The notes below the pieces were generated by a model that did not search any database, was not told where the DNA came from, and saw nothing but the letters and a program-made list of their open reading frames with translations. Below are positions 1 through 64,000 of a stretch of DNA of 64,000 nt, one piece after another (position 1 is the stretch's first letter; the number at the start of each line of letters is the position of its first letter). Source of the DNA: Asticcacaulis aquaticus. GTDB taxonomy: Bacteria > Pseudomonadota > Alphaproteobacteria > Caulobacterales > Caulobacteraceae. The translations under genes were made by a program, and so were the position numbers. Where the stretch lies: assembly GCF_028550415.1 (NCBI RefSeq), contig NZ_JAQQKX010000009.1, positions 1 to 64,000 on the forward strand, written 5' to 3'.

Positions 1-43
1 TTGCCGACCATTGCACGTCACTAAGCCAGAACTCATGAGCCAT
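1..43 (-). CDS. 5' end of an IS5-family-like transposase gene (cut by window edge)
   Basis: Fourteen codons are visible, reading MAHEFWLSDVQWSA, before the gene runs off the left edge. The start of IS5-family (DUF4096-type) transposases commonly has this aromatic-rich F-W-L-S/T-D-x-Q-W pattern. A good ribosome binding site (GGAGATAAGCT before the ATG at 43-41) supports the start. The gene points away from spmX, whose stop codon lies only about 75 bases away, so the insertion sequence end should fall in 44-116, but I could not identify its terminal repeat. With only 14 residues the family call is tentative. Confidence 0.5.
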   Translation of the reverse strand, partial: MAHEFWLSDVQWSA

Positions 44-116
44 AGCTTATCTCCTCGAATAAACGAAGAGAATCAATGTTTGCACCTTAAATCAATAGGA
101 TGATTAGGTTTTAAAC

Positions 117-2600
117 CTAATCCTTCAACCCGCCCAGACGGCGGAAGATCAGCCACACCGACACGCAGACGCAGAAAATACCCGTCAGGGCCAGGGCGAT
201 CGATAAGGTGGTGAAGAACTCGTCATTGCCGTCCCCCAGACGCAGAGATTGCAGCATCTTCTGATAGGCCCCCGCCGCACCGCCCAGCGCTGCCAGACCG
301 ATGATCGAGATAAAAATCCATTGCAGGGTCGAGGCGATCATCTGCCACAGGCTGCGCTCATTGGCCTCGGACTCTTCCGCCGAGACCGCGATGCGGCCGT
401 CTTCGCCGATCCACTCGTCCTCGTCGTCGAACTCGTCCGCCGGCAAGCCGACCGGCTGAACCACGGGGGCCGTCGCCAGCGCCGCCCCATGCGCCGCCCC
501 GTGCGCCGTGTGATGATGACCGAGGCTCAGGGAATCGTCGGACTGCGTCGCACCGGAGACCGGATGCTGAAGCTGCTCGCGCCAGTGGACGCCCGGTGCC
601 GGCGATTGCGGTGGCGACACAACCGGTTGCGGCGGCGCGGCGACCACGGTCGGCGGCGCCATCAGCGACGGGTTGGGACGCACGCCCGGCTCGATCTTGT
701 GATGCAGACGCAGGACCTGCGGTGCTTCGTCCACCTCCGGCGCGGGGGCCGGTTCGGACTTGGTTTCCGGCCTTACCTCGGCCTTTGCCTCCCCTTGCGG
801 TCTGGACGAGATTTCAAAGGCCGGTGGCGTTTCGGTTACCGGTGGTTTTGGCTGGGGTTGCGGCTGGGCTTGAGGTTCGGGCGCTTGCGGCTTCGGCTTG
901 ACCAGCGGCCCCATGCTGGCATAGGGCGAATAGAGCCGCATCAGCGCGGCCGCGGCCTCGGCCTTGCGGATCTCCTCGGCCTTGCGCGCCGCGTCGTCGG
1001 GCGTCGGGGCTTCCTTTGCCACAGCCTGCGCCTCGGCTTCGGCCTTGAACTGAGCTTCGAGCTCGGCCTTGCGGCGCGCCTCGTCCAGACGCACCTGCTC
1101 CAGACGCTCGGCCTCGCGGCGCACGATCTCGGCCTGTTCGGCTTCCTGACGCGCGGCTTCGGCCCGTTCCTTTTCCAGACGGTCTGCTTCGAGTCTGGCG
1201 GCTTCGAGTCTGGCCGCTTCAAGGCGCGCGGCTTCGAGTTTGGCCGCTTCGAGACGGGCCGCCTCCAGGCGCGCCTGATGTTCGCGCTCCAGACGCTCAC
1301 GCTCCAGGCGGGCGCTTTCCTCCAGACGACGCGCCTCGTCCTCAAGGCGCAGCCGTTCCAGACGCTGCTGTTCCAGGCGCGCCTCTTCCTGACGGCGGAA
1401 TTCGGCCAGACGCGCCTCTTCGGCCACCCGCGCGGCAGCCAGGGCCTGCGCCTGACGCAGGGCTTCCTCGCGCAGCAGGGTCTCCTGCCGCAGGGCCTCG
1501 TCGCGCAGACGGCTATCCTCACGCAGACGCGCCTCCTCCCGGACGCGCGCCTCTTCGCGCTGACGCACCTCTTCGCGGATACGGGCTTCCTCGCGCTGAC
1601 GCAGTTCGTCACGCAGGCGGTTTTCCTCGCGGATACGGGCTTCTTCCTGCGCGCGGATCGTCTCGATACGGCGGGCTTCTTCACGCAGACGGGCGTCTTC
1701 GCGCGCGCGCGCCTCATCGGCCAGACGCTGCTCTTCGACGCGACGGGCCTCCTCCAGACGGCGCGCTTCCTCGGCCCGGCGCTGAACCTCGGCGGCACGG
1801 CGGTCGTCTTCGCGCTTCTGCTCCTCGGCGACACGCACAGCTTCGAGGCGGCGGAACTCTTCCTGAATGCGGGCTTCCTGCTCGGCCTTGAGCAGGGCGG
1901 CCTGAGCGTCGAGACCGGAGGCCGCCGATGGAGCCGTCAATGGGGCGGGGCTGGCGGCGATATCGGCTACCCGGACGATGGTCGGCTTGAACGGCGTCGG
2001 TTTTACCGTGTTTTCAGGCGCCGCCTGAGGGGCGTCCGTCGCCGGATCGGGCTCTGCCTTTACAGGCGTTTCCATTACAGGCGTCTGGGTCGAGCGAATG
2101 GTCATGCCCGGCTGCATCAGGTTGCCGTCCAGCTCGATTCCGTCCGCATCGGGCGTCAGGAACAGGCTCTTTTCGGCGGCGCGGCGGCGGATCAGCGGCG
2201 CCAGCACATAGGTCTGACCGTTGAAATCGGCGCTGGTCCAGTTGTCCATGGCGAGCGCCGCCTCGGTCGAACGGCCCTCATTGACACGCCGCAATACGTC
2301 CGACGTCGCGAAATGATCCAATCCCACATTGAAGCAGAACGACACCAGCGCATCGAACTGATTCTGGTTCAGGGGCGTGACGGCAAGGTTGTTGACCCCG
2401 TCGACGACCGGCAGCAGGTCGAAGCGCAGCAGAGCATCGGCGTCTTCCGGGGTGACGCGCGCGCCCTCACGCGCGGAAAAGGTATGGCCATAGCCGATCA
2501 TCCAGCGCCCGTCGGGCAACTGCGAGGCCTGCTGACGCAGCCCCTCGAAACTCTTGATCAGCTCGACTCCGGCGCGGGAGACTTTGTGTCGCGCTCTCAT
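117..2600 (-). CDS. spmX: SpmX-like localisation muramidase with expanded low-complexity region
   Basis: Residues 1-150 form a GH24 phage-type lysozyme domain, with the catalytic-glutamate motif IKSFEG and the GYGHT motif. Residues about 160-240 are Pro/Ala rich. Residues about 240-570 are an E/R/A-rich segment with tandem LEAAR units, probably a long charged helix or coiled coil. A second Pro-rich stretch follows, then an acidic patch and two C-terminal membrane segments (about 755-780 and 797-820). This order is that of Caulobacter SpmX (about 431 residues), which positions DivJ and, in Asticcacaulis, the stalk. Here the protein is nearly twice as long, the expansion being in the middle. 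I chose the ATG at 2600 (MRARHKVSRAG), preceded by AGGAAGAG, over an upstream start at 2618. The stop lies in a small palindrome (102-122). Confidence 0.88.
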   Translation of the reverse strand: MRARHKVSRAGVELIKSFEGLRQQASQLPDGRWMIGYGHTFSAREGARVTPEDADALLRFDLLPVVDGVNNLAVTPLNQNQFDALVSFCFNVGLDHFATSDVLRRVNEGRSTEAALAMDNWTSADFNGQTYVLAPLIRRRAAEKSLFLTPDADGIELDGNLMQPGMTIRSTQTPVMETPVKAEPDPATDAPQAAPENTVKPTPFKPTIVRVADIAASPAPLTAPSAASGLDAQAALLKAEQEARIQEEFRRLEAVRVAEEQKREDDRRAAEVQRRAEEARRLEEARRVEEQRLADEARAREDARLREEARRIETIRAQEEARIREENRLRDELRQREEARIREEVRQREEARVREEARLREDSRLRDEALRQETLLREEALRQAQALAAARVAEEARLAEFRRQEEARLEQQRLERLRLEDEARRLEESARLERERLEREHQARLEAARLEAAKLEAARLEAARLEAARLEADRLEKERAEAARQEAEQAEIVRREAERLEQVRLDEARRKAELEAQFKAEAEAQAVAKEAPTPDDAARKAEEIRKAEAAAALMRLYSPYASMGPLVKPKPQAPEPQAQPQPQPKPPVTETPPAFEISSRPQGEAKAEVRPETKSEPAPAPEVDEAPQVLRLHHKIEPGVRPNPSLMAPPTVVAAPPQPVVSPPQSPAPGVHWREQLQHPVSGATQSDDSLSLGHHHTAHGAAHGAALATAPVVQPVGLPADEFDDEDEWIGEDGRIAVSAEESEANERSLWQMIASTLQWIFISIIGLAALGGAAGAYQKMLQSLRLGDGNDEFFTTLSIALALTGIFCVCVSVWLIFRRLGGLKD

Positions 2601-2653
2601 CAACTCTTCCTGACCCAAAACGGCACTACCTGCGAGGTTAGGTCACCCCCCGA

Positions 2654-2668
2654 GCAAGATTCGCGCCT
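2654..2668 (-). promoter_or_regulatory. Candidate sigma-54 promoter of spmX
   Basis: On the minus strand the bases read AGGCGC-GAATC-TTGC, against the sigma-54 consensus TGGCAC-N5-TTGC. The invariant GG and GC are ten bases apart as required. It lies about 55 bases before the chosen spmX start. Caulobacter spmX is known to be driven by sigma-54 with TacA, so the match is in the expected place, but two of six bases in the -24 element differ. Confidence 0.45.
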
Positions 2669-2786
2669 CACGCGTAACCCGGCCGGTGGTCTTTCATCCC
2701 GCCCGATCAGGTCTAGCACCCGATCCGTTAAGCTTAAGAAAAGAGATTAACCCCGCAGGTGCAGCATTCCACACAGTCCGTTAATT

Positions 2787-4310
2787 TTACAACAGAATTA
2801 TCGCGGCCAGACCGAGGAAACTGAAAAAACCGACGCAATCGGTAACCATGGTCACGAAAATGGGCGACGCCGCGGCCGGGTCGCGGTCCAGTTTCGACAG
2901 GGTCAGCGGCACCAGCGTGCCGGCCAGCGCCGCAGCCGTCAGGTTGATCATCACGGCCAGAGCAATCGTGATCCCCAGCATCGGACTGCTGAACACCACG
3001 CCGGCGACAACCCCCAGAATTGCGGCAATCACCGCGCCATTGAACCAGCCGACCCTCAGTTCGCGCCACACCGTGCGCAAAGCGTTGGCCGTGGTCAGTT
3101 CGCGCGACGACAGGGCGCGCACCGACACGGTCAGGGCCTGCGTGCCGGAATTGCCACCGATCGAAGCGACCATCGGCATGAGCACCGCCAGCGCGACCAG
3201 CTTTTCGATCTCACCCGAAAAGACCGAGATCAGCGACGAGGCCATGAAGGCCGTCAGCAGGTTGACGCACAACCACGGCAGGCGCGACCGCACGACGTCG
3301 AAGACGGTCGAATCGCGGCCTTCGTCGTCCGACACACCGGCCAGGGCCAGGATGTCCTCGCGGTTTTCTTCCTGAATGATGTTAACGATGTCGTCGACCG
3401 TGATCTGACCGACAAGGCGACCGCCCGCATCGACGACCGGGGCCGAAATCAGGTGATACTTTTCGAAGATGTAGGCGATCTCTTCCTGATCCATGCCGAC
3501 TTCGATTTCGGTGACCGGTTCCATGATCGCCGACAGCTTCACGTCGCGCGGGCTGCGCATCAGCAGCGACACCGGCAGGCCGCCGATGGGCTTGTGCGTC
3601 GGGCTGATGACATAGACGTCGAAGAACAGCTCCGGCAGGTCGGCGGCATGGGCGCGCATGTGATCGATGGTGTGGCCGACGTCCCAGAAATCCGGGGCAG
3701 CGACGACCTCGCGCTGCATCAGGCGCCCGGCGGTCTCTTCCTCGAAGGCCAGCGACGTGACCATGGCCTCGCGGTCTTCGGGGTCCATGGCCGCCAGAAC
3801 GGCCTTCTGCTGATCGGCCTCCATGTCCTCGAACACGGCGGCGGCGTCATCCGAATCGAGCTCCTGCAGCACCTCGGCCAGATCGACCGGGCGCAGGGTC
3901 TCGACCACCTCTTCGCGGATGCCTTCGTCCAGTTCGGACAGGATGTCGGCCAGGGCGTCGGCGGGAATCCACGGAATGACCTGCTCGCGGTAATCCTCGG
4001 ACAGGAAGCCCATCAGGTCGGCGACATCGGCCGGGTGCAGGGCGTCGAGCAGTTCGCGCAGGCGCATCCCGTCATTACGGTCAGCGGCGTCGATGACCAG
4101 CTCGATATATTGCGGATTGAGCGCGTAGTCGTCCTGAAGCGCGAAGTCCTCGATCTGCTCGGGCGTATTCAGTTCCGGCAGGTCGCTGTCTTCACCGGCG
4201 TCTTTGGCGGTTTCGCGGGCAACGGCCTCGGCAAGGGCTTTCAGCGAGCCTTGCATTTCATCGGTGGGGGTGGCCAGCGTATCCAGTTCGGCTTCGGTTT
4301 TTTTGACCAT
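2787..4310 (-). CDS. mgtE: Magnesium transporter MgtE
   Basis: A 507-residue protein with the MgtE order: an acidic N-terminal helical domain (about 50-155, with repeated 'ELDSDDAAAVFEDM' type helices), a CBS pair (about 155-290), and a C-terminal membrane domain of about five helices (about 325-507). MgtE is a homodimeric Mg2+ channel of the inner membrane; the cytosolic N and CBS domains sense Mg2+ and close the pore. The start at 4310 follows GGGGAGGCGGACC. It lies between spmX and a leucine tRNA and has no obvious operon partner. The first 45 residues before the N domain are a variable extension. Confidence 0.93.
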   Translation of the reverse strand: MVKKTEAELDTLATPTDEMQGSLKALAEAVARETAKDAGEDSDLPELNTPEQIEDFALQDDYALNPQYIELVIDAADRNDGMRLRELLDALHPADVADLMGFLSEDYREQVIPWIPADALADILSELDEGIREEVVETLRPVDLAEVLQELDSDDAAAVFEDMEADQQKAVLAAMDPEDREAMVTSLAFEEETAGRLMQREVVAAPDFWDVGHTIDHMRAHAADLPELFFDVYVISPTHKPIGGLPVSLLMRSPRDVKLSAIMEPVTEIEVGMDQEEIAYIFEKYHLISAPVVDAGGRLVGQITVDDIVNIIQEENREDILALAGVSDDEGRDSTVFDVVRSRLPWLCVNLLTAFMASSLISVFSGEIEKLVALAVLMPMVASIGGNSGTQALTVSVRALSSRELTTANALRTVWRELRVGWFNGAVIAAILGVVAGVVFSSPMLGITIALAVMINLTAAALAGTLVPLTLSKLDRDPAAASPIFVTMVTDCVGFFSFLGLAAIILL

Positions 4311-4441
4311 GGTCCGCCTCCCCTAAAACACTGAAATAGACGCTGAAATGAACGGGCTGAAAATATCGCTTTGAATGGGGAAGGAATGTGCCCGAATCCC
4401 TAATGTTTGCAAGCCTTTTCGGACTTTCCGTTATCAGGCAC

Positions 4442-4478
4442 AAAAAAAGGTTCTGAGGCGAACCTCAAAACCTTTTTT
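4442..4478 (-). terminator. Rho-independent terminator of tRNA-Leu
   Basis: Directly after the tRNA on the minus strand is a 12-bp stem (AAGGTTTTGAGG with CCTCAGAACCTT) closed by a UUCG tetraloop and followed by a run of seven T. It is a near-ideal intrinsic terminator. Confidence 0.85.
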
Positions 4479-4486
4479 GATCCGAT

Positions 4487-4571
4487 TGGTGCGGTCAAGA
4501 AGACTCGAACTTCCACATCTTGCGATACAGCGACCTCAACGCTGCGCGTCTACCAATTCCGCCATGACCGC
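4487..4571 (-). tRNA. tRNA-Leu(GAG)
   Basis: The minus strand from 4571 folds as a class II tRNA. The acceptor stem GCGGTCA pairs with TGACCGC, and the discriminator A and CCA end are encoded (4490-4487). The anticodon stem-loop CAGCG-TTGAGGT-CGCTG gives anticodon GAG (leucine, CUC/CUU codons). The D arm contains GGCGGAATTGGTAGACGC and the T loop TTCGAGT. A long variable arm, expected for tRNA-Leu, is present between them. Confidence 0.93.
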
Positions 4572-4680
4572 ACACACCGGAAGGCGCGCCACTTAGCAAG
4601 CCCTGAGGGGTTTGTGAAGCGGCAAATGCGCTTTATCCCCGAAATTTGCGAAAATTCCAACATCGCCTGCTGTTATCGGC

Positions 4681-5079
4681 CTAAAGGAGGCGATCAGCTA
4701 AAAGCAACGACCAAAACTCAGCATATGAGGGCGCAATGATGCTTCCATCAAATGTATTGATAACAGAGCCACCTGTTAAAGGATTAAATCCAAAGACAAA
4801 TGAACTCAAAGACCAGTCGGCAAATGCCAGAATTGGTTGTTTGGACCCATTATCCTGCATGGCTTGATCCATCGACCACACCGAAACAAACGAATCCGCT
4901 TCAAAATCACCATCGGTGAATCCGTCAAACTCGTTCATCAATCGTCGGACATCCGGATGAATTACACCACCTGCCCAAACCATAAGCCGGTTCAGAGTTT
5001 CTTCCTTTGCAGGAGGATTAAGCGCTACGTTTTTAGCTAACAACGCCTCTCGAATAGCCTTTGGATCAAAGGGCTGCAT
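4681..5079 (-). CDS. SMI1/KNR4 (SUKH)-like protein
   Basis: A 132-residue protein without membrane segments. The pattern of a short acidic N-terminal helix region, 'RLMNEFDGFTDGDF', a central 'FVSVWSMDQAMQDN' and a C-terminal 'FADWSLSSFVFGFNPLTGG' strand segment resembles the SMI1/KNR4 (SUKH) fold, whose bacterial members often act as immunity proteins to secreted or polymorphic toxins. No toxin gene is next to it. Its base composition is clearly less GC-rich than neighbouring genes, suggesting recent acquisition. It starts 10 bases after the stop of the upstream FliN-like gene and may be cotranscribed with it. Family assignment is from memory of the fold pattern only. Confidence 0.6.
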   Translation of the reverse strand: MQPFDPKAIREALLAKNVALNPPAKEETLNRLMVWAGGVIHPDVRRLMNEFDGFTDGDFEADSFVSVWSMDQAMQDNGSKQPILAFADWSLSSFVFGFNPLTGGSVINTFDGSIIAPSYAEFWSLLLADRLL

Positions 5080-5089
5080 CTATAATCCG

Positions 5090-5347
5090 TCAATTCCCCA
5101 GCGCCATATAGTCGTAGACATTGGCGGGACGGGTCACCACGATCGATATCTTTTCTTCGAAAATCTGGATTTCGCCGCGCGCCACCGGGTGATTATTGGC
5201 CAGAATCCACACCTCGTCGTGTTCGCGCGCATCGAGCGGAATCACCGCGCCGCGGCCCATGCGCAGCAATTGCTGCATCGGCAGGACCGAACGCCCCAGA
5301 AGCACCGAGATTTCTACCGGTACGGAATTGACCTGATTGGCTGACAC
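5090..5347 (-). CDS. FliN/FliM-type SpoA-domain protein (orphan)
   Basis: Eighty-five residues that are almost entirely one SpoA (FliN C-terminal) domain: 'VPVEISVLLGRSVLPMQQLLRMGRGAVIPL' followed by 'VWILANNHPVARGEI' and the final strand region. In the flagellar C ring FliN binds FliM and FliH; short FliN-like proteins also occur outside flagellar operons. It begins with GTG at 5347 (the only plausible start) and is divergent from lipB. It lacks the N-terminal extension of a full FliN, so it may be an accessory switch protein or FliN paralogue. The flagellar genes proper lie more than 30 kb away. Confidence 0.75.
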   Translation of the reverse strand: MSANQVNSVPVEISVLLGRSVLPMQQLLRMGRGAVIPLDAREHDEVWILANNHPVARGEIQIFEEKISIVVTRPANVYDYMALGN

Positions 5348-5417
5348 GCTCGACTCGGACCTCTAAAACACCCATATAGGGCCCACTGACGCCCTTATCG
5401 CTTCAAAATGACCAAAC

Positions 5418-6176
5418 ATGCTTAACGACACCCTAAATGCGGACGCCCTCCCCGACTTTTTCTTGCGTGACCCTGAGCGCGGCCTGCCGGAATGGCGCGT
5501 CGAGCCTGCGCCCGTCGCCTATCCGGACGCGGTCGCCTTCATGGATCAGCGCGTCGAGGCGATTCAAAAAGGCGAAGCACCGGAGCTGATCTGGCTGATC
5601 GAGCATCCCCCGCTCTATACCGCCGGCGTGTCGGCCAAACGGGAGGACCTGCTGACCCCCGACCGCTTCGAGGTCTTCGAGTCGGCGCGCGGCGGGCAGT
5701 TCACCTATCACGGGCCTGGCCAGCGCGTGGTCTATGTCATGCTGGACCTCAACCGCCGCACCAAGGACATCCGGGCGTTTGTCAAAGCGCTGGAAACCTG
5801 GGTCATCGACACCCTGTGGCGCTTCAATGTCGAAGGGCATATCCGCGAGGGCCGCGTCGGTGTCTGGGTCGAACGCCGTGACCGGGGGGTAACGCCGCCG
5901 CCCGAGGATAAAATTGCGGCCATCGGGATCAAGCTGCGCCGCTGGGTCAGCTTCCACGGCATCAGCCTCAATGTCGAACCGGACCTCAGCCACTTCACCG
6001 GCATCGTGCCGTGCGGCATCAGCGAACACGGCGTGACCAGCCTCGTCGATCTGGGCCTGCCGGTGACGATGGACGAGGCAGACTACGCCCTGCGCGCCAG
6101 TTTCATGGAGATTTTCGGACCCGTAGCCCCTGCCTCGCAACGCCGTGGCGAGGAGAACAACCTCACCGTCGGTTAG
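5418..6176 (+). CDS. lipB: Octanoyl-[acyl-carrier-protein]:protein transferase
   Basis: A 252-residue LipB. It moves octanoyl groups from acyl carrier protein to the lipoyl domains of 2-oxoacid dehydrogenases and the glycine cleavage H protein. Family motifs are visible: 'HPPLYTAG' region, '[14 protein letters not shown]', the catalytic lysine in '[11 protein letters not shown]', and the catalytic cysteine in 'FTGIVPCGI'. The N-terminal 30 residues are an extension of the domain. The last 14 bases overlap the convergent DUF2167 gene. Confidence 0.95.
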
Positions 6177-7215
6177 ACGCGTCTTCGACGATGGACGGCG
6201 CGGGTTCAGGTGCGGACGGTTCCGGTTCCCCTTCTCCGTCCGGGCCACCCTCCGGCGCATCCGAAAAGGTACGCGTTGTGGCGGGTGTCTTCTTCCCGAA
6301 CAGCTTGCCGAACCACGCCTTGACCGCGCCCGCAGCCAGGATCAGCAGGAACCAGCCCTTTTTCAGCACCACCAGAAGCAGGGCCAGCAGGCCGAACTTC
6401 TTGGCTGCCGCCAGCCCCAGCCCCGCCGCCACCATGCCGCCGACGCCGAAGGCTGCCTTGGCATCGCCGGGCTTGTACTGGGCATAGAGGAAGCCGTCGT
6501 CGAACTGACCGGTCCCCGCCAGTTGCCGGGCCTGTTCGCGAATGACCGGCAATTCCGGCAGGGTCGCGATCATGTTGATGCTGAGGACGCCCTGACGCCC
6601 CAGAAGCCGGATGTCGTAGTTGAGCGAATTGACCTCGGACCCTTCGAACTGGATATTGCGCGCCCAGACCATGCTGTGGCTGGCCTTGTCGTAGGACGGT
6701 GCCTGAGCCCAGCCGACCAGATGGGTCGTACCGTAGCCCGCCTCTTTGCGCGCCTTGTTCTCCTCGGCCTCGCCGGCCTGAAGGTCCTTGATATATTTGT
6801 CGTAATCCGTGCTGTTGGCGTCGTGATCGGAGACGTAGCCCGTCTCCTCGTAGGTGACGATGGCACCCCAGTCGTTGATCGGCGAACGGCCTTCCGGCAC
6901 GATCATGCCCAGAACGCCGTCGGCCTGATCGGGCGGATTGCCCCAGATATCGACGATGACCTTGCGCGCCTCGGCGGCATTGAGGAAATAATAGGCCTTG
7001 CCGAGATGCAGGGTGGCATGGGCCTCCGACAGGGTGACGTCGCCGCGCATCGGATGCAGCCCGGCCATCAGGGCATCCGAGGCTTTGGCGAGTTCGGCTT
7101 CGGCGGAGGCCTGCGCCGCTGCGTCGGGCACAGGCGCAGCATGGACAGCGCCGGAAAAGGCCACGCCTGCGGCCATGACGGCCACGGCCGCCCATCGTGA
7201 AATCTGTGGAAGCAT
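6163..7215 (-). CDS. DUF2167 family membrane protein
   Basis: A 350-residue protein with an N-terminal signal peptide (cleavage likely after VHA at about residue 26). A periplasmic domain of the DUF2167 family follows ('[26 protein letters not shown]', 'GMIVPEG', '[18 protein letters not shown]', '[20 protein letters not shown]'). Two hydrophobic segments lie at about 245-310 before a charged, Pro/Glu-rich tail. The molecular function of DUF2167 is not known. The start follows GGGGGAAAC. It overlaps the 3' end of lipB tail to tail. Confidence 0.85.
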
Positions 7216-7236
7216 GTTTCCCCCGCCCCTATCTTA

Positions 7237-7409
7237 GAGACTGCTTGGGAAGTCTTCGGGTCGCTCCCGTGGTTATTTATTTCCGCCCGCTATGTTGGAA
7301 ACTTGCCCCGATGTTCACATCGAGGCTTCGTTTCCGCCTTGCGGCCAAACTACGTTTTGCGAAAAAAATCCCTCACGGGCGCTCAACCGCTGACTTCCCA
7401 AACAATCTC
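7237..7409. mobile_element. MITE-like element with TTA target duplication
   Basis: A 173-bp stretch bounded by 18-bp inverted repeats, GAGACTGCTTGGGAAGTC at 7237-7254 and its complement (GAGATTGTTTGGGAAGTC on the minus strand) at 7392-7409, 16 of 18 matching. The direct repeat TTA flanks it at 7234-7236 and 7410-7412. There is no credible coding sequence inside. Three-base TNA-type duplications and GAG-starting ends are typical of the IS5 family, so this is best read as a non-autonomous IS5-type element. It sits in the 305-base gap upstream of the DUF2167 gene, in which I see no other feature. Confidence 0.65.
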
Positions 7410-7520
7410 TTATCGCGGGGAACCGTGCCATCGATTGCACGGCGAGGCAACGAAAATTACCGCAGGGCGTTAGCGGCCCGCGATTTCATCCACAGCGCAA
7501 GTCGCGCAAGCCTTGAGGAA

Positions 7521-7934
7521 TCAGAGCGCTTCGGGCGCTTCGACGAACCGCGTGGCAACGCCATACCGGTTGGCACCGCGCTCACCGGGCATCAGCGCCA
7601 GATCGATGATCGCCCAGCCCAGCACCACCACCCCGACGAAATCGAACAGGCCTTCCGGCCGCGGCCACGCCATCATGAAGCCCAGCAGGATCACCGCCGA
7701 CCACCAGCCGGACCGGCCCCGGTCGTGCAGGCGCTTGGACAGGACGCAGGCGGCGCAGAACAGCAGGACCGGATAGACGATCCACCCGGTCAGAACGCGC
7801 GGCGCGCCGGTGATCGCCGAATCGTAGATGAAGAACGCGATCAGCAGAACCGCCATGGCGATCAGGAACGGCATCTGCCGCACGCGTCCCGTCGAGGAGA
7901 AGAACAGTTCGCTCCAGTCGATTTTCTGGTTCAT
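7521..7934 (-). CDS. DUF805 family small membrane protein
   Basis: About 137 residues with four predicted membrane helices and the DUF805 signature 'RLHDRGRSGWW' in the second half. The N terminus 'FFSSTGRVRQMPF' is the usual amphipathic lead-in of the family (F.GR.RR..F). DUF805 proteins are inner-membrane proteins of unknown role. The open frame extends upstream to 8105, but that part runs through a dispersed repeat; the ATG at 7934 (MNQKIDW), with AGGA about eight bases before it, is the likely start. Confidence 0.8.
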   Translation of the reverse strand: MNQKIDWSELFFSSTGRVRQMPFLIAMAVLLIAFFIYDSAITGAPRVLTGWIVYPVLLFCAACVLSKRLHDRGRSGWWSAVILLGFMMAWPRPEGLFDFVGVVVLGWAIIDLALMPGERGANRYGVATRFVEAPEAL

Positions 7935-8038
7935 GCGCGGCATCCTGACAAAAAGGCGCAGGTACGGGCCCTGCGCCTTTTCGCTTAACATTCCTGTTCG
8001 CAGGGGAAAAGACATTACTTCGATCTGGATACGCCCTT

Positions 8039-8228
8039 TATACTCCCCCAGTTTACTGGGGGAGGTGGCGCCGAGTGAAACGAGGTGACGGTGGGGGGCT
8101 CGCATAGATGCCGCAAATAATTCTGTAGCCCATCGTCTACGTTACGACGACAGCGCAGGCCCCCAACCACCACATCTCGCTACTTCGTAGCTCGTGCGGT
8201 CCCCCTCCCCACGCTGTGTGGAGGTATA
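8039..8228. repeat. GC-rich palindromic dispersed repeat, family B, copy 1
   Basis: The left end is a hairpin, ACTCCCCCAG-TTTA-CTGGGGGAG. The right end has GTGCGGTCCCCCTCCCC followed by GGAGGTAT. The middle holds GGGGGGCT and GGCCCCCA blocks that can pair with each other. The same ends recur at 21060-21230, 35191-35332 and 41615-41790. It lies between the DUF805 gene and the first TadG-like gene and has no coding signal. Confidence 0.8.
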
Positions 8229-8237
8229 AAGCGCACA

Positions 8238-10007
8238 CTACTTCGTCAGGCGCGTCTTTTTGATCGCCTCGAACACGTCCTTGAGCGCCTGATTGAGCTG
8301 CCCCGCATTGGTCAGGTCGTAATAGTATTCAGGCTTGGAGGCACATGCCTTGAGCAGGGCCGAATTGCCTTCCATCACGCGGATGACGAAGACCGTGATG
8401 CCCTTGTCCTGCGCCGCCTGACAGGCCAGCTTGGTGCGGGCGTCGATCTGGGCCGACTGCGCCGAATTGGTGATCCAGCGGTTGCGGGTATTTTCGCCAT
8501 CTGTGACGACGATCATATATTTCAGCGTCACATCGTCCTTGAAGGCTACGCCACCGGTCATCGGTTCGCTGGGCGACAGGACCTCCATACCCCACTGCAC
8601 CCCGATGGTGATGTTGGTATAGGAATTGGCCCCGCCTTCCTTGAGCGCCTGCACATAGGTCCGCGCCCCGGCGATGTCGGTCGACAGCGGTCGCACCACG
8701 CCCAGGGTCGCGGTGACGCAGGGCCGCGCCGGATACAGCGAGGCCGTCGCCGCGCCGGGCGAATCCGCCGAGATGTCGTAGGGCTGGGTCCGGTCGATGA
8801 AACAGCCGGTCCAGGCCGCGCGGTTGGCCGGGACGGCGGGCATGTAGATGGTGCGCGGCTTGCCATTGGTCGTGGTGGTCGTCGTCGAGGACGGCTTGCC
8901 GTCGTAGCCGTTGCTATAGCTGGCCGGATAGGTCAGGACGCTGGACGCGGCACTGGTATAGCCCGCCGGGGCGGTGCTGTAGTCGGTGAGGTTCGACTTG
9001 ACGGTCGTCGTGCCGCTTTCGCCGTTATAGGTCGTCGTCGTCACGTTACGCGTACCGCCGGACGTCGTGCTGCAGGCCCCGGTTTCGGCGTTGCAGCTTG
9101 TCCCGCCCGAATAGTCCTGGGTCGTGGTGGTGGTATAGGTGCCTTCGGAATAGGTGCGGATCGTGTAGTTCGACCCCACCTGCTCATAGGCATACACCTT
9201 GACGTCGTAATAGGTCTTACCGCCGCTGGTCGAGGTCTTGTAATAGAGTTTCAGCGTCGACCGGCAGGCTTCGATATTGACGGCCCCGGTGCACACCTTG
9301 TCCGCCGCGTCGATCATGATCGAGCAATAGCTGCCGCTCAGGCCGGAACAGGATTGCGAGCTGGACGCCTGCCCCCAGTCGACCCAGTTATAGGACGTGC
9401 CCGGCGTCACGCGGACCTGCGTGTCGAACGGCACCATGCCGACCTTGGTTTCGGAGACATTGACCCCGCCTTCGAGCAGACCGGCCAGCACGGCGTCGAC
9501 CGACGAGCGCAGATTGACCATCCGCGAATCCTTGGCCATCGAGCCGGTGGAATCGAGCACGAAGACGATCTCGGATTTGCGCATCTGCGCCTTGGCTTCG
9601 GCGACGATCTTGAGATTGAAGGTGCTCAGGCCGATCAGGCCCAGAAACAGGTTCTTGTTTGTCGCCTCGACATTGTAGGTCAAGCTGGTATTGGCGCCTT
9701 CGGTGACCCGCACCAGATTGCGCGACACGAAGCTCAGGCCCGACCGGTTCATGCCGGTGGCGTTCAGATTGGCGTCGAAGGCCTGATCGGCGGCGGTCTG
9801 CTGCGCCGCAGTGGTCGTTCCGCGCGCCATGGTCGCCGCGCGCAGCACCGCCGCGTCGGAGGCATCCTGAATCTTGGTCCGCATATTGACGGCGCGCGTG
9901 ACGTCGATGCCGCCACCGACGGCCGCCAACAGCGCAAAGGCCGTCAGGCCGAAGATCATGGCGGTATTGCCACCACGGTCGCTACGAAAAGCCTTCAATA
10001 TACCCAT
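8238..10007 (-). CDS. TadG-like protein with von Willebrand factor A domain (1)
   Basis: A 589-residue protein. The N terminus 'DRGGNTAMIFGLTAFALLAAVGGGIDVTRA' is the TadE/TadG (RGG-N-x-A-x-I-F/FA) membrane anchor, followed by a helical 'QDASDAAVLRAA' segment typical of Flp-pilus-associated Tad proteins. A von Willebrand A domain starts near residue 150 with the metal-site motif 'VLDSTGSMAKDSRM' and ends with 'ALKDVFEAIKK'. A Thr/Ser/Tyr/Gly-rich stretch of about 120 residues (about 275-390) interrupts the domain; the neighbouring paralogue lacks most of it. It is probably anchored in the inner membrane with the A domain outside. No other tad genes are in the window. Confidence 0.82.
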   Translation of the reverse strand: MGILKAFRSDRGGNTAMIFGLTAFALLAAVGGGIDVTRAVNMRTKIQDASDAAVLRAATMARGTTTAAQQTAADQAFDANLNATGMNRSGLSFVSRNLVRVTEGANTSLTYNVEATNKNLFLGLIGLSTFNLKIVAEAKAQMRKSEIVFVLDSTGSMAKDSRMVNLRSSVDAVLAGLLEGGVNVSETKVGMVPFDTQVRVTPGTSYNWVDWGQASSSQSCSGLSGSYCSIMIDAADKVCTGAVNIEACRSTLKLYYKTSTSGGKTYYDVKVYAYEQVGSNYTIRTYSEGTYTTTTTQDYSGGTSCNAETGACSTTSGGTRNVTTTTYNGESGTTTVKSNLTDYSTAPAGYTSAASSVLTYPASYSNGYDGKPSSTTTTTTNGKPRTIYMPAVPANRAAWTGCFIDRTQPYDISADSPGAATASLYPARPCVTATLGVVRPLSTDIAGARTYVQALKEGGANSYTNITIGVQWGMEVLSPSEPMTGGVAFKDDVTLKYMIVVTDGENTRNRWITNSAQSAQIDARTKLACQAAQDKGITVFVIRVMEGNSALLKACASKPEYYYDLTNAGQLNQALKDVFEAIKKTRLTK

Positions 10008-10135
10008 GTCGCGGTGCAGCCTCTTTCGACGGTTCTTCAGGGTGCGCTAAAAAACGACCCTGCCCCCCGACAAGGGGACAGGGTTCGAGGCTAACGCGAA
10101 AACCTTAAAATTCCGGCAAATGCGAAACCGATGGA

Positions 10136-11536
10136 TTATTGAGTCAGGCGCGTACTCTTGATCGAGTTGAACACGTCGCTCAGAGCGCTGTTCAGGTCGC
10201 TGGTGCTCTTGAGGTCGTAATAGTAGGCCGTCTTGCTGGCGCAGTTCTTGAGCAGGGTCGAATCCCCCTGAAGAACTCTAACTACATAAACCGTGATTTC
10301 CAGATCCTTGGCACGCTGACAGGCCAAGGCCGTACGAGCATTGATATAGGAGTTATAATTTTCACCTACATACCAGCGGTTAGCCGAATTTTCTCCATCG
10401 GTTACGATGATCATGTATTTCAAGACTTCTGTGTCTTTGAACGCGACGCCGCCTGTGTACGGTGCCGACGGCGAAAGGGTTTCAAGCCCCCACTGGACAC
10501 CGATGGTGATATTTGTACCACCCGACGACTTCATGTTCTGTACATGCGCGCGCGCCGCAGCGATATCTGTACTCATCTCCCGAACCAGCGACAGATCGCT
10601 GCTATCTTGCAGATTCCCGGTGCAGGGGCGAGCTGGATACAAGGCCGTCGTGCCCGAAGGGGCGGTTTCATTCACATCATAGGCCTGATCACGGTCAATC
10701 AGACACCCTTCCCATTTCGACTTAGCGTCGGCGATGGCCGGCATGGTGATTGTCTTATTGTTCCCGTTCGGGTTTTTAAGCGTAAGGCTGTAGGCCGCGC
10801 GCGCACCGTAACCATTGGCATAAGTAACGCTATATGTTGTGTTCGAGCAACTTGAATTATTACACTGGATATTAGTATAAGCTGCCTGACCATAGTCAAC
10901 CCAAGCATAGCTTGTTGATGGTGTCACCTTTATTCGACTATCGAAGGGAACCACCGAGACCTTTGTTTCCGATTTATTTACGCCATTGGTCAACAAATCC
11001 GCCAAAACACTATCGACGGATGACTTGAGGTTGGTCAGGCGAGAGGGGTCATTGCCCATCGAGCCGGAATCGTCCAGCACCAGCGCGATTTCGGCCTTGC
11101 GCATGATGGTCTGGGCCTTGGCCACGGCGCTGATCTTGAGGTTCGACATATTGACCAGGCCGAGGAACATGGTCTTGACCGAGGCCGAGGCCGTATAGGT
11201 CGCCGTCATCATATTGCCGGACGTCGTCAGGGCCAGCGATCCGGTCGCCCCGGTCAGGTCGGTGCCGACCAGATTCTGCGCAAAGACGGTATTGGCGGCG
11301 GTCTGGGCCGTCGTCAGCCCTTGCTTCGACAGCAGCGCACCGCGCAGCACGGCGGCGTCAGCGGCGTCCTGAAGATTTGATCGCTGCGACTCTGCCCGTG
11401 AAAAGTCGATGCCCGCCCCGGCCGCCGACACAAGCGTCAGGGCCGACAGACCGAAGATCATGGTCGTATTGCCACGACGGTCCCGCCAGAGCGCCTTCAC
11501 GGCCTGTGCCAATTTCGTCATCAAAGGCTTGTTCAT
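10136..11536 (-). CDS. TadG-like protein with von Willebrand factor A domain (2)
   Basis: About 466 residues and paralogous to the preceding gene. It has the anchor 'DRRGNTTMIFGLSALTLVSAAGAGIDFSRAES', the 'QDAADAAVLRGA' helix, and a von Willebrand A domain with a complete metal-site motif 'LVLDDSGSMG'. It shares the C terminus 'SDVFNSIKSTRLTQ' with its neighbour. The start at 11536 (MNKPLM) is preferred; an in-frame ATG at 11566 would add ten residues. The central part (about 10260-10990) has visibly lower GC and more A/T-ending codons than both ends, as if it had a different history. The two genes are tandem, 128 bases apart, and may have arisen by duplication. Confidence 0.82.
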   Translation of the reverse strand: MNKPLMTKLAQAVKALWRDRRGNTTMIFGLSALTLVSAAGAGIDFSRAESQRSNLQDAADAAVLRGALLSKQGLTTAQTAANTVFAQNLVGTDLTGATGSLALTTSGNMMTATYTASASVKTMFLGLVNMSNLKISAVAKAQTIMRKAEIALVLDDSGSMGNDPSRLTNLKSSVDSVLADLLTNGVNKSETKVSVVPFDSRIKVTPSTSYAWVDYGQAAYTNIQCNNSSCSNTTYSVTYANGYGARAAYSLTLKNPNGNNKTITMPAIADAKSKWEGCLIDRDQAYDVNETAPSGTTALYPARPCTGNLQDSSDLSLVREMSTDIAAARAHVQNMKSSGGTNITIGVQWGLETLSPSAPYTGGVAFKDTEVLKYMIIVTDGENSANRWYVGENYNSYINARTALACQRAKDLEITVYVVRVLQGDSTLLKNCASKTAYYYDLKSTSDLNSALSDVFNSIKSTRLTQ

Positions 11537-11729
11537 ATGTTCAGACACCCGACCCGACACACCCAATACGCAGCGTTCACGCGAGAAAATTTACTGAACA
11601 ATGCTTAATAAGAGGCGAAGGAAAAAAGGTCTTATCGTGTCCAAATGACGTATTTTTGAATATATTTTTAATCAATACGGCACATATGATTTACAACATT
11701 CAAAAAAACAAGATTAATTCTCGTTTACT

Positions 11730-12617
11730 TTAACGACCACTTACCGTGAGCCCCAGCGCCGCGCAAAGCGCCTGTATGTCGTCGTTCAGCGGTGCCTCCA
11801 GAGTCTTGCGGCCGCCGTCGGGATGCGGAAATTCGATGGCGCGGGCGTGCAGCATCAGGCGTGGCACCCGTGTCCCGTCCAGACTCAAAGCCCCGCCATA
11901 GCGCACGTCCCCGGCGATCGGCGCGCCCAGATGCGCCAGATGGACCCTGATCTGGTGCATCCGTCCCGTAAACGGCTCGCACAGAACCAGCGCCGAGGTG
12001 TCGGTGCGGTCCAGCACGCGGTACGTCGTCTTCGCCGTCTGGGCGTCCGGATGATCGGCGTCGCAGACCCGTGAATAGGCCTCCTTGCCGATTTCCTCGC
12101 GGCGCAACGGTACGTCGATGACGCCGGAATCGGCCAGCTTATGCGGATTGCCAACGACGCACAGATAGGTCTTGTGCACGTCGCGACCGGCGATAGCCTT
12201 GCCCATGAAGGCCGCGCCCGGCTTGGTTTTCGCCGCCAGAATGATGCCCGAGGTATCGCGGTCCAGCCGGTGCAGCAGGCGCGGCTTCTTGCCGTTCGAC
12301 CTGGCGAAGGCCCACAGCAGGTCGTCGAGATTGTGAAAATCGCCGCGCCCGCCCTGCGACGACAGGTTGGACGGCTTGTTGAAGCCCATGATCGCCGCGT
12401 CCTCATAGACCAGCATCGATTTCACCCACTCGATGGCCTCCTGAGGCAGGGTGATCGGACGGTCGATGGCCTTGGGGTGTTTCGGCACCTGTTTTGGGCG
12501 GCCGCCATTGGCCTCGCGACGCGCTACGGCTTCGGCGTGCTGCGGCGAATTACGCGACGCCTTCTTGCGGTTGAACTTGGCGATGCTCTTTTCGGTAAAG
12601 GTCTTGCGCGGGGTCAT
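11730..12617 (-). CDS. RluA-family rRNA pseudouridine synthase
   Basis: A 295-residue pseudouridine synthase. The catalytic aspartate lies in 'LLHRLDRDTSGIILAAKT', and the fold motifs 'CEPFTGRMHQIRVHLAHLGAPIAGDVRYGG' and 'RLMLHARAIEFPHP' are present. RluA-type enzymes modify uridines in 23S rRNA or tRNA. The first 60 residues are basic, without an S4 domain, which points to the RluC/RluD-like group lacking the RNA-binding module or to a divergent one; I do not assign a specific member. The start at 12617 is the only ATG before the conserved region in good context. Confidence 0.9.
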   Translation of the reverse strand: MTPRKTFTEKSIAKFNRKKASRNSPQHAEAVARREANGGRPKQVPKHPKAIDRPITLPQEAIEWVKSMLVYEDAAIMGFNKPSNLSSQGGRGDFHNLDDLLWAFARSNGKKPRLLHRLDRDTSGIILAAKTKPGAAFMGKAIAGRDVHKTYLCVVGNPHKLADSGVIDVPLRREEIGKEAYSRVCDADHPDAQTAKTTYRVLDRTDTSALVLCEPFTGRMHQIRVHLAHLGAPIAGDVRYGGALSLDGTRVPRLMLHARAIEFPHPDGGRKTLEAPLNDDIQALCAALGLTVSGR

Positions 12618-12656
12618 GCGCGGGCTTTAGCGCATTATGGACATATTGCCCAGACC

Positions 12657-13127
12657 TCAGTCGAAAACCTCGCTGACGGTCTCTTCGGGTTGAGATGGCG
12701 TCGCCCACATGAAGATCAGAGGAATGACACCCAGACCGAAACTCAGCAAAACCCACCAGCCGGAGCGGTTTATATCGTGCAGTCGCCGTACAGCGACCGA
12801 TAGCAAGGGGATCACAAACGGATAGGATAAATATACCGGCCACGAAATGTTCGTTAGGGCACCGATACCCGTCAGACCGATATTCAGCCCCGCATAAAAC
12901 AGATAGAACCACCAGAACTCGGACCGTGAGGCGCGGCCATAAAAGATGGCGTACTTTTTCAGGCAGACACGGATCGCGTCACTAAATTGAAGCGGCGACG
13001 GCATATAAGGCGTGTAGCGATTGGCACCGAGAGGCCGTTTGATTAACAATGGCAGGAAGGCCGGCAGAACCATAGTGGCCATTGGCACAAGCTGAAGCAG
13101 GGCAGTCACAAGGTTCGATTCAGGCAC
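12657..13127 (-). CDS. DUF805 family membrane protein
   Basis: 156 residues. After an N-terminal hydrophobic segment (about 10-30) and 'GANRY', the DUF805 domain begins ('CLKKYAIFYGRASRSEFWWFYLF') with the signature 'RLHDINRSGWW' and two more helices. It starts with GTG at 13127, overlapping the stop of the upstream gene as TAGTG and preceded by GGGGGGAA, so it is translationally coupled. A shorter start at 13004 (MPSPLQF) has no ribosome binding site. It ends the three-gene operon 13746-12657. Confidence 0.8.
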   Translation of the reverse strand: MPESNLVTALLQLVPMATMVLPAFLPLLIKRPLGANRYTPYMPSPLQFSDAIRVCLKKYAIFYGRASRSEFWWFYLFYAGLNIGLTGIGALTNISWPVYLSYPFVIPLLSVAVRRLHDINRSGWWVLLSFGLGVIPLIFMWATPSQPEETVSEVFD

Positions 13128-13372
13128 TATTCCCCCCGTTTACCCGATTTACTAAACGACCCGATCAGCGCCGACAGCACGATGATCGCGCCGATCAGAA
13201 ACGCGGCCCAGATCACCAGATCCTGAATGCCGACCGTCAGATTCATCCCTCGCAAAAGCTTTACCAGAAGGCTCGGTTCATAGAGGGTCAGCAGAACGCC
13301 GACGGCAAATATCCCCGCCAGCGTCCACAGCAGACCCTTAAAAAAGCTTTGCACAATCTTAGGCACAATCAT
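13127..13372 (-). CDS. Small two-helix membrane protein, unknown
   Basis: About 81 residues with two hydrophobic segments ('GLLWTLAGIFAVGVLLTLY' and 'LVIWAAFLIGAIIVLSAL') and a basic tail. I do not recognise a family. The ATG at 13372 overlaps the upstream stop as ATGA and the downstream gene begins on its own stop codon, so all three genes are coupled. An in-frame ATG at 13411 would overlap the upstream gene by 43 bases and is less likely. Confidence 0.65.
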   Translation of the reverse strand: MIVPKIVQSFFKGLLWTLAGIFAVGVLLTLYEPSLLVKLLRGMNLTVGIQDLVIWAAFLIGAIIVLSALIGSFSKSGKRGE

Positions 13373-13746
13373 ACCCCAGCCTGCGGACGAGCGCTTTTGC
13401 CCGAATGACAACGGGCATAGTTGTCATCCCACCCTTTCAATGCGCCTCTGGCCATTTCAGGCGGCATGGTCGTGTATTCACTATCGTTGCGAAGATGCGA
13501 CCCGGTTGCGCGCGTCCAAAGAAACTTCTGAAATTCACCCCCCGCTCGCGCATATTCACCACAGACCATGCCCTTCCCCGATCGCAAATCCCGAAAGCGG
13601 AGTTGCCCCTCAGCCGCTACACGCCTCGATACCGCATCGCGGGCCGCGTTCTGATCAACGACGTTCATAAGACCGAATCCATCGAAGTACGAGAAAGCTG
13701 AAATGGCGGCGGCCGTCAGCACGCACCCCACGATAAAATTTCGCAT
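13369..13746 (-). CDS. Small secreted or membrane-anchored protein, unknown
   Basis: 125 residues. A hydrophobic N terminus ('MRNFIVGCVLTAAAISAFSYF') could be a signal anchor. The rest is soluble, with cysteines in 'MVCGEYA' and 'YARCHSG', and 'FQKFLWTRATGS'; the two cysteines could form a disulfide in the periplasm. The start at 13746 follows GAGGGGCGGTG, which decides it over the long upstream extension. First gene of the coupled small operon; only 22 bases separate it from the stop of rarA. Confidence 0.65.
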   Translation of the reverse strand: MRNFIVGCVLTAAAISAFSYFDGFGLMNVVDQNAARDAVSRRVAAEGQLRFRDLRSGKGMVCGEYARAGGEFQKFLWTRATGSHLRNDSEYTTMPPEMARGALKGWDDNYARCHSGKSARPQAGV

Positions 13747-13768
13747 CACCGCCCCTCTTTCGTCATAA

Positions 13769-15124
13769 CTATTCCCCCCGCTGACGTTGCTTTGTGTCCC
13801 GCAGTTGCGCCCAATAGTCCAGGCGTTGCTTCGTCTTGCCCTCGTGGCCTTCGCCCTTGGGGTCGTAGAAGGTCGGGCGTTGCATCCCATCGGGGAAATA
13901 GTTCTGACCCGAAAAGCCGTCCGGATCATCAGGGTCGTAGATATAGCCCTCGCCGTAACCCAGTTGCTTCATCAGCCTGGTCGGCGCGTTACGGATGACC
14001 TCGGGCGGGTCGAGGGTGGCCGTGTCCTTCGCCGTCTTCATCGCTGCCTTGAACGCCGTATAGACCGCGTTCGATTTCGGGGCCGAGGCCATGTGGACCA
14101 GCGCCTGAGCGATGGCCAGTTCACCTTCGGGCGAGCCCAGAACCTCATAGGTTTCGCGCGCGGCATTGGTCATCAGCAGCGACATGGGATCGGCATTGCC
14201 GATGTCCTCAGAGGCCATGCGCTGCATCCGGCGGACGATATACAGCGGGTCTTCGCCGCCCTGAAGCATCCGCGCGAACCAGTAGAGCGCCGCATCGGGA
14301 TCGGAACCGCGCACCGACTTATGCAGGGCCGAAATCAGGTTGTAGTGGCCTTCGCGGTCCTTGTCGTAGTTGGGACGGCGCTTTTGCAGGTTCTGCAACA
14401 GAGCTTCGGCATTGAGGGGCGCCTCAAACCCCATCGAGTCGAGCGATTCGATCAAGGTCAGCAGGTAACGCCCGTCACCGTCGGCCAGCCCTTTCAGGGT
14501 TTCGCGCGCCTCCGCATCAAGCGGCAGCGGGCGTTCCAGATGCGCCTCGGCGCGCTTCATGAGCTTTTCCATCGCCTCGTCATCGAGGCGTTTCAGCACG
14601 AAGACCTGACAGCGCGACAGAAGCGCCCCGTTCAGTTCGAAGGACGGGTTTTCGGTCGTCGCCCCGATCAGGGTCACCACGCCTGCCTCGACATAGGGCA
14701 GGAAACTGTCCTGCTGGGCGCGGTTGAAGCGGTGGATTTCGTCGACGAACAGGACCGAGCGCACGCCCTGATTGCGGCGCAACTGCGCGTGTTCAAAGGC
14801 CTTTTTCAGATCGGCAACACCGGAAAAGACGGCGGATATCTGCTGGAACTCATAGCCGACGGAGGTGGCCAGCAACCGCGCGATGGTCGTCTTGCCGACC
14901 CCCGGCGGGCCCCACAGGATCAGCGACGGCAGAAACCCGCGCCCAACCGCCCGCGCGATGGCGCCGCCTGAGCCCAGCAGATGGTCCTGACCGACGACCT
15001 CGCTCAGCGACTGCGGCCGTAACCGGTCAGCCAGAGGTTTGAACCCTTCCGGGGCGGCGGTGAGCGTTGGCGCTTGCGGGGTCAGACCGGCGGCCTGAAA
15101 CAGGTCATTGGAGGCAGAAGACAT
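13769..15124 (-). CDS. rarA: Replication-associated recombination protein A (RarA/MgsA)
   Basis: 451 residues of the RarA/Mgs1/WRNIP1 AAA+ family, related to clamp-loader subunits and acting at stalled forks. Walker A is 'LWGPPGVGKTTIARLLA', Walker B 'LFVDEIHRFNRAQQD', sensor 1 'LIGATTENPSFELN'. The C-terminal tetramerisation region includes 'DREGHYNLISALHKSVRGSDPDAALYWFARML' and 'YIYDPDDPDGFSGQNYFPDG'. I place the start at 15124 (MSSASNDLFQAAG); the extra 18 residues upstream are unlike the family. Confidence 0.95.
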   Translation of the reverse strand: MSSASNDLFQAAGLTPQAPTLTAAPEGFKPLADRLRPQSLSEVVGQDHLLGSGGAIARAVGRGFLPSLILWGPPGVGKTTIARLLATSVGYEFQQISAVFSGVADLKKAFEHAQLRRNQGVRSVLFVDEIHRFNRAQQDSFLPYVEAGVVTLIGATTENPSFELNGALLSRCQVFVLKRLDDEAMEKLMKRAEAHLERPLPLDAEARETLKGLADGDGRYLLTLIESLDSMGFEAPLNAEALLQNLQKRRPNYDKDREGHYNLISALHKSVRGSDPDAALYWFARMLQGGEDPLYIVRRMQRMASEDIGNADPMSLLMTNAARETYEVLGSPEGELAIAQALVHMASAPKSNAVYTAFKAAMKTAKDTATLDPPEVIRNAPTRLMKQLGYGEGYIYDPDDPDGFSGQNYFPDGMQRPTFYDPKGEGHEGKTKQRLDYWAQLRDTKQRQRGE

Positions 15125-15215
15125 GCGAACAGGTATAGAACAAAGCCGCTCTGTGCGAAACAGGAAATGACATGGCACGTCGCACGGCGTAGACTAGGCT
15201 CACACGGGGGTGGTC

Positions 15216-15509
15216 ATGTCGCAAAAACGCGCCGTCTGGTTCCGGCCTATCCGGTTTTATTCAAGTTACTGGTGGGTACGTACCTTTATCAAAAAGCCGG
15301 TCGAACCTGACGAACTGTTCCTGTTTCCGTGCACCTGGCAAGGCGCACTGATCTATTTGTTTGCAGGGGGACTGGCCTATGGAACGGCGCGGCTGGCCTT
15401 GTATCTTTATACGATAAAGCCTGAATATGGTTGGGCGGGATGGGGTGGTTTCGCTCTGGTTTGTCTCGCGACAATGATGGTCGCCACCCATTTTTCCGAT
15501 AGACGCTAA
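15216..15509 (+). CDS. Small two-helix membrane protein, unknown
   Basis: About 97 residues with a basic, aromatic N terminus ('RAVWFRPIRFYSSYWWVRTFIKKP') and two hydrophobic stretches. No family recognised. ATG at 15216 or GTG at 15210, both behind GGGGGTGG. It is divergent from rarA and its end overlaps the convergent gene at 15506 by four bases. Confidence 0.6.
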   Translation: MSQKRAVWFRPIRFYSSYWWVRTFIKKPVEPDELFLFPCTWQGALIYLFAGGLAYGTARLALYLYTIKPEYGWAGWGGFALVCLATMMVATHFSDRR

Positions 15510-15895
15510 CCCGTCCTCACATAGGGTGTTCCATCCGGCCATTTGCCCGTGCGGGCCGCGCGCTGTTCGCGTAAGGCGGCCTGTTTGTCGGACCAGCCCT
15601 TTTGCCATGCAGGTGGATCTTTGTCGGATGGGGTTTGCGGCTCCGCCGACACCTCGCCACTGCGTAGGGAGGAGGGAGTGATATCGACAGGCATCGGCGT
15701 CTTGTCCGTGGATTTCGTCTTCGTCAGCGGCGTGTGCAACTGCCGGATCAGGCGCGTCGCCACGCACAGGGCGCTGAGAACGGCGACGACCTCTTTCAGG
15801 GTCGAGGGTGTGGCGCGCTCGATCTCGGCGAGCATACGCTGGGCCTGAACCATCAGGCGGTCGTGCAAGGGGGCATAGGTACGGTCATGCCCCAT
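15506..15895 (-). CDS. Conserved-looking hypothetical protein
   Basis: 129 residues, soluble. An N-terminal helical region ('LHDRLMVQAQRMLAEIERATPSTLKEVVAVLSALCVATRLIRQL' type pattern) resembles small alphaproteobacterial proteins of unknown role. A Pro/Ser/Thr-rich middle and a C-terminal 'AWQKGWSDKQAALREQRAARTGKWPDGT' follow. An in-frame GTG at 15904 is an alternative start; neither has a clear ribosome binding site. Function unknown. Confidence 0.6.
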   Translation of the reverse strand: MGHDRTYAPLHDRLMVQAQRMLAEIERATPSTLKEVVAVLSALCVATRLIRQLHTPLTKTKSTDKTPMPVDITPSSLRSGEVSAEPQTPSDKDPPAWQKGWSDKQAALREQRAARTGKWPDGTPYVRTG

Positions 15896-15937
15896 GATGC
15901 GCACGGTTCGAAACGATGGGGATATATAGGCCTGTGA

Positions 15938-15995
15938 CGCCCCCTCACCCTCGCCGGGCCGCGCCTAACCCTCTCCCCACGGGAAGAGGGGATAA
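15938..15995. repeat. Short CCCTCTCCCC-type hairpin repeat
   Basis: The segment contains CCCTCACCC and CCCTCTCCCCACGGGAAGAG, able to form a small hairpin directly after the stop of the gene at 15997. It resembles the ends of repeat family B and may serve as its terminator, but lacks a clean T run. Confidence 0.35.
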
Positions 15996-15996
15996 G

Positions 15997-16311
15997 TCAG
16001 AGGCTCTCGAAATCCTCGCTCAGGCGCAGGTGCTCCATGATCGTCTCGCGCGCCTCGTCGTCGATCACCGACAGGTCGAGTACGGCGTCGCCGTTTTCCA
16101 GCACTTTCAAGGGGATAATCTCACCCAAAAAGCTGAAACGCGACACCTTGGGCCCGAACAGGCGCTCGCGACGCGCCTCTATGTGCACGTCCAGAGCCCG
16201 CGACAGCGCGGCCTCGACCGGTTTCAGCGAAATGACGGTCTGCCCCTTTTCACGGGGAAACCGGATCACGCCGAAATCCCGGCGATCCAACTCGTAGCGC
16301 ACACGCGACAT
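15997..16311 (-). CDS. Hypothetical protein, alpha/beta pattern
   Basis: 104 residues starting MSRVRYELDRRDFGVIRFPREKG. No membrane segment; the alternating strands and a C-terminal helix 'DDEARETIMEHLRLSEDFESL' suggest a small alpha/beta domain. I do not recognise the family. An ATG at 16338 would add nine residues. Downstream of the HNH gene on the same strand but separated from it by a palindromic repeat. Confidence 0.55.
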   Translation of the reverse strand: MSRVRYELDRRDFGVIRFPREKGQTVISLKPVEAALSRALDVHIEARRERLFGPKVSRFSFLGEIIPLKVLENGDAVLDLSVIDDEARETIMEHLRLSEDFESL

Positions 16312-16355
16312 GCTCAAACAGGCCCGAAAAATACCCATCTACGACATTGAAGTGG

Positions 16356-16427
16356 TCGCGCATCTGATTCCGAAAACCGCCTGACACCTGACATAAGGTA
16401 ACTGGGCACTTTTCGGGATGCGCTTAG
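16356..16427 (-). repeat. Palindromic element, family A, copy 1 (long loop)
   Basis: On the minus strand: AGCGCATCCCGAAAAGTG, a loop of about 33 bases, then GCGGTTTTCGGAATCAGATGCGC. The outer arms GCGCATC/GATGCGC and inner arms CCGAAAA/TTTTCGG pair. Other copies have a loop of about 11 bases, so this one is expanded. Its first bases supply the TAA stop of the HNH gene. Confidence 0.8.
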
Positions 16428-16984
16428 GGTTCCAATGGCGTATCCCAATACAGATAATCTACCCAACTTTCGTGAAGATAGTGAGGTGGAAAACGACGGC
16501 CAAGGTCCTGTAGCTGATACATTGTTGGCCGGTGTGGGTTTTTTGTCAGGTTCATGTGCGCCTGCTGGGGTGTTTTTCCCCCTTTGCGCAAGTTGCACGG
16601 GGCACAAGCGGTGATGATGTTAGTCCAGCTCGACCGGCCGCCCTGCGACACGGGCAGCACGTGGTCGAAGGTCAGGTCCGACCGGCACCCGCAATACTGA
16701 CAGGTGAACTGATCGCGCAGGAAGACATTATAGCGCGTAAAGGCCGGGGGACGGTTCTGGTCGATATAGGATTTCAGCGAAATGACGCTGGGCAGGCGCA
16801 TCGACATCGACGGCGAGCGGATTTCGATATCGTAGGTCGAAACCACGTCGACCCGGTCTTCAAAGACCGCCTTGACGACCTCCTGCCACGGCTTGGTCGA
16901 CAAAGGATAATAGGAGAGCGGCCTGAAATCGGCGTTCAGGACCAGGGCACGCCGGTCGGACGGCGGGTTTTTCAGGACCTGCAT
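16424..16984 (-). CDS. HNH endonuclease-family protein
   Basis: 186 residues. The C-terminal half is an HNH domain: 'FTCQYCG' (zinc Cys pair), 'LTFDHVLPVSQGG' with the catalytic DH, the Asn in 'WTNIITAC', and 'ACAPCNLRKGGKTP' (second Cys pair). The N-terminal half ('VLNADFRPLSYYPLSTKPWQEVVKAVFEDRVDVV') is typical of a widespread chromosomal HNH protein of alphaproteobacteria with unknown substrate. The ATG at 16984 follows GGAGGGACGTC. Its stop codon is contributed by the family A repeat. Confidence 0.88.
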   Translation of the reverse strand: MQVLKNPPSDRRALVLNADFRPLSYYPLSTKPWQEVVKAVFEDRVDVVSTYDIEIRSPSMSMRLPSVISLKSYIDQNRPPAFTRYNVFLRDQFTCQYCGCRSDLTFDHVLPVSQGGRSSWTNIITACAPCNLRKGGKTPQQAHMNLTKNPHRPTMYQLQDLGRRFPPHYLHESWVDYLYWDTPLEP

Positions 16985-17144
16985 GACGTCCCTCCATGAA
17001 AAGGGTCTGCGGCATGAGGCGGAACAGGATAAGCGTACCGGAAGACGAAGCTCCTTCTGCTAAAAATAGTCCACAGACGAAGTAAGACCCTGATTCCGGC
17101 AAAAGGATAGTGAAATTTGCATGACGCCCCTGTAATCGTACGTG

Positions 17145-17978
17145 ATGACCTATCGCACGCGCTTTGCCCCCTCGCCGACCGGCTATCTGCACCCCGGCCA
17201 CGCCTTTTCGGTGCTGACCGCCGCGGCCGCCGCGCGTGACGCCGGGGGCGAATGCCTGCTGCGTATCGAGGATATCGACGCCACGCGCTGCCGCCCGGCA
17301 TACGAAGCGGGCCTATACCAGGATCTGCGCTGGCTGGGGATTTCATGGCCTGAACCGGTGCTGCGGCAGTCGGAGCATCTGGCCGACTATGAGGCCGCGC
17401 TTGAGACCCTGAAGGCGCGCGGACTGGTTTATGCCTGTTACAGGACCCGCAAGGAACTGGCGCAGGCGGCTCAGGGCGCACCGCAGGCGGGCGATCCCAT
17501 ACTGTCGGACGATGGCGAGCCGGCCGCGCGCGAGCCGGCCTGGCGATTGTCGCTTGAGGCCGCACGCGAACAGCTTGGCGCCGATTGGGACCGGCTGAGG
17601 TTTAGCGAAACCGGTTCGGGGCCGGACGGTGAGACCGGCTGGCAGACGGCGCGCCCCGAAATGAACGGCGACGTGGTGCTGGGGCGCAAGGATATCGGCA
17701 TCGCCTACCATCTGGCGGTCGTTATCGACGACGCGCGGCAGGGCATTACCCATATCCATCGCGGCCACGACCTGTTCGCGGCGACCCACACACAGGTTTT
17801 GCTGCAACACCTGCTGGGCCTGCCGACACCGGTCTATTGCCACCACGCCCTGCTGCTCGACAGCGACGGTCGCCGCCTGGCCAAGCGCAAGGGCTCGAAG
17901 GCCCTGCGCGACTACCGCGCCGACGGATGGACCGCCGCGGACGTCAGGGCGATGATCGCCGCGTCCGCGAAAGCCTGA
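17145..17978 (+). CDS. gluQ: Glutamyl-queuosine tRNA(Asp) synthetase
   Basis: 277 residues, the length of the truncated GluRS paralogue YadB/GluQRS, which attaches glutamate to queuosine-34 of tRNA(Asp). It shows '[15 protein letters not shown]' (HIGH-like motif), '[10 protein letters not shown]' and the KMSKS-like '[17 protein letters not shown]'; the anticodon-binding domain is absent. The zinc-binding pattern of the E. coli enzyme (C-x-C ... Y-x3-C) is reduced here to a single cysteine in 'VYACYRTR', so zinc may have been lost. ATG at 17145, preferred over the adjoining GTG. Confidence 0.92.
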
Positions 17979-18079
17979 GCAAAACACGCAACTGGACAAA
18001 ACAGCGTCACAGTTTTATGTCCGTTACTGTAGAGACCATAAAAGACTGCCGGGGTTCCGGCGCAAGAGTGCACCCGTCA

Positions 18080-20020
18080 ATGCCGCATCCCGATACCGCC
18101 CTCCCCGGCGCGCCGGTTCTCGACACGCTCGAGACCCCCGACGCCATCCGCAACCTGACGCCCGCGCAGCTGAAAACGCTGGCCGATGAGGTGCGCACGG
18201 AAACCATCGATGTGGTGTCGAAAACCGGCGGGCATCTGGGCTCGGCGCTGGGCGTGGTCGAACTGACGGTTGCCCTGCACCACGTGTTCGAGACCCCGCG
18301 CGATATCCTGATCTGGGACGTCGGCCATCAAACCTATCCGCACAAGATCCTGACCGGACGGCGCGACCGTATCCGCACCCTGCGTCAGGGCGGCGGCCTG
18401 TCGGGCTTCACCAAGCGGTCGGAAAGCGTCTACGACCCGTTCGGCGCGGCGCACGCAGCGACCTCGATTTCGGCGGCGCTCGGCTTCTGCGCGGCGCGCG
18501 ACCTCAAGGGTGAGGACAACCGCGTCATCGCCGTCATCGGCGACGGCTCGATGTCGGCGGGCATGGCCTATGAGGCGATGAACAATGCCGCCGAGACGAC
18601 GAAGAACCTGACGGTCATCCTCAATGACAACGACATGTCGATTGCGCCCCCCGTCGGCGGGATGAGCGCCTATCTGGCCAATCTGGTCTCCGGCGGCGCC
18701 TATCAGGCCGTCCGTCGCTGGGGCAAATCCGTCGCCGAACGCCTGCCGCGCTCGCTGTTCGAACTGGTGCGCAAAGGCGAGGAGTTTTCGCGCACCTACG
18801 TTACCGGCGGCACCTTCTTCGAGGAACTCGGCTTCTACTATGTCGGGCCGATCGACGGCCACGACATGGAAAACCTGCTCTCGGTGCTGAAGCGCGTGCG
18901 CGGCATCACCGACCGCCCGGTGCTGGTCCACGTGGTGACGCAAAAGGGTAAGGGCTACGTCCCGGCTGAGACCGCTGCCGACAAGTATCACGGCGTGGCG
19001 AAATTCGACGTCATCACCGGCGAGCAGTCCAAGCCCAAGGCCAATGCGCCGGGCTATACCGAAGTCTTTGCCGCCGAACTGATCAAGCGCGCCCATATCG
19101 ACCCCAAGGTCGTGGCGATCACCGCTGCCATGCCGTCGGGTACGGGGCTTGACCGGTTCAGTGAGGTCTTTCCGGATCGCACCTACGATGTCGGCATCGC
19201 CGAACAGCACGCCGTGACCTTCGCGGCCGGCCTGGCGGCGGACGGCATGAAGCCGTTCTGCGCGCTCTATTCGACCTTCCTGCAACGCGGTTACGATCAG
19301 GTGGCCCACGATGTGGCGCTACAGGACCTGCCGGTGCGCTTTGCCATCGACCGGGCGGGCCTTGTCGGGGCCGACGGCGCAACCCATGCCGGGACCTTCG
19401 ATATAGGTTATCTGGGGACGCTGCCCGGCATGATGATCATGGCCGCGTCGGACGAGGCCGAGCTGGCGGCGATGATCGCCACGGCCACGGCCTATGACGA
19501 TGGGCCGTCGGCGTTCCGCTATCCGCGCGGCGAAGGCGTCGGGGTCGAGATTCCGGCTCTGGCCGAACCGCTTCAGGTGGGCAAGGGTCGTATCGTCCGC
19601 GAAGGCTCCAAGGTCGCCATTCTGTCGCTGGGGGCGCGTTTGCAAGAGTCGCTCAAGGCCGCCGATTGGCTGGCGGCGCGCGGCCTGTCGACCACGGTCG
19701 CCGATGCGCGCTTCGCCAAACCGCTCGACCGCGATCTGGTCATGCAACTGGCGAAACACCACGAATGCCTGATCACCGTCGAAGAAGGCGCGATGGGCGG
19801 CTTCGGGGCGTTCGTCCTGCATTATCTGGCCGCCGAAGGCGCGCTGGATCATGGGTTGAAGATCCGCACCCTGACCCTGCCGGACGTCTTCCAGGACCAC
19901 GACAAGCCGGAGAAGATGTACGCCGATGCGGGCCTCGACGCCCACGGTATCGCGGCGGCGGCCATGAAGGCGCTGGGGTTCAGCGATGCGGACATCGCCA
20001 AGGCAGCGGTGAAGGGGTAG
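18080..20020 (+). CDS. dxs: 1-deoxy-D-xylulose-5-phosphate synthase
   Basis: 646 residues of the DXS transketolase-like family, the first step of the MEP isoprenoid pathway (pyruvate plus glyceraldehyde-3-phosphate). Thiamine diphosphate motif '[17 protein letters not shown]...LNDND' and '[21 protein letters not shown]', '[17 protein letters not shown]', '[16 protein letters not shown]', and '[17 protein letters not shown]' are all present. The start at 18080 ([20 protein letters not shown]) agrees with family length; the frame is open further upstream only by chance. It may be cotranscribed with gluQ (about 100 bases apart). ispA, a later isoprenoid step, is 6 kb away. Confidence 0.96.
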
Positions 20021-20043
20021 ATTCTATCTGGCTCGGGGGGATT

Positions 20044-20502
20044 ATGAACCGGTGGTTTAACGCGTTGATCGCGCTGTTTTCGGTTACCTATTTCGGTAAT
20101 ATTTTGCTTGTTCTGCTATTTTCACCCAGCTTTCCTATAGGGTCTGCTGGAGGTTACGATTTGGCTTTGAGTCAAATTTTCGCTGAAAACGGTGATGATT
20201 ATAGCGCCGCTTTCTCCAGTCTTTATTGGACTGTCTATTATGTAAGCGTGACGCTTCTGATCGGTGGCTTGATTTTTCTGGGGCTTCGCAAAGCTATCGG
20301 CATATGGCTTTTCATCGCGTTCATATGTCTGGATGTGCTGGTTTTCTATTGGATGAATACCAATACGGTGATGGTAGCTCACAAAGTGCTTACGATATCC
20401 GGTGTGGTAACGTATCCGCTGCAGGGCGCTATTATTGCGCTATATTTTGCATGTAAAAAACAGCTTGGTTTTATAAGGAATTCTCCGGAATCAAGCTTCT
20501 GA
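20044..20502 (+). CDS. Four-helix membrane protein, unknown
   Basis: 152 residues with about four hydrophobic segments ('LIALFSVTYFGNILLVLLFS', 'YVSVTLLIGGLIFLGL', 'IGIWLFIAFICLDVLVFYW', 'YPLQGAIIALYFA'). No family recognised. It starts at ATG 20044 after GGGGGG and is 23 bases from dxs. Its composition is distinctly AT-richer than dxs, suggesting acquisition. A strong terminator follows. Confidence 0.65.
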   Translation: MNRWFNALIALFSVTYFGNILLVLLFSPSFPIGSAGGYDLALSQIFAENGDDYSAAFSSLYWTVYYVSVTLLIGGLIFLGLRKAIGIWLFIAFICLDVLVFYWMNTNTVMVAHKVLTISGVVTYPLQGAIIALYFACKKQLGFIRNSPESSF

Positions 20503-20504
20503 CG

Positions 20505-20543
20505 CAAAAACGGCGCTCCCGGAAAAGAGCGCCGTTTTGTTTT
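20505..20543. terminator. Bidirectional intrinsic terminator
   Basis: AAAACGGCGCTC and GAGCGCCGTTTT pair in a 12-bp stem with an 8-base loop. T runs lie on both sides, so it can serve the gene ending at 20502 and the convergent RcnB-like gene ending at 20558. Confidence 0.85.
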
Positions 20544-20557
20544 AGAGCCCTTAAGCC

Positions 20558-20905
20558 TTAGTGGCTCAGAATGATCGCGGTAATGATGCCGGTCGCGGCG
20601 GCGGCCAGGATGTAGCGGTTATCGACCTTGCGCCATTCATAGCCCTTTGGCGGCTTCGACAGGCCCCGGACCTTGCGGTAATCGACCGAGCGACCGCGCT
20701 GCCAGTCGTTGTAGGCGACGTGGCCGCCCTTGCGGAAATCGGACTTTTTGTGCCAGCCGCGATTGTCGCGGTCGTCACGGCGATCGTCGTGACGGGCGGC
20801 GGGCGCACGGTTGTCGTTATGTTGCGGCTGGGCGGCGGCGATATTGGCTGTGGCCAGCGAGGCCGTCATCATCAGCAGGATGGAAGCGGTAGCGATGCGT
20901 TTCAT
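20558..20905 (-). CDS. RcnB-family periplasmic protein (1)
   Basis: 115 residues with a signal peptide ('MKRIATASILLMMTASLATANIAAAQ'). A His/Asp/Arg-rich stretch (about 28-50) leads into the RcnB domain ('HVAYNDWQRGRSVDYRKVRGLSKPPKGYEWRKVDNRYILAAAATGIITAIILSH'-like pattern, the final part hydrophobic). In E. coli RcnB helps Ni/Co homeostasis; for this wide family the role is mostly unknown. The start at 20905 is fixed by AAGGAGAGACCCTT. Paralogous to the gene at 21295. Confidence 0.85.
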   Translation of the reverse strand: MKRIATASILLMMTASLATANIAAAQPQHNDNRAPAARHDDRRDDRDNRGWHKKSDFRKGGHVAYNDWQRGRSVDYRKVRGLSKPPKGYEWRKVDNRYILAAAATGIITAIILSH

Positions 20906-21059
20906 AAGGGTCTCTCCTTTGGTTAGGTCTTTTCGACACCCCCAGAATGCGTCCCGCGCGCTGAACTCTATATGAATGATTAAAGGTATCAGTGTGTTGC
21001 TTGTGTAAGCGCGGTGAAATGTTGCCGCAATTTTGACGTGGATGACGCGTTGTATTTCA

Positions 21060-21230
21060 TACCTCCCCAGCTTGCTGGGGAGGGGGACCGCACGACGCGG
21101 CGCTTGCGCGGCTAGATGCGGTGGTGGGGGTTCTTGCTTACTTAAGACAGTGGCCGTTGAACCTCCGCAAGATACCCCACCACCACGCCTTTCAGGCGCG
21201 GTCCCCCTCCCCGACAAGTCAGGGAGGTAT
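21060..21230. repeat. GC-rich palindromic dispersed repeat, family B, copy 2
   Basis: It begins ATACCTCCCCAG-CTTG-CTGGGGAG followed by GGGGACCGCAC and ends GCGGTCCCCCTCCCC ... GGGAGGTAT. Both ends therefore carry the same arm in inverted orientation, with an internal GGTGGTGGGG / CCCACCACC pairing. It lies between the two RcnB-like genes. Confidence 0.75.
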
Positions 21231-21245
21231 AGGGTGGGTGCACGC

Positions 21246-21276
21246 AAAAACGGCGCCCCTTGCGAGGCGCCGTTTC
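21246..21276 (-). terminator. Intrinsic terminator of RcnB-like gene 2
   Basis: AACGGCGCC and GGCGCCGTT pair with an 8-base loop. On the minus strand the stem is followed by TTTTTGCG, 19 bases after the stop at 21295. Confidence 0.8.
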
Positions 21277-21294
21277 CGTTAGACTATGGCCGGT

Positions 21295-21699
21295 TTAGTG
21301 GCTGAGCACGATGGCCGCGATCAGGCCCGTGGCGACGGCGGCGAGGACGTAGCGGTCATCGACCTGACGCCACTCGTAGCCGCGCGGCGGGGCGTAAAGA
21401 CCGCGGTGGCTGCGATATTCGACGTAGCGGCCGCGATCCCAGTCGCGATAGCCGACATAGCCGCCGCGGCGCCAGCTCGAATTGTCGCGCCAGCCGTCGC
21501 GATAGCCATCGCGGTAGTAGCGGCGGTCGTCGCGACGATCACGGCGGTCATCCCGATGGTCGTAGCGATCATAGCGGTCACGGCTGTCGTAACGGTCGTG
21601 GCCGTAGGCGTGACCTCGCGGCTGGGCCTGAGCCACATCGGCGATGGCGACGGAGCTGACCATCATGGCCAGAACAGAAGCGGTAACAAAGCGTTTCAT
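21295..21699 (-). CDS. RcnB-family periplasmic protein (2)
   Basis: 134 residues. Signal peptide 'MKRFVTASVLAMMVSSVAIADVAQAQ', then a stretch of about 50 residues made of D-R-Y and D-R-R repeats, then the RcnB domain ('YVGYRDWDRGRYVEYRSHRGLYAPPRGYEWRQVDDRYVLAAVATGLIAAIVLSH'-like pattern). The start at 21699 follows AAGGAGATTTTGGC. It shares signal peptide, domain and last 15 residues with the gene at 20558. The repeat-rich linker has expanded between the paralogues. Confidence 0.85.
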   Translation of the reverse strand: MKRFVTASVLAMMVSSVAIADVAQAQPRGHAYGHDRYDSRDRYDRYDHRDDRRDRRDDRRYYRDGYRDGWRDNSSWRRGGYVGYRDWDRGRYVEYRSHRGLYAPPRGYEWRQVDDRYVLAAVATGLIAAIVLSH

Positions 21700-21903
21700 G
21701 CCAAAATCTCCTTGGTTAAAACCCTCCCAATGACAGGCATCATACGCGCTTCGGCATGAACCCGACATGAACCATGCTGTCAGAATTAATCAAAAATACA
21801 CCAAGGGTTCCGCTTCTTTTGCCGTGCCATCGATTGCATTTTGTCACCCCCATTTACAGACGCCGATCCTTGGCTAAGGCTGGGATTTTTGCGGGACGCG
21901 GAC

Positions 21904-23505
21904 ATGGCCAACACCCCTCTTCCGGACGATGCGGCACGACGCAGCAAGGGTTTTCTCGGCGTCATAGAACGCGTCGGCAACCTGCTGCCGGACCCGGTGA
22001 TGATCTTCGTCTGGCTGATCTTCGCCCTGATGATCCTGTCGACCGTGGGTGCGTCGCTCGGCTGGTCGGCCTCGATTCCCTACACCGGCGAAGAGGCCCC
22101 GCACTGGGCGACGCTCGATAACGGCGTGGTCACCTATAGCGCCGAAAGTCTGTTCACCGCCGAAAATATAGGCCGTCTGTTCGTCGAGATGCCCAAGACC
22201 CTGACCGGGTTCGCGCCTCTGGGCGTCGTGGTCGTGGTGATGTACGGCGCAGCGGTGGCCGAACGCTCGGGCCTGTTCTCGGCTCTGATCAGATCCAGCC
22301 TACGCAATGCGCCGCGCGCTATACTGACGCCGTGCGTCATCGTCACCGGCATGGTCTCGCACCACGCGTCGGACGCCGCCTATGTCGTCTTCATTCCTCT
22401 GGCGGGTTTGATCTATGCCTCGGTCGGGCGTCATCCGCTGGTGGGGATCGCGGCGGCGTTCGCGGCGGTGTCGGGCGGCTATGCCGGTAATCTGACGCCG
22501 GGTCAGATCGACGTCCTGCTGTTCGGCTTCACGCAGGAGGCGGCGCGCATCATCGACCCGGCCTGGACGATGAACCCGGTCGGCAACTGGTGGTTCATTC
22601 TGGCCATCGTCGGCCTGTTTACCCCCATTGCCTGGTTCGTCACCGACCGCATCGTCGAGCCGCGTCTGGGCAAGTGGGGCGGCTCACCCGATACCGAGTT
22701 ACAGGCCGAACTGGCCAAGTCCGAGGTCACTGCCGACGAGCGCAAGGGCCTGCGCCGGGCGGGCATCGTGGCGCTGATCGTCGTCGCCCTCTTCGCGGCG
22801 CTGGCCCTGTGGCCGGGCTATACGCCGCTGATCAACGAAGAGGCCACGGGTCCGGCCCAGCTTCAGCCCTTCTATCAGGCCCTGATTGCCGGGTTTTTCC
22901 TGCTCTTCATCACCACCGCCATCGCGTTCGGCACGGCGGCCGGAACGATCCGCTCCGACAACGATGTCGTCCGCATGATGGGCGAAGGCATCCGCTCTCT
23001 GGCCCCCTATCTCGTCTTCGCCTTCTTCGCCGCGCATTTTGTGGCCATGTTCAACTGGTCGCGGCTGGGGCCGATCACGGCGATCAACGGCGCGGAGATT
23101 CTGAAGGCCTGGGCCCTGCCGACGCCGCTGCTGCTGGTCAGCGTCCTGCTGTTTTCCTCGATTCTGGACCTGTTCATCGGCTCGGCCTCGGCCAAGTGGT
23201 CGGCCCTGGCCCCGGTCGTGGTGCCGATGTTTATGCTGGTCGGAATCTCGCCGGAAATGACCACGGCAGCGTACCGGATGGGCGACAGCTACACCAATAT
23301 CATGACGCCGCTGATGTCCTATTTCCCACTCATTCTGGCCTTTACGCGCCGCTGGGATAAAACGATGGGCGTGGGATCGCTGCTGGCGCTTATGCTGCCC
23401 TATGCCCTGTGTTTCATGGTGGCGGGGATCGCCATGACGGCGGCGTGGGTGGCGCTCGACCTGCCGCTCGGGCCGGGCGCGCAGGTACATTATCAGGCGC
23501 CGTAA
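21904..23505 (+). CDS. AbgT-family transporter
   Basis: 533 residues, about twelve membrane helices. The AbgT family signature is clear: 'FLGVIERVGNLLPDPVMIFVWL', 'TGFAPLGVVVVVMYGAAVAERSGLF', 'SHHASDAAYVVFIPLAGLIYA', 'GGYAGNLTPGQIDVLLFGFT', and near the end 'IGSASAKWSALAPVVVPMFMLVGISPEMTTAAYRMGDSYTNIMTPLMSYFP'. E. coli AbgT takes up p-aminobenzoyl-glutamate; other members export sulfonamides. The start at 21904 (MANTPLPDD) fits the family; the frame is open 21 codons further upstream. It stands alone. Confidence 0.92.
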   Translation: MANTPLPDDAARRSKGFLGVIERVGNLLPDPVMIFVWLIFALMILSTVGASLGWSASIPYTGEEAPHWATLDNGVVTYSAESLFTAENIGRLFVEMPKTLTGFAPLGVVVVVMYGAAVAERSGLFSALIRSSLRNAPRAILTPCVIVTGMVSHHASDAAYVVFIPLAGLIYASVGRHPLVGIAAAFAAVSGGYAGNLTPGQIDVLLFGFTQEAARIIDPAWTMNPVGNWWFILAIVGLFTPIAWFVTDRIVEPRLGKWGGSPDTELQAELAKSEVTADERKGLRRAGIVALIVVALFAALALWPGYTPLINEEATGPAQLQPFYQALIAGFFLLFITTAIAFGTAAGTIRSDNDVVRMMGEGIRSLAPYLVFAFFAAHFVAMFNWSRLGPITAINGAEILKAWALPTPLLLVSVLLFSSILDLFIGSASAKWSALAPVVVPMFMLVGISPEMTTAAYRMGDSYTNIMTPLMSYFPLILAFTRRWDKTMGVGSLLALMLPYALCFMVAGIAMTAAWVALDLPLGPGAQVHYQAP

Positions 23506-23539
23506 CTACATCCTTCCCCGTTTACGGGGAAGGATGTAG
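23506..23539. terminator. Long perfect hairpin between convergent genes
   Basis: A 15-bp perfect stem, CTACATCCTTCCCCG and its complement, with loop TTTA, immediately after the AbgT gene's stop and four bases before the stop of the convergent hydrolase-like gene. There is no T run. The loop and C/G-rich arms recall the left hairpin of repeat family B. Confidence 0.55.
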
Positions 23540-23543
23540 GCAC

Positions 23544-24635
23544 TTATTCCTCAACCCCGATCTCCGTCGTCAGGTCGCTCCACAGCCGGGCGATGTCCCG
23601 CGTTGCCTCGGCGGCATGGTCCGACACCCCGGCAAACAGCCCGAACCCCAGCGGCAGGGTGTCGTAGCGACGATAGACGACCCGCGTCCGCGCCTCCAGC
23701 AACCGTTTGACGTAGCGCTCGGCCTGATCGGCCAGCGGATCGAGCCCGCCCGACACGACCAGCGTGCGCGGTTGGCCGCTGACCAGACCTTCACGCAGGG
23801 GGGAAATCGCCGGATCGCTCAAATCTATCCCCGCCCCGGCATAATGACCGATGGCGATGTCGATATCCGCTGCGCTGACCGGCCAGCTTTTGGCATAGGG
23901 GCTGGTCCGCAGCCCGGCGTCGCTCAGATCGAGCAAGGGTGAGACCAGCAGTTGCGCCGCCGGCAACGGCTTGAAATCGCGGCGCAGATCGAGGCACAAT
24001 CGCGCCGCCATGTTCGCCCCGATCCCGGCCCCGCCGACGGCGATCTGATCCGATGTCGCCCCAAGCTTCGTCAGACTGGTCGCCGCCCAGTCCCATGCGG
24101 CGCGGGCATCGTCGTAACCGGCGGGAAAGCGGTGCTCCGGCGCCAGCCGGTACTCCGGCAGAAAGACCGGACAGCGCGCCTCGGCGGCCAGCCCGGCGGC
24201 AAAGGCGAGGCTCAGGTCCGGCCCGCCCAGTACCCCGTTGCCATCGTGGAAAAAGACCAGCAGCGGCGCGTTGGCGCTGACCTGTGCCGGACGGATCAGA
24301 CGCCCGCCGATCAGGCCGCCATCGCCGACCGTCTCGACCCTGACCTTGAGGGCTGAGGTATCGCCCATCAGGGTCGCGGCTTCTTGCCAGTCCTCGCGCG
24401 CGCCTTCGACCGAGGTGCCGGTGAGCGACAACGGCGTGCGGTGGTCCTGACGCGCGAAGAAGGTCTTCCATAGAAAGGTGATCTGGGTATCGAGGGTGCG
24501 GCCCTGCACATGGACCACCCCGCCGCCCGACAGGAATTTCAGCACCGAAAACGGCAGCGACAACAGGCCCCTGAGCCCCCAACGGCGCAGAACGGATTGA
24601 CGAGGCAGGGGTTGTTTCAGGGAGGGCAGAGGCAT
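23544..24635 (-). CDS. HSL-type alpha/beta-hydrolase fold protein, probably inactive
   Basis: 363 residues. The C-terminal 240 follow the hormone-sensitive-lipase family: 'LLVFFHDGNGVLGGPDLS' (oxyanion region, normally HGGG), 'PVFLPEYRLAPEHRFPAGYDDARAAWDW', the nucleophile elbow region, 'SPLLDLS', 'LVVSGGLDPLADQAERY' (acid Asp) and 'LPLGFGLFAGVSDHA'. The usual G-D-S-A-G-G elbow reads G-G-A-G-I-G-A-N, with no serine. The catalytic HGF reads L-G-F. So Ser and His are both missing while Asp remains. It may bind rather than hydrolyse a ligand. An N-terminal segment of about 100 residues is poorly conserved. Start at 24635 (MPLPSLKQ). Confidence 0.8.
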   Translation of the reverse strand: MPLPSLKQPLPRQSVLRRWGLRGLLSLPFSVLKFLSGGGVVHVQGRTLDTQITFLWKTFFARQDHRTPLSLTGTSVEGAREDWQEAATLMGDTSALKVRVETVGDGGLIGGRLIRPAQVSANAPLLVFFHDGNGVLGGPDLSLAFAAGLAAEARCPVFLPEYRLAPEHRFPAGYDDARAAWDWAATSLTKLGATSDQIAVGGAGIGANMAARLCLDLRRDFKPLPAAQLLVSPLLDLSDAGLRTSPYAKSWPVSAADIDIAIGHYAGAGIDLSDPAISPLREGLVSGQPRTLVVSGGLDPLADQAERYVKRLLEARTRVVYRRYDTLPLGFGLFAGVSDHAAEATRDIARLWSDLTTEIGVEE

Positions 24636-24710
24636 AAGGGACCGTCTTGAAATCAGTGGCCTTAGTGTTATGCGTGTTCTTGAGAGCGGGGACAAGCGGG
24701 GACGCATCGG

Positions 24711-25364
24711 GTGCAGCGCGGCGATTTCTACAATACCACACCAAGGTTTTATCGTCGCCGCAACGGGGTGACGACGTTGTGGGGCAATGGCGTCCTGTCG
24801 GCGACGGGTATATTGAATATCCTCATGGTGACGATCGCCTTCGGGTTTATCGGCGTCGCGGCCTGGTTCTGCGTCACGGCATTGGCCTACGATATCGTCG
24901 TGCGACAGGTATGGACTCCCGGTGTCATGCTGGGGGTTCTGCTGACGGTCCCGGGGTGGCTGATCGCCAGCCGGTATATGGTGCGCGTGCACGGCCTGTG
25001 GTGGAAGGCGCTGTTCACGATCGCCGGGCGGCGCCTGCTGATATTCAACAGCCGTCGTCTGTGGGTGCGCGGCCTGACGCCGGGGCTGGGCGTGTCGTGG
25101 TCCGACGTTGAGGTGCGTTTCCTCAGCAAGCGCTATATGTGGATGGCCCCGTCCTACAGGGGGTATGGCCTGAAAACCAAAATATTCACGTCGTCCGGGC
25201 ACCGGTTTTTCAGAGAATGGGACATCTGGCTGGCCGTTGGGCGCGACCTGAAGCCCATGCTCGTTTACGACCTCTGGCGTTATGCTCAACGCAACGGCAA
25301 TGCGGCCGATCTGATCGATCTGAACGTGAAGCCGCCAATACCATATCCCGAAGGTTACGATTAA
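24711..25364 (+). CDS. Membrane protein with two N-terminal helices, unknown
   Basis: 217 residues starting with GTG at 24711. Two hydrophobic segments (about 28-58 and 68-88) precede a basic, tryptophan-rich cytosolic part ('LWWKALFTIAGRRLLIFNSRRLWVRG', 'YMWMAPSYRGYG', 'RFFREWDIWLAVGRDLKPMLVYDLWRYAQ') that ends 'PPIPYPEGYD'. The topology resembles bacterial PH-like or DUF-type membrane proteins but I recognise no family. Divergent from the hydrolase-like gene. Confidence 0.65.
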   Translation: MQRGDFYNTTPRFYRRRNGVTTLWGNGVLSATGILNILMVTIAFGFIGVAAWFCVTALAYDIVVRQVWTPGVMLGVLLTVPGWLIASRYMVRVHGLWWKALFTIAGRRLLIFNSRRLWVRGLTPGLGVSWSDVEVRFLSKRYMWMAPSYRGYGLKTKIFTSSGHRFFREWDIWLAVGRDLKPMLVYDLWRYAQRNGNAADLIDLNVKPPIPYPEGYD

Positions 25365-25697
25365 GCATAGTCGAACGCCTATACTGCGCAAACGATTGCG
25401 CAGCGGAGATTTCCGGCGATCACAGCGAATGTGAGGCGCAATCGGGTCAATAACGACGATTTTTCGTCGTTAACGACCAATCTATATGGGATTTTTATTT
25501 GACGGTTGCGGAAAGCTGCGGCTTACTCTCTATCGCAATTCGTTATTCTGGCTGCCGACTAAACGGCGTTAGGTACGTCTTTCCCGACGCCCGACACGCT
25601 CGCTATCAAACTGCTGCTACCGAGATACGACTTGTAGAGGAGGTATGGTCCTCCCGAACACCTCGATACTGGCTTTGTTTGATCTAAGGAGCGCAAT
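25365..25697 (+). promoter_or_regulatory. Intergenic region and probable cold-shock mRNA leader
   Basis: This 333-base gap has no credible gene. Seen in it: a hairpin GCGCAA-ACGA-TTGCGC (25386-25401), a perfect palindrome AACGACGA-TTTT-TCGTCGTT (25453-25472), TTGACG at 25499 as a possible -35 element, and GGAGG...CCTCC near 25639-25654, which folds an SD-like sequence before the true SD (AAGGAGCGCAAT) at 25686-25697. A leader of 150-200 bases is usual for cspA-type genes, where it can refold with temperature; that role here is inferred. Confidence 0.4.
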
Positions 25698-25901
25698 ATG
25701 GCTGAAGGTACGGTCAAGTGGTTTAACAGCACCAAGGGTTTTGGTTTCATTCAACCGGCGGAAGGCGGCAACGACGTGTTCGTGCACATTTCGGCGGTTC
25801 AGCGCGCGGGTCTTCAGGGTCTGGCCGACGGCCAGAAACTGTCCTACGAGCTGCAGACCGAGCGCGGCAAGACCGCCGCGGTTAACCTGCAAATCCTGTA
25901 A
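25698..25901 (+). CDS. Cold-shock protein (CspA family)
   Basis: 67 residues: a single cold-shock domain. RNP1 'KGFGFIQP' and RNP2 'VFVHISAV' are intact, as is the start 'MAEGTVKWFNSTKGFGF'. Such proteins bind single-stranded RNA and DNA and act as RNA chaperones. AAGGAGCGCAAT precedes the ATG, and a clean terminator follows, so it is a single-gene transcript. Confidence 0.96.
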   Translation: MAEGTVKWFNSTKGFGFIQPAEGGNDVFVHISAVQRAGLQGLADGQKLSYELQTERGKTAAVNLQIL

Positions 25902-25923
25902 GGCGACGACGCCCTACAGTTTT

Positions 25924-25955
25924 AAGCCGTCCGTGTCCGCACGGACGGCTTTTTC
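25924..25955 (+). terminator. Intrinsic terminator of the cold-shock gene
   Basis: AGCCGTCCGTG and CACGGACGGCT pair in an 11-bp stem with loop TCCG, followed by TTTTTC. Confidence 0.9.
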
Positions 25956-25984
25956 ATGCCTGTCTTTCAGGGCTAAAGCCCAAA

Positions 25985-26899
25985 TCAACTTTGGCGTTTC
26001 AGCACGAAATCGACGCTGTCGCGCAGGATTTGCGCGTCGCTGCCAAACAGGTCGAGCCGCGCCTTGCACTGTTCCGACAGGAGCTGCACCCGCGCCTTGG
26101 CCTCGTCCAGCCCCAGCAGAGTGACGAAATTGGTCTTGCCCTTGGCCGCGTCCTTGCCCCCGGCGGCCTTGCCCAGCAGGTCCGGGTCGCCCTCGACGTC
26201 GAGCAGGTCGTCGGCGATCTGATAGGCCAACCCCAGATCCTGCGCGAAGTGGATCAAGGCATTGGCCTCGCGCTCGCTGGCATCGGCAATGATCAGGGGA
26301 ATTTCGAAGGCATAGACGATCAGGGCCCCGGTCTTCAGGCGCTGCATCCGCGCTACGCCGCCGAGGTCGTCGGAGACACCGATCAGGTCGATCATCTGCC
26401 CGCCGGCCATGCCCTGTGCGCCGGACGCCAGTGCCAGACGCGAGATCAGCTCGACGCGCACCTGAGGATCTTCGTGCGTGTCTTCCGAGGCCAGAATCTC
26501 GAACGCCACGCTTTGCAGGGCATCCCCAGCCAGCACGGCGGTCGCCTCGTCATAGGCGCGGTGCACGGTCAGTTGCCCGCGGCGGATATCGTCGTCGTCC
26601 ATGCACGGCAGGTCGTCGTGGACGAGGGAATAGGCGTGGATGCACTCCAGCGCGCAGGCCGCCCGCAGCACCGCCTGAGGGTCGGCGTCGAACAGCCGTC
26701 CGGCCTCCAGCGCGAAGAACGGCCGCAGACGCTTGCCCGGCCCCAGCGCCGCATAGCGCATGGCCTCGGTCAGGCGCGACTCGAAGCCTTCGGCGCGCGG
26801 CAGAAGCTCATCCAGCGCCATGGTTACCAGGTCGGCCGTCTCCTGCATCCGTTGATGCAGCGGCGGCAGGTCGGAATTGGCGGCGATGATCGTCGTCAT
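25985..26899 (-). CDS. ispA: Polyprenyl synthetase, farnesyl/geranylgeranyl diphosphate synthase
   Basis: 304 residues. The first Asp-rich motif is in '[19 protein letters not shown]' and the second in '[14 protein letters not shown]'. '[18 protein letters not shown]' and 'MAGGQMIDL' are family features. It condenses IPP with allylic diphosphates; IspA-type proteins make C15 (sometimes C20) products. Three bases separate it from xseB upstream, the same xseB-ispA pairing as in many proteobacteria. Confidence 0.94.
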
Positions 26900-26902
26900 G
26901 CG

Positions 26903-27154
26903 TCAGTTGAACTCCGCCGGGGCGACGGACTCGACCTGACCGGCCTTGTTCAGGGTAATCTTTTCGACCTGCAAGCGGGCGGCTTCAAGGCGTTGTTCAC
27001 ACAGGGCCTTCAGCTTCGCACCACGCTCATAAAGCTCCAGCGACTTTTCCAGCGGCGCCTGACCCGATTCGAGCTCCGACACGATACGCTCAAGCTGGGC
27101 CAGCGCGTCCTCGAAGGACAGCGTCGACAGGTCGGGCGTGGCGGAATCAGTCAT
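26903..27154 (-). CDS. xseB: Exodeoxyribonuclease VII small subunit
   Basis: 83 residues, the usual length. 'LSFEDALAQLERIVSELESGQAPLEKSLELYERGAKLKALCEQRLEAA' type helical hairpin is the XseB signature. It assembles several copies onto XseA to degrade single-stranded DNA. First gene of an operon with ispA; xseA is not in the window. Confidence 0.95.
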   Translation of the reverse strand: MTDSATPDLSTLSFEDALAQLERIVSELESGQAPLEKSLELYERGAKLKALCEQRLEAARLQVEKITLNKAGQVESVAPAEFN

Positions 27155-27176
27155 GGAAATCTCACTATCTTAAAGA

Positions 27177-27749
27177 CTAGGCGCGCATTTCGTAGCGGCG
27201 GCAGCCCCAGTACTTAAACCCCTGCTCGCAGGTTTGGCTATAGCCTAATTTTTTCAGCTCCAGCGAAATGGTGAAGTTGAAATAACCGTGCGCCAGCAGC
27301 AGAACGTCTTCGCCGGTCAGGGCCTTTTCGTGCAGCAGAAGCGCCGCCTCGCGGGCGCGGGCCTCGGCCTGGGCGCGGGTTTCCTCGCCCTGATGGTGAT
27401 TGAAGGCCCACCACCACCAGCGCGAAATCCCGCCCCAGTATTTCGGCGAAAACTTCATGAATTTCGGGAATTTCGGCGGCGGCAGGGGGGCCTCGACAAA
27501 GACCGGCAGCGACACGAACGGCTTGCCGCGCGTCACAGCGCGGGCGGTCTCGATCGAGCGCAGAAGCGTCGAGGAGAAGATATAACCCGCCTCTTTGGCA
27601 AATTGCAGCAGCATCGGCGGCGGCATCTGACCTTCGAGCAGGCCTGCCTTTTCGTAGCGCGCCCACCAGTCGCGATAGCCGTCGGAATCGAGCTTCACGC
27701 GGCGCGACAAAGCCGGTTCGCCGTGGCGCACAAGCGTAATCGCCCCCAC
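27177..27749 (-). CDS. Histidine phosphatase superfamily protein
   Basis: About 190 residues. The phosphohistidine motif 'ITLVRHGEPALSRR' opens the domain, 'IFSSTLLRSIETARAV' carries the second Arg, and 'DVLLLAHGYFNFTISLELKKLG' has the second catalytic His. A tryptophan-rich insert ('WGGISRWWWWAFNHHQGEE') is unusual. Substrate unknown. No ATG lies near the N terminus. I favour the GTG at 27749 directly before the domain; a TTG at 27869 is possible but adds 40 residues unlike the family. Confidence 0.75.
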   Translation of the reverse strand: MGAITLVRHGEPALSRRVKLDSDGYRDWWARYEKAGLLEGQMPPPMLLQFAKEAGYIFSSTLLRSIETARAVTRGKPFVSLPVFVEAPLPPPKFPKFMKFSPKYWGGISRWWWWAFNHHQGEETRAQAEARAREAALLLHEKALTGEDVLLLAHGYFNFTISLELKKLGYSQTCEQGFKYWGCRRYEMRA

Positions 27750-27999
27750 CTTTTTCCGCTCGCTTCCACCCGTAGCCAAACCGACGCCCCGCCGCGAAAA
27801 CCGATGCAAACGATTCCCGCCAGAAGTTAATAGAACAGGTGTGGTAGCCCGCCCGCCCTGGGGTGACAAGTGTTTTTAACCCGGCCGGCGACACGGCCTG
27901 TTTGCAACCGCGCTTATCCACCCTCACCTTTCGGCATTTGTAATTGGCTGGCTTAGGGCTCACCGGATACTCTTGCGCCCTCGGCAAGGGGGATATGAC

Positions 28000-29952
28000 A
28001 TGCGCGGTCTGATCTTTAGTCTGACTCTGGCAGGGATGCCTGTGGCGAGCATCGCGGTAGCAGAAATTCCCCCAGCACTCCTGCCCGATCGCATCGAACC
28101 GGCGAAGGCCACCTTCCTCGCCTATCATCTGGCCCGCCTCGACGGAAAGCCACCCGAAGGCGACCGGGTCGAGGGGCTGGCGCTCAACATACTGATGGTC
28201 GACCCGGACAATGGACGGGCCATTGCGCGCTATGTGAATGCCGTGGGCGAAGACACGGACCGGCGCGTGCTGGAGCTTCAGGCCCGTCATCCGGACAATG
28301 CCGACCTTAACTACGCCCTTGGCCGCATCCTGTGGCGCGACGATTTCAACGCGTTTTCCGTCCCCTATCTGAGGAAAGCTGCCGATGCGACGGGCAATCG
28401 CGACTGGCTGATGGAGACGGCGCTCACGGCCTATTTTGCCGAAGATTACGCTACCTGCGTCGCCTATTACGACCGCGCCTTTGTCGGCAATCAGGCCCAC
28501 TGGAGCGACCGCATCAAGCGCGGCGAATGCCATGCCTTTCTGGGGCACAAGGCCGAGGCGAAGGCCGATTTCGATCAGGTCGTCTCGGAGAACGAAGGCC
28601 AGAAATGGGCCTATTCGGTACGCATGTTCAAGGACGGCGTATTCAACGGTTGCAAGGGCAATCCGGACGGCAAGGTCGAGAGCGGCTGGCGTAACCGCCG
28701 CAGCGGCAAATATTACGAAGCCTATCGCGACGCGCACCTGGCCCTGATGTGCAATCCCAAACACATCGGCGCGCTGGAGCTGCGGCTGGAGATCGAAAGC
28801 AATGACCGAAACCTGCGTCGGCATCAGCTGTCACACGCGGTGGCGCTGGCCAATGTGAAGGACAATGGGGCCACCTATCGCGACCGCGCGGCGAAGCTGG
28901 TGCCGCCCAAGCCGTCGGAAACCCTGAGCGAGGCACTGGCCATCGACATCCTTTCCGGCGGACACGACGCCAATTTCCGACGCCGTAAGGCCGCCTATCT
29001 GGCCACGATCGTGCTTCAGGCGGAGCCGGACAATGCGCAGGCCCGGCTATGGCGGGCGCGGGCCCTGACCAATATGGGGGTGGCCAATCTGGCGCCACTG
29101 GCCTTTGCCGATGCCACGGCGGCGCTAAAAACCCCGGCCACCGCGGCGGCGGCGCACAATGTGCGCGGCGTGCTCCTGTGGCGGAACAAGGCGACGGCCG
29201 AGGCGCTCAAAGAATTCGACACCGCCATCGCCCTTGCCCCCGACCGGCCCGGTCCCTATGGCAACCGGGGAACGTTGCGCGCCGAACTGGGTCAGACCGA
29301 CGCCGCCCTCGGCGATCTCAACCGAGCCATCGCCGATACGCCGACGGAAGGCCTTCTGATCGTGCGGGCGCAGGTTTACCTGAAAAAGAACGATCCCACC
29401 CACGCCCTGGCCGATGCCGAAGCCGTGCGCAAATTCAACAGCCGCAATCCCGTTGCCCGCCGCGTGCAGATCGAGGCGCTGGATCGTCTGGGGCAGAAGG
29501 ACAAGGCCGACGGCTGGCACATCGACTTCGTCATCGAGGACGAAAAGGCCGCTCGCGCCGACCCCTATCTGAGCCAGCGTGACCCGACCATCTATGCGCG
29601 CGCCACAGAGGTGGACTCCAAGATGCAGGCCTATCAGGCCGCCCAGCGCATCGTCGCGACGACCAACGGCATGTTCGAGGATGTGGGCACCGTTACGCGC
29701 TATATCGACCGGGCGCGCGGCGCGTCGTCGGCTGCTGCCGCCGTGCGTCCTCTCAGAAGCGCCCGAAATCTGGCCGAGAACTGCGTCAGTCGCGGCAAGG
29801 CGCTGCTGGCGCGTGACGGTGCCTATTTCACGGCCGAGGACCGCACGCGCTACGATCAGGCCTTCGGCGCGTGTCAGAAAATGGTCAGCGAACTGGGGCC
29901 GATGATCGATCAGCTGTCCGGCACGGACGGTGACGACGGCGATTACGACTGA
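28000..29952 (+). CDS. Secreted TPR-repeat protein, unknown role
   Basis: 650 residues with a signal peptide ('MRGLIFSLTLAGMPVASIAVAE'). Several tetratricopeptide-like helices run through it, clearest at about 90-200 ('HPDNADLNYALGRILW', 'YATCVAYYDRAF...GHKAEAKADFDQV') and 345-480 ('AAAHNVRGVLLWRNKATAEALKEFDTAIALAPDRPGPYGNRGTLRAELGQTDAAL'). A helical C-terminal domain with cysteines in 'ENCVSRGKALL' and 'GACQKMVSEL' ends 'TDGDDGDYD'. Probably periplasmic scaffold. ATG at 28000 follows AAGGGGGATATGAC. Confidence 0.75.
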   Translation: MRGLIFSLTLAGMPVASIAVAEIPPALLPDRIEPAKATFLAYHLARLDGKPPEGDRVEGLALNILMVDPDNGRAIARYVNAVGEDTDRRVLELQARHPDNADLNYALGRILWRDDFNAFSVPYLRKAADATGNRDWLMETALTAYFAEDYATCVAYYDRAFVGNQAHWSDRIKRGECHAFLGHKAEAKADFDQVVSENEGQKWAYSVRMFKDGVFNGCKGNPDGKVESGWRNRRSGKYYEAYRDAHLALMCNPKHIGALELRLEIESNDRNLRRHQLSHAVALANVKDNGATYRDRAAKLVPPKPSETLSEALAIDILSGGHDANFRRRKAAYLATIVLQAEPDNAQARLWRARALTNMGVANLAPLAFADATAALKTPATAAAAHNVRGVLLWRNKATAEALKEFDTAIALAPDRPGPYGNRGTLRAELGQTDAALGDLNRAIADTPTEGLLIVRAQVYLKKNDPTHALADAEAVRKFNSRNPVARRVQIEALDRLGQKDKADGWHIDFVIEDEKAARADPYLSQRDPTIYARATEVDSKMQAYQAAQRIVATTNGMFEDVGTVTRYIDRARGASSAAAAVRPLRSARNLAENCVSRGKALLARDGAYFTAEDRTRYDQAFGACQKMVSELGPMIDQLSGTDGDDGDYD

Positions 29953-29955
29953 CCG

Positions 29956-30561
29956 CTATAGTCTTACGGCCAGCCAGATCGTCGCGCCGCCGCAGCTGGC
30001 ATCACCAACCACGCGCTCAATCAGCCGCAAACCGTTATCGGCCAGCACACCCTCGTAGTCGCTGAGGTCGAGGCTGGCGTGATAGAGCGGTTCGCCACGC
30101 CACTGCCCGACCGTTTCGCCGCGTTCGGTGCCGCTGGTAAACATCAGCGGCGCACCGGGCGTCAGGTGCCGGGCAAGGACGGGAAACATCGCTGCCTGAT
30201 CGTCCGGCGGCAGGTGAAACAGGCTGTGCCAGAGCAAAAGCCCGCCGAACCGGCCCAGATCGATCCGCCGCATATCGGCTACGACCCAGGCCTGATCGGG
30301 AAAGCGCTCACGGCACAGGGCGATCAGCGACGGTGAGGCATCGACCCCGGTCACCGTCAGACCGGCCGCCCGAAGGTCCGGCACGATCGGCGCGCCCGAT
30401 CCGCAGCCCAGATCGAGGACCGATGCGCCCGACCCGGCCAGAGCGGCGAACCGGGTAATCCATGCGGCCTCACCGTCCGGACGGCGGTGACGTCGATCAT
30501 CGTCCCAGCCCGCCGCGTGGCGGTCATAAAGCCCGGCAATGGAGTCGGCGGCGGTGGTCAT
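29956..30561 (-). CDS. Class I SAM-dependent methyltransferase
   Basis: 201 residues with motif I 'VLDLGCGSGAPI', 'VTGVDASPSLIALC' and 'LLLWHSLFHLPPDDQ', a small-molecule-type methyltransferase. It is the last gene of the leftward sigma-factor operon, 21 bases after the cyclopropane-synthase-like gene. Its substrate is unknown. It could be an unrelated downstream gene, but spacing favours cotranscription. Confidence 0.85.
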   Translation of the reverse strand: MTTAADSIAGLYDRHAAGWDDDRRHRRPDGEAAWITRFAALAGSGASVLDLGCGSGAPIVPDLRAAGLTVTGVDASPSLIALCRERFPDQAWVVADMRRIDLGRFGGLLLWHSLFHLPPDDQAAMFPVLARHLTPGAPLMFTSGTERGETVGQWRGEPLYHASLDLSDYEGVLADNGLRLIERVVGDASCGGATIWLAVRL

Positions 30562-30582
30562 GCCGCCACCCTAACCCGGAAC

Positions 30583-31806
30583 TCAGGCTTTCTGAATGCC
30601 GAAATGCACGACGTCGGTGCGGCCCGTGCGGAACCCGGCCTCGCAATAGGCCAGATAGAACAGCCACATCTTGCGGAAGGCGGCATCGAAGCCGGTAATC
30701 CGGCCCTCGTTCCACGCCGCGTCGAAGCGCTGGGCCCACAGTTTCAGCGTATGGGCATAGTCGTGGCCGAAAGCCATGTCGGACATGACCGTCAGACCGA
30801 CCTTGTCCGTCTGCTGCCTCAGTTTTTCCAGCGACGGCAACATGCCGCCGGGGAAGATATATTTCTGGATGAAGTCCGGCCGCTGCCGGTACTCCTCGAA
30901 CAGGTCGTCGCGGATGGTGATGATCTGCAACGCTGCCTTGCCCCCCGGCTTCAGGCAAGCCTGCACCTTGCGGAAATAGTCGCCCCAGAACTGCTCGCCA
31001 ACGGCCTCAAACATCTCGATAGAGACGATGGCGTCGAATTGTCCCTGCACGTCGCGATAGTCGAGCATCAGGACCTCGACCCTGTTGTCGAGACCCAGCC
31101 GCTTCATGCGCTCGACCGCGTAATCGTGCTGAGCCTGAGAGATGGTCAGGCAGGTGGCGCGGGCGCCCACGACCTTCGCCGCATATTCGGCGAACCCGCC
31201 CCAGCCGCAGCCGATTTCCAGCACGTGCTGCCCGGCCTTGAGATCGACCATACGCGCCAAGGCGGCGTATTTAGCGGTCTGCGCAGCCTCCAGGTTATTG
31301 GTGTCGCGGAACAGGGCCGACGAATAGGTCATGGTCTGATCCAGCCACTGACCGTAAAAGGCGTTGCCGAGATCGTAGTGCGCGAAGATATTGCGCTTCG
31401 ACCCTTCCTTGGTGTTGCGGTTGAAGAAGTGCGCCACGCGGTTGATCATCTGCACCAGCGGATTGCCGGTCAGGAAGCGCTTCAACCGGTCGATGTTCAG
31501 GGTGAACACCTCCAGCAGGGCGGCCAGATCCGGTGTGTCCCATTCCCCGGCCACATAGCCGTCGCAAAAACCGATATCGCCCGCCGCCAGCACGCGCTTG
31601 AGGAAACGGAAATCGCTGACCTTGAGCACGCCCGCCGGACCAGGCTCATGACCGCGAATTTCGAACACCTTGCCATTGGGGAAGACGATGTCGAGGCTGC
31701 CGCGATGCCAGTTGTGGCGCAGGACTTTCAGCGGTTGCCTAAGCGCGGGTGGCACGATCTTGAGGTCTGCGATCAGGGTCGTCTGATCCAAGGTCGTCGC
31801 TATCAT
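30583..31806 (-). CDS. Cyclopropane-fatty-acid-synthase-family methyltransferase
   Basis: 407 residues. 'HYDLGNAFYGQWLDQTMTYSSALF', 'LEIGCGWGGFAEYAA', 'GLDNRVEVLMLDYRDVQGQFDAIVSIEMFEAVGE' and 'FIQKYIFPGGMLPSL' are diagnostic of the CFA synthase family, which adds a methylene or methyl group from SAM to unsaturated acyl chains of phospholipids. Homologues under sigmaE/ChrR control in Rhodobacter act on membrane lipids in the singlet-oxygen response. Gene order here (ChrR, DUF2177, this gene) matches that theme. It may make methylated rather than cyclopropane lipids. Confidence 0.9.
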   Translation of the reverse strand: MIATTLDQTTLIADLKIVPPALRQPLKVLRHNWHRGSLDIVFPNGKVFEIRGHEPGPAGVLKVSDFRFLKRVLAAGDIGFCDGYVAGEWDTPDLAALLEVFTLNIDRLKRFLTGNPLVQMINRVAHFFNRNTKEGSKRNIFAHYDLGNAFYGQWLDQTMTYSSALFRDTNNLEAAQTAKYAALARMVDLKAGQHVLEIGCGWGGFAEYAAKVVGARATCLTISQAQHDYAVERMKRLGLDNRVEVLMLDYRDVQGQFDAIVSIEMFEAVGEQFWGDYFRKVQACLKPGGKAALQIITIRDDLFEEYRQRPDFIQKYIFPGGMLPSLEKLRQQTDKVGLTVMSDMAFGHDYAHTLKLWAQRFDAAWNEGRITGFDAAFRKMWLFYLAYCEAGFRTGRTDVVHFGIQKA

Positions 31807-31860
31807 CCGTCGCCTCCATTCGTATTTATTAATAAGGGAATGCCAGTCGGCATAAAAAAT

Positions 31861-32286
31861 CTATAGGCGGAATAGTCGCGCTACCATGACCGCCGCATGG
31901 GCGCTCGCGGTCGTGATGACCATGCCCCACGCCGTATCGATGAGCGTCAGTTTGAGCGACCAGTCGCGGATCACCGCCAGCGCCGTCAGATTATAGGTAC
32001 CGTAGGCCAGCAGCCCCAGAAGGGCCGCATTGATCGTCAGGGCGACGCCTGCCGATAAACCGTTGGTCGGCAAGGTGCCGTTCAGCGCCGGAAATACGAG
32101 GAACCACGTCACGCCAAAGCCGTACATCAGGTAAAAAGCGACCGCCGCCACCATGTTGAATTTGTCTGCCAGCAGACTGCCCATCAAGGGGCGATAGAGT
32201 CGTCCGGTCATGGTCCCGAGCCACAGGCCATCGAGGATCGCAAGGGCAAGAAGGGTGAGAACGAGGGCGATCAGGAACATCTTCAT
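31861..32286 (-). CDS. DUF2177 family membrane protein
   Basis: 141 residues, four helices. 'LDGLWLGTMTGRLYRPLMGSLLADKFNMVAAVAFYLMYGFGVTWF', 'YGTYNLTALAVIRDWSLKLTLIDTAWGM' match the DUF2177 family. The role is unknown, but it is often found beside ChrR-type sigma systems. It lies 25 bases after chrR and 54 before the CFA-family gene, inside the operon. Confidence 0.9.
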   Translation of the reverse strand: MKMFLIALVLTLLALAILDGLWLGTMTGRLYRPLMGSLLADKFNMVAAVAFYLMYGFGVTWFLVFPALNGTLPTNGLSAGVALTINAALLGLLAYGTYNLTALAVIRDWSLKLTLIDTAWGMVITTASAHAAVMVARLFRL

Positions 32287-32311
32287 TTCTCACCTATCAA
32301 AAGCATTTGAT

Positions 32312-32965
32312 TTAGATACGTGCGAACGGCTTGAGCAGTTTACCCAAAAGCGTTTTTGGCGCGATCGGTGCCAAGGCCGCGATCAGGCACAGGCAGTCCT
32401 CGCCCGCCGCGATGGCCGGGGCATGGTGGTCGCCTTCGGCGCAGCTAATGCAGTCACCGGGTCGATAGACGCCATTGTGGTCGCTGAACGTCCCCGTCAG
32501 GACGAGCGTCATTTCCAGTCCGTGGTGATCGTGGACCGGCATTTCCATGCCGCCCTTGACGTGCATCAGATAGGTCAGCGACTTGCCGTCCTTCGGCGTA
32601 TCGACATGCGCCATCCAGACGCCGGGCGCGGCCCAGTAGCGCTTTTTGAACGCCGTCTGACGCAGAGTTTCAGGCAGGTCGATCCCTTGCAGATAGGGAG
32701 GCACCACCGGTGCCGCAGGCGCTTCCCCCTCTTCAGGGCGCTCGATCCGCGCCAGAGCCAGTTCCAGCGCGTCGGCGCGCATCGCTACTGGCGGCATATC
32801 CTGCAACAGCGCCGCGCCAATGGCATCGAACAGGCGCAATTGCGACCGGCAATGGCCGCACATCTCTACATGCGTGGCGACCAGCAGGCTTTGACCGGCA
32901 TTGAGCCGTCTGTGGTGGTAGTCGAGCAGCAAAAGCTCGTCGATGTGATGGGATATTTTACTCAT
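32312..32965 (-). CDS. chrR: ChrR-like anti-sigma factor with cupin domain
   Basis: 217 residues. The N-terminal zinc anti-sigma domain has 'HIDELLLLDYHHRRL' and the H-x3-C-x2-C site 'THVEMCGHCRSQL'. The C-terminal cupin (about 115-205) has 'VHDHHGLEMTLVLTGTFSDHNGVYRPGDCI', 'EGDHHAP'. In Rhodobacter ChrR holds sigmaE until singlet oxygen triggers its removal; the cupin is needed for that response. The first codons overlap the sigma gene by four bases, typical for a sigma/anti-sigma pair. Confidence 0.92.
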   Translation of the reverse strand: MSKISHHIDELLLLDYHHRRLNAGQSLLVATHVEMCGHCRSQLRLFDAIGAALLQDMPPVAMRADALELALARIERPEEGEAPAAPVVPPYLQGIDLPETLRQTAFKKRYWAAPGVWMAHVDTPKDGKSLTYLMHVKGGMEMPVHDHHGLEMTLVLTGTFSDHNGVYRPGDCISCAEGDHHAPAIAAGEDCLCLIAALAPIAPKTLLGKLLKPFARI

Positions 32966-33618
32966 ACGCGGGTACCTGTATCGAAAGCGGTGCGCAGGCG
33001 CATCATGGCCAGTCGGAGGCGCGACTTGACGGTCCCCAGCGGGATCGACAACGCCGTGGCGATATCGCCGTGCGACAAATCTTCAAAAAACGACAGCCGG
33101 ATGACCTCGATCTGCTCCGGCGGCAGGGTGTCGATCAGGACGGCCACGGTGCGGGCGTCCTCGGCCCCGATCACCGCGACGTCAGCCGCCGCATCGGGTT
33201 CCGGCGCCCACAGATCCTCCGGCAAATCGCGGGCGCGCTTCTGCTTGCGCACCCCGTCGATATGCAGGTTACGGGCGATGGCATAGATCCAGGTCGTGGC
33301 CGCGGCCTTCGACGGATCGAAATAGCCGGCCTTGCGCCACACGCTCAAAAGCGCGTCCTGCGCCAGATCCTCGGCCTCGTTGGCGCTGAGGCCGCGCCCC
33401 ATCATGAAGGCCTTCAGTTTCGGCGCGTAAAGGGTGAACAGCTGCGCATAGGCGTCGCGGTCGCGCGTTGCGGCAATGCGGACGATAAGCGCTTCGGGGG
33501 AACCGTCCGCCCGGCCCGTCGAGGTGTGGTCGCTGACGATCATGGCGACAGATGACCCCAGAAACGTGTCCGGGTCAAAAGGCTTTTTGTCGGCATGAGC
33601 GGTCATTCGCGTGGTCAT
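32962..33618 (-). CDS. ECF sigma factor, RpoE/ChrR-associated type
   Basis: Up to 218 residues. Region 2 is 'RDAYAQLFTLYAPKLKAFMMGRGLSANEAEDLAQDALLSVWRKAGYFDP', region 4 'IEVIRLSFFEDLSHGDIATALSIPLGTVKSRLRLAMMRLR'. The start is uncertain. The ATG at 33618 sits about at the predicted transcription start, so 33606 or 33543 (MIVSDHTS) may be used instead; the conserved domain begins near 33520. It is preceded by its own TGATCC-N18-TA promoter, implying autoregulation, as known for sigmaE of this group. Confidence 0.9.
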   Translation of the reverse strand: MTTRMTAHADKKPFDPDTFLGSSVAMIVSDHTSTGRADGSPEALIVRIAATRDRDAYAQLFTLYAPKLKAFMMGRGLSANEAEDLAQDALLSVWRKAGYFDPSKAAATTWIYAIARNLHIDGVRKQKRARDLPEDLWAPEPDAAADVAVIGAEDARTVAVLIDTLPPEQIEVIRLSFFEDLSHGDIATALSIPLGTVKSRLRLAMMRLRTAFDTGTRV

Positions 33619-33622
33619 GCCG

Positions 33623-33652
33623 GTTCTACGCGGTTGGGCGGCCTGCGGATCA
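33623..33652 (-). promoter_or_regulatory. Predicted ECF (sigmaE-type) promoter of the sigma/anti-sigma operon
   Basis: On the minus strand TGATCC (33652-33647) is followed after exactly 18 bases by TAGAAC (33628-33623). The singlet-oxygen sigmaE of Rhodobacter is known for a TGATC-type -35 element. An identical -35 and spacing occurs on the other strand for the divergent gene. Confidence 0.65.
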
Positions 33653-33699
33653 GTCCCTATCGAAAACAGATAAAAATAACTGCGTTGTCAAAGGCCTCA

Positions 33700-33729
33700 T
33701 GATCCGTGCGCGGTGTCCGGGCGTACCAG
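33700..33729 (+). promoter_or_regulatory. Predicted ECF (sigmaE-type) promoter of the FAD oxidoreductase gene
   Basis: TGATCC (33700-33705), 18 bases, then TACCAG (33724-33729). Transcription would start about 20 bases before the ATG at 33755, which excludes the longer in-frame start at 33713. Confidence 0.65.
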
Positions 33730-33754
33730 TCGTGAAAAAAGGAAAGACGCCCGC

Positions 33755-35176
33755 ATGTACGATTCCCGCCAATATAATCGCCGCCAGAAGATTGCCATTG
33801 TCGGCACCGGCATTTCCGGTCTGTCGGCGGCGTGGCACCTGCATAGGCACGCGGACATCACGGTTTTCGAAAAGGACAGTGCCCCCGGCGGTCACAGCCA
33901 CAGCGTCAATGTCGGCACCGACTCTGAACCGCTGTGGGTCGACATGGGGTTCATCGTCTTCAACACGCCGTGCTATCCGAACCTGACGGCGCTGTTCGAC
34001 CATTTGGGCGTTACGCATCAGCTGTCGGATATGTCGTTCGGCGTTTCCATTGATGAGGGCGATCTGGAATATGCCTCGGTGTCCCTGTCGGGCCTTCTGG
34101 CGCAATGGCGCAATGTCGCCCGCCCCCGCTTCCTGAAACTGCTGTGGGATCTGATGCGCTTCTATAAGCAGGCCCCGATCGACAAAGCCTCGACCACCTG
34201 CGATGACCTGACTCTGGGGCAATATCTCAAGCGGAAACGCTATTCGCGCGCCTTTGTCGAGGACCATTTGCTGCCGCAGGCCGCCGCCATCTGGTCGACC
34301 TCGGCGGCGGAAATCATGGACTACCCGTTCCGCGCCTTCATCACCTTCTTCGAAAACCACGGCCTGCTCAAACTGACCGACCGCATTCACTGGCGCACGG
34401 TGACCGGCGGGTCTCAGGCCTATGTCAAGGCGCTCATCGCCCCGTTCCGCGATCGAATCCGCACGGGCTGCGGTATCGTCTCGGCCACGCGTCACGCGGG
34501 CGGCGTCACCCTCACCGACCAGCACGGCGAACACCACGACTTCGATCAGGTCGTCTTCGCCAGCCACGCGCATGATACTTTGCGGATACTGACCGATGCC
34601 GATGCGACCGAGCGCGATATTCTGGGGCAATTCCACTATACCGACAATACCGTCGTCCTGCACACGGACGAGGCCTTGATGCCAAAGCGCAAACACGCCT
34701 GGTCGAGCTGGAACTATATCGGTCGCGAAGACGAGGTGAGCTCGGGCCGGATGCTGTGCGTCACCTACTGGATGAACCTGTTGCAGGGTATAGAGCGCAT
34801 TCCGAAAAGTGTGCAGCGGTTTTCGGACTCAAATGCGCGACAAAATCAAAATCAGGGTCGCGATCTGTTCGTGACGCTCAATCCGGTGCGTCCGGTCGAT
34901 CCGGCGAAAATCATCAAGACCATGCAGTTCGACCACCCCCTGTTCAATCAGGCCGCCATCGCCGCGCAACACCGGCTGGGCGAGATTCAGGGCGCGCGAA
35001 AGACGTGGTTCTGCGGGGCCTATTTCGGGTCGGGCTTCCACGAGGACGGCCTTCAATCAGGCCTCGCCGTGGCCGAAGCGATCACCGGCGTGGAACGTCC
35101 ATGGGCCTTCGATTGGGGCCGCTCGCGCATCCACTGGCGTCCGGAAATGTCGGTAGCGCTGGAGGCGGCGGAATGA
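33755..35176 (+). CDS. FAD-dependent amine-oxidase-like oxidoreductase with in-frame repeat insert
   Basis: 473 residues. The dinucleotide motif 'KIAIVGTGISGLSAAWHL ... FEKDSAPGGHSHSV' opens the protein, 'VDMGFIVFNTPCYPNLTALF' and the C-terminal 'WFCGAYFGSGFHEDGLQSGLAVAE' are typical of a family found beside DUF1365 and CFA-type genes and linked to lipid modification (desaturation-like chemistry). The ATG at 33755 follows GGAAAG and the predicted ECF promoter. Residues about 346-366 (IERIPKSVQRFSDSNARQNQN region) come from a palindromic repeat translated in frame between 'MNLLQG' and 'RDLFVTLNP'. The rest looks intact, so the protein may still work. Confidence 0.88.
   Translation: MYDSRQYNRRQKIAIVGTGISGLSAAWHLHRHADITVFEKDSAPGGHSHSVNVGTDSEPLWVDMGFIVFNTPCYPNLTALFDHLGVTHQLSDMSFGVSIDEGDLEYASVSLSGLLAQWRNVARPRFLKLLWDLMRFYKQAPIDKASTTCDDLTLGQYLKRKRYSRAFVEDHLLPQAAAIWSTSAAEIMDYPFRAFITFFENHGLLKLTDRIHWRTVTGGSQAYVKALIAPFRDRIRTGCGIVSATRHAGGVTLTDQHGEHHDFDQVVFASHAHDTLRILTDADATERDILGQFHYTDNTVVLHTDEALMPKRKHAWSSWNYIGREDEVSSGRMLCVTYWMNLLQGIERIPKSVQRFSDSNARQNQNQGRDLFVTLNPVRPVDPAKIIKTMQFDHPLFNQAAIAAQHRLGEIQGARKTWFCGAYFGSGFHEDGLQSGLAVAEAITGVERPWAFDWGRSRIHWRPEMSVALEAAE
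34791..34852 (+). repeat. Palindromic element, family A, copy 2, inside a coding sequence
   Basis: GAGCGCATTCCGAAAAGTG ... CAGCGGTTTTCGGACTC ... AATGCGCGACAAAATC. Outer arms GCGCATT/AATGCGC and inner arms TCCGAAAA/TTTTCGGA pair. The chosen reading frame passes through without a stop and adds about 21 residues to the FAD oxidoreductase. Confidence 0.85.
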
Positions 35177-35190
35177 GTGAAGACACCATC

Positions 35191-35332
35191 TTACTCCCCC
35201 GCCACGCGGGGGAGGTGGCACGCTTTAGCGTGACGGAGGGGGGCCTTGCTGGCGTTTCAACAAAGGCCCCCACCACCGCATCTAGCGCTGCGCGCGTCGT
35301 GCGGTCCCCCTCCCCATGGCATGGGGAGGTAT
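35191..35332. repeat. GC-rich palindromic dispersed repeat, family B, copy 3
   Basis: Left hairpin ACTCCCCCGC-CACG-CGGGGGAG followed by GTGGCACGCTTTAGCG; middle GGGGGGCC and GGCCCCCACC blocks; right end GTGCGGTCCCCCTCCCCATG-GCATGGGGAGGTAT. Separates the FAD oxidoreductase from DUF1365. A short ATGA-overlapping frame begins at 35173 and runs into it. Confidence 0.8.
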
Positions 35333-35384
35333 CAAGGAAGGCCAGGTTTCCCTGCCTTCACCTATCGCGACGGGGAGGCGAATT

Positions 35385-36185
35385 ATGATCACACCTGCCC
35401 TTTATGCCGGTCCGGTGACGCACCACCGCTTTGCGCCGAAGGTCCACCACCTCGAATATTCGATCTTTCAGATTCTGCTCGACCTCGACCGGTTAGAGCA
35501 AACGATCCGTCCGCTGAAAACCCTCGGCCTCAATCGCTTCAACTGGCTGGGCTTTTATGAGCGCGACCACGGCCCGGTCAAAGGCGACACCACAGCACCG
35601 CTGCGCGACCGCATCGTCGCGCTGCTTGCACCAAGGGGCCTGTACAAGGCCACCGATAAACTTTTCCTGCTCGCCATGCCGCGCGTTCTGGGCTTCGTCT
35701 TCAACCCCATCGCGCTCTATTTCGTGCAAAAGGCCGATGGCGGCCTGCGCACCGTCGTCTATCAGGTCAACAACACCTTCGGCGACCGTCATTGCTACGT
35801 GCTGCCCGTGCGCGAGGCAGGGCCTATCCATCAGGCCGCCTCCAAACGCCTGCACGTCTCGCCGTTTATGGATATGGACATGGCCTATCGGTTCGACCTG
35901 ATCCCGCCGGAAGAACGGTTCAGCCTGCATATTCTGCTGGAGCAGGTGACCGGCGACCGGCGCGACCGGATGCTGACCGCGACCTTCAAAGCCAGACGCG
36001 AGCCGCTGACCGACCGCGTATTGATGCGTTATTTCCGCTCGATGCCGCTGATGACGCTCAAGGTCGTCTGGGGCATCCACTGGGAAGCGCTGAAGCTCTG
36101 GCTCAAGGGGATAAAATATCGTCCCGGCCCGAAATCGCCCCCTGAACCGTTCAGCGTCGGCGATAAAACCCCTGAAAACGCCTGA
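35385..36185 (+). CDS. DUF1365 family protein
   Basis: 266 residues. 'LYAGPVTHHRFAPKVHHLEYSIF' start, 'LLAMPRVLGFVFNPIALYFVQ', 'VVYQVNNTFGDRHCYVLP', 'KRLHVSPFMDMDMAYRFDL' and 'MPLMTLKVVWGIHWEALKLWLKGIKY' are the DUF1365 landmarks. Members are almost always next to the FAD oxidoreductase and CFA-type genes and have been tied to lipid modification under sigmaE/ChrR. ATG at 35385 follows GGGGAGGCGAATT. It is 208 bases from the oxidoreductase because a repeat lies between them. Confidence 0.92.
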   Translation: MITPALYAGPVTHHRFAPKVHHLEYSIFQILLDLDRLEQTIRPLKTLGLNRFNWLGFYERDHGPVKGDTTAPLRDRIVALLAPRGLYKATDKLFLLAMPRVLGFVFNPIALYFVQKADGGLRTVVYQVNNTFGDRHCYVLPVREAGPIHQAASKRLHVSPFMDMDMAYRFDLIPPEERFSLHILLEQVTGDRRDRMLTATFKARREPLTDRVLMRYFRSMPLMTLKVVWGIHWEALKLWLKGIKYRPGPKSPPEPFSVGDKTPENA

Positions 36186-36286
36186 TTTTCAAGTCATCGT
36201 ATGATTGGTACTGGACATTGCGGATAAAATTTGCCGTTTAAATAGCCTATAAAAAGACTCATCTGACGACAGGGCTATTTATCCTC

Positions 36287-36997
36287 ATGCGTACTCCCCA
36301 AGGCGTCAGCCTGACCTACGGACTTCTGGAAACCCTGGGACAATCCATCGTCTCCGGCTTTTACGATGGTCGCAGCTTCCCCACCGAAGCCGACCTGTGC
36401 ACGCAGTTTTCGGCCAGCCGCACCGTGGCGCGCGAAGCCGTGAAGATGCTGACGGCCAAGGGTCTGCTCAGCGCCCGCCCGCGTCAGGGGACCAAGGTCG
36501 AGCCCGTCGCCAAGTGGAACCTGCTCGATCCCGACGTCACTCGCTGGCTGATGGAACGGCCCTTCTCCAATACCATCTACCGAGAATTCACCGAAGTGCG
36601 TCTGGCGATCGAGCCCGTGGCCGCCTATCTGGCTACTCGCCGCGGTGACCGGGCCGATATCCGCCGTATCCGCGACGGATTGAACGCCATGCGCGACCAC
36701 GCCGCCGAACCCGATCAGGCGCTGCAGGCCGATATCGACTTCCACGTCTCGATCCTGCGGGCGTCGGGCAATCCCTTCTTCTGGCAGTTGCGCGAGCTGA
36801 TCAATACGGCCCTGCGTCTGTCGATCGGCATCACCAACAAGGTGTCCGGCCATACGGCCTCGATCCCCGCGCACGAAGCCGTCCTCATCGCCATCGAAAA
36901 AGGCGACGCCGACGGTGCCCATGCGGCCATGCGCGCCATCCTGCTGGAATCTCTGGAACTGATCGAAATCTACGACCCGACCACCACGGCGGAATGA
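36287..36997 (+). CDS. GntR/FadR-family transcriptional regulator
   Basis: 236 residues. The N-terminal winged helix contains 'FPTEADLCTQFSASRTVAREAVKMLTAKGLLSARPRQGTKV', and the C-terminal FCD all-helical domain has the metal/ligand residues in 'ADIDFHVSILRASGNPFF' and 'AHEAVLIAIEKGDADGAHAAMRAI'. FadR-type regulators answer to small carboxylic acids, often sugar acids in this order. The gene stands alone, so its target cannot be read from neighbours. Confidence 0.92.
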   Translation: MRTPQGVSLTYGLLETLGQSIVSGFYDGRSFPTEADLCTQFSASRTVAREAVKMLTAKGLLSARPRQGTKVEPVAKWNLLDPDVTRWLMERPFSNTIYREFTEVRLAIEPVAAYLATRRGDRADIRRIRDGLNAMRDHAAEPDQALQADIDFHVSILRASGNPFFWQLRELINTALRLSIGITNKVSGHTASIPAHEAVLIAIEKGDADGAHAAMRAILLESLELIEIYDPTTTAE

Positions 36998-37013
36998 TTT
37001 AGGGCGGCGCCTT

Positions 37014-37415
37014 ATGAAAACGGGTAATTATGGTGTTGTAATCACTTATATTATCGGACTTTTCTCTGCGGGCGTTTTTGCTTATCAAGCCGCTTTGAAG
37101 GGCTTTGATGCTGCCTTTTTCAGTCCATACCAGTTGGCGATTTTCATATCCGCTCTATGTATTCCAACCTCTTTGCAGATTAATAAAGATATATCGGCAA
37201 CACTTAATTCTCAGAAAAATAAGATAAGTGCTCATGCACTCATTTGGATACCAACATTATTAGGCTTAATCTGTTTTTATTTTGCTGTAAGCGACTATCT
37301 ACCCCTTTCAAAAGACAGAATATATTTCTTCGCCGCAGGCATCGCGTTTTCTGGTCTTATGTGGGCGGCTTACTTCTATTTAAGATTCAAGATCAAGCCG
37401 CCAGCTGTTCCTTGA
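37014..37415 (+). CDS. Four-helix membrane protein, unknown
   Basis: 133 residues, about four hydrophobic segments ('GVVITYIIGLFSAGVFAY', 'YQLAIFISALCIP', 'HALIWIPTLLGLICFYFAV', 'IYFFAAGIAFSGLMWAAYFYL'). Strikingly AT-rich compared with cckA and the regulator beside it, so probably acquired. No family recognised. Its last 23 bases overlap the end of cckA, convergently. Confidence 0.65.
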   Translation: MKTGNYGVVITYIIGLFSAGVFAYQAALKGFDAAFFSPYQLAIFISALCIPTSLQINKDISATLNSQKNKISAHALIWIPTLLGLICFYFAVSDYLPLSKDRIYFFAAGIAFSGLMWAAYFYLRFKIKPPAVP

Positions 37416-39564
37416 CCTTTTCGGCCAGAGTCTTGATATCGAGCGGCTTGGGCAGGAACGACACGCCCGTCTCGTCCTCCAGCAGGTCCGAGAACTCCGC
37501 CTCGGCATAGCCCGAAATGAACATCACCGGCACATTGCCCAGATGCGGCCGCGCCTTCTTGAGCATCGACGGCCCGTCCAGCCCCGGCATGATCACATCG
37601 GAGATAAGAAGGTCGAACTTGCCTCCGCCTTCGATGATGTCGAGTGCCTCTTCGCCGTCGCAGGCCTCGGTCACCTCGTAACCACGCTGACGCAGCAGAC
37701 GGGCGGCGATACCGCGCACGATCTCCTCGTCCTCGACGAACAGGATGCGGCCCGCCCCCGACAGGTCCTTAGGCGTGACCTTGACCGGCTCGGCAGGCTT
37801 CACCTCACCGGCCGGCTTTTCGACGCGCACCTTGACCGGCAGGAAGATTTTGAACGTCGCGCCGTGGCCTTGTTCGGGGGCCACCACCGACCGAATGACG
37901 ATGTGGCCGTCGGCCTGATTGACGATGCCATAGACGGTCGCCAGCCCCAGCCCGGTCCCCTCGCCCAGCGGCTTGGTCGTAAAGAACGGCTCGAAGACCT
38001 TGGTCATGATGTCGGGCGGGATACCGGGTCCGTTGTCCGACACCTCGATCAAAGCCGCGCCCTGTACCGGCGCATCGGCCCAGCCCTGCGCCACGGCTTC
38101 GGCCTGTGACAAGGCCGCCGTCTTGATCTTGACGCGTCCGCCGCCTGCGGTGTGCACCGCGTCGCGGGCATTGACGACAAGATTCATCACCGCCATCTCC
38201 ATCTGCCCCTTGTCGGCGTGGATATCGGGCAGGTCGCGGCCGTATTCGGTCTCCAGCTTGACGTCTTCGCGCATCAGGCGGCGCAGCAACACCTCGGACT
38301 CCGAGATAAGTTCGCCCAGATTGTGCGTCACGCGCTTGACGGTTTGCTTGCGCGAGAAGGCCAGCAGCTTGCGCACCAGGTCTTCGGCGCGGACGCTGAT
38401 CTGACGAATTTCGTTCAGCCCGTCATAGGACGGATCGCCGAGCGGGTGATTGTGCAGCAGGTCTTCGACGCGAAGCTTAAGGCCCGTCAACAGGTTGTTC
38501 AGGTCGTGCGCCACGCCGCCGGCGAATTGCCCGATGGCCTGCATCTTCTGCACCTGAGCGAGGCTCTGCTCAAGCTGCTTCTGCTCGCTGATGTCGAACA
38601 GGTAGAGCATGTAGCCGCCGTCAGAGGGCGCGAACAGCACCTGCAACGGCAGGTCCTTGTTGCCGTCCAGCCGCACCTCGAACGGACCGGTGGATTTCAG
38701 GTCGAGCTTGGTCTGCATCTCCTCGCGCGCCCCGGCCTCCAGCAGGTCGCCCCACACCGTACCCGTCAGGTCGGATTGAGAGCGCCCCATCAGGCGGGCA
38801 AAGGCCGTATTGAGATGGACCAGTTCGCCCCCCAGCAGGGTCTCACCGCGCAGCAGAGCCTGACCGAAGGGCGCCGCCGTCCCGTCGAAGGTCGCGGGCG
38901 CGATATCGACCACCGGCGCGCGCGCGTCAGCCTCGCTCTCGACTTCAGTGTCGAGGAAGGCCGGGCCGCTGACCGCCGCCGGGGCGACCTCGTGATTGAG
39001 CAGAAGCCCGGTGCCGAGCACGCCCTGCGACCCGGCGCGGACCAGCACCTGTTCGTCGCCCAGCCGCGAGACCAGCATCTCGAAATCGAAGCTGCCGAGG
39101 CGAACCAGGGCGCGCCCCGTCCCCTGAGAGCGGGCTTCGCGCATGGCGGTGAACAGGGCGGGTGCCTCGTCGCCCTGAGGCAGACGGCGCAGATGGCCGC
39201 CCGCGTCGCGCCACGCCGGATTGACGGACACGATGCGCCCGTCAAACCCGGCAATCGCCGCGGGTTCGGCCAGCGCGTCGACCAGCTGCTGCGTCCCCAG
39301 ACCGGCGTGGTCGTCATCGGCATCGGTGGTAAAGGTGAACAGGCCCAGCGACACCACGATCCCCATGGCGATCAGCAATATGGCCAGCACCACGCCCGCA
39401 GGCAGGTCTCCGGCGATGACCCAGACCGCCGCGCAGGTGACGATAACCCCGACCGCCACGGCGCCCAGCACCCACGGGCTGGCGAAATCGCGGATGCGCT
39501 CAAGCGCCGATGCAGGGGAAGCGGACGGGCGCGCAGCGGAAGCGGCAGGAGACGACAGAGACAA
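37393..39564 (-). CDS. cckA: Cell-cycle hybrid histidine kinase CckA
   Basis: 723 residues. Two N-terminal helices (about 28-50 and 54-76), PAS regions (about 90-330), a HisKA domain with the phospho-His in 'QFAGGVAHDLNNLLTGL', an ATPase domain ('NLVVNARDAV', 'VSDNGPGIP', 'FEPFFTTKPLGEGTGLGLATVYGIV'), and a receiver with the acceptor Asp in 'FDLLISDVIMPGLDG'. CckA feeds phosphate through ChpT to CtrA and CpdR, controlling replication, division and flagellar genes; it is a bifunctional kinase/phosphatase at the cell poles. In Caulobacter it also lies next to the flhB region. Confidence 0.95.
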   Translation of the reverse strand: MSLSSPAASAARPSASPASALERIRDFASPWVLGAVAVGVIVTCAAVWVIAGDLPAGVVLAILLIAMGIVVSLGLFTFTTDADDDHAGLGTQQLVDALAEPAAIAGFDGRIVSVNPAWRDAGGHLRRLPQGDEAPALFTAMREARSQGTGRALVRLGSFDFEMLVSRLGDEQVLVRAGSQGVLGTGLLLNHEVAPAAVSGPAFLDTEVESEADARAPVVDIAPATFDGTAAPFGQALLRGETLLGGELVHLNTAFARLMGRSQSDLTGTVWGDLLEAGAREEMQTKLDLKSTGPFEVRLDGNKDLPLQVLFAPSDGGYMLYLFDISEQKQLEQSLAQVQKMQAIGQFAGGVAHDLNNLLTGLKLRVEDLLHNHPLGDPSYDGLNEIRQISVRAEDLVRKLLAFSRKQTVKRVTHNLGELISESEVLLRRLMREDVKLETEYGRDLPDIHADKGQMEMAVMNLVVNARDAVHTAGGGRVKIKTAALSQAEAVAQGWADAPVQGAALIEVSDNGPGIPPDIMTKVFEPFFTTKPLGEGTGLGLATVYGIVNQADGHIVIRSVVAPEQGHGATFKIFLPVKVRVEKPAGEVKPAEPVKVTPKDLSGAGRILFVEDEEIVRGIAARLLRQRGYEVTEACDGEEALDIIEGGGKFDLLISDVIMPGLDGPSMLKKARPHLGNVPVMFISGYAEAEFSDLLEDETGVSFLPKPLDIKTLAEKVKEQLAA

Positions 39565-39669
39565 GGCCGGACCTCAGTATCAGAGCCCTTTAAGGGCAAA
39601 CGAATCGGTCGATATTAACCTGTTTTGCCCGTTCTGACTGCTTATTCTGCAAGGTAATCTTTTTAGGAA

Positions 39670-39717
39670 ACGCGCATCTGATCCAAAAACCGGTACCCAC
39701 TTTTTGGGATGCGCTTG
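39670..39717 (-). repeat. Palindromic element, family A, copy 3
   Basis: On the minus strand AAGCGCATCCCAAAAAGTG ... CGGTTTTTGGATCAGATGCGC. Arms pair as in the other copies, with CCAAAAA/TTTTTGG as inner stem. It lies between flhB and cckA. Confidence 0.8.
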
Positions 39718-39725
39718 GCCAGTGT

Positions 39726-40793
39726 CTAAAAGCCACGTTTCTTCCGCGTCATGACGAACGAGATGATCTTCGCCACCGCCTGAAAATGAGCTTCGGGGAT
39801 GATCTCGTCGACATCGATCGCCGCATAGAGGGCGCGGGCCAGCGGCGGGTCTTCGACGATGGCGATGTCGTGCTCCCCCGCCACTTCGCGGATTTTCAGC
39901 GCCACGGCATCGACGCCCTTGGCGACGCAGGTCGGTGCCGGCGTATCGTTATCGTAGCGCAGCGCCACAGCGTAGTGGGTCGGGTTGGTGATGACCACGG
40001 TCGCCTTTGGGACGTTCGACATCATCCGCTGGCGCGACTTTTCCATGCGGATCTGCTTGAGGCGGCCCTTGACGTGCGGGTCGCCTTCGGCCTGCTTGTA
40101 CTCGTCCTTGACCTCGGTCTTCGACATCTTCATCTTCTGCGCGAAGCGGAACTTCTGGATGACGAAATCGGCCCCGCCCTCCACCGCCAGAAACAGGCAC
40201 ACCGCCACCGCCAGCGAAATGAACACCTCGCGCGAATAGGGCAGGATCAGCATCGGCGACGCCCCCGTCAGGCCGTTGATGTCGATCGCTCGCGCCTTCA
40301 GGATCAGGTAGGTAATGAAGCCCACCGCGACCAGCTTGATCAGGGTCTTGGCGAACTGAATCAGGGCATCGACCCCGAACAGGCGCTTGAACCCCGCCAT
40401 GGGATTCAACTTGGTCCAGTCGGGCTTGAGCTTCTCGGCATTGAACATCAGGCCGGTCTGGGCGACATTGCCGATCACCCCGCCCGCCGCCGCGACCAGC
40501 ATGATCAGCCCGATGATGGGCAGGACCTTCATCATCACCGCATTGGCGATGGTCAGTCCGCCGTCGCCACGCAGCGAGTCGAGCAGCTGGTGCGGCATGG
40601 CCACGAAGACCGTCAGGGTCTCGGTCAGGGAGAGGGCGATCTTCTCGCCGTACATGATGACCAGGGCGCAGGCAAAGATCAGGGACAGGGCCTGCGGAAT
40701 ATCGCCTGACTTGGCGACGTCGCCCTTTTTTCGGGCCTCGGCCAGTTTCTGTGCCGAGGCCTCTTCTGTTTTGTCTTCACCTTCCTCAGCCAT
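39726..40793 (-). CDS. flhB: Flagellar export switch protein FlhB
   Basis: 355 residues. Charged start 'EEGEDKTEEASAQKLAEARKKGDVAKS', four membrane helices (about 30-215), and a cytosolic domain with the self-cleavage motif 'VITNPTHYAVALRYD'. FlhB is part of the export gate and switches secretion from rod/hook to filament proteins after cleavage between Asn and Pro. It follows fliR with three bases between. Confidence 0.96.
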   Translation of the reverse strand: MAEEGEDKTEEASAQKLAEARKKGDVAKSGDIPQALSLIFACALVIMYGEKIALSLTETLTVFVAMPHQLLDSLRGDGGLTIANAVMMKVLPIIGLIMLVAAAGGVIGNVAQTGLMFNAEKLKPDWTKLNPMAGFKRLFGVDALIQFAKTLIKLVAVGFITYLILKARAIDINGLTGASPMLILPYSREVFISLAVAVCLFLAVEGGADFVIQKFRFAQKMKMSKTEVKDEYKQAEGDPHVKGRLKQIRMEKSRQRMMSNVPKATVVITNPTHYAVALRYDNDTPAPTCVAKGVDAVALKIREVAGEHDIAIVEDPPLARALYAAIDVDEIIPEAHFQAVAKIISFVMTRKKRGF

Positions 40794-40796
40794 CTA

Positions 40797-41603
40797 TCAC
40801 CTGCTTCTGATGAAGATGTTGAGGAACTCTTCGTAGTGTTCGATGAACACCATGCCCGTTGCCCCCAGCCCTACGGCGAAGATGGACAGGCCGAAGAGGA
40901 CGCTGAGCGGCGACACGGCAAAAAAGACCGGAAAGGCCGGCATGATGCGGCCGACGAACCCGGCGGCGATATTGAAGACCAGCCCGAAGACGATGACCGG
41001 GGTCGACATCTGAAGCGCCAGCATGAAGGTATCGGCCACCGTGCGGATCATCAGGCTGCCCGCGTCGCTCACCATGACGGGCTTGAGCGGCGGAAAGACG
41101 GCATAGGAATCGAGCATGGCGGCGATGAACATATGGTGCAGATTGGTCGCATAGATCAGGACGAGGCCGAGCATGGCCAGAAAGGTGGCCACGCTGGCGC
41201 TGGGCTGCGCCTGGGCCGGATTGGCGGTTTGCGCGAACGACAAGGTCGTTTGCAGCGAGACGATTTCCCCGGCGATGAGCAGCGCCGCGATGAAGGTGCG
41301 CATCAGCATCCCCAGCATCAGACCGATCAGCACTTCGTGGATGACCAGTCCCGCCATAGCCCCCAAAGTCGGCGGCAGGGCGGGCATCTGGGTCCGCAGC
41401 ACGGGAATCAGCATCAGGGTGAAGACCGCCGCGAACGACAGCCTGATCCGCGGCGGTACGGCCTGATCGCCGATGCCGGGCAGCAATGTCGCCACGGCCC
41501 CCAGCCGTATGAAGATCAGCATACCGGTGAACACGATCTGCGACGTCCCGAAAAAGGAAGTCACCTCGGTCGCGAAATCGGGCGAAGGCGCGGTGGGGAT
41601 CAT
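40797..41603 (-). CDS. fliR: Flagellar export gate protein FliR
   Basis: 268 residues with about six hydrophobic segments: 'FGTSQIVFTGMLIFIRLGAVATLLPGIGDQAVPPRIRLSFAAVFTLMLIPVL', 'EVLIGLMLGMLMRTFIAALLIAGEIVSLQTTLSFA', 'VIVFGLVFNIAAGFVGRIMPAFPVFFAVSPLSVLFGL'. It forms the FliPQR core of the export gate. Upstream fliQ is 255 bases away because of a family B repeat; flhB follows. Confidence 0.96.
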   Translation of the reverse strand: MIPTAPSPDFATEVTSFFGTSQIVFTGMLIFIRLGAVATLLPGIGDQAVPPRIRLSFAAVFTLMLIPVLRTQMPALPPTLGAMAGLVIHEVLIGLMLGMLMRTFIAALLIAGEIVSLQTTLSFAQTANPAQAQPSASVATFLAMLGLVLIYATNLHHMFIAAMLDSYAVFPPLKPVMVSDAGSLMIRTVADTFMLALQMSTPVIVFGLVFNIAAGFVGRIMPAFPVFFAVSPLSVLFGLSIFAVGLGATGMVFIEHYEEFLNIFIRSR

Positions 41604-41614
41604 GACCGCGCCTT

Positions 41615-41790
41615 AATACTCCCCCAGTTTACTGGGGGAGGTGGATCGGAGCGAAAGCGACGAGACGGAGGGGGGCTCGCGTAGACAACATGAAACTGAG
41701 CCAGTGGGTGCTTTTCCGAGCCCCCACCACCACATCTCACTTGCTGCGCAAGCTCGTGCGGTCCCCCTCCCCAATGAATTGGAGAGGTAT
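41615..41790. repeat. GC-rich palindromic dispersed repeat, family B, copy 4, inside the fliQRflhB operon
   Basis: Left hairpin ACTCCCCCAG-TTTA-CTGGGGGAGG as in copy 1, middle GGGGGGCT ... AGCCCCCACC, right end CGTGCGGTCCCCCTCCCC with GGAGAGGTAT. It lies between the fliQ stop and the fliR start, on the operon's transcript. Confidence 0.8.
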
Positions 41791-41858
41791 GAAGAATGGC
41801 ACTTCTGTTCACATTCCGCGTCATAAACGCCACCTATGCCGCGATTCCCGCGACCGGA

Positions 41859-42122
41859 CTACATCCCGGCGATCTTGCCGGCGATCTCCTTCATGAACCC
41901 CGTCAGCAGCGCCCCCATCAGCGGCAGCACCAGCAGCAGGGTGACGAAAACGGCAATGATCTTAGGCGCATAGATCAGGGTCTGTTCCTGAATCTGGGTC
42001 AGGGCCTGAAACAGGCCGATCACCACACCGACGACAAGGCCGACGATCAGCACCGGCGCACAGAGCTGAATGGTCAGCCAGATCGCATCGCGGCCCACGC
42101 CCAGAACTTCGGTACCCGTCAT
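41859..42122 (-). CDS. fliQ: Flagellar export gate protein FliQ
   Basis: 87 residues, two membrane helices. 'DAIWLTIQLCAPVLIVGLVVGVVIGLFQALTQIQEQTLIYAPKIIAVFVTLLLVLPLM' is the family pattern. Several FliQ copies complete the FliPQR gate. First gene of the fliQ-fliR-flhB operon, with a CtrA-type box 50-64 bases before its start. Confidence 0.95.
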   Translation of the reverse strand: MTGTEVLGVGRDAIWLTIQLCAPVLIVGLVVGVVIGLFQALTQIQEQTLIYAPKIIAVFVTLLLVLPLMGALLTGFMKEIAGKIAGM

Positions 42123-42171
42123 CGCAAAACACCCTTGATTACTTTATAGGCAGATTTTGCCGCCCTCACGG

Positions 42172-42186
42172 TTAATTTGGAGTTAA
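42172..42186 (-). promoter_or_regulatory. CtrA box upstream of fliQ
   Basis: TTAA-TTTGGAG-TTAA, a perfect TTAA-N7-TTAA. On the minus strand TTAACC is followed by GGCAAAATC about 15 bases on, like the -10 (GCTAAATC) of Caulobacter class II flagellar promoters. Caulobacter fliQ is known to be CtrA controlled. Confidence 0.75.
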
Positions 42187-42266
42187 GACTTCGCCGCATT
42201 GAATAAAGGCCATCGACCTTTCCAACCAGCCGCGCCCGATCTAAACTGAGCCAAACGGGGGAAATC

Positions 42267-43475
42267 ATGAAAATCATCGCAAGTCTGTCGCTGGCTATCG
42301 GCATCGTCTGGGCAGCCCCGGGACTCGCCGCGGACCAACCGGCGATTTCGGCGGAAAACCTGCTGAGCGCCCCTCTTCGTCTGGCCGAAGCCGAGACGCT
42401 GAAACATCATAGCGACGTCGCCCGCCGTGAAGGCTCTACCCTTATCATTACCCGCTTCGCCGGGACGTCGAGCGCCCGGGAGGCCGGACGTTTCACCGAT
42501 GATGACGGTGCCTGTGAACGATACCAATTCGTCGGCGTGAAGGCCCTGTTCAGCCCTTACCTTCATGCCATTACGCAGGTACCGGAACTCAACTGCGACA
42601 ACGGCGACATCGCCGCCCGCTTTCTCCTGCGCGACAGCGGAAAACCTTTCTATACGTTCGGGCGCTCCATCGCGTCGTCGGATGGGCAATTTCTCGTACT
42701 GGAAGGCAATCCCGTCTATGCGGCGCGTCCATCGACAGAGGTTATCAACTGGCAATACGCCTTTGCCGAAGCCCGCTTCGATATCGCCTGCCGCGAGGTG
42801 ACCGCGCAGCCGCAAAACCAGTTCATGGCCACGTGTCTGGATTTCTACGGCATTATTTCGGAGGACAAGAGCTGGAACGTCCGGCTGACGCGTTATTTGA
42901 ATGGAGACGAACCCTACCAATCTACCCGTTTCGACAGCCGGACCATATCCATATCGAATGGCGGTAATGTCTTCGAAGACACACAGCGCGAAGCGACCCG
43001 AATCGCTCTGAAACCCGGCATGGCCCGCCGCGACGGCCCCGACCTCATCATTCTGGATAAGGGCAAAGAGATGCGACGGCTGACCGACGCTCAGGGATGC
43101 GAACGGTACTGGTTCGACACGACCATGGAGCTGTACGACGCGGACCTGAGCAAACGTGTCCCGGTCGCCGTGGTGACCTGTCAGCAAGGCGAGTTCGAGA
43201 TGTCGCAACTGGTGCCAGCAAAAGGCGATATCCTGCAAATCCCGCAGGGCGCGGTAGCGTCGGACGATGGGAAAACCGTTCTACTGATGTACGGATCGAC
43301 GGAAATCGTCGACTGGCCGACGCGCAAGGTGTTACTCAGGCTCCCGGAACGTTGCGTGGATGCGCAGTTCGTCAGGCCGGGGCTGTTCACGGCCAAATGC
43401 GAAAACTACGAAACACATATATCGCGGCGAGTGCGCTTCGAGCGCGATGCTTCCGGCACATGGACGGCGTCTTAA
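42267..43475 (+). CDS. Secreted protein with two repeated domains, unknown
   Basis: 402 residues with a signal peptide ('MKIIASLSLAIGIVWAAPGLAAD'). The mature part is two related halves (about 50-225 and 235-395). Each has an opening 'LIITRFAG' or 'LIILDKGK' strand, a 'D..GACERYQF' or 'DAQGCERYWF' motif, a 'VPELNCDNGD' or 'VAVVTCQQGE' motif, a 'SDGQFLVLEGNPVYAARPSTEVINW' or 'SDDGKTVLLMYGSTEIVDW' motif and a last Cys. The conserved cysteines suggest disulfides in the periplasm. No family recognised. It sits between fliQ (divergent) and fliE (convergent, 4-base overlap) and may not be flagellar. Confidence 0.75.
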   Translation: MKIIASLSLAIGIVWAAPGLAADQPAISAENLLSAPLRLAEAETLKHHSDVARREGSTLIITRFAGTSSAREAGRFTDDDGACERYQFVGVKALFSPYLHAITQVPELNCDNGDIAARFLLRDSGKPFYTFGRSIASSDGQFLVLEGNPVYAARPSTEVINWQYAFAEARFDIACREVTAQPQNQFMATCLDFYGIISEDKSWNVRLTRYLNGDEPYQSTRFDSRTISISNGGNVFEDTQREATRIALKPGMARRDGPDLIILDKGKEMRRLTDAQGCERYWFDTTMELYDADLSKRVPVAVVTCQQGEFEMSQLVPAKGDILQIPQGAVASDDGKTVLLMYGSTEIVDWPTRKVLLRLPERCVDAQFVRPGLFTAKCENYETHISRRVRFERDASGTWTAS

Positions 43476-43780
43476 ATCGGCATCCGCAGGATTTCCTGAT
43501 ACGCCGAAATCACCTGATCACGGATAGCAATAACGCTTTCCAGAGACGCCTCCGCCGAAGCCACCGCCGTCACCGCGTCGATCAGTTCGGCCTTGCCCTG
43601 CGATTGCAGGGCCATCTGGGTTTCCGCCGTCTGGGTCGATTTGTAGGTCTGCTCGATCGCGCCTTGCAGCACCTTCGAAAAATCGGCGCCGGTGCCCGAC
43701 GCGGCCTTGCCTTCGTCGTTGAGGTTGGACACCTGCTTCTGAACGGCGCCATAGGCGCGGGCGGCGAGTAACGGGTTCAT
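43472..43780 (-). CDS. fliE: Flagellar hook-basal body protein FliE
   Basis: 102 residues with 'ADFSKVLQGAIEQTYKSTQTAETQMALQSQGKAELIDAVTAVASAEASLESVIAIRDQVISAYQEILRMPI', the FliE pattern. It joins the MS ring and export gate to the rod. Last gene of flgB-flgC-fliE, three bases after flgC. Confidence 0.95.
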   Translation of the reverse strand: MNPLLAARAYGAVQKQVSNLNDEGKAASGTGADFSKVLQGAIEQTYKSTQTAETQMALQSQGKAELIDAVTAVASAEASLESVIAIRDQVISAYQEILRMPI

Positions 43781-43783
43781 CTA

Positions 43784-44206
43784 TTATCTCTTCAGGATGT
43801 CGAGGGTCTTCTGTTCCATCGAGCGCGCGGTCTCGATGACGTTCAGATTGGCCTCGTAGGCGCGCTGGGCCTCGCGCATGTCCATGGTTTCGATCAGACT
43901 GTTGACGTTCGGGCGCTTGACGTAGCCATTGGCGTCGGCCGCCGGATGGCTGGGGTCGTAATCCATCTGAAAATCGCTCTGGTCCTTCTTGACCGAGGCC
44001 AGCTTGACGCCGGTCGCGCCGTCGATCTTCGAGGCCTCGAACACCGGAATCTGACGGCGGTAGGGCGTCGCCCCCGGCGTCTGCCCCGTCGAATCGGCAT
44101 TGGCGATGTTTTCGGCGATGATGCGCATCCGCGCCTGCTGCGCCCTGAGCGCGCTGGCGGCGACCGTCATGGCCGGATTGGTTTCGGGCACCTTATTAAT
44201 AGGCAT
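43784..44206 (-). CDS. flgC: Flagellar proximal rod protein FlgC
   Basis: 140 residues. Rod N-terminal motif 'ALRAQQARMRIIAENIANADSTG', 'PYRRQIPVFEA', and the C-terminal 'NGYVKRPNVNSLIETMDMREAQRAYEANLNVIETARSMEQKTLDIL'. It forms part of the periplasmic rod. Between flgB and fliE. Confidence 0.96.
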   Translation of the reverse strand: MPINKVPETNPAMTVAASALRAQQARMRIIAENIANADSTGQTPGATPYRRQIPVFEASKIDGATGVKLASVKKDQSDFQMDYDPSHPAADANGYVKRPNVNSLIETMDMREAQRAYEANLNVIETARSMEQKTLDILKR

Positions 44207-44221
44207 GGTCCTTACCTTTTA

Positions 44222-44635
44222 CTATCTGCCGGGCGGCTTGGCGGCCATGCGCAGCAGGCCGAGCGATTTCTGATAAAAGCCGATGGCGGCTTCGTACTGC
44301 ATCCGGCTTTCGGCCATCTTGAGCATCTGTTCTTCCAGCACGACCGAATTGCCGTCCATGGTCGTTTCCGAATCCGGCGTCACCACCGATTTCGGCGCGA
44401 AGGTCCCCGCCCCTTCGATGTTCATGTGCCCGCTGCTGGTCAGACTCAGACCGAGGCCGGTCTGTTCCGCCTGCCCCTTCATCATGCCGGCGAAGTCCAT
44501 CTGCTTGAGATCGCGCGGCTTGAAGCCCGGCGTCGAGGCATTGGCCACGTTCTGCGCGACCAGCTTCTGGCGCTGGGACAGCCAGCCCATCTTGCCTTTC
44601 AGCGCGCCCAGAAGGCCGATATCGTCGATACTCAT
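44222..44635 (-). CDS. flgB: Flagellar proximal rod protein FlgB
   Basis: 137 residues. 'MGWLSQRQKLVAQNVANASTPGFKPRDL' is the rod N-terminal motif and 'VVLEEQMLKMAESRMQYEAAIGFYQKSLGLLRMA' the C-terminal helix. First gene of the flgB-flgC-fliE operon with a CtrA-type box about 75 bases upstream. Confidence 0.95.
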   Translation of the reverse strand: MSIDDIGLLGALKGKMGWLSQRQKLVAQNVANASTPGFKPRDLKQMDFAGMMKGQAEQTGLGLSLTSSGHMNIEGAGTFAPKSVVTPDSETTMDGNSVVLEEQMLKMAESRMQYEAAIGFYQKSLGLLRMAAKPPGR

Positions 44636-44707
44636 CGCGGGCTCCTTCTGGCTTGGCGCGACTCACCTTAGAGACAGGTGCATCGGCAAATTATGCCCCC
44701 TTCTTGG

Positions 44708-44722
44708 TTAACGAGCCTTTAA
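44708..44722 (-). promoter_or_regulatory. CtrA box upstream of flgB
   Basis: TTAA-CGAGCCT-TTAA, a perfect TTAA-N7-TTAA, 73 bases before flgB. The region is shared with divergent fliO, which starts at 44821, so it could serve both operons. Confidence 0.7.
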
Positions 44723-44754
44723 GGTTTGCGGCGTAGCAGTTTTTGCAGTTTTAG

Positions 44755-44804
44755 AGCGCGCATCTGTCCCAAAAACCGCCATACACTTTTTGGGATGCGC
44801 TTAA
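44755..44804 (-). repeat. Palindromic element, family A, copy 4
   Basis: On the minus strand TTAAGCGCATCCCAAAAAG, loop, GGCGGTTTTTGGGACAGATG with GCGC. It lies between the flgB CtrA box and fliO, about 17 bases before the fliO ATG, so it would be in or near the fliO leader. Confidence 0.8.
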
Positions 44805-44820
44805 TGAGAGGGTTGGCCCG

Positions 44821-45150
44821 ATGGATTTCTTCCTGAGCCTGTTGCGCGCGGCGTTCGCGCTGGTGCTCGTGATCGGGCTGGTCGTCGGCCTTGCCTACGC
44901 CCTGCGCCGTTATGCCCCGCAACTGATGGCGAAGCTTCAGGCCCAGCGCGGCGAGCGGCGGATGAACGTGGTGGAAACCCTGGTGCTCGATCCCGCGCGA
45001 CGGCTGGTGCTGGTGCGCATCGACGATGAGGAACGCCTGCTGCTGCTCGGCGAAGGCCACGAACTGCTGGAACCGCGGCAACTGCCGAAACCGAAACCGG
45101 TCGCCGCCCCCCTTCAGCCTAAACCTGTTCAGCCCAAATCGGTGATCTGA
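44821..45150 (+). CDS. fliO: Flagellar export protein FliO
   Basis: 109 residues. One membrane helix (about 8-28), then 'RRMNVVETLVLDPARRLVLVRIDDEERLLLLGEGHELL' typical of FliO, and a Pro/Lys-rich tail. FliO helps assemble FliP rings. It is followed two bases later by fliP. Confidence 0.92.
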   Translation: MDFFLSLLRAAFALVLVIGLVVGLAYALRRYAPQLMAKLQAQRGERRMNVVETLVLDPARRLVLVRIDDEERLLLLGEGHELLEPRQLPKPKPVAAPLQPKPVQPKSVI

Positions 45151-45152
45151 CC

Positions 45153-45947
45153 ATGGACACCGTTGCCGCGCCCAAACCCTCGAAGCGAGCCTATGCCGCC
45201 GCCCTGCTCGGCGGCATCATTGGCTTTGCCCTGCTGATCTTTCCGGTCGACGTGCTGGCGCAGTCGATCAATCTCGACCTGGGTCAGGGCGGCACCCTGA
45301 CGGCGCGCGTCGTGCAGATGGTCGGCCTGCTGACCGTTCTGTCGCTGGCCCCGTCGATCGTCATCATGACGACCTCCTTCATCCGCATCGTGGTCGTGCT
45401 GTCCCTGCTGCGGACCGCGCTCGGCCTGCAACAGAGTCCGCCCAACGCCGTCCTGATCTCGCTGGCCATGTTCCTGTCGGCCATCGTCATGGCCCCCACC
45501 TATCAGGCGGCCTACGATTCCGGCATCCGGCCCCTGATGGATCAGGAAATGGAACTGCCTCAGGCGTTCGATGCGGCGTCGGAGCCCGTAAAGGCCTTCA
45601 TGCTGTCGCAGGTGACCAAGAACGGCACGGGCGATCTCGACCTGTTCATCCGCCTGTCCAAGGTCGAAAAGCCCGCCAACAATATCGACCTGCCGATCAC
45701 GGTCATCACCCCGGCCTTCATGATTTCGGAGCTCAAGCTGGCTTTCCAGATCGGCTTCCTGCTGTTCGTGCCGTTTCTGGTGATCGACCTGGTCGTCGCC
45801 TCGGTCCTGATGAGCATGGGGATGATGATGCTGCCGCCGGTGGTGGTCTCGCTGCCGTTCAAGCTGATCTTCTGGGTGCTGGTCGACGGCTGGCGGCTGG
45901 TCTGCGGCTCGCTGGTCGAAAGCTTCCAGCGCGCAGGCGGGGGATAG
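45153..45947 (+). CDS. fliP: Flagellar export gate protein FliP
   Basis: 264 residues, with a hydrophobic N-terminal signal sequence (about 15-40) and four membrane helices. 'LAPSIVIMTTSFIRIVVVLSLLRTALGLQQSPPNAVLISLAMFLSAIVMAP', 'TPAFMISELKLAFQIGFLLFVPFLVIDLVVASVLMSMGMMMLPPVVVSLPFKLIFWVLVDGW' are FliP signatures. It is the main ring subunit of the export gate. Confidence 0.97.
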   Translation: MDTVAAPKPSKRAYAAALLGGIIGFALLIFPVDVLAQSINLDLGQGGTLTARVVQMVGLLTVLSLAPSIVIMTTSFIRIVVVLSLLRTALGLQQSPPNAVLISLAMFLSAIVMAPTYQAAYDSGIRPLMDQEMELPQAFDAASEPVKAFMLSQVTKNGTGDLDLFIRLSKVEKPANNIDLPITVITPAFMISELKLAFQIGFLLFVPFLVIDLVVASVLMSMGMMMLPPVVVSLPFKLIFWVLVDGWRLVCGSLVESFQRAGGG

Positions 45948-45962
45948 GGTTTTCAGGCGGCT

Positions 45963-46250
45963 TTATAGATCGCCTTCGTCAACATGGCGTGTGCTGTGCA
46001 GAACCCGGAAAATGGTTACGGTTTCGTCCGTGACGCCATAATAGATGTTGTAATTTTTATGGGGTAACAACTTCACCCCTGCAATCAGGGCCGATCTATT
46101 TGCCCCTCGTAAAGGAAGGTCCTTTAAAGATCGGCATTTATCTCGCAATTCCTCGACAAACGACTGCGATCTTCCCGGATCATCAAACGCTATATATCGC
46201 CCGATAGCCATCATATCCTGACGCGCAGAGCGGGTGAATCTGACACGCAT
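45963..46250 (-). CDS. parE: ParE-type toxin
   Basis: 95 residues of the RelE/ParE fold: 'FTRSARQDMMAIGRYIAFDDPGRSQSFVEELRDKC', 'NYNIYYGVTDETVTIFRVLHSTRHVD'. The C-terminal R-V-L-H-S-T-R-x-V motif is typical for ParE. ParE toxins usually poison gyrase. The ATG overlaps the stop of the antitoxin gene by one base (TGATG). Confidence 0.9.
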   Translation of the reverse strand: MRVRFTRSARQDMMAIGRYIAFDDPGRSQSFVEELRDKCRSLKDLPLRGANRSALIAGVKLLPHKNYNIYYGVTDETVTIFRVLHSTRHVDEGDL

Positions 46251-46516
46251 CAGGCAGACTTTTTCTGTTCCACGCTTGCTATGTCTGCCAACACATCGTC
46301 GAACACATCTTCCAGGTCATAAAATTCGGTGTCGTCCATCCCTTTCTGGATCTCCGCACGCAAGGCCTCCAGCCGGCGTTGCTTTTCCGCCTCGCGGTCT
46401 TCCAGCATCCTCAGTCCGTCGCGCACGACCTCGCTGGCATTGTTATAACGCCCGGACGCCAGCTGGTCCTTGATGAACTGTTCGAAATGCGCACCCAGCG
46501 CCACGGAGGTCGGCAT
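46250..46516 (-). CDS. parD: ParD-type antitoxin
   Basis: 88 residues. Ribbon-helix-helix N terminus ('[60 protein letters not shown]') and an acidic, flexible C terminus that would bind ParE. The ATG at 46516 follows GGAGACGACC, which decides it over the codon at 46528. Such proteins repress their own promoter. The pair sits just after fliP, convergent with it. Confidence 0.92.
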
Positions 46517-46573
46517 GGTCGTCTCCACTAACTGTTATTAATAGATAATACCATGCCGCCGGTTCAGCGCCAA

Positions 46574-47488
46574 TCAGAAGATATCCAGATTGGTCTTCTT
46601 GCGCGCCAGGGTCTGATAGGCCGACACCGCTGCCCCGTGGATCAGGGCATAAAAGACGCCCGAAAGCAGACCGCCAACGACAAGCTGGATCACGAAACCC
46701 GGCGTCAGCAGCGCCGACAGAGACGTTACATCCGGCTGGCTCATCTGCTGAATCGAGGACATGAAGTCGCCGCCCGCGCCCATAGTGATCCCGAACATGA
46801 CGCCATAGACGATGATCATGAGGATAATCGTGGCCAGGACCAGCAGAAGGTAGCCGCCCAGCAGGGTCCAGCCATTGCCCTCGGTCAGCTTGAAGCTGCC
46901 GAAGATATTGATCTTACCCTCGGCATAGGTCTGCACCATGACCAGCGACCAGCGGCACAGCACGTAGAAGAAGGCCACAAAGGCGCCAACACCAGCGACG
47001 AAGATCAGCAATCCCCCCAGAATGCCGCTGATCTTTGTCACCAGACTCAGCAAGCCGATCACAATCCCGACCGCCAGAGCAAACAGAAGATAAAATACGA
47101 AAAACGCGAGCGTCCAGAGAATGGTCGCCAAAATCTGCCGGATTTCGGCAGCGCCCAGTTGAAGATAGGCAAAACCACGGGCCTCAGGTTCAAGCTGGCT
47201 TCGGAACACCGCGCACTGAATGACGGCCGCGACGGTTAGCCCGATAATAACACTGAGGATGATCGCCGGTGCCATGTCGCCAATCGCCCCGAAAACGGCC
47301 ATCGGATCGCTCGGCGGGGACTGTTCATAACCTTTCAGGGTCGACAAGGCGGAACCCGCCAGCACAATCGTAACCACATTGGTCACCACACTGACCACAA
47401 GGGCCACCGCCCCCCAGATCAAAACGGCAAGCGGGTTTTTCTTGATAATTTCAATGCCGGCAAAGGCAAAATCGATCGACAGTTTCAT
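46574..47488 (-). CDS. Polytopic membrane protein, unknown
   Basis: 304 residues with about six hydrophobic segments. The N terminus 'IDFAFAGIEIIKKNPLAVLIWGAVALVV' and the central 'LCRWSLVMVQTYAEGKINIFGSFKLTEGNGWTLLGGYLLLVLA' recall glycerophosphoryl-diester-type or DUF975-like membrane domains, often annotated only as membrane proteins. The start at 47488 follows GAGGGGACAT; an upstream ATG at 47500 is weaker. A family A repeat begins 22 bases before it. Confidence 0.7.
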   Translation of the reverse strand: MKLSIDFAFAGIEIIKKNPLAVLIWGAVALVVSVVTNVVTIVLAGSALSTLKGYEQSPPSDPMAVFGAIGDMAPAIILSVIIGLTVAAVIQCAVFRSQLEPEARGFAYLQLGAAEIRQILATILWTLAFFVFYLLFALAVGIVIGLLSLVTKISGILGGLLIFVAGVGAFVAFFYVLCRWSLVMVQTYAEGKINIFGSFKLTEGNGWTLLGGYLLLVLATIILMIIVYGVMFGITMGAGGDFMSSIQQMSQPDVTSLSALLTPGFVIQLVVGGLLSGVFYALIHGAAVSAYQTLARKKTNLDIF

Positions 47489-47509
47489 ATGTCCCCTCAT
47501 GAATTACCT

Positions 47510-47570
47510 GAGCGATATGCCAAAAAGTGTACAGCGGTTTTTGGCATTAATATCGCGACAAATTGATAAT
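47510..47570 (+). repeat. Palindromic element, family A, copy 5
   Basis: GAGCGATATGCCAAAAAGTG ... CAGCGGTTTTTGGCATTAAT ... ATCGCGACAAATTGA. Compared with copy 2, outer arms changed from GCGCATT/AATGCGC to GCGATAT/ATATCGC and inner arms from TCCG/CGGA to GCCA/TGGC, pairs changing together. It lies just upstream of the membrane protein gene. Confidence 0.85.
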
Positions 47571-47716
47571 CTGAGCGGCATGACGATTCTATCCGAAGTC
47601 GTGCCGCTCAGGAAGCCTGCAGCCCCCTCCGGGGCGGCAGCCTAACCTAAAGGCGAACCCCGAACAAGGTCGCCTGACGAAGGGAAGAGACTCGCGCCCC
47701 TCCCCCATTTGCGTCC

Positions 47717-48598
47717 TTAATCCGCCTTCTTCAGGTCGATGAACGGCGTGGCCGAACCGGTAACCTGAGGCAGCTTGCCGTCCCACTTTTCGATCGCGCG
47801 CAGCTGCACGACCTGCGGGCTGGACGCGATCGACTGCGCCAGCAGGCGGTTGGCCTCGGCCTGACCACGGGCTTCTTCGATCTTGGCGTCGGCCTGCGCC
47901 TTGGCGACGGCGACCTGCGCCTGAGCGGCGGAGGCGTCGGCGTCGGCCTTGGTCTTGGCCTGGATCGAGTCGAGGATCACCTGCGGGTAGCGGATGGTGC
48001 CGATCCAGTCGAGCTGACTGACATTGACGCCCTGCGGCTCCCACTTGGCGCGCACGCGGGCCAACGCCTTCTGGATCACCTGCTGGCGACCGCCGCGATA
48101 GAGGAACTCGACGCTGACCAGTTCGGTTTCCGCCGCGATGGCCGAACGCACGTCATTACGCAGCGGGCCTTCGAAGATCTGATCGAAGGTCAGACGGTAG
48201 CGTTTGTAGAGCGCCGGGGCCTTCGCCTGATCGATGCGCATGACCAGCTGAACGTCCGCCGTCATCGGCAGGGCGTTGTTGTCCGAGAAGGTGACCTCCT
48301 CGTTTTCCGGTCCGCGCTCGTCGTGTTCGCGCGTATAGGTATAGGTGCGCTGGATCACCGGGAATTCGGCGATGCGTTCGCCCGGCAGGTTGATGTGCCA
48401 GCCCGACGGCAGCGGCGTCGGATCGACCCCGGCGCTGGGGCCCAACGTGCGGATCTTCACCCCGACATTGCCAGGCTGGATCGTCTGGCCGCAGCTGGCC
48501 AGACCGAAGATGCCCAGAAGGGCTATGCCGCCCAACGGGGCCAGGACCTTCCAGCGGGCGGGGATCGACACCTTGGGGCGGAGGGTATTCATGTTCAT
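47717..48598 (-). CDS. SPFH/band-7 (stomatin/prohibitin-like) membrane protein
   Basis: 293 residues. One N-terminal membrane helix (about 18-36) is followed by the SPFH domain ('GQTIQPGNVGVKIRTLGP ... GWHINLPGERIAEFPVIQRTYTY ... LPMTADVQLVMRIDQAKAPALYKRYRLTFDQIFEGPLRNDVRSAIA') and an Ala/Gln-rich helix (about 215-265). Prohibitin-like proteins form large rings in membranes and often regulate FtsH proteases or membrane order. The motif 'LASCGQT' at about 33-38 resembles a lipobox, so lipoprotein anchoring is possible. It stands alone. Confidence 0.88.
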   Translation of the reverse strand: MNMNTLRPKVSIPARWKVLAPLGGIALLGIFGLASCGQTIQPGNVGVKIRTLGPSAGVDPTPLPSGWHINLPGERIAEFPVIQRTYTYTREHDERGPENEEVTFSDNNALPMTADVQLVMRIDQAKAPALYKRYRLTFDQIFEGPLRNDVRSAIAAETELVSVEFLYRGGRQQVIQKALARVRAKWEPQGVNVSQLDWIGTIRYPQVILDSIQAKTKADADASAAQAQVAVAKAQADAKIEEARGQAEANRLLAQSIASSPQVVQLRAIEKWDGKLPQVTGSATPFIDLKKAD

Positions 48599-48688
48599 AT
48601 GCGTGTTTCGCAGCCTTGCTTCGGCCGCGACCTTTCAAAGGGTTGAGGTTGAGAGAAAAACGCAAGGGGTCGCGCGCGCGTTCTGATG

Positions 48689-48738
48689 GTCGCGCATTTA
48701 TTCCAAAAACCGCTATACACTTTTTGGAATGCGCTTAC
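48689..48738 (-). repeat. Palindromic element, family A, copy 6
   Basis: On the minus strand GTAAGCGCATTCCAAAAAG, loop, AGCGGTTTTTGGAATAAATG with GCGC. Outer arms GCGCATT/AATGCGC and inner arms TTCCAAAAA/TTTTTGGAA pair. It lies upstream of the SPFH gene. Confidence 0.8.
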
Positions 48739-49133
48739 AGTGAAGCGACAAAATCGTCTTGGTTTCGGGGGCTTGATCGCGAGTAAAGCAAATATGGGCT
48801 GTGGCCGAGATTTCGACTACCGGACGGTCTGACAGAGATTTGGTAAACACCCTGACTCTTCGCCTTGATTTTGAGGCCGCGCGTCTAAACTTGCGGCGAT
48901 GCTTTTTAACTAACGATCATATTCCTTCACTTGGTTCATATTCCCCAAACCTTGGAGAATGGAAATATAATACATGGCCACATATCCGCCTTAAAGCGAA
49001 ACCGGACAGCGATCACGCGGATGTGATCCTCCCACTTTCAGACAATCGCCAAGCAATCGATTGTATAAGGCCATAATTCCGCCGCCTTGTTTTCGGCTCA
49101 TCGCGCAAGACCACGCCCTGAGGATTCCCCGAC
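48739..49133. other. AT-rich intergenic gap, no supported gene
   Basis: This 395-base stretch is less GC-rich than its surroundings. A possible small frame on the plus strand (GTG at 48801 to 49076, 91 residues) has no ribosome binding site, no hydrophobic segment and no recognised motif. It could be a decayed gene. I see no other structure apart from the leader of the DsbA-like gene. Confidence 0.4.
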
Positions 49134-49778
49134 ATGACCACCCTGATCGTCCGCCGCTCTGCCCTGACCGGCCTTATGGGGTTGACGGCCCTGAGCCTTG
49201 CCGCCTGCGGTCAGTCGGGCCCCACCGGCAAGATCAGCGTCGATGAGATTACAGCTGGCAAGGCCGATGCGCCGGTAACCGTCGTGGAATATGCCTCGGT
49301 CGCCTGCCCCATCTGCGCGCAGGTCAATGAGACGATCACGCCCGCCCTGATGAAAAAATATGTCGAGACCGGCAAGGTGCGCTACGTCTATCGCCCGATG
49401 ATGACCGGCAATGCCGCCGTGGCCGCCGCCGGGCACATGCTGGCCAACTGCGTGGCGAAGGACAAGGCCCTGACGGTTGTCGACGCCATCATGCGCGCCC
49501 AGCCCGAGATGGATCAGGGCGGTGCCCCGGAGCAATACGCCAATGCCCGCCCGGTCCTTTTGCGCATCGCCCAGTCGACGGGGATGAACGAGACGCAGTT
49601 CAATGCCTGCGTCACCGATCCCGACGGCCTCAGCAAGCTCAACGATCTCAACCAGGACGCCCTTTCGGCCGGCGTCACCGGCACGCCGACCTTCATGGTC
49701 AATGGCAAGACGGTCCAGATCACCCGCAACGACGCCAGCGAACTCGAAGCCGCCATCGAACCGCTATTGAAGAAGTAG
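49134..49778 (+). CDS. DsbA-like thioredoxin-fold lipoprotein
   Basis: 214 residues. Signal peptide with lipobox 'LSLAAC' (Cys about 25), so probably anchored to a membrane facing the periplasm. The thioredoxin fold starts at 'GKADAPVTVVEYASVACPICAQV' with active site C-P-I-C, and ends with the cis-Pro region 'SAGVTGTPTFMVNG'. DsbA/DsbG-like proteins form or isomerise disulfides; C-P-I-C is an uncommon active site pair. The last 15 bases overlap the convergent NADAR gene. Confidence 0.88.
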   Translation: MTTLIVRRSALTGLMGLTALSLAACGQSGPTGKISVDEITAGKADAPVTVVEYASVACPICAQVNETITPALMKKYVETGKVRYVYRPMMTGNAAVAAAGHMLANCVAKDKALTVVDAIMRAQPEMDQGGAPEQYANARPVLLRIAQSTGMNETQFNACVTDPDGLSKLNDLNQDALSAGVTGTPTFMVNGKTVQITRNDASELEAAIEPLLKK

Positions 49779-50204
49779 AAGCTCTGTGCGGACCTGCATG
49801 AGGATTTCGCCCAGCCGGTTCAGGCCCGAACCATCACCGCCCGCACCCCAGTAGAAATCATTGGGCGAGGCCTCGGCGAGGGTTTCGTCGCCGGTCGAGA
49901 GCAGCAGCGTTTTCAAAGCTGGATGGGTGGTGAATTTCTTCCGGACGGCCTCAAGCATGACGACCTCCCGGCGTTCGTCCCAATCGGCATGGATCGGATG
50001 GGCGCGCGACTGTCCCATCGCCTTGGCCATTTTGGGCGTCGAAGCCTTGGCGATTTTCAGCCGGTAATTGGGATCGATGAACTTCTGCGCCTGAAAATAA
50101 TGCTCGACGGTCGGCCACCACACGCCGTCCATCTCGATACCGTGCGGCGAGAAGTTGGAAAACTCGCCGTAGGCTTCCCCTTTCGAATAGAAGTACAGCG
50201 TCAA
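49764..50204 (-). CDS. NADAR (YbiA/RibX-like) family protein
   Basis: 146 residues. 'FYSKGEAYGEFSNFSPHGIEMDGVWWPTVEHYFQAQKF', 'WDERREVVMLEAVRKKFTTHPALKTLLLSTGDETLAEASPNDFYWGAGGDGSGLNRLGEILMQVR' are the classic NADAR landmarks. Family members cleave N-glycosidic bonds in riboflavin-pathway intermediates or remove ADP-ribose from guanine. The gene is three bases after the TPR gene's stop and follows it in the same direction. Confidence 0.92.
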   Translation of the reverse strand: MTLYFYSKGEAYGEFSNFSPHGIEMDGVWWPTVEHYFQAQKFIDPNYRLKIAKASTPKMAKAMGQSRAHPIHADWDERREVVMLEAVRKKFTTHPALKTLLLSTGDETLAEASPNDFYWGAGGDGSGLNRLGEILMQVRTELLLLQ

Positions 50205-50207
50205 GCC

Positions 50208-53200
50208 CTAGGCCTTCTTCGGCGCAGGCGCGGCGGCCGGGGCCTGAGCCTGTTGGGCGGGCGCGGGTGCGGCAGGCGTCTTGCCCTGTTCGCGGAACTT
50301 CTGCTTCATCGAGGCGACCCAGCCGGTGAAGCTGTCGGTCTGCGCTGCCGCCATGGCGAAGTCCGACGCGCGCAGCGGACCGTTGTCGAGTCCGGCCAGC
50401 GCCACGCGCATCGCGTCGCCGTTCTGCGCCGTGTCGGCGAACTTGCCGAAGCGTTGCGACAGGCGATCGAGCGATTTCTGATCGGACGCCAGACTATAGG
50501 CCACACCCGCGCGGATCAGATTGGCCTCTTCGGCGAGGCTCAGATTGCCGTCCTTCTTCCAGCGCTCGCCCAGACGCTTTTCGAGCAGCGCCCCGGCCTT
50601 GACCCAATCCTTTTGCCGCCAATAGATGTCGGCGCGCACGTCAAGCGCTTCGGGCGACATGTCGGTCCCCAGCACCTCAAGCGCATTGTCGGTGCGGTTC
50701 AGGTCGTTGAGCGCCCGGGCTTCCAGCACCCGGCGCTCGGCCATGACCGCTTTCGGCAGCAGCGTCGTGCGGGTCTTCCAGATGGCTTGCAGGGCTTTTT
50801 CCGGCTGACGGTTCATCAGGTGGATGGCGGCCAGATCGGCGGCGACCTGCGACTTCGCCACGCCCTGTAAACGGTTCTCGACCTGATAATCGAGCAGGTC
50901 GGCGGCTTGCGACAGCAGATCGACCTCGACCAGACGCCGCGCCATGCGCCGCACCATCAGATCGCCGTCGGCCCCCACCGGCGTCAGATCGCGGAAGTCG
51001 TTGAAGAGGCCCAGCGCCTCGACCGGCTGCAGACCGTCGGCCATACCGTCGAGGAACAGGCTGCGGAAGGCGGCGTTGAGCTTCTGGTTGATCTCCACGG
51101 CTTCGGGGCGGCTGAAGAACGACATGCCGCCGCTTTTCAGCACCTCCAGCGCCTCGCGATAGCGGCCCTGGGTGAGGTAGATGTCGCCGACCGTGCGGAT
51201 CAGCTCCAGTTCGGTATCGTCGCCGCGCCAGCGGAACCGCAGGGCGTTCATGGTCGCTAGGGTCTCGTCGGGCTTGGCCTCGCCCAACTCCAGCTTCAGA
51301 CGCGCCGCGCGCATCTGGGCCGGGGTATTGAGGCGGTCGGAGGTCGATTTGGCGATGGCCGTATAGACACGCAGGGCGCGGCGTTTGTCGCCCTGCGCCT
51401 CGATGATTTCGGCCTGCACCAGCTGTGCCTCAAGCCGGTCGAGCGGCTGTACGTCCTGCGTCACCGCATAGCCGATGATCTGCGCCGCGCTGGCCAGATC
51501 CTTGGTCGCCAGCGCCGCCTGCGCATTGGCCGTGGCAAAGCGCGTGCGCCATTGCGGCGGGAAACCATCCAGCGCCGGGGCCCCGGCAGCGAAGGCCTTG
51601 CGCGCCTCCTCATAATGGCCGGTCTTTTGCGCGATATAGCCGCGCCACAGATTGGCGGCCGGATCGCTGATCAGAGCCGTCGAATCGAGATCGGCCTGCG
51701 CGTCGGTCAGACGGCCGGACAGGACCTTGGCCACCACCCGCAGGCCGCGCATCTGCGGGTCGCCGAGGCTGCGCGGATTGGTCTTGCCCAGCAGGTCGAG
51801 CACGCCCTGCGCCTCGAAATTCATCCCCTGCCCCACCAGAAAGCGCGCCAGATCAAGCCGCGCCGTATAGGGGCCTTCGGCGCCCAGGCCCTGCTCCTCG
51901 GCGGCGCTGACCTGAAGGGCATTATATTTCTTGAGGAAGCCGTCGGGCGGCGTCTCGCTCCACGAGGCGTCAGGCGCGGTCGGGAACAAAGCCGCGCGAT
52001 AGCCGGTCTGGATGGTGCGCGCCTCGGTGCCGTTGTCGTCGGAGGACATGAGCAAGCCGCCCGGACGCGTCACCGCCACGCGGTCACCATCAAGCGTCAC
52101 GGTCACATCGGGCGCCATGCGCTCGATCATCACGCCCTGAGCGGTCGAACCGATCGAGGCCTGCACGGTGGATCGATCGTCGCGGACGGCCTTGACCGGA
52201 CCCGGCGCGGTCACCACGGCGATGCGGTCGCCGACCATCGGGTCGCGAATCCACGCGACTTTACGCGCCCCGGCCAGATTCAGCGTCAGGGTCGCTGCGC
52301 CGGACGTATCGTCGCGCTTGACCGCCACTTCGGACAGCGGTGCATCCAGCGCCTTGCCGCCGATACGCACGCGCCACAGCGCCCCTTCGGTATCGACCGA
52401 CAGGCTGCCGCCCGCCGGCGCGATCAGGCGCAAAGCGGTAAAGCCGTCATTGCGCGCCCAGTTGGCCTGTTCGATCACGACGCCGTCTTTCAGAGTCGGC
52501 GGCAGGCGGAAATCGACCTCCTTGTCGAAGACCATCCACACGGCTTCGCCCCGACGGAAGACGGCAGCCCCGGTCACGTCGGGGAATGGAAAATCGATCT
52601 GCACCCCGTCTTCGAGTTTGACGTGTTTGAGCGCCACGACGGGATAGGTGGTTTTCGCCGGGGCTTGCTCCGACGCCGACGATGAGGCACTGGCAGACGG
52701 GGTTTCGCCCGCCTGTTGCATGATCAGCTTCGCGGTATCGCCTTCGACGTCCTTGGTTTCGATCTGGACATAGACCGCACCGTCCGAGCGCCCGAAACGC
52801 GCCTTGGCCCCTTCGGCCAGGGTCATGACGATCTCGCTGGCGCGGCTGTCCTGACGCAGGGCCACCGCCGTCACGCCCATCGGCGGATTGGCACGGAAAT
52901 CGCCGATATCGGGCGTCTTTTGGCCGGGCAGGCGGATGACAACTTGACCTTTTTCGCTGCGCACCGAGGCGCGCGAGCCGACGCTGCCGTAGATTTCCAG
53001 CCGCCCCATCGAAGCGTTGCGCCCGACGCGGAAATCGATCTCGGACTTGGGCGCGATAATCCCTGCGGCCATTTCGGTCATGGCAGGCGCCGACACCGCC
53101 AACCCGGCGGCAGCGGCCCCCGACAGGGCGACGATGGCGGCAGTCGATCTGATGGCCTTCACGGACCAGCCCTGCGTCTCGCGCGCATCGTCGCGCCAGC

Positions 53201-53264
53201 GCGCCTGCGTTTCCGCAGTCAACGCCGCTTTCAGACGGGACAGGTCGGTGGTGGGACGGGTCAT
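50208..53264 (-). CDS. Large membrane-anchored TPR protein, probably linked to the flagellar locus
   Basis: 1018 residues. A cytosolic N terminus (about 1-35) is followed by one membrane helix (about 36-58). A beta-rich region (about 65-420, with 'DFRVGRNASMGRLEIYGSVGSRASVRSEKGQVVIRLPG') recalls AMIN-like domains. Tetratricopeptide-type helices span about 480-960, and a Pro/Ala/Gln tail ends the protein. Its own perfect CtrA box lies 30-43 bases upstream, and it follows fliL, fliM, DUF6468 and motE-like genes in the same direction, as in Caulobacter. That suggests a role in flagellar or polar assembly, but the function is not known. Confidence 0.8.
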   Translation of the reverse strand: MTRPTTDLSRLKAALTAETQARWRDDARETQGWSVKAIRSTAAIVALSGAAAAGLAVSAPAMTEMAAGIIAPKSEIDFRVGRNASMGRLEIYGSVGSRASVRSEKGQVVIRLPGQKTPDIGDFRANPPMGVTAVALRQDSRASEIVMTLAEGAKARFGRSDGAVYVQIETKDVEGDTAKLIMQQAGETPSASASSSASEQAPAKTTYPVVALKHVKLEDGVQIDFPFPDVTGAAVFRRGEAVWMVFDKEVDFRLPPTLKDGVVIEQANWARNDGFTALRLIAPAGGSLSVDTEGALWRVRIGGKALDAPLSEVAVKRDDTSGAATLTLNLAGARKVAWIRDPMVGDRIAVVTAPGPVKAVRDDRSTVQASIGSTAQGVMIERMAPDVTVTLDGDRVAVTRPGGLLMSSDDNGTEARTIQTGYRAALFPTAPDASWSETPPDGFLKKYNALQVSAAEEQGLGAEGPYTARLDLARFLVGQGMNFEAQGVLDLLGKTNPRSLGDPQMRGLRVVAKVLSGRLTDAQADLDSTALISDPAANLWRGYIAQKTGHYEEARKAFAAGAPALDGFPPQWRTRFATANAQAALATKDLASAAQIIGYAVTQDVQPLDRLEAQLVQAEIIEAQGDKRRALRVYTAIAKSTSDRLNTPAQMRAARLKLELGEAKPDETLATMNALRFRWRGDDTELELIRTVGDIYLTQGRYREALEVLKSGGMSFFSRPEAVEINQKLNAAFRSLFLDGMADGLQPVEALGLFNDFRDLTPVGADGDLMVRRMARRLVEVDLLSQAADLLDYQVENRLQGVAKSQVAADLAAIHLMNRQPEKALQAIWKTRTTLLPKAVMAERRVLEARALNDLNRTDNALEVLGTDMSPEALDVRADIYWRQKDWVKAGALLEKRLGERWKKDGNLSLAEEANLIRAGVAYSLASDQKSLDRLSQRFGKFADTAQNGDAMRVALAGLDNGPLRASDFAMAAAQTDSFTGWVASMKQKFREQGKTPAAPAPAQQAQAPAAAPAPKKA

Positions 53265-53292
53265 GACACGACTATCTTTGGCCCGATGCGGC

Positions 53293-53307
53293 TTAAACTA
53301 GGGTTAA
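53293..53307 (-). promoter_or_regulatory. CtrA box upstream of the large TPR gene
   Basis: TTAA-ACTAGGG-TTAA, a perfect TTAA-N7-TTAA, 29 bases upstream of the start at 53264 and 26 bases after the motE-like stop. It implies cell-cycle control of the TPR gene separate from fliL-fliM. Confidence 0.65.
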
Positions 53308-53332
53308 TTTCCGCGTAACAGGAATTAAGATT

Positions 53333-54178
53333 TTACTTCTTCGGCGGGGTTTGCGTATTCGCGGCGGGCTTGGGCGCGTTCGCCGCCTGATTGGCCGCAC
53401 CGGGGGCCGTGGCCTTGTCCAGCTTGTTTTGCAGGTCGTCGGCCTTCTTCATGCGCTGCGCCAGCTTTTCTGTCAGGTCGCGCGCCTTGTCGGGCGTCAT
53501 CTGAGCCAGAACGGCGGCCAGATTGCGCTCCTTCATCTTCGAGGCAATTGGCAGGCGCACATCGTCTTTCAGTGTCTCGAACACCTTGGCGGCGTCCTTC
53601 GGCTTCATCGATTCGTAGACCTTGACCATGCGCAGGACGTCCTGGTCGCCGGTCTTGCTGGCCTCATCGAGCAGCCCCTGCACCTGACCTTTCAGGTCGG
53701 TCAGTTGCTTGATGCGCCCGTCGAGCTTGGCCTCGGCCGTCGCGATCAGTTGCTCCTGCGTGGCGATCTGCTTTTCGCGCGCATCCAGTTCGGCACGGCG
53801 TTGAGCGAGGCTTTGCAGAACTTGCAATTCCGACGGCGACATCCCGGCCTGCTTGGCCAGATCCTCGACCGAGGTGGCGCAGACGGGGGCCGCCTTCGCC
53901 GCGGCGGGCGAGGCCATGTCGAGGATGCTCAGGGCGTCGTCGCCCGAAGCCGAACCGGCGTCGGCGGCCTCTTCCGTGGCACCTTCGTCACCGGCGGGCT
54001 TGGGGTCTGCCTTGGCGTCTTTCTTGGGTTCGGGTTTGGCCTTTTCCGCGCCTTCGGCCCAGGCCGTGGCCGATTTCAGAAAGGCGGGCATGGCCTCGAT
54101 CGAGCCTACGGCGCGCACGGCGATAACGCCGCCCACGGCGACGGCGATCAGCGGCAAAAGGCGAAGATTATAGGCCAT
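53333..54178 (-). CDS. MotE-like flagellar protein (MgtE-N-type domain)
   Basis: 281 residues. One N-terminal helix (about 7-25), a Lys/Pro/Asp/Glu-rich linker (about 42-75), a coiled coil (about 115-175: 'LQSLAQRRAELDAREKQIATQEQLIATAEAKLDGRIKQLTDLKGQVQGLL'), then 'MVKVYESMKPKDAAKVFETLKDDVRLPIASKMKERNLAAVLAQMTPDKARDLTEKLA', the helical MgtE-N-like domain of MotE proteins, and a Pro/Ala tail. MotE of rhizobia chaperones the motility protein MotC in the periplasm; here the partner may differ. 19 bases after the DUF6468 gene. Confidence 0.8.
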   Translation of the reverse strand: MAYNLRLLPLIAVAVGGVIAVRAVGSIEAMPAFLKSATAWAEGAEKAKPEPKKDAKADPKPAGDEGATEEAADAGSASGDDALSILDMASPAAAKAAPVCATSVEDLAKQAGMSPSELQVLQSLAQRRAELDAREKQIATQEQLIATAEAKLDGRIKQLTDLKGQVQGLLDEASKTGDQDVLRMVKVYESMKPKDAAKVFETLKDDVRLPIASKMKERNLAAVLAQMTPDKARDLTEKLAQRMKKADDLQNKLDKATAPGAANQAANAPKPAANTQTPPKK

Positions 54179-54197
54179 AAAACTCTAACTACTCGAA

Positions 54198-55031
54198 TTA
54201 ACGCAAGCGCCGGAACAGCGGGCGCGGCGGGGTCGGATCGGCGTCCTCGGCCTTACCGCCGAACAGTTCGTCGTCGAGCACGGACGGCTGACGGCTGCGG
54301 GGGCTGGCGGGGCGCGGTGCGGGCTCCGGCTTGCGTTCTGGCAAATCGTCACGCGCGGATGGGCGCGACGAACCGGTCCCCTCAGGATCGGCGAAGGCCC
54401 TCAACATTTCGTTAATAGCTTGCAGCCCGAATTCGGAAACCTGTTCCTCATCACGCTTCGGCGCCGATTCCCGACGCGAAAGCCTGTCGTTCAGATCGCG
54501 CAACCGCCGCGAATCGGGCAGCGGCAGGTCGTCGTCCTCGATCTCATCGTCGAAGGCCGGACGGCGGTTCCCGGCATAGGTTTGCCGCGCCTCAGCCCCC
54601 CGAACGCGGGACCATTCTTCGCGCTGTTGGGCCTCACGCTGTTGCGTTTCGCGTTGTTGGGTCTGCACCCGCAGCGGTGGCTCTTCGACAACCTCCACAG
54701 GCTCGACCCGTGCGGTGGCAATCCCGCTTTCCAGATCGCGCTGCGCCCGTTCGGCGCGGTTGATCTGGCTTTCCAGCTTGTTGAGCAGGTCGCGTGCCGC
54801 CATGATCCGCCCGTGCAGCAGCTCCTGCGACTCTTCGGCATTGTGGTGCAGTTCGCGCAAGGACGCATGCGCCTTGATCGCCGCCTGATCCAGCTCGCCC
54901 ACCGCCTTGATGAAGCTTTCCTGTCCGTTGCGCAGGTTTTTCAACCGACCGTTCAGGCGCACGCCGAACCACAGGGCGGCCAGCAGCAGCCCCATCAGCA
55001 CGACATCCATGATCAGACCGGCAGCGGTCAT
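54198..55031 (-). CDS. DUF6468 family flagellar-operon protein
   Basis: 277 residues. One N-terminal helix ('AAGLIMDVVLMGLLLAALWFGVRL') and a coiled coil (about 24-100: 'RLKNLRNGQESFIKAVGELDQAAIKAHASLRELHHNAEESQELLHGRIMAARDLLNKLESQINRAERAQRDLE') are the conserved part. The remainder is Arg/Glu/Pro-rich and likely disordered, ending 'PPRPLFRRLR'. The ATG shares its A with the fliM stop (TAATG), so it is coupled to fliM. Conserved beside fliM in alphaproteobacteria; role unknown. Confidence 0.82.
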   Translation of the reverse strand: MTAAGLIMDVVLMGLLLAALWFGVRLNGRLKNLRNGQESFIKAVGELDQAAIKAHASLRELHHNAEESQELLHGRIMAARDLLNKLESQINRAERAQRDLESGIATARVEPVEVVEEPPLRVQTQQRETQQREAQQREEWSRVRGAEARQTYAGNRRPAFDDEIEDDDLPLPDSRRLRDLNDRLSRRESAPKRDEEQVSEFGLQAINEMLRAFADPEGTGSSRPSARDDLPERKPEPAPRPASPRSRQPSVLDDELFGGKAEDADPTPPRPLFRRLR

Positions 55032-56206
55032 TATTTCTTCTTGAACTGGGTCAATCGACGCTTGGTGGACGCCGCCAGGGGCTGATCGACCCGGACGGCG
55101 ATATTGTGGCCCTTGCGCCCCATCCTTCCTTGCGTCAGCGGAATATTCCCGCAACGCAGCTGGACCGGAGAATCAGCATTGGCATTGAGCACGATGGTCT
55201 CACCCACCTTCAAGTTCAAGACCTGAGACAGCGGCAATTGCTGTTCGTCGAGCACGGCGCGCACTTCCATCTGAGTCGTCCACAGTTCCGTGGCCAGGTG
55301 GCTTTCCCAGATATTATCGCGGCCGAACTTTTCACCCATGAACTGCTGAAGCAGCATCTTGCGGATCGGCTCCAGCGTCGCATAGGGCAGCAGCAGCTCG
55401 ACGCGCCCCCCGCGGTCTTCCATGTCGATGCGCAGCTTGACCAGAATCGCCGCATTGGCCGGACGTGCGATGGCGGCGAAGCGCGGATTGGTCTCAAGGC
55501 GGTCGAGGTTGAAATTGACCGGCGTCAGGGGCTCGAACGCCATCTTGGCGTCGTTGAGCACGACCTCGACCATCCGCTGCACCAGCACGCGCTCGATCGT
55601 TGTATAGGGGCGGCCTTCGATACGCAGGGCTGCCGTGCCGCGACGCCCGCCCAGCAGCACGTCGACGATCGAATAGATCAGGTTGGAATCGACCGTCAGC
55701 AGGCCGTAATTATCCAGTTCCTCGGCACGAAACACCGCCAGAATCGCCGGCAGCGGGATCGAGTTCAGATAGTCGCCGAAACGGATCGAGGAAATATTGT
55801 CGAGCGACACTTCGACGTTGTCCGACGTAAAGTTCCGCAGAGACGTCGTCATCAGGCGCACAAGGCGGTCGAAGACGATTTCGAGCATCGGCAGACGCTC
55901 GTAAGAGACCATTGCCGAATTGATGATCGCCCGGATGCCCGAGCGCTCGTTATATTCGTCTTCGGAAAGGTCGAAGCCCAGCAGGCTGTCGATTTCGTCC
56001 TGATTGAGGATGCGTTCGGCGCCCGTCGGCACGGCAAAGCGCGCATCGCCGCCCCCGCCGCCGACCATGGCTTCCCATTCGGCCGCCAGATCACCCGCGC
56101 CGTCGCCCCCGCCCCCTCCGCCGCCCCCACCGGTCGAGGCCTCGGCCTCGGCGGCAAGTTCGGCCTCCCACTGGGCCATCATAGCTTCCTGATCGACGTC
56201 AGCCAT
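55031..56206 (-). CDS. fliM: Flagellar motor switch protein FliM
   Basis: 391 residues. The CheY-binding/N-terminal motif 'ILNQDEIDSLLGFDLSEDEYN' lies unusually far in (about residue 66), after an extension with two W-E-A-E/M motifs and a run of nine glycines. The middle domain ('FDRLVRLMTTSLRNFTSDNVEVSLDNISSIRFGDYLNSIP', 'GGRRG', 'ERVLVQRMVEVVLNDAKMAFEPL') and C-terminal SpoA domain ('LNLKVGETIVLNANADSPVQLRCGNIPLTQGRMGRKGHNIAVRV') are intact. FliM is the main C-ring component. 40 bases after fliL. Confidence 0.96.
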   Translation of the reverse strand: MADVDQEAMMAQWEAELAAEAEASTGGGGGGGGGDGAGDLAAEWEAMVGGGGGDARFAVPTGAERILNQDEIDSLLGFDLSEDEYNERSGIRAIINSAMVSYERLPMLEIVFDRLVRLMTTSLRNFTSDNVEVSLDNISSIRFGDYLNSIPLPAILAVFRAEELDNYGLLTVDSNLIYSIVDVLLGGRRGTAALRIEGRPYTTIERVLVQRMVEVVLNDAKMAFEPLTPVNFNLDRLETNPRFAAIARPANAAILVKLRIDMEDRGGRVELLLPYATLEPIRKMLLQQFMGEKFGRDNIWESHLATELWTTQMEVRAVLDEQQLPLSQVLNLKVGETIVLNANADSPVQLRCGNIPLTQGRMGRKGHNIAVRVDQPLAASTKRRLTQFKKK

Positions 56207-56246
56207 ATACTCGTTTACTCACTCAGTGGGGTTGAATAGAACCGGA

Positions 56247-56891
56247 TCAGGTGATCAGCATTTCCTCGATCAGCACCGCATTGATCTTGTGCGGAGCCAG
56301 AACGAGGTTGACGCGGCGCAGGATTTCCAGACGCAGCTGGTAATTGCCCTGCGAACCCGCAACGTCCTCTGGACGCAGTTCACGCAGGAAACCCTGAAGC
56401 ACGTCGTCGATGCGCGGCAGACTTTCGGTCAGAAGTTCGACCGTTTCATGGTCGGCGACCTCGAAGGTCAGTTTCAGCTTGAGATAGGTCGCCTTGCCGG
56501 TCGTGCTCTGGATATTGGACAGGGTGTCCGGCAGGGTGAAATAGGTGATACCGTCCGGGCCTTCGGCGATCACCGGCTGGGTCTTGGGGTCGACCTTTTC
56601 GCCGCCGCCGCCATGACCGCCCTTCTCTTCCTTCTTCTTGCCGTGGCCGTCGTCTTTTTTCTTTTCGCCGTGGCCGTCCTTGGCCTCTTCGCCGTGCGCA
56701 CCGGCCTCGGCGGCGGGTTTGGGCTTGAGGAACAGGAAATAGGCCGCGGCCCCGCCGCCGCCCAGCACCAGAACCCCCGCCGCGATGGCGATGATCAGGA
56801 TCGGCGGGCCTTTTTTCTTCGGGGCTTCGCCTTCCGCACCTTCGGCGGGCGGGGCTTCGGCTTCCTTTGCGGGTTTTTCTTTCTTGGCCAT
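56247..56891 (-). CDS. fliL: Flagellar basal-body-associated protein FliL
   Basis: 214 residues. An acidic/Ala-rich N terminus, one membrane helix ('PILIIAIAAGVLVLGGGGAAAYFLFL'), a His/Lys/Glu/Gly-rich linker (about 60-105) and the periplasmic FliL domain ('YFTLPDTLSNIQSTTGKATYLKLKLTFEVADHETVELLTESLPRIDDVLQGFLRELRPEDVAGSQGNYQLRLEILRRVNLVLAPHKINAVLIEEMLI'). FliL surrounds stators at the basal body. The His-Gly-Lys-rich linker is much longer than usual. Confidence 0.95.
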   Translation of the reverse strand: MAKKEKPAKEAEAPPAEGAEGEAPKKKGPPILIIAIAAGVLVLGGGGAAAYFLFLKPKPAAEAGAHGEEAKDGHGEKKKDDGHGKKKEEKGGHGGGGEKVDPKTQPVIAEGPDGITYFTLPDTLSNIQSTTGKATYLKLKLTFEVADHETVELLTESLPRIDDVLQGFLRELRPEDVAGSQGNYQLRLEILRRVNLVLAPHKINAVLIEEMLIT

Positions 56892-56978
56892 TATGCCGGG
56901 TACACTCGATCAGGCGTGGCATGGCCACAGACGTAAGGGATGCCGCATCCTCACAAACTATGGTTAATGAAGTGTTGG

Positions 56979-56998
56979 GATTTGGCCGCCGCCGTTAA
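56979..56998 (-). promoter_or_regulatory. Candidate CtrA half-site promoter of fliL
   Basis: On the minus strand TTAACGGCGGCGGCCAAATC gives a TTAAC half-site and a GCCAAATC -10-like element, as in Caulobacter class II promoters, about 90 bases before fliL. A second TTAACC lies at about 56967-56962. No full TTAA-N7-TTAA is present. Confidence 0.4.
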
Positions 56999-57058
56999 CC
57001 TTTCGCCAGATTCGCGAACCGACGCGACCAAAATTAAATCTTTCGCGCGCACCCAAGC

Positions 57059-57162
57059 AAAAAGCCTTCAATTTGGATGAGATGGCAGGAGCCTAGAGCC
57101 GCAGGTACATAAGTACCTGCAAGCGACGGCGACGAACCAGATCGCCAAATTGAAGGCTTTTT
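57059..57162 (-). repeat. Nested inverted repeat at the pgsA 3' end
   Basis: Outer arms of 18 perfect base pairs (AAAAAGCCTTCAATTTGG at 57059-57076, complement at 57145-57162) enclose 68 bases with a second hairpin, GCAGGTAC-ATAA-GTACCTGC (57101-57120). On the minus strand the right arm begins in the pgsA stop codon (TAAAAAGCC) and the structure ends in TTTTTG, so it can act as a terminator. It is much larger than an ordinary one and may be a structured RNA or a repeat. Confidence 0.75.
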
Positions 57163-57790
57163 AGAGTTGGTGCTTGGTGCCGATGAAGTATGCCGCTCCG
57201 GTCCATACGGAAATCACCGCCGCCAGCCACAGGGCGATATAGGCACCGACAAAGAAGGGGTCGTACCAGAGCGGCATAAGGTCCGTCAGCTTGAAGGCGG
57301 CCCAGCTTTCGGTGAGCAGAAGCGCCCCCAGCGCCACCATCTGGAGCGTCGTCTTCCACTTGGACAACAGGGTCACTGGCAGGGATATGCCGCGTCCGGC
57401 GACCGATTCGCGCAGCGACGATACGGCAAATTCGCGGAACAGGATGATCGCGCCCGGCAGGACGAAAATCGGGTCGCCCTTGTGCATGGCGAACAGGCCC
57501 AGAATGGTGCCGCAGACGAGAATCTTGTCGGCGATAGGGTCGAGGATGGAGCCCCACTTCGAAACGGCATTGAGCCGGCGCGCCAGATAGCCGTCGAGAA
57601 AATCGGTCGACGCCGCAATGACAAACAGTGCGAAGGCCCAGCGCTGAAGACCGAAGATCATGTCGGGCATGACCGAAATCAACGGGACCGCGTCACCTGA
57701 AACCGCCATGAGCAGAAACATGACAATGCCCAGCAGCAGACGCAGGCTGGTTAGTATGTTGGGTATCGGGTTGACGTTCTCGCTGGTCAT
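57161..57790 (-). CDS. pgsA: CDP-diacylglycerol--glycerol-3-phosphate 3-phosphatidyltransferase
   Basis: 209 residues with about five membrane helices. The CDP-alcohol phosphatidyltransferase motif D-x2-D-G-x2-A-R-x8-G-x3-D-x3-D is seen in 'DFLDGYLARRLNAVSKWGSILDPIADK'. It makes phosphatidylglycerol phosphate from CDP-diacylglycerol. In related genomes it directly follows uvrC; here a BrnTA pair separates the two. Confidence 0.94.
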   Translation of the reverse strand: MTSENVNPIPNILTSLRLLLGIVMFLLMAVSGDAVPLISVMPDMIFGLQRWAFALFVIAASTDFLDGYLARRLNAVSKWGSILDPIADKILVCGTILGLFAMHKGDPIFVLPGAIILFREFAVSSLRESVAGRGISLPVTLLSKWKTTLQMVALGALLLTESWAAFKLTDLMPLWYDPFFVGAYIALWLAAVISVWTGAAYFIGTKHQL

Positions 57791-57900
57791 GACGGATCGC
57801 TCCTTAAGGCACGCCCCGTTCGAGGCTGCGCCTGTTTGGCACTTTTACCGCCAAATCTCAAAGGCAAAATGCGTTTATCCCATAAAGGGAAGATGTCGTC

Positions 57901-58116
57901 TTAGCCCAACCGCTCGGCGATCCACAGCTTGATGAGCGATTGCCGCGTAACACCCAGACGCTGCGCCTGCCGGTCGAGGCCTTCCACGACCCAAGCCGGA
58001 AAATCGACATTAACCCGGCGCGATTCCAGATTGGGACGCCGTGCCGCCGACCAGTCGATCTGAGCGTCGATGTCGTCACCGTCATCGAATTTTGTGTCGA
58101 ATTCATGCGCCTTCAT
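57901..58116 (-). CDS. brnA: BrnA antitoxin
   Basis: 71 residues. The helical N terminus and the C-terminal ribbon-helix-helix ('RRVNVDFPAWVVEGLDRQAQRLGVTRQSLIKLWIAERL') match the BrnA/CopG-type antitoxin. It overlaps the toxin gene by 14 bases, toxin first, the usual BrnTA order. Such antitoxins repress their own operon. Confidence 0.9.
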   Translation of the reverse strand: MKAHEFDTKFDDGDDIDAQIDWSAARRPNLESRRVNVDFPAWVVEGLDRQAQRLGVTRQSLIKLWIAERLG

Positions 58117-58366
58117 AATAGTTTATCTCCTGTTTGCGGGCGCGCCGCACCGAAATGATCCGAATGACTTCACCGCGCCGTGCGCATACCGCCGACCAGT
58201 GTTTGCCAGTGATTTTCCCAATCACCAGAAACCGTGGCTCGTCACTGGTCAGGGCGGGGGCTTCGACATAGCGCTCATCAAGCCACAAAGCTTGCGCTGC
58301 ATCGAAATCGATACCGTGCTTGATCAGATTGGCCGTGCTCTTGGCCGGATCATATTCGAATGACAT
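58103..58366 (-). CDS. brnT: BrnT toxin
   Basis: 87 residues. 'FEYDPAKSTANLIKHGIDFDAAQALWLD', 'RFLVIGKITGKHWSAVCARRGEVIRIISVRRARKQEINYYE' are the BrnT landmarks (RelE-like ribonuclease, catalytic R-x-I-S-x-R-R/K region). It blocks translation by RNA cleavage until bound by BrnA. Confidence 0.92.
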   Translation of the reverse strand: MSFEYDPAKSTANLIKHGIDFDAAQALWLDERYVEAPALTSDEPRFLVIGKITGKHWSAVCARRGEVIRIISVRRARKQEINYYEGA

Positions 58367-58407
58367 GGGTTATTTTAGCATAAAAACTATACCATTTTCA
58401 ACTCAGG

Positions 58408-60306
58408 TTACCCATGAAAGAAGTCGTATATGCGCTGAGCCAGCGCCTCGTTGATACCCTCGACCTTGCGCAGGTCCTCGATCTGCGCCTTGCCGACCTC
58501 GCGGCCTGAGCCGAACGCGGCCAGCAAAGCCCGCTTCTTGCGCGGGCCGATGCCTTCGATTTCGTCGAGCGGGTTCTTGGTGATCGCCGCGTCGCGCTTT
58601 TGCCGGTTGGCGCCGATGGCGTAGCGGTGGGCCTCGTCGCGCAGGCGTTGCAGATAATAAAGCACCGGCGACTTCGGCTCCATCATGAAGGGCGCGCGTC
58701 CCGGCATGAAAAAACGCTCCATCCCCGCGTCGCGGTCCGGCCCCTTGGCCACACCGACGATCTTTATATCTTCCATGCCCAGCTCGCGCATGACCTCCAG
58801 CACGGCGTCAAGCTGCCCCTGCCCGCCGTCGACCAGCACCAGATCGGGCCGCCCGAAACCCTCTTCGTCGGTGGCGGTATCCGAGCGATTCTTCAACCGC
58901 AGGAACCGGCGGCGAAACACCTCGCGCATCATGGCGTAGTCGTCGCCACTATTGATCTTGTCGAGGTCCTTGATGGTGAACTTGCGGTACTGGCCCTTCA
59001 TGAAGCCGTCAGGCCCGGCCACAACCATGCCGCCGACGGCATGGGTGCCGCCTAGGTGCGAGTTGTCATAGACCTCGATGCGCTCCGGCGGCGCGGGCAG
59101 CTCGAAGATATCCGCCACACCTTTGAGCAGCCGGGTCTGGGCCGAATGCTCGGCCATGCGCCGCCCCAAGGCCGACCTGGCATTATTGAGGGCGTGGGCC
59201 ACGACATCGGCCTTTTCGCCGCGCTTGGGCGTATGGATCTCGACCTTGCGGTCGGCGCGCAGGGATAACGCCTCCATCATCAGGTCGGGCTCCGACAACG
59301 GGTGCGACACGAGGATCAGCTTCGGCACCGGGCGGTCCTGATAGAACTGCCCCAGAAACGCGTCGAGGATTTCGCCCTCACCGCTGTCGGCTTCCTCACC
59401 GCTATCGGGCACGCGCGGGAAATAGGCGCGGTCGCCCCAGTTCTGGCCCGCCCGGTAGAACACCGCCTGGACGCAGGCCGAGCCACCCTCCGAGACCACG
59501 GCGAAGACGTCAGCCTCGGCTTCGCCCAGCCCGATCGAGGACGACATGGTGATATGGTTGAGCGCGCGCACCCGATCGCGCAGGAAAGCGGCCTTTTCGA
59601 AATCCATATCGTCCGAAGCGCGCATCATCTGCTGCGTCAGATCGTCGATAACGACACGCGAGCGGCCCCGGAGGAAGTCCTGCGCCTGCCCGACCAGCCC
59701 GTTATAGTCCTCAAGGCCGATTACCCCGGTGCACGGCGCGGAACAGCGGCGGATCTGGTGCAGCATGCACGGCCGGGTGCGCGCGGCATAGACGCTGTCG
59801 GTGCAGGTCCTCAGCAGAAACGCCCGTTGCAGCGTATCGAGCGTGCGGTTGACCGCCTGAGTCGAGGCGAACGGTCCGTAATATTCGCCCTTGATCGAAT
59901 GGGCACCGCGGTGCTTAGTGATCTGCGCCGCCTCGTGGTCCTTGCGCACCAGAATCTCGGCAAAGGACTTGTCGTCGCGCAAAAGCACATTGTACCGCGG
60001 CTTGAGCGCCTTGATCAGGCGCGCCTCCAAAAGCAGGGCCTCGCCCTCGGTGCGGGTGCGCACAATGACCATCGACCGCGTCAGATAGACCATCCGTGCG
60101 ATGCGCTGGGCGTGCACGCGGCCCTGCGCATATTGCAGGATGCGTTTTTTCAGCGACTTGGCCTTGCCGACATAGAGCACCTCGTCGTTTTCGCCGATCA
60201 TGCGATAGACGCCGGGCTTGTCCTCGGCCAGCCGCGCCTCACGCAGGATCAGGGCCGCGCCGGTCAGTATCGCTTCCGTATCCGGTATGGGCTGGTCTTC
60301 TGTCAA
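58408..60306 (-). CDS. uvrC: UvrABC excinuclease subunit C
   Basis: About 632 residues. GIY-YIG domain ('KPGVYRMIGENDEVLYVGKAKSLKKRI'), UVR motif ('LTQQMMRASDDMDFEKAAFLRDRVRAL'), RNase-H-like endonuclease ('IEVYDNSHLGGTHAVGGMVVAGPDGF', 'PDLVLVDGGQGQLDAVL') and C-terminal helix-hairpin-helix ('LDEIEGIGPRKKRALLAAFGSGREVGKAQIEDLRKVEGINEALAQRIYDFF'). It cuts both sides of lesions in nucleotide excision repair. I prefer TTG at 60306, behind GAGGCCTGACTCG; the frame is open to another TTG at 60369. Confidence 0.95.
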   Translation of the reverse strand: MTEDQPIPDTEAILTGAALILREARLAEDKPGVYRMIGENDEVLYVGKAKSLKKRILQYAQGRVHAQRIARMVYLTRSMVIVRTRTEGEALLLEARLIKALKPRYNVLLRDDKSFAEILVRKDHEAAQITKHRGAHSIKGEYYGPFASTQAVNRTLDTLQRAFLLRTCTDSVYAARTRPCMLHQIRRCSAPCTGVIGLEDYNGLVGQAQDFLRGRSRVVIDDLTQQMMRASDDMDFEKAAFLRDRVRALNHITMSSSIGLGEAEADVFAVVSEGGSACVQAVFYRAGQNWGDRAYFPRVPDSGEEADSGEGEILDAFLGQFYQDRPVPKLILVSHPLSEPDLMMEALSLRADRKVEIHTPKRGEKADVVAHALNNARSALGRRMAEHSAQTRLLKGVADIFELPAPPERIEVYDNSHLGGTHAVGGMVVAGPDGFMKGQYRKFTIKDLDKINSGDDYAMMREVFRRRFLRLKNRSDTATDEEGFGRPDLVLVDGGQGQLDAVLEVMRELGMEDIKIVGVAKGPDRDAGMERFFMPGRAPFMMEPKSPVLYYLQRLRDEAHRYAIGANRQKRDAAITKNPLDEIEGIGPRKKRALLAAFGSGREVGKAQIEDLRKVEGINEALAQRIYDFFHG

Positions 60307-60516
60307 CGAGTCAGGCCTCAATGTACACTTTATGTTCGCATAAATGCCCTTAGCCGTGTCACGATACAAGCCGCCCTACAGTAAAAATTACGCGCCGAGA
60401 GTCATTTCATATTCAAAATATTTCGCACATATAAATTGTAAGTCGCTTTTCCATATGCCATTTAGAGCTGTTTTCCGGCGGTCTGGGTAGATCGCCTGCG
60501 TAGAGGGGGCGGGGGA

Positions 60517-62550
60517 ATGAAATCCAGAACATATTTGCTGGCGACGGCCATGCTGATGGTCGGCGCAAGTTTGTCTGCCTGCGGCGGCGGAGGTGGAGGC
60601 GGTGGCGGTGACGTCTATACGCCTCTGCCATCCCCACCACCGCCTCCACCTCCACCTCCACCTCCACCTCCACCTCCACCTCCACCACCACCTCCTCCTC
60701 CGCCGCCAGCGGGTATCGGTAGCAACGACTGTGCGACCAAACCCGCTGCTATTGCCTGCTTAGGCACGCCTCTGACTCTGACTGGGGCGACGGCCTTCAC
60801 GGTGAACGCCCTGGCATCGGCATTCAAGGCCGATGATCTCAATGCAAACGCGACAATTACGATGACCGCGGGCAGCGCCGGGACAGCCGGCGACGAGACC
60901 TATCGCGTCCTCTATAAGCTCAACGGCCAGACCTACGATTTCGAGGTCGGCGGCGCAGGGGAATCGATCACGGTTTTCGGCTTTCCCACCAAACGCCTGA
61001 GCTGCCTCAACCCGGTCAACTGCCCGGCGACGGTAAACCTTATCTACGCCACTACGTCGGAATCCGGCAGCCTGGATTACGTCCTGCCCTATATGCTGTC
61101 GAACACCATGACGCAGATATATGGGATCGCCGGTCGCGAGACGGGCGTTTTCAGCCCAGCCATGCAGACGGGTACAGCCCTGTATGCCGGGACGGCCTTC
61201 GGTACCTATGGCACGCCGACCAGCGGCGGCACCGCTCAGGGTCGTCTGCGCATGGATGTCAATTTCGGAACCGGCGTTCTGGAAGGCGGCATCGTCGATT
61301 TCGTGACGTCGTCTTCGACGCCGATCGTGCTCGATTTCCTGTTTACGGGGTCGCTGAACAACAGCAATGGCAGGTTCACCGGCTCGGCGCTAGCCCGTCA
61401 GTCGGGCAGCGCGCTGGTCGGCAATGTCTACGGCAGTTTCTATGGTCCTTCCGGGCAAAAGCCGGACGAGGTCGGGCTCAGCTATTACCTGACCTCGGCG
61501 ACCTATCAGCTGACCCTCACGGGCGTTGCCGTCGGCGGAGCTGCCAGCGCAGCGGCACCCCTGCCGCCACCGCCACCGACGGCAACGCCGCCCGTGTCAC
61601 CTCCGCCTCCGCCACCACCACCGCCGTCTCCGCCGCCACCGCCACTGCCTGGCACACCCGTTCCAGGTTCCGACGCTACCTGCGCCAAGTCGAAGTGCCT
61701 GACCGGGAAGACCTATTTCAACGGCCCCTCGACCCTGATTCAGGTGCGCAACGCCAATCCGGGTTCGGCGACGCCTATTGCGGGAACGCGTATCGACAAC
61801 CTCTCAAACATGGTCCACGTCATGATCGATCCGGGCAGCAGCGCCTCGGAATCCGACGACGTCTACAGTGTGCGCTACATGATCGGCGGCAACAGCTATG
61901 AGCGCAATTTCAGCGTTCTGGTGCCGGTGACCAATGTGCTGGGGACGCTGAAAGTTGCGCTTCTGGCCGACGGATCGACCGATAGCTTTTTCCTCGTCGA
62001 CCTCGACTCCGCACTAGCGGGGGCGGCGGACTACGTGCAACTGGCGGCATTCAGTCGCGAAGTCGGCAGCACCGGCGCGGAACTCGGCTTCATAACCTTC
62101 GGTCGCCTGACCGACGCCAAGGACATGCCCACCACCGGCAGCGCTACCTATGTCGGTCAGACTCGCGGCATCTATGTCACCACCACCGGCGAGGTGTTCG
62201 ATACAGCCAGCGCCATCGACATGACGGCAAATTTCGGCACCGGCAAGGTCACCGGCCTGGCCTCGAACTTCAAATTAATGAACGGCAGCGGGAATCTGGT
62301 CACGCGACCGGAAAAGCTCGACTTTCTCTATTCAGCCGACATTAACAGCGGTACGGCAACCTTCAGCGGCACGGCCTTCAGTGCCTTTCCAGGTAGCGCC
62401 GGCGGGCTGGGAATCACCGGTCAGGTCGAGGGCGCGTTCTTCGGCCCGAAGGATAAGCCACCAGCAGCAGCGGGACTGACTTACAAGCTGGGGGTGCCGG
62501 TCACCGGTTCGTTCATGTCTGGCGGCGCGGTGCTGGGTCCCAAGCCTTGA
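60517..62550 (+). CDS. Proline-rich TbpB-like surface lipoprotein, two lobes
   Basis: 677 residues. Lipobox 'ASLSAC' (Cys22) is followed by nine glycines and a run of about 25 prolines (to about residue 64). Lobe 1 (about 66-345) ends in a barrel-like pattern 'RLRMDVNFGTGVLEGGIVDFV ... GRFTGSALARQSGSALVGNVYGSFYGPSGQKPDEVGLSYYL', similar to transferrin-binding-protein B-type barrels. A second proline linker (about 347-382) leads to lobe 2 (about 385-677), which repeats the pattern and ends 'GQVEGAFFGPKDKPPAAAGLTYKL'. Known Slam substrates have this lipid anchor plus TbpB-like barrel. The overlapping downstream Slam gene supports export to the outer leaflet. Ligand unknown. Confidence 0.82.
   Translation: MKSRTYLLATAMLMVGASLSACGGGGGGGGGDVYTPLPSPPPPPPPPPPPPPPPPPPPPPPPPPAGIGSNDCATKPAAIACLGTPLTLTGATAFTVNALASAFKADDLNANATITMTAGSAGTAGDETYRVLYKLNGQTYDFEVGGAGESITVFGFPTKRLSCLNPVNCPATVNLIYATTSESGSLDYVLPYMLSNTMTQIYGIAGRETGVFSPAMQTGTALYAGTAFGTYGTPTSGGTAQGRLRMDVNFGTGVLEGGIVDFVTSSSTPIVLDFLFTGSLNNSNGRFTGSALARQSGSALVGNVYGSFYGPSGQKPDEVGLSYYLTSATYQLTLTGVAVGGAASAAAPLPPPPPTATPPVSPPPPPPPPPSPPPPPLPGTPVPGSDATCAKSKCLTGKTYFNGPSTLIQVRNANPGSATPIAGTRIDNLSNMVHVMIDPGSSASESDDVYSVRYMIGGNSYERNFSVLVPVTNVLGTLKVALLADGSTDSFFLVDLDSALAGAADYVQLAAFSREVGSTGAELGFITFGRLTDAKDMPTTGSATYVGQTRGIYVTTTGEVFDTASAIDMTANFGTGKVTGLASNFKLMNGSGNLVTRPEKLDFLYSADINSGTATFSGTAFSAFPGSAGGLGITGQVEGAFFGPKDKPPAAAGLTYKLGVPVTGSFMSGGAVLGPKP
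60643..60684 (+). repeat. Hexanucleotide tandem repeat (CCTCCA)x7 in the lipoprotein gene
   Basis: Seven perfect copies of CCTCCA followed by degenerate CCA/CCT/CCG codons encode the first proline linker. As the unit is six bases, gain or loss of copies would lengthen or shorten the linker without a frameshift. Confidence 0.85.
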
Positions 62551-63872
62551 GGTCAGAATATTTCGGCATTGCGCTCGCCTTGGTGGCGGGCGTAGCGGCC
62601 ATACCGGTCGAGGCACAGACAACACAGACCTCGTCGGCGGTCGCGTCTGCCGACGAAAAGGCTTTTGCCGACGAACTGATGCGGCGGTTGCGGGCAAACG
62701 ACTATGCCGGTGCGCTCGACTGGCTCGATGCGCGCCCCGATATCGCCGCCCGGCCAGAAGGTCAGAAGCTTCGCATTCAGTTGTTGATGTTTCTCGACCG
62801 CGACCGTGAAGCTCAGGCCTTAAGCGAAGCCTATCTGTCGGTGCACCCGGACGACGCCACGGCCCGCTTTCAACTCGGCGAAATCCATTTTCGCGCCCGC
62901 CAGGATCAGCCCGCGGCCTTCGCCTACCGGTTGGCTGTCGCGGGCGATCTCGACGAAACCCGGCGTCAGGCGGCATTGGCGCGGCTGACGCAGATCGACG
63001 GGCGCAAACGGTGGCGGTTCTGGGTCGGCGGCTCGGTCGCACCAGACTCCAATCTCAACTCCGCGACCGATGCCACGCGTGTCGACCTGTTCGGCCTGCC
63101 CTTCGCCCTGAGCGACGATGCTCGCCGGCGCAGCGGCGTATCGGTCAATGCCTTTGGCGGCGTCGATCGCACCGTGCAACTGTCGCCCACCCTTGCCGTG
63201 CGTCTGAGCGCCATCGGAAGCCTGACCGACGTGCCGGGTGAGGAGTCAGATCTTCAATACCTATCCCTGCGCGCCGGTCCGCAATGGCGACTGGGCCCCA
63301 CAACCACGGTGTCGGTTCAGGTCAAACAGAGTCGCCGCTGGTACGGCGGCGCCGTTTGGGAAGATGCTCAGGGCTTCGGCCTGGAAGGCGACACTTACGG
63401 CAATAACACCCGCTGGACCGGAGCGTTCAACGCCGAAGGTATCGATGCTAAGGTTAATCCCGCACGCAACGGTCGCCTGTTCAGTATCGAAGGGGCCCGT
63501 ACGCGGTATCTCGGCACCTCGTCTCTTTGGCGGCTGGGTGCCGTTGCCGTCCGACGCGAGGCCGAATCGTCGACGGAAGCCTACACGCAGGGGCACATCA
63601 GTCTCGGACGCCTGTTTCAGGGTCCGCATGCGACGTTCATCTACGCCGAGGCATCGACCGGCCTGCGTCGCTATGACGTCGCAGCCATCGCCTTCGGCAC
63701 GCGGCGCGAAGATCGCGAAGCCTCGCTCGAATTGCGCCTATCTAAGCGCGACTGGTTTATCTGGGGCGCGCATCCGTTCGTGTCGATGTCCACGTCGCGC
63801 AATCGGTCCACCATCAACATCTATACCTACGACCGGACGCGTATGGAGTTCGGTTTCACACGCGAATTTTAG
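62547..63872 (+). CDS. Slam-type surface lipoprotein assembly modifier (DUF560)
   Basis: 441 residues. A signal peptide ('YFGIALALVAGVAAIPVEAQ'), TPR-like helices (about 38-148: 'DYAGALDWLDARPDIA', 'YLSVHPDDATARFQLGEIHFRARQDQPAAFAYRLAV') and a C-terminal beta barrel (about 152-441) starting 'FWVGGSVAPDSNLNSATDATRVDLFGLPFALSDDARRRSGVSVNAFGGVDRTV' and ending in Phe ('TRMEFGFTREF') fit the Slam family, outer-membrane translocators that place lipoproteins on the cell surface. The TTG start lies on the lipoprotein's stop (TTGA), so the two are coupled. Confidence 0.85.
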   Translation: MRSEYFGIALALVAGVAAIPVEAQTTQTSSAVASADEKAFADELMRRLRANDYAGALDWLDARPDIAARPEGQKLRIQLLMFLDRDREAQALSEAYLSVHPDDATARFQLGEIHFRARQDQPAAFAYRLAVAGDLDETRRQAALARLTQIDGRKRWRFWVGGSVAPDSNLNSATDATRVDLFGLPFALSDDARRRSGVSVNAFGGVDRTVQLSPTLAVRLSAIGSLTDVPGEESDLQYLSLRAGPQWRLGPTTTVSVQVKQSRRWYGGAVWEDAQGFGLEGDTYGNNTRWTGAFNAEGIDAKVNPARNGRLFSIEGARTRYLGTSSLWRLGAVAVRREAESSTEAYTQGHISLGRLFQGPHATFIYAEASTGLRRYDVAAIAFGTRREDREASLELRLSKRDWFIWGAHPFVSMSTSRNRSTINIYTYDRTRMEFGFTREF

Positions 63873-64000
63873 CCACGGCTCGTTCGTAATATTTGCCCGT
63901 AATATTGGGTTGTCACAATTTTGTTGGCCCACGGCCACGAATGACCTGCACAGAGCCAGCATCCAGTCGATATAGTGGCTGGGCGACCGTCTTTACCGGC
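63873..64000. other. Right-edge intergenic sequence
   Basis: After the Slam stop I see two near-identical GTAATATT blocks (63886 and 63899) and no gene, terminator or promoter I can support in these 128 bases. Confidence 0.4.

Follow-up and report, generated by a model that had tools for sequence, protein, structure and literature searches.

Slam (SlipAM/DUF560) is the outer-membrane protein of the type XI secretion system (T11SS). Slam/T11SS of environmental alphaproteobacteria have been described as subcluster 1C (PMC8406197), and multi-barrel T11SS cargo with proline-rich N-termini has been published under the name 'Sphingomonas surface proteins', i.e., as a cargo architecture of T11SS cluster 1 that covers 18 lipoproteins and 12 soluble proteins (PMC12282271). 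The seven T11SS proteins verified experimentally before that study all belong to the animal-associated cluster 1 (PMC12282271). A sequence-only reading of the DNA studied here had set a Slam pair of environmental origin against a mostly host-associated family; the environmental alphaproteobacterial pair stands, but such systems are already in print (PMC8406197, PMC12282271). Among open-licence papers, we found no study of a Caulobacteraceae Slam and no S74-fused Slam cargo, and neither 'Caulobacter' nor 'polyproline' occurs in the main text of PMC12282271.

Here, we consider a gene pair in a stretch of 64,000 nucleotides from Asticcacaulis aquaticus (the window), whose features are collected in Table 1. 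The first gene encodes a surface lipoprotein (SLP) of 677 aa and the second a Slam of 441 aa. We regard a dedicated, receptor-free T11SS/Slam surface-display pair with a single cargo as the likely explanation. Profiles, predicted structures and an adjacency that is kept in relatives all support a Slam-type translocator next to a surface lipoprotein with two TbpB-like lobes. The pair probably displays a two-lobed binding protein with proline stalks at the exterior of an environmental bacterium.

Table 1. Features of the SLP-Slam locus (window positions unless marked as contig; residues refer to the respective protein).
Feature	Position	Strand	Basis
Insert of 4.2 kb, missing from the same site in congeners; runs to contig 64550	60372..64000 (within window)		congener comparison
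SLP gene	60517..62550	+	ORF, profile, sequence, predicted model
Lipobox LSAC, lipidated Cys22 (predicted)	60571..60582	+	sequence and lipobox rule
Run of nine Gly behind Cys22, residues 23-31	60583..60609	+	sequence
25 consecutive Pro, residues 40-64	60634..60708	+	sequence
N-lobe, residues ~66-340, handle plus barrel; TbpB_B_D at 218-323	60712..61536	+	profile, predicted model
Pro-rich linker between the lobes, residues ~348-378	61558..61650	+	sequence
C-lobe, residues 389-677, handle plus barrel; more conserved than N-lobe	61681..62547	+	profile, sequence comparison, predicted model
TTGA, SLP stop overlapping Slam TTG start	62547..62550	+	sequence
Slam gene: signal peptide, helical TPR-like domain ~37-152, 14-stranded barrel 157-440	62547..63872	+	profile, predicted model
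39-nt direct repeat, one mismatch; second copy contig 64578-64616	63909..63947		sequence
TPR-repeat gene, in the same insert beyond the window	contig 63993-64538	-	sequence

The order of elements that had been proposed for SLP (lipobox, glycine run, polyproline, lobe, polyproline, lobe) was recovered in full. The lipidation site follows from the lipobox rule, which is established knowledge, and the first proline run is mostly encoded by an in-frame tandem repeat of the 6-bp unit CCACCT (11.3 copies, 60634-60701). The TTGA overlap, likewise noted before, recurs in sequence at two related loci (L024, L037) and by coordinates and TTG start at a third (L042). Together with the kept adjacency, it backs the earlier view of SLP and Slam as a dedicated pair.

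With regard to profiles, SLP passes Pfam's PF01298 (TbpB_B_D) with 40.1 bits for the whole protein in two stretches, given a cut-off of 26 bits. Taken stretch by stretch, the N-lobe exceeds this value (27.7 bits) and the C-lobe stays below it (23.3). SLP is the only TbpB_B_D protein in this genome (profile search, E 0.001), and its only Pfam match beyond the barrel families is a weak one to HpuA. Compared to the NCBIfam equivalog NF041636 (slam_lipo), it scores 58.8 bits (E 7.2e-16) and fails the 80-bit cut-off, which is reached by 0/8 related cargos. SLP is therefore a distant relative of the slam_lipo model and not a member. The second protein covers the whole PF04575 (SlipAM) profile (1-288) with 53.4 bits, where the cut-off is 22 bits, so that its reading as a DUF560 protein of the Slam type is borne out. 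It is the single PF04575 match of the genome, while 0/14 control genomes show one (E 0.001). Pfam reported no PF24575 (TPR_Slam) for this Slam, and the best general TPR family (E 0.0032) remains under its cut-off.

A phmmer search of both proteins against solved structures returned only low-complexity, TPR-like or chance matches, and a comparison of folds was therefore needed. In the AlphaFold2 model of Slam, the helices are followed by 14 strands; a periplasmic TPR domain and then a 14-stranded barrel is the common Slam plan. Ranked by E-value, the top Foldseek matches of this model include BcsC and PelB, which are TPR-barrel exporters, as well as the porin OmpG, and the whole-chain overlay on BcsC is poor (TM 0.32). 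For SLP, the AlphaFold2 model, built from 6 sequences and with a mean pLDDT of only 61, consists of two handle-plus-barrel lobes, and its 32 highest Foldseek matches are all TbpB or LbpB chains (best E 7.7e-14). The predicted C-lobe aligns to the C-lobe of NmTbpB with Z 17.0 over 208 residues, residues 87-341 align to 3hoe with Z 13.6, and the predicted N-lobe barrel aligns to the fHbp barrel with Z 14.7. Whole-chain similarity to TbpB is low (TM 0.24 of the query, rmsd 24), which together with the pLDDT means that the model does not fix the relative placing of the lobes. That is, a TbpB fold of both lobes, as the sequence-only reading had suggested, is supported by the predicted structure. 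This likeness is one of fold only; nothing indicates transferrin.

We also compared the two lobes between the window and distant relatives, where the C-lobe versus N-lobe identities are 53 v 38, 41 v 32, 47 v 40 and 46 v 40%. At one Caulobacter site, strains AP07 and Root655 share 92% identity in Slam and 59% in the C-lobe. The AP07 cargo (336-342 aa, start unsure) comprises lipobox, glycines, prolines and C-lobe only, i.e., it has no N-lobe, while both lobes are present in Root655. Judged from these sequences, Slam and the C-lobe look like a conserved core next to a fast-changing binding part, which is a new point. Seven pairs form one clade in the Slam tree as well as in the C-lobe tree (support 100/100 and 100/99). 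By pairwise identity, the window cargo is closer to the L044/L045 loci and the window Slam closer to Caulobacter, which hinted at partner swapping between Slam and cargo. We rejected this, since both best trees put the window pair with L044/L045. Support for this grouping is modest (85/87 and 64/46), and the AU test does not reject the alternative, in which the rows of the window and of congener G109 stay together with two Caulobacter rows (p-AU 0.09 and 0.19).

Following the work on Neisseria Slam1, SLP would cross the inner membrane by Sec, become lipidated, reach the outer membrane and be kept unfolded; the Slam barrel would then pass it on to the outer leaflet. An Asp after the lipidated Cys is a Lol-avoidance signal; no Asp follows Cys22, thus SLP is without this signal. 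Conservation suggests that the C-lobe may be the part recognised by Slam and the N-lobe a variable effector, with the glycine run and the proline rods serving as tether and spacer. The proline stalk would hold the lobes off the surface. Taken by itself, surface display of SLP by this Slam is very probable. Exported SLP could also be released, by loss of the anchor or cleavage of the cargo, and act as a secreted binding protein, as T11SS-1B cargo is soluble (PMC8406197). On the other hand, a lipobox-like motif with Cys is found in 8/8 cargos of the clade, and we consider release very improbable.

On the contig, about 56 kb separate the pair from the closest TonB receptor, which is the only PF00593 match there (at 119,592), such that the lack of a nearby receptor, noticed earlier within the window, holds past its end. 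Within the sequence available around each locus, no receptor was found at 6/8 loci of the clade (blastp with three receptors; for the window also by PF00593 search). Since the pair was apparently acquired without a TonB receptor, it is most likely a self-sufficient surface binder. Given the gene content, we put the chances at about even that it serves adhesion or captures a polymer or ligand from the environment and is not half of a dedicated uptake system.

Two observations count against such a self-sufficient binder. First, genes for an MFS transporter and an alpha-amylase precede the pair at L044 and L045, and a TonB receptor gene adjoins it on the opposite strand. Second, the genome holds 59 PF00593 matches, i.e., receptors that could act in trans. 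Both favor nutrient capture, in which heme, a metal complex or an oligosaccharide would be bound by the lobes and delivered to a TonB receptor whose gene lies elsewhere in the genome; TbpB, HpuA and hemophilins work in this way with linked receptors. Linked receptors are also common at Slam loci (120/185 clusters, PMC5449769). The receptor-free majority of the clade loci speaks against it, and so does the contrast with the Caulobacter HphA-type loci, where TonB, Slam, an HphA-like cargo and a receptor are adjacent in six of six cases (domains in L026, homologues in all six). Furthermore, the window holds no Fur-type box within 3 mismatches, and none within 4 mismatches was found in front of the pair, either here or in five relatives. 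We rate nutrient capture in trans somewhat short of an even chance.

Iron control of the window pair was dismissed given that no Fur-type box is nearby; at L044, one Fur-type site with 4 mismatches precedes the pair. LexA control was considered as well. At L024, the DNA-repair gene next to the pair has an exact LexA-type site (GTTCN7GTTC) upstream, and the window pair has one 1-mismatch site versus 0.15 expected per 200 bases. The exact sites within the window are at chance level (2 versus 1.9 expected). We set this candidate aside.

Within the genus, 3/25 genomes carry a full-length pair, each at a different site. In the nearest congener, uvrC is joined to the following gene at the position that the insert takes up in the window, and the copy of a second congener also has empty counterpart sites, i.e., for two sites there are relatives without the pair. 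The empty site of the congener shows the first part of the 39-nt repeat motif once in the stretch compared. No direct or inverted match of at least 9 bases exists between 60250-60520 and 64380-64680; given insert ends without shared repeats, we propose no mechanism of movement. When compared to 72,556 plasmid records, SLP has no match and Slam matches 16 distant records with <60% identity each, thus no plasmid copy of the clade was found there. On a 570-kb contig of congener G137, the pair lies next to trb conjugation genes.

The patchy occurrence would fit a decaying or inert pair left by a mobile element, and so would the pair of G137, where an intact cargo stands next to a Slam ORF split over three reading frames. 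Within the window, however, both ORFs are intact with a G+C (0.63 and 0.63) like that of the flanks (0.61-0.64), and the pair of G109 is unbroken at identities of 83% (C-lobe) and 68% (Slam). These sequence features suggest selection, and decay appears very improbable to us.

The pair seems to behave like a portable cassette that was apparently inserted alone, without an import receptor, which is another new point. A more far-reaching version is possible but rather doubtful: a mobile, self-contained display cassette of environmental alphaproteobacteria, in which a constant export module of Slam and C-lobe is combined with an exchangeable or length-variable N-lobe and proline spacers, and which arrives with no receptor gene and equips its new host at once with a binding protein on display. 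If true, it would be the display counterpart of adhesin or phase-variable surface cassettes. The clade provides natural experiments, i.e., a nearly identical Slam that, at the same site, has a one-lobed cargo in one Caulobacter strain and a two-lobed cargo in another, and a pair whose site differs between three congeners. These could reveal which cargo part is read by Slam and whether a receptor-less pair is useful alone, in harmless environmental bacteria.

Finally, we relate the pair to known systems. BcsC and PelB, which export polysaccharides, share with Slam the periplasmic TPR domain and the outer-membrane barrel and are among its top Foldseek matches, while sequence identity is about 10% and TM-scores are low. 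TbpB and LbpB, which are delivered by Slam1 in Neisseria and Pasteurellaceae, are lipoproteins of two handle-plus-barrel lobes like SLP, for which delivery is predicted. SLP differs in its proline-rich inter-lobe linker, its Pfam matches (barrel families and weak HpuA only) and the lack of a linked receptor gene of the TbpA type. Loci of the HrpABC/hemophilin type (T11SS-1B) also combine Slam with TbpB-barrel cargo and occur in the same family (six Caulobacter genomes), but have a one-barrel HphA-type cargo, TonB and a TonB receptor in the locus, none of which is part of the window pair. The 'Sphingomonas surface proteins' resemble SLP in having several TbpB barrels, a proline-rich N-terminal stretch, an alphaproteobacterial origin and a nearby Slam/T11SS gene (PMC12282271). 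Compared by description only, they carry N-terminal Pro-Thr repeats, whereas SLP has an unbroken proline run and a second proline-rich spacer (PMC12282271). The export machinery is of a known type, and what seems new is the lone insertion without a receptor together with the fast-changing binding part.

Two overlapping forward-strand genes lie near the end of the window (see table). The first encodes a surface lipoprotein, SLP, whose signal sequence ends in LSAC and is followed by nine glycines and then 25 prolines in a row. Two lobes come next, the first of about 275 residues and the second of 289, with a proline-rich linker between them. The second gene, Slam, begins with a TTG; judging from the sequence, a later start would truncate the signal peptide. 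Its ORF matches Pfam's SlipAM over full length (53.4 bits, cut-off 22), and SLP matches TbpB_B_D in two stretches (40.1 bits, cut-off 26). Taken singly in the genome search, these stretches score 27.7 (N-lobe) and 23.3 (C-lobe), i.e., the C-lobe value is below the cut-off, as are the 58.8 bits of SLP for the NCBI slam_lipo model (cut-off 80). Genome-wide, there is one SlipAM match and one TbpB_B_D protein.

Both products were modelled with AlphaFold2 using only six sequences in each alignment. The Slam model (pLDDT 78.7) shows helices at 37-152 followed by 14 strands, and, ranked by E-value, its highest matches among solved structures include BcsC, OmpG and PelB; the TM-scores of BcsC and PelB are low. 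The SLP model is less sure (pLDDT 61.2). Its top 32 Foldseek matches are all TbpB or LbpB chains, with a whole-chain TM-score of only about 0.24, such that the model does not fix the relative placing of the lobes. In residue-level alignments of the predicted model, the C-lobe superimposes on that of NmTbpB (Z 17.0, rmsd 3.6, 208 residues), residues 87-341 on 3hoe ("Surface Lipoprotein", presumably the N-lobe of A. pleuropneumoniae TbpB; Z 13.6, rmsd 4.3, 177 residues) and the N-lobe barrel on the fHbp barrel (Z 14.7, rmsd 2.3, 120 residues). From these alignments, both predicted lobes look like handle-plus-barrel units, in line with the sequence-only reading.

Coordinates of the Slam pair, its surroundings and related loci
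Feature	Location	Strand	Details
SLP gene	60517-62550	+	677 residues
Slam gene	62547-63872	+	start = TTG within TTGA overlap
BrnT toxin gene	57901-58366	-	PF04365, 84.5 bits
BrnT region absent in G029	~57907-58408		other side of uvrC
Direct repeat, copy 1	63909-63947		39 nt
Direct repeat, copy 2	contig 64578-64616		39 nt
SLP/DNA-repair divergence, window	60369-60517
SLP/DNA-repair divergence, second site	L046:5796-5953
SLP/DNA-repair divergence, third site	L024:4004-4192
Broken Slam gene of congener G137	L025:6924-8259	-
S74-fused cargo	L036:1315-2604	-	other genus of family
S74-fused cargo	L033:3804-6203	+	other genus of family
Three-barrel cargo ORF	L124:5255-8068	-	938 aa; another genus of order
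Cadherin/RTX protein	L039:315-5396	+	1694 aa; Caulobacter genus group
Three cargo-like ORFs, one Slam gene	L131:4910-12523

The window's genome belongs to the same family as Caulobacter. A SlipAM match is found in 19 of 149 genomes of this family (16 over cut-off) and a TbpB_B_D match in 29 of 385 genomes of the class (23 over cut-off). Within the genus, Asticcacaulis, the SLP profile matches 15/25 genomes at E 0.001 (window included) and only 3 along the whole protein; partial matches reach at most 36 bits and lie inside the first 105 profile positions, mostly in the Gly/Pro stretch. The C-lobe profile matches 17 of 398 genomes sampled from the order, and in 4 of these the match spans most of the profile with E below 1e-100. 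In our trees, the window's clade comprises seven pairs: the window, the congener G109 (which we take to be A. excentricus), three Caulobacter loci (two in strain Root655) and the loci L044 and L045 of a Hyphomonadaceae bacterium and Pseudaquidulcibacter, respectively. Against six outgroup rows, this clade has support values of 100/100 in the Slam tree and 100/99 in the C-lobe tree. The G137 pair was omitted; its cargo is intact (656 aa), while the adjoining Slam gene is broken over three frames, either by decay or by an assembly error.

The nearest congener G029, whose UvrC is 94% identical to the window's, matches through 60371, then carries 25 bases and resumes the match at 64551. In G089, G109, G042 and G099, about 240 unaligned bases separate these two flanks; in G137, the sixth congener examined, the distance is 1.5 kb, again without the pair. 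The site of the G109 pair is likewise without it in 4/4 relatives examined: its flanks are joined within about 300 bases in G099 and about 230 in G089, and G042 and G104 lack, besides the pair, more of the right flank. There are thus two separate sites, each with pair-less relatives; the pair of the third congener, G137, adjoins trbB and trbE. The simplest reading of these sites is a gain of the pair by horizontal transfer; they could also stem from repeated loss, and the G+C of the pair gives no sign of foreign origin. The TPR gene of the insert has matches in 23/25 genus genomes, at only 23-36% identity outside the window's genome, and no close homologue among the 24 congeners searched. A direct repeat with one mismatch flanks this gene. 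Beyond uvrC, a small ORF sits behind the BrnT gene in antitoxin position.

Comparing the window with its relatives, C-lobe versus N-lobe identities are 53 vs. 38% (G137), 41 vs. 32% (Root655), 47 vs. 40% (L044) and 46 vs. 40% (L045), with a small difference for G109 (83 vs. 79%). Root655 and strain AP07, compared at the Caulobacter site on the uvrB side, are 92% identical in Slam and 59% in the C-lobe, and AP07 has no N-lobe. This pattern fits recognition of the C-lobe by Slam, with the other lobe as a rapidly evolving effector, a division of roles proposed for TbpB-like cargo in PMC12282271.

L044 and L045 share with SLP the plan of two lobes each preceded by prolines. The larger Root655 cargo is without the second proline run. 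One-barrel cargos are encoded in AP07 and at the other Root655 locus, and one to three barrels per cargo were found outside the clade. The 25-proline run is largely coded by a 6-bp tandem repeat (11.3 copies), so slippage would shift it by two prolines with the frame unbroken. Proline-rich stretches also vary in length among relatives, and spacer length may be tuned.

Other loci show unusual cargos. In two, Peptidase_S74, i.e., the intramolecular chaperone of endosialidase domain, is fused directly after the TbpB barrel; the words S74 and endosialidase are absent from the main text of PMC12282271. The three-barrel ORF of L124 carries a poly-proline run and adjoins a Slam gene. The L039 protein, which combines 13 cadherin stretches with RTX repeats, is encoded at most 1 kb from a gene that matches SlipAM in part (34.7 bits, profile 87-245). 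At L131, two of the ORFs show Pro-Thr repeats, and the sole recognised part of its 1312-aa ORF is a C-terminal barrel, found by a custom profile rather than Pfam.

Of the 59 TonB-receptor barrels in the genome, only one is on the window's contig, at 119,592. SLP is flanked by the divergent uvrC, and the window's end is followed by the TPR-repeat gene, an acyltransferase and genes that look housekeeping-like by eye. Across three different sites, the SLP gene diverges from one for DNA repair, which is uvrC at one, uvrB at another and TIGR03916/TIGR03915 at the third, where an exact GTTCN7GTTC box is also present; this recurrence is possibly chance. Within the window's clade, the examined DNA contains a TonB receptor at 2/8 loci, L044 and L045, where the pair is also preceded by genes for an MFS transporter and an alpha-amylase (PF00128, 115 bits at each locus). 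The latter two genes are 93-94% identical between these loci, the receptors only about 53%. This context provides a lead to alpha-glucans, and the arrangement may reflect nothing but shared inheritance. A different Slam locus in six Caulobacter genomes has TonB, Slam, an HphA-like cargo and a TonB receptor adjoining.

Among open-licence papers, we found in print neither this Caulobacterales clade, nor the double proline spacer, the receptor-less empty-site evidence or the one-lobe versus two-lobe pair. Export of SLP by Slam is well supported by family membership. For the known systems, publications describe Slam1 as a translocon with help from Skp (PMC9090332), and Slam in environmental alphaproteobacteria as well as multi-barrel proline-rich cargo (PMC8406197, PMC12282271).
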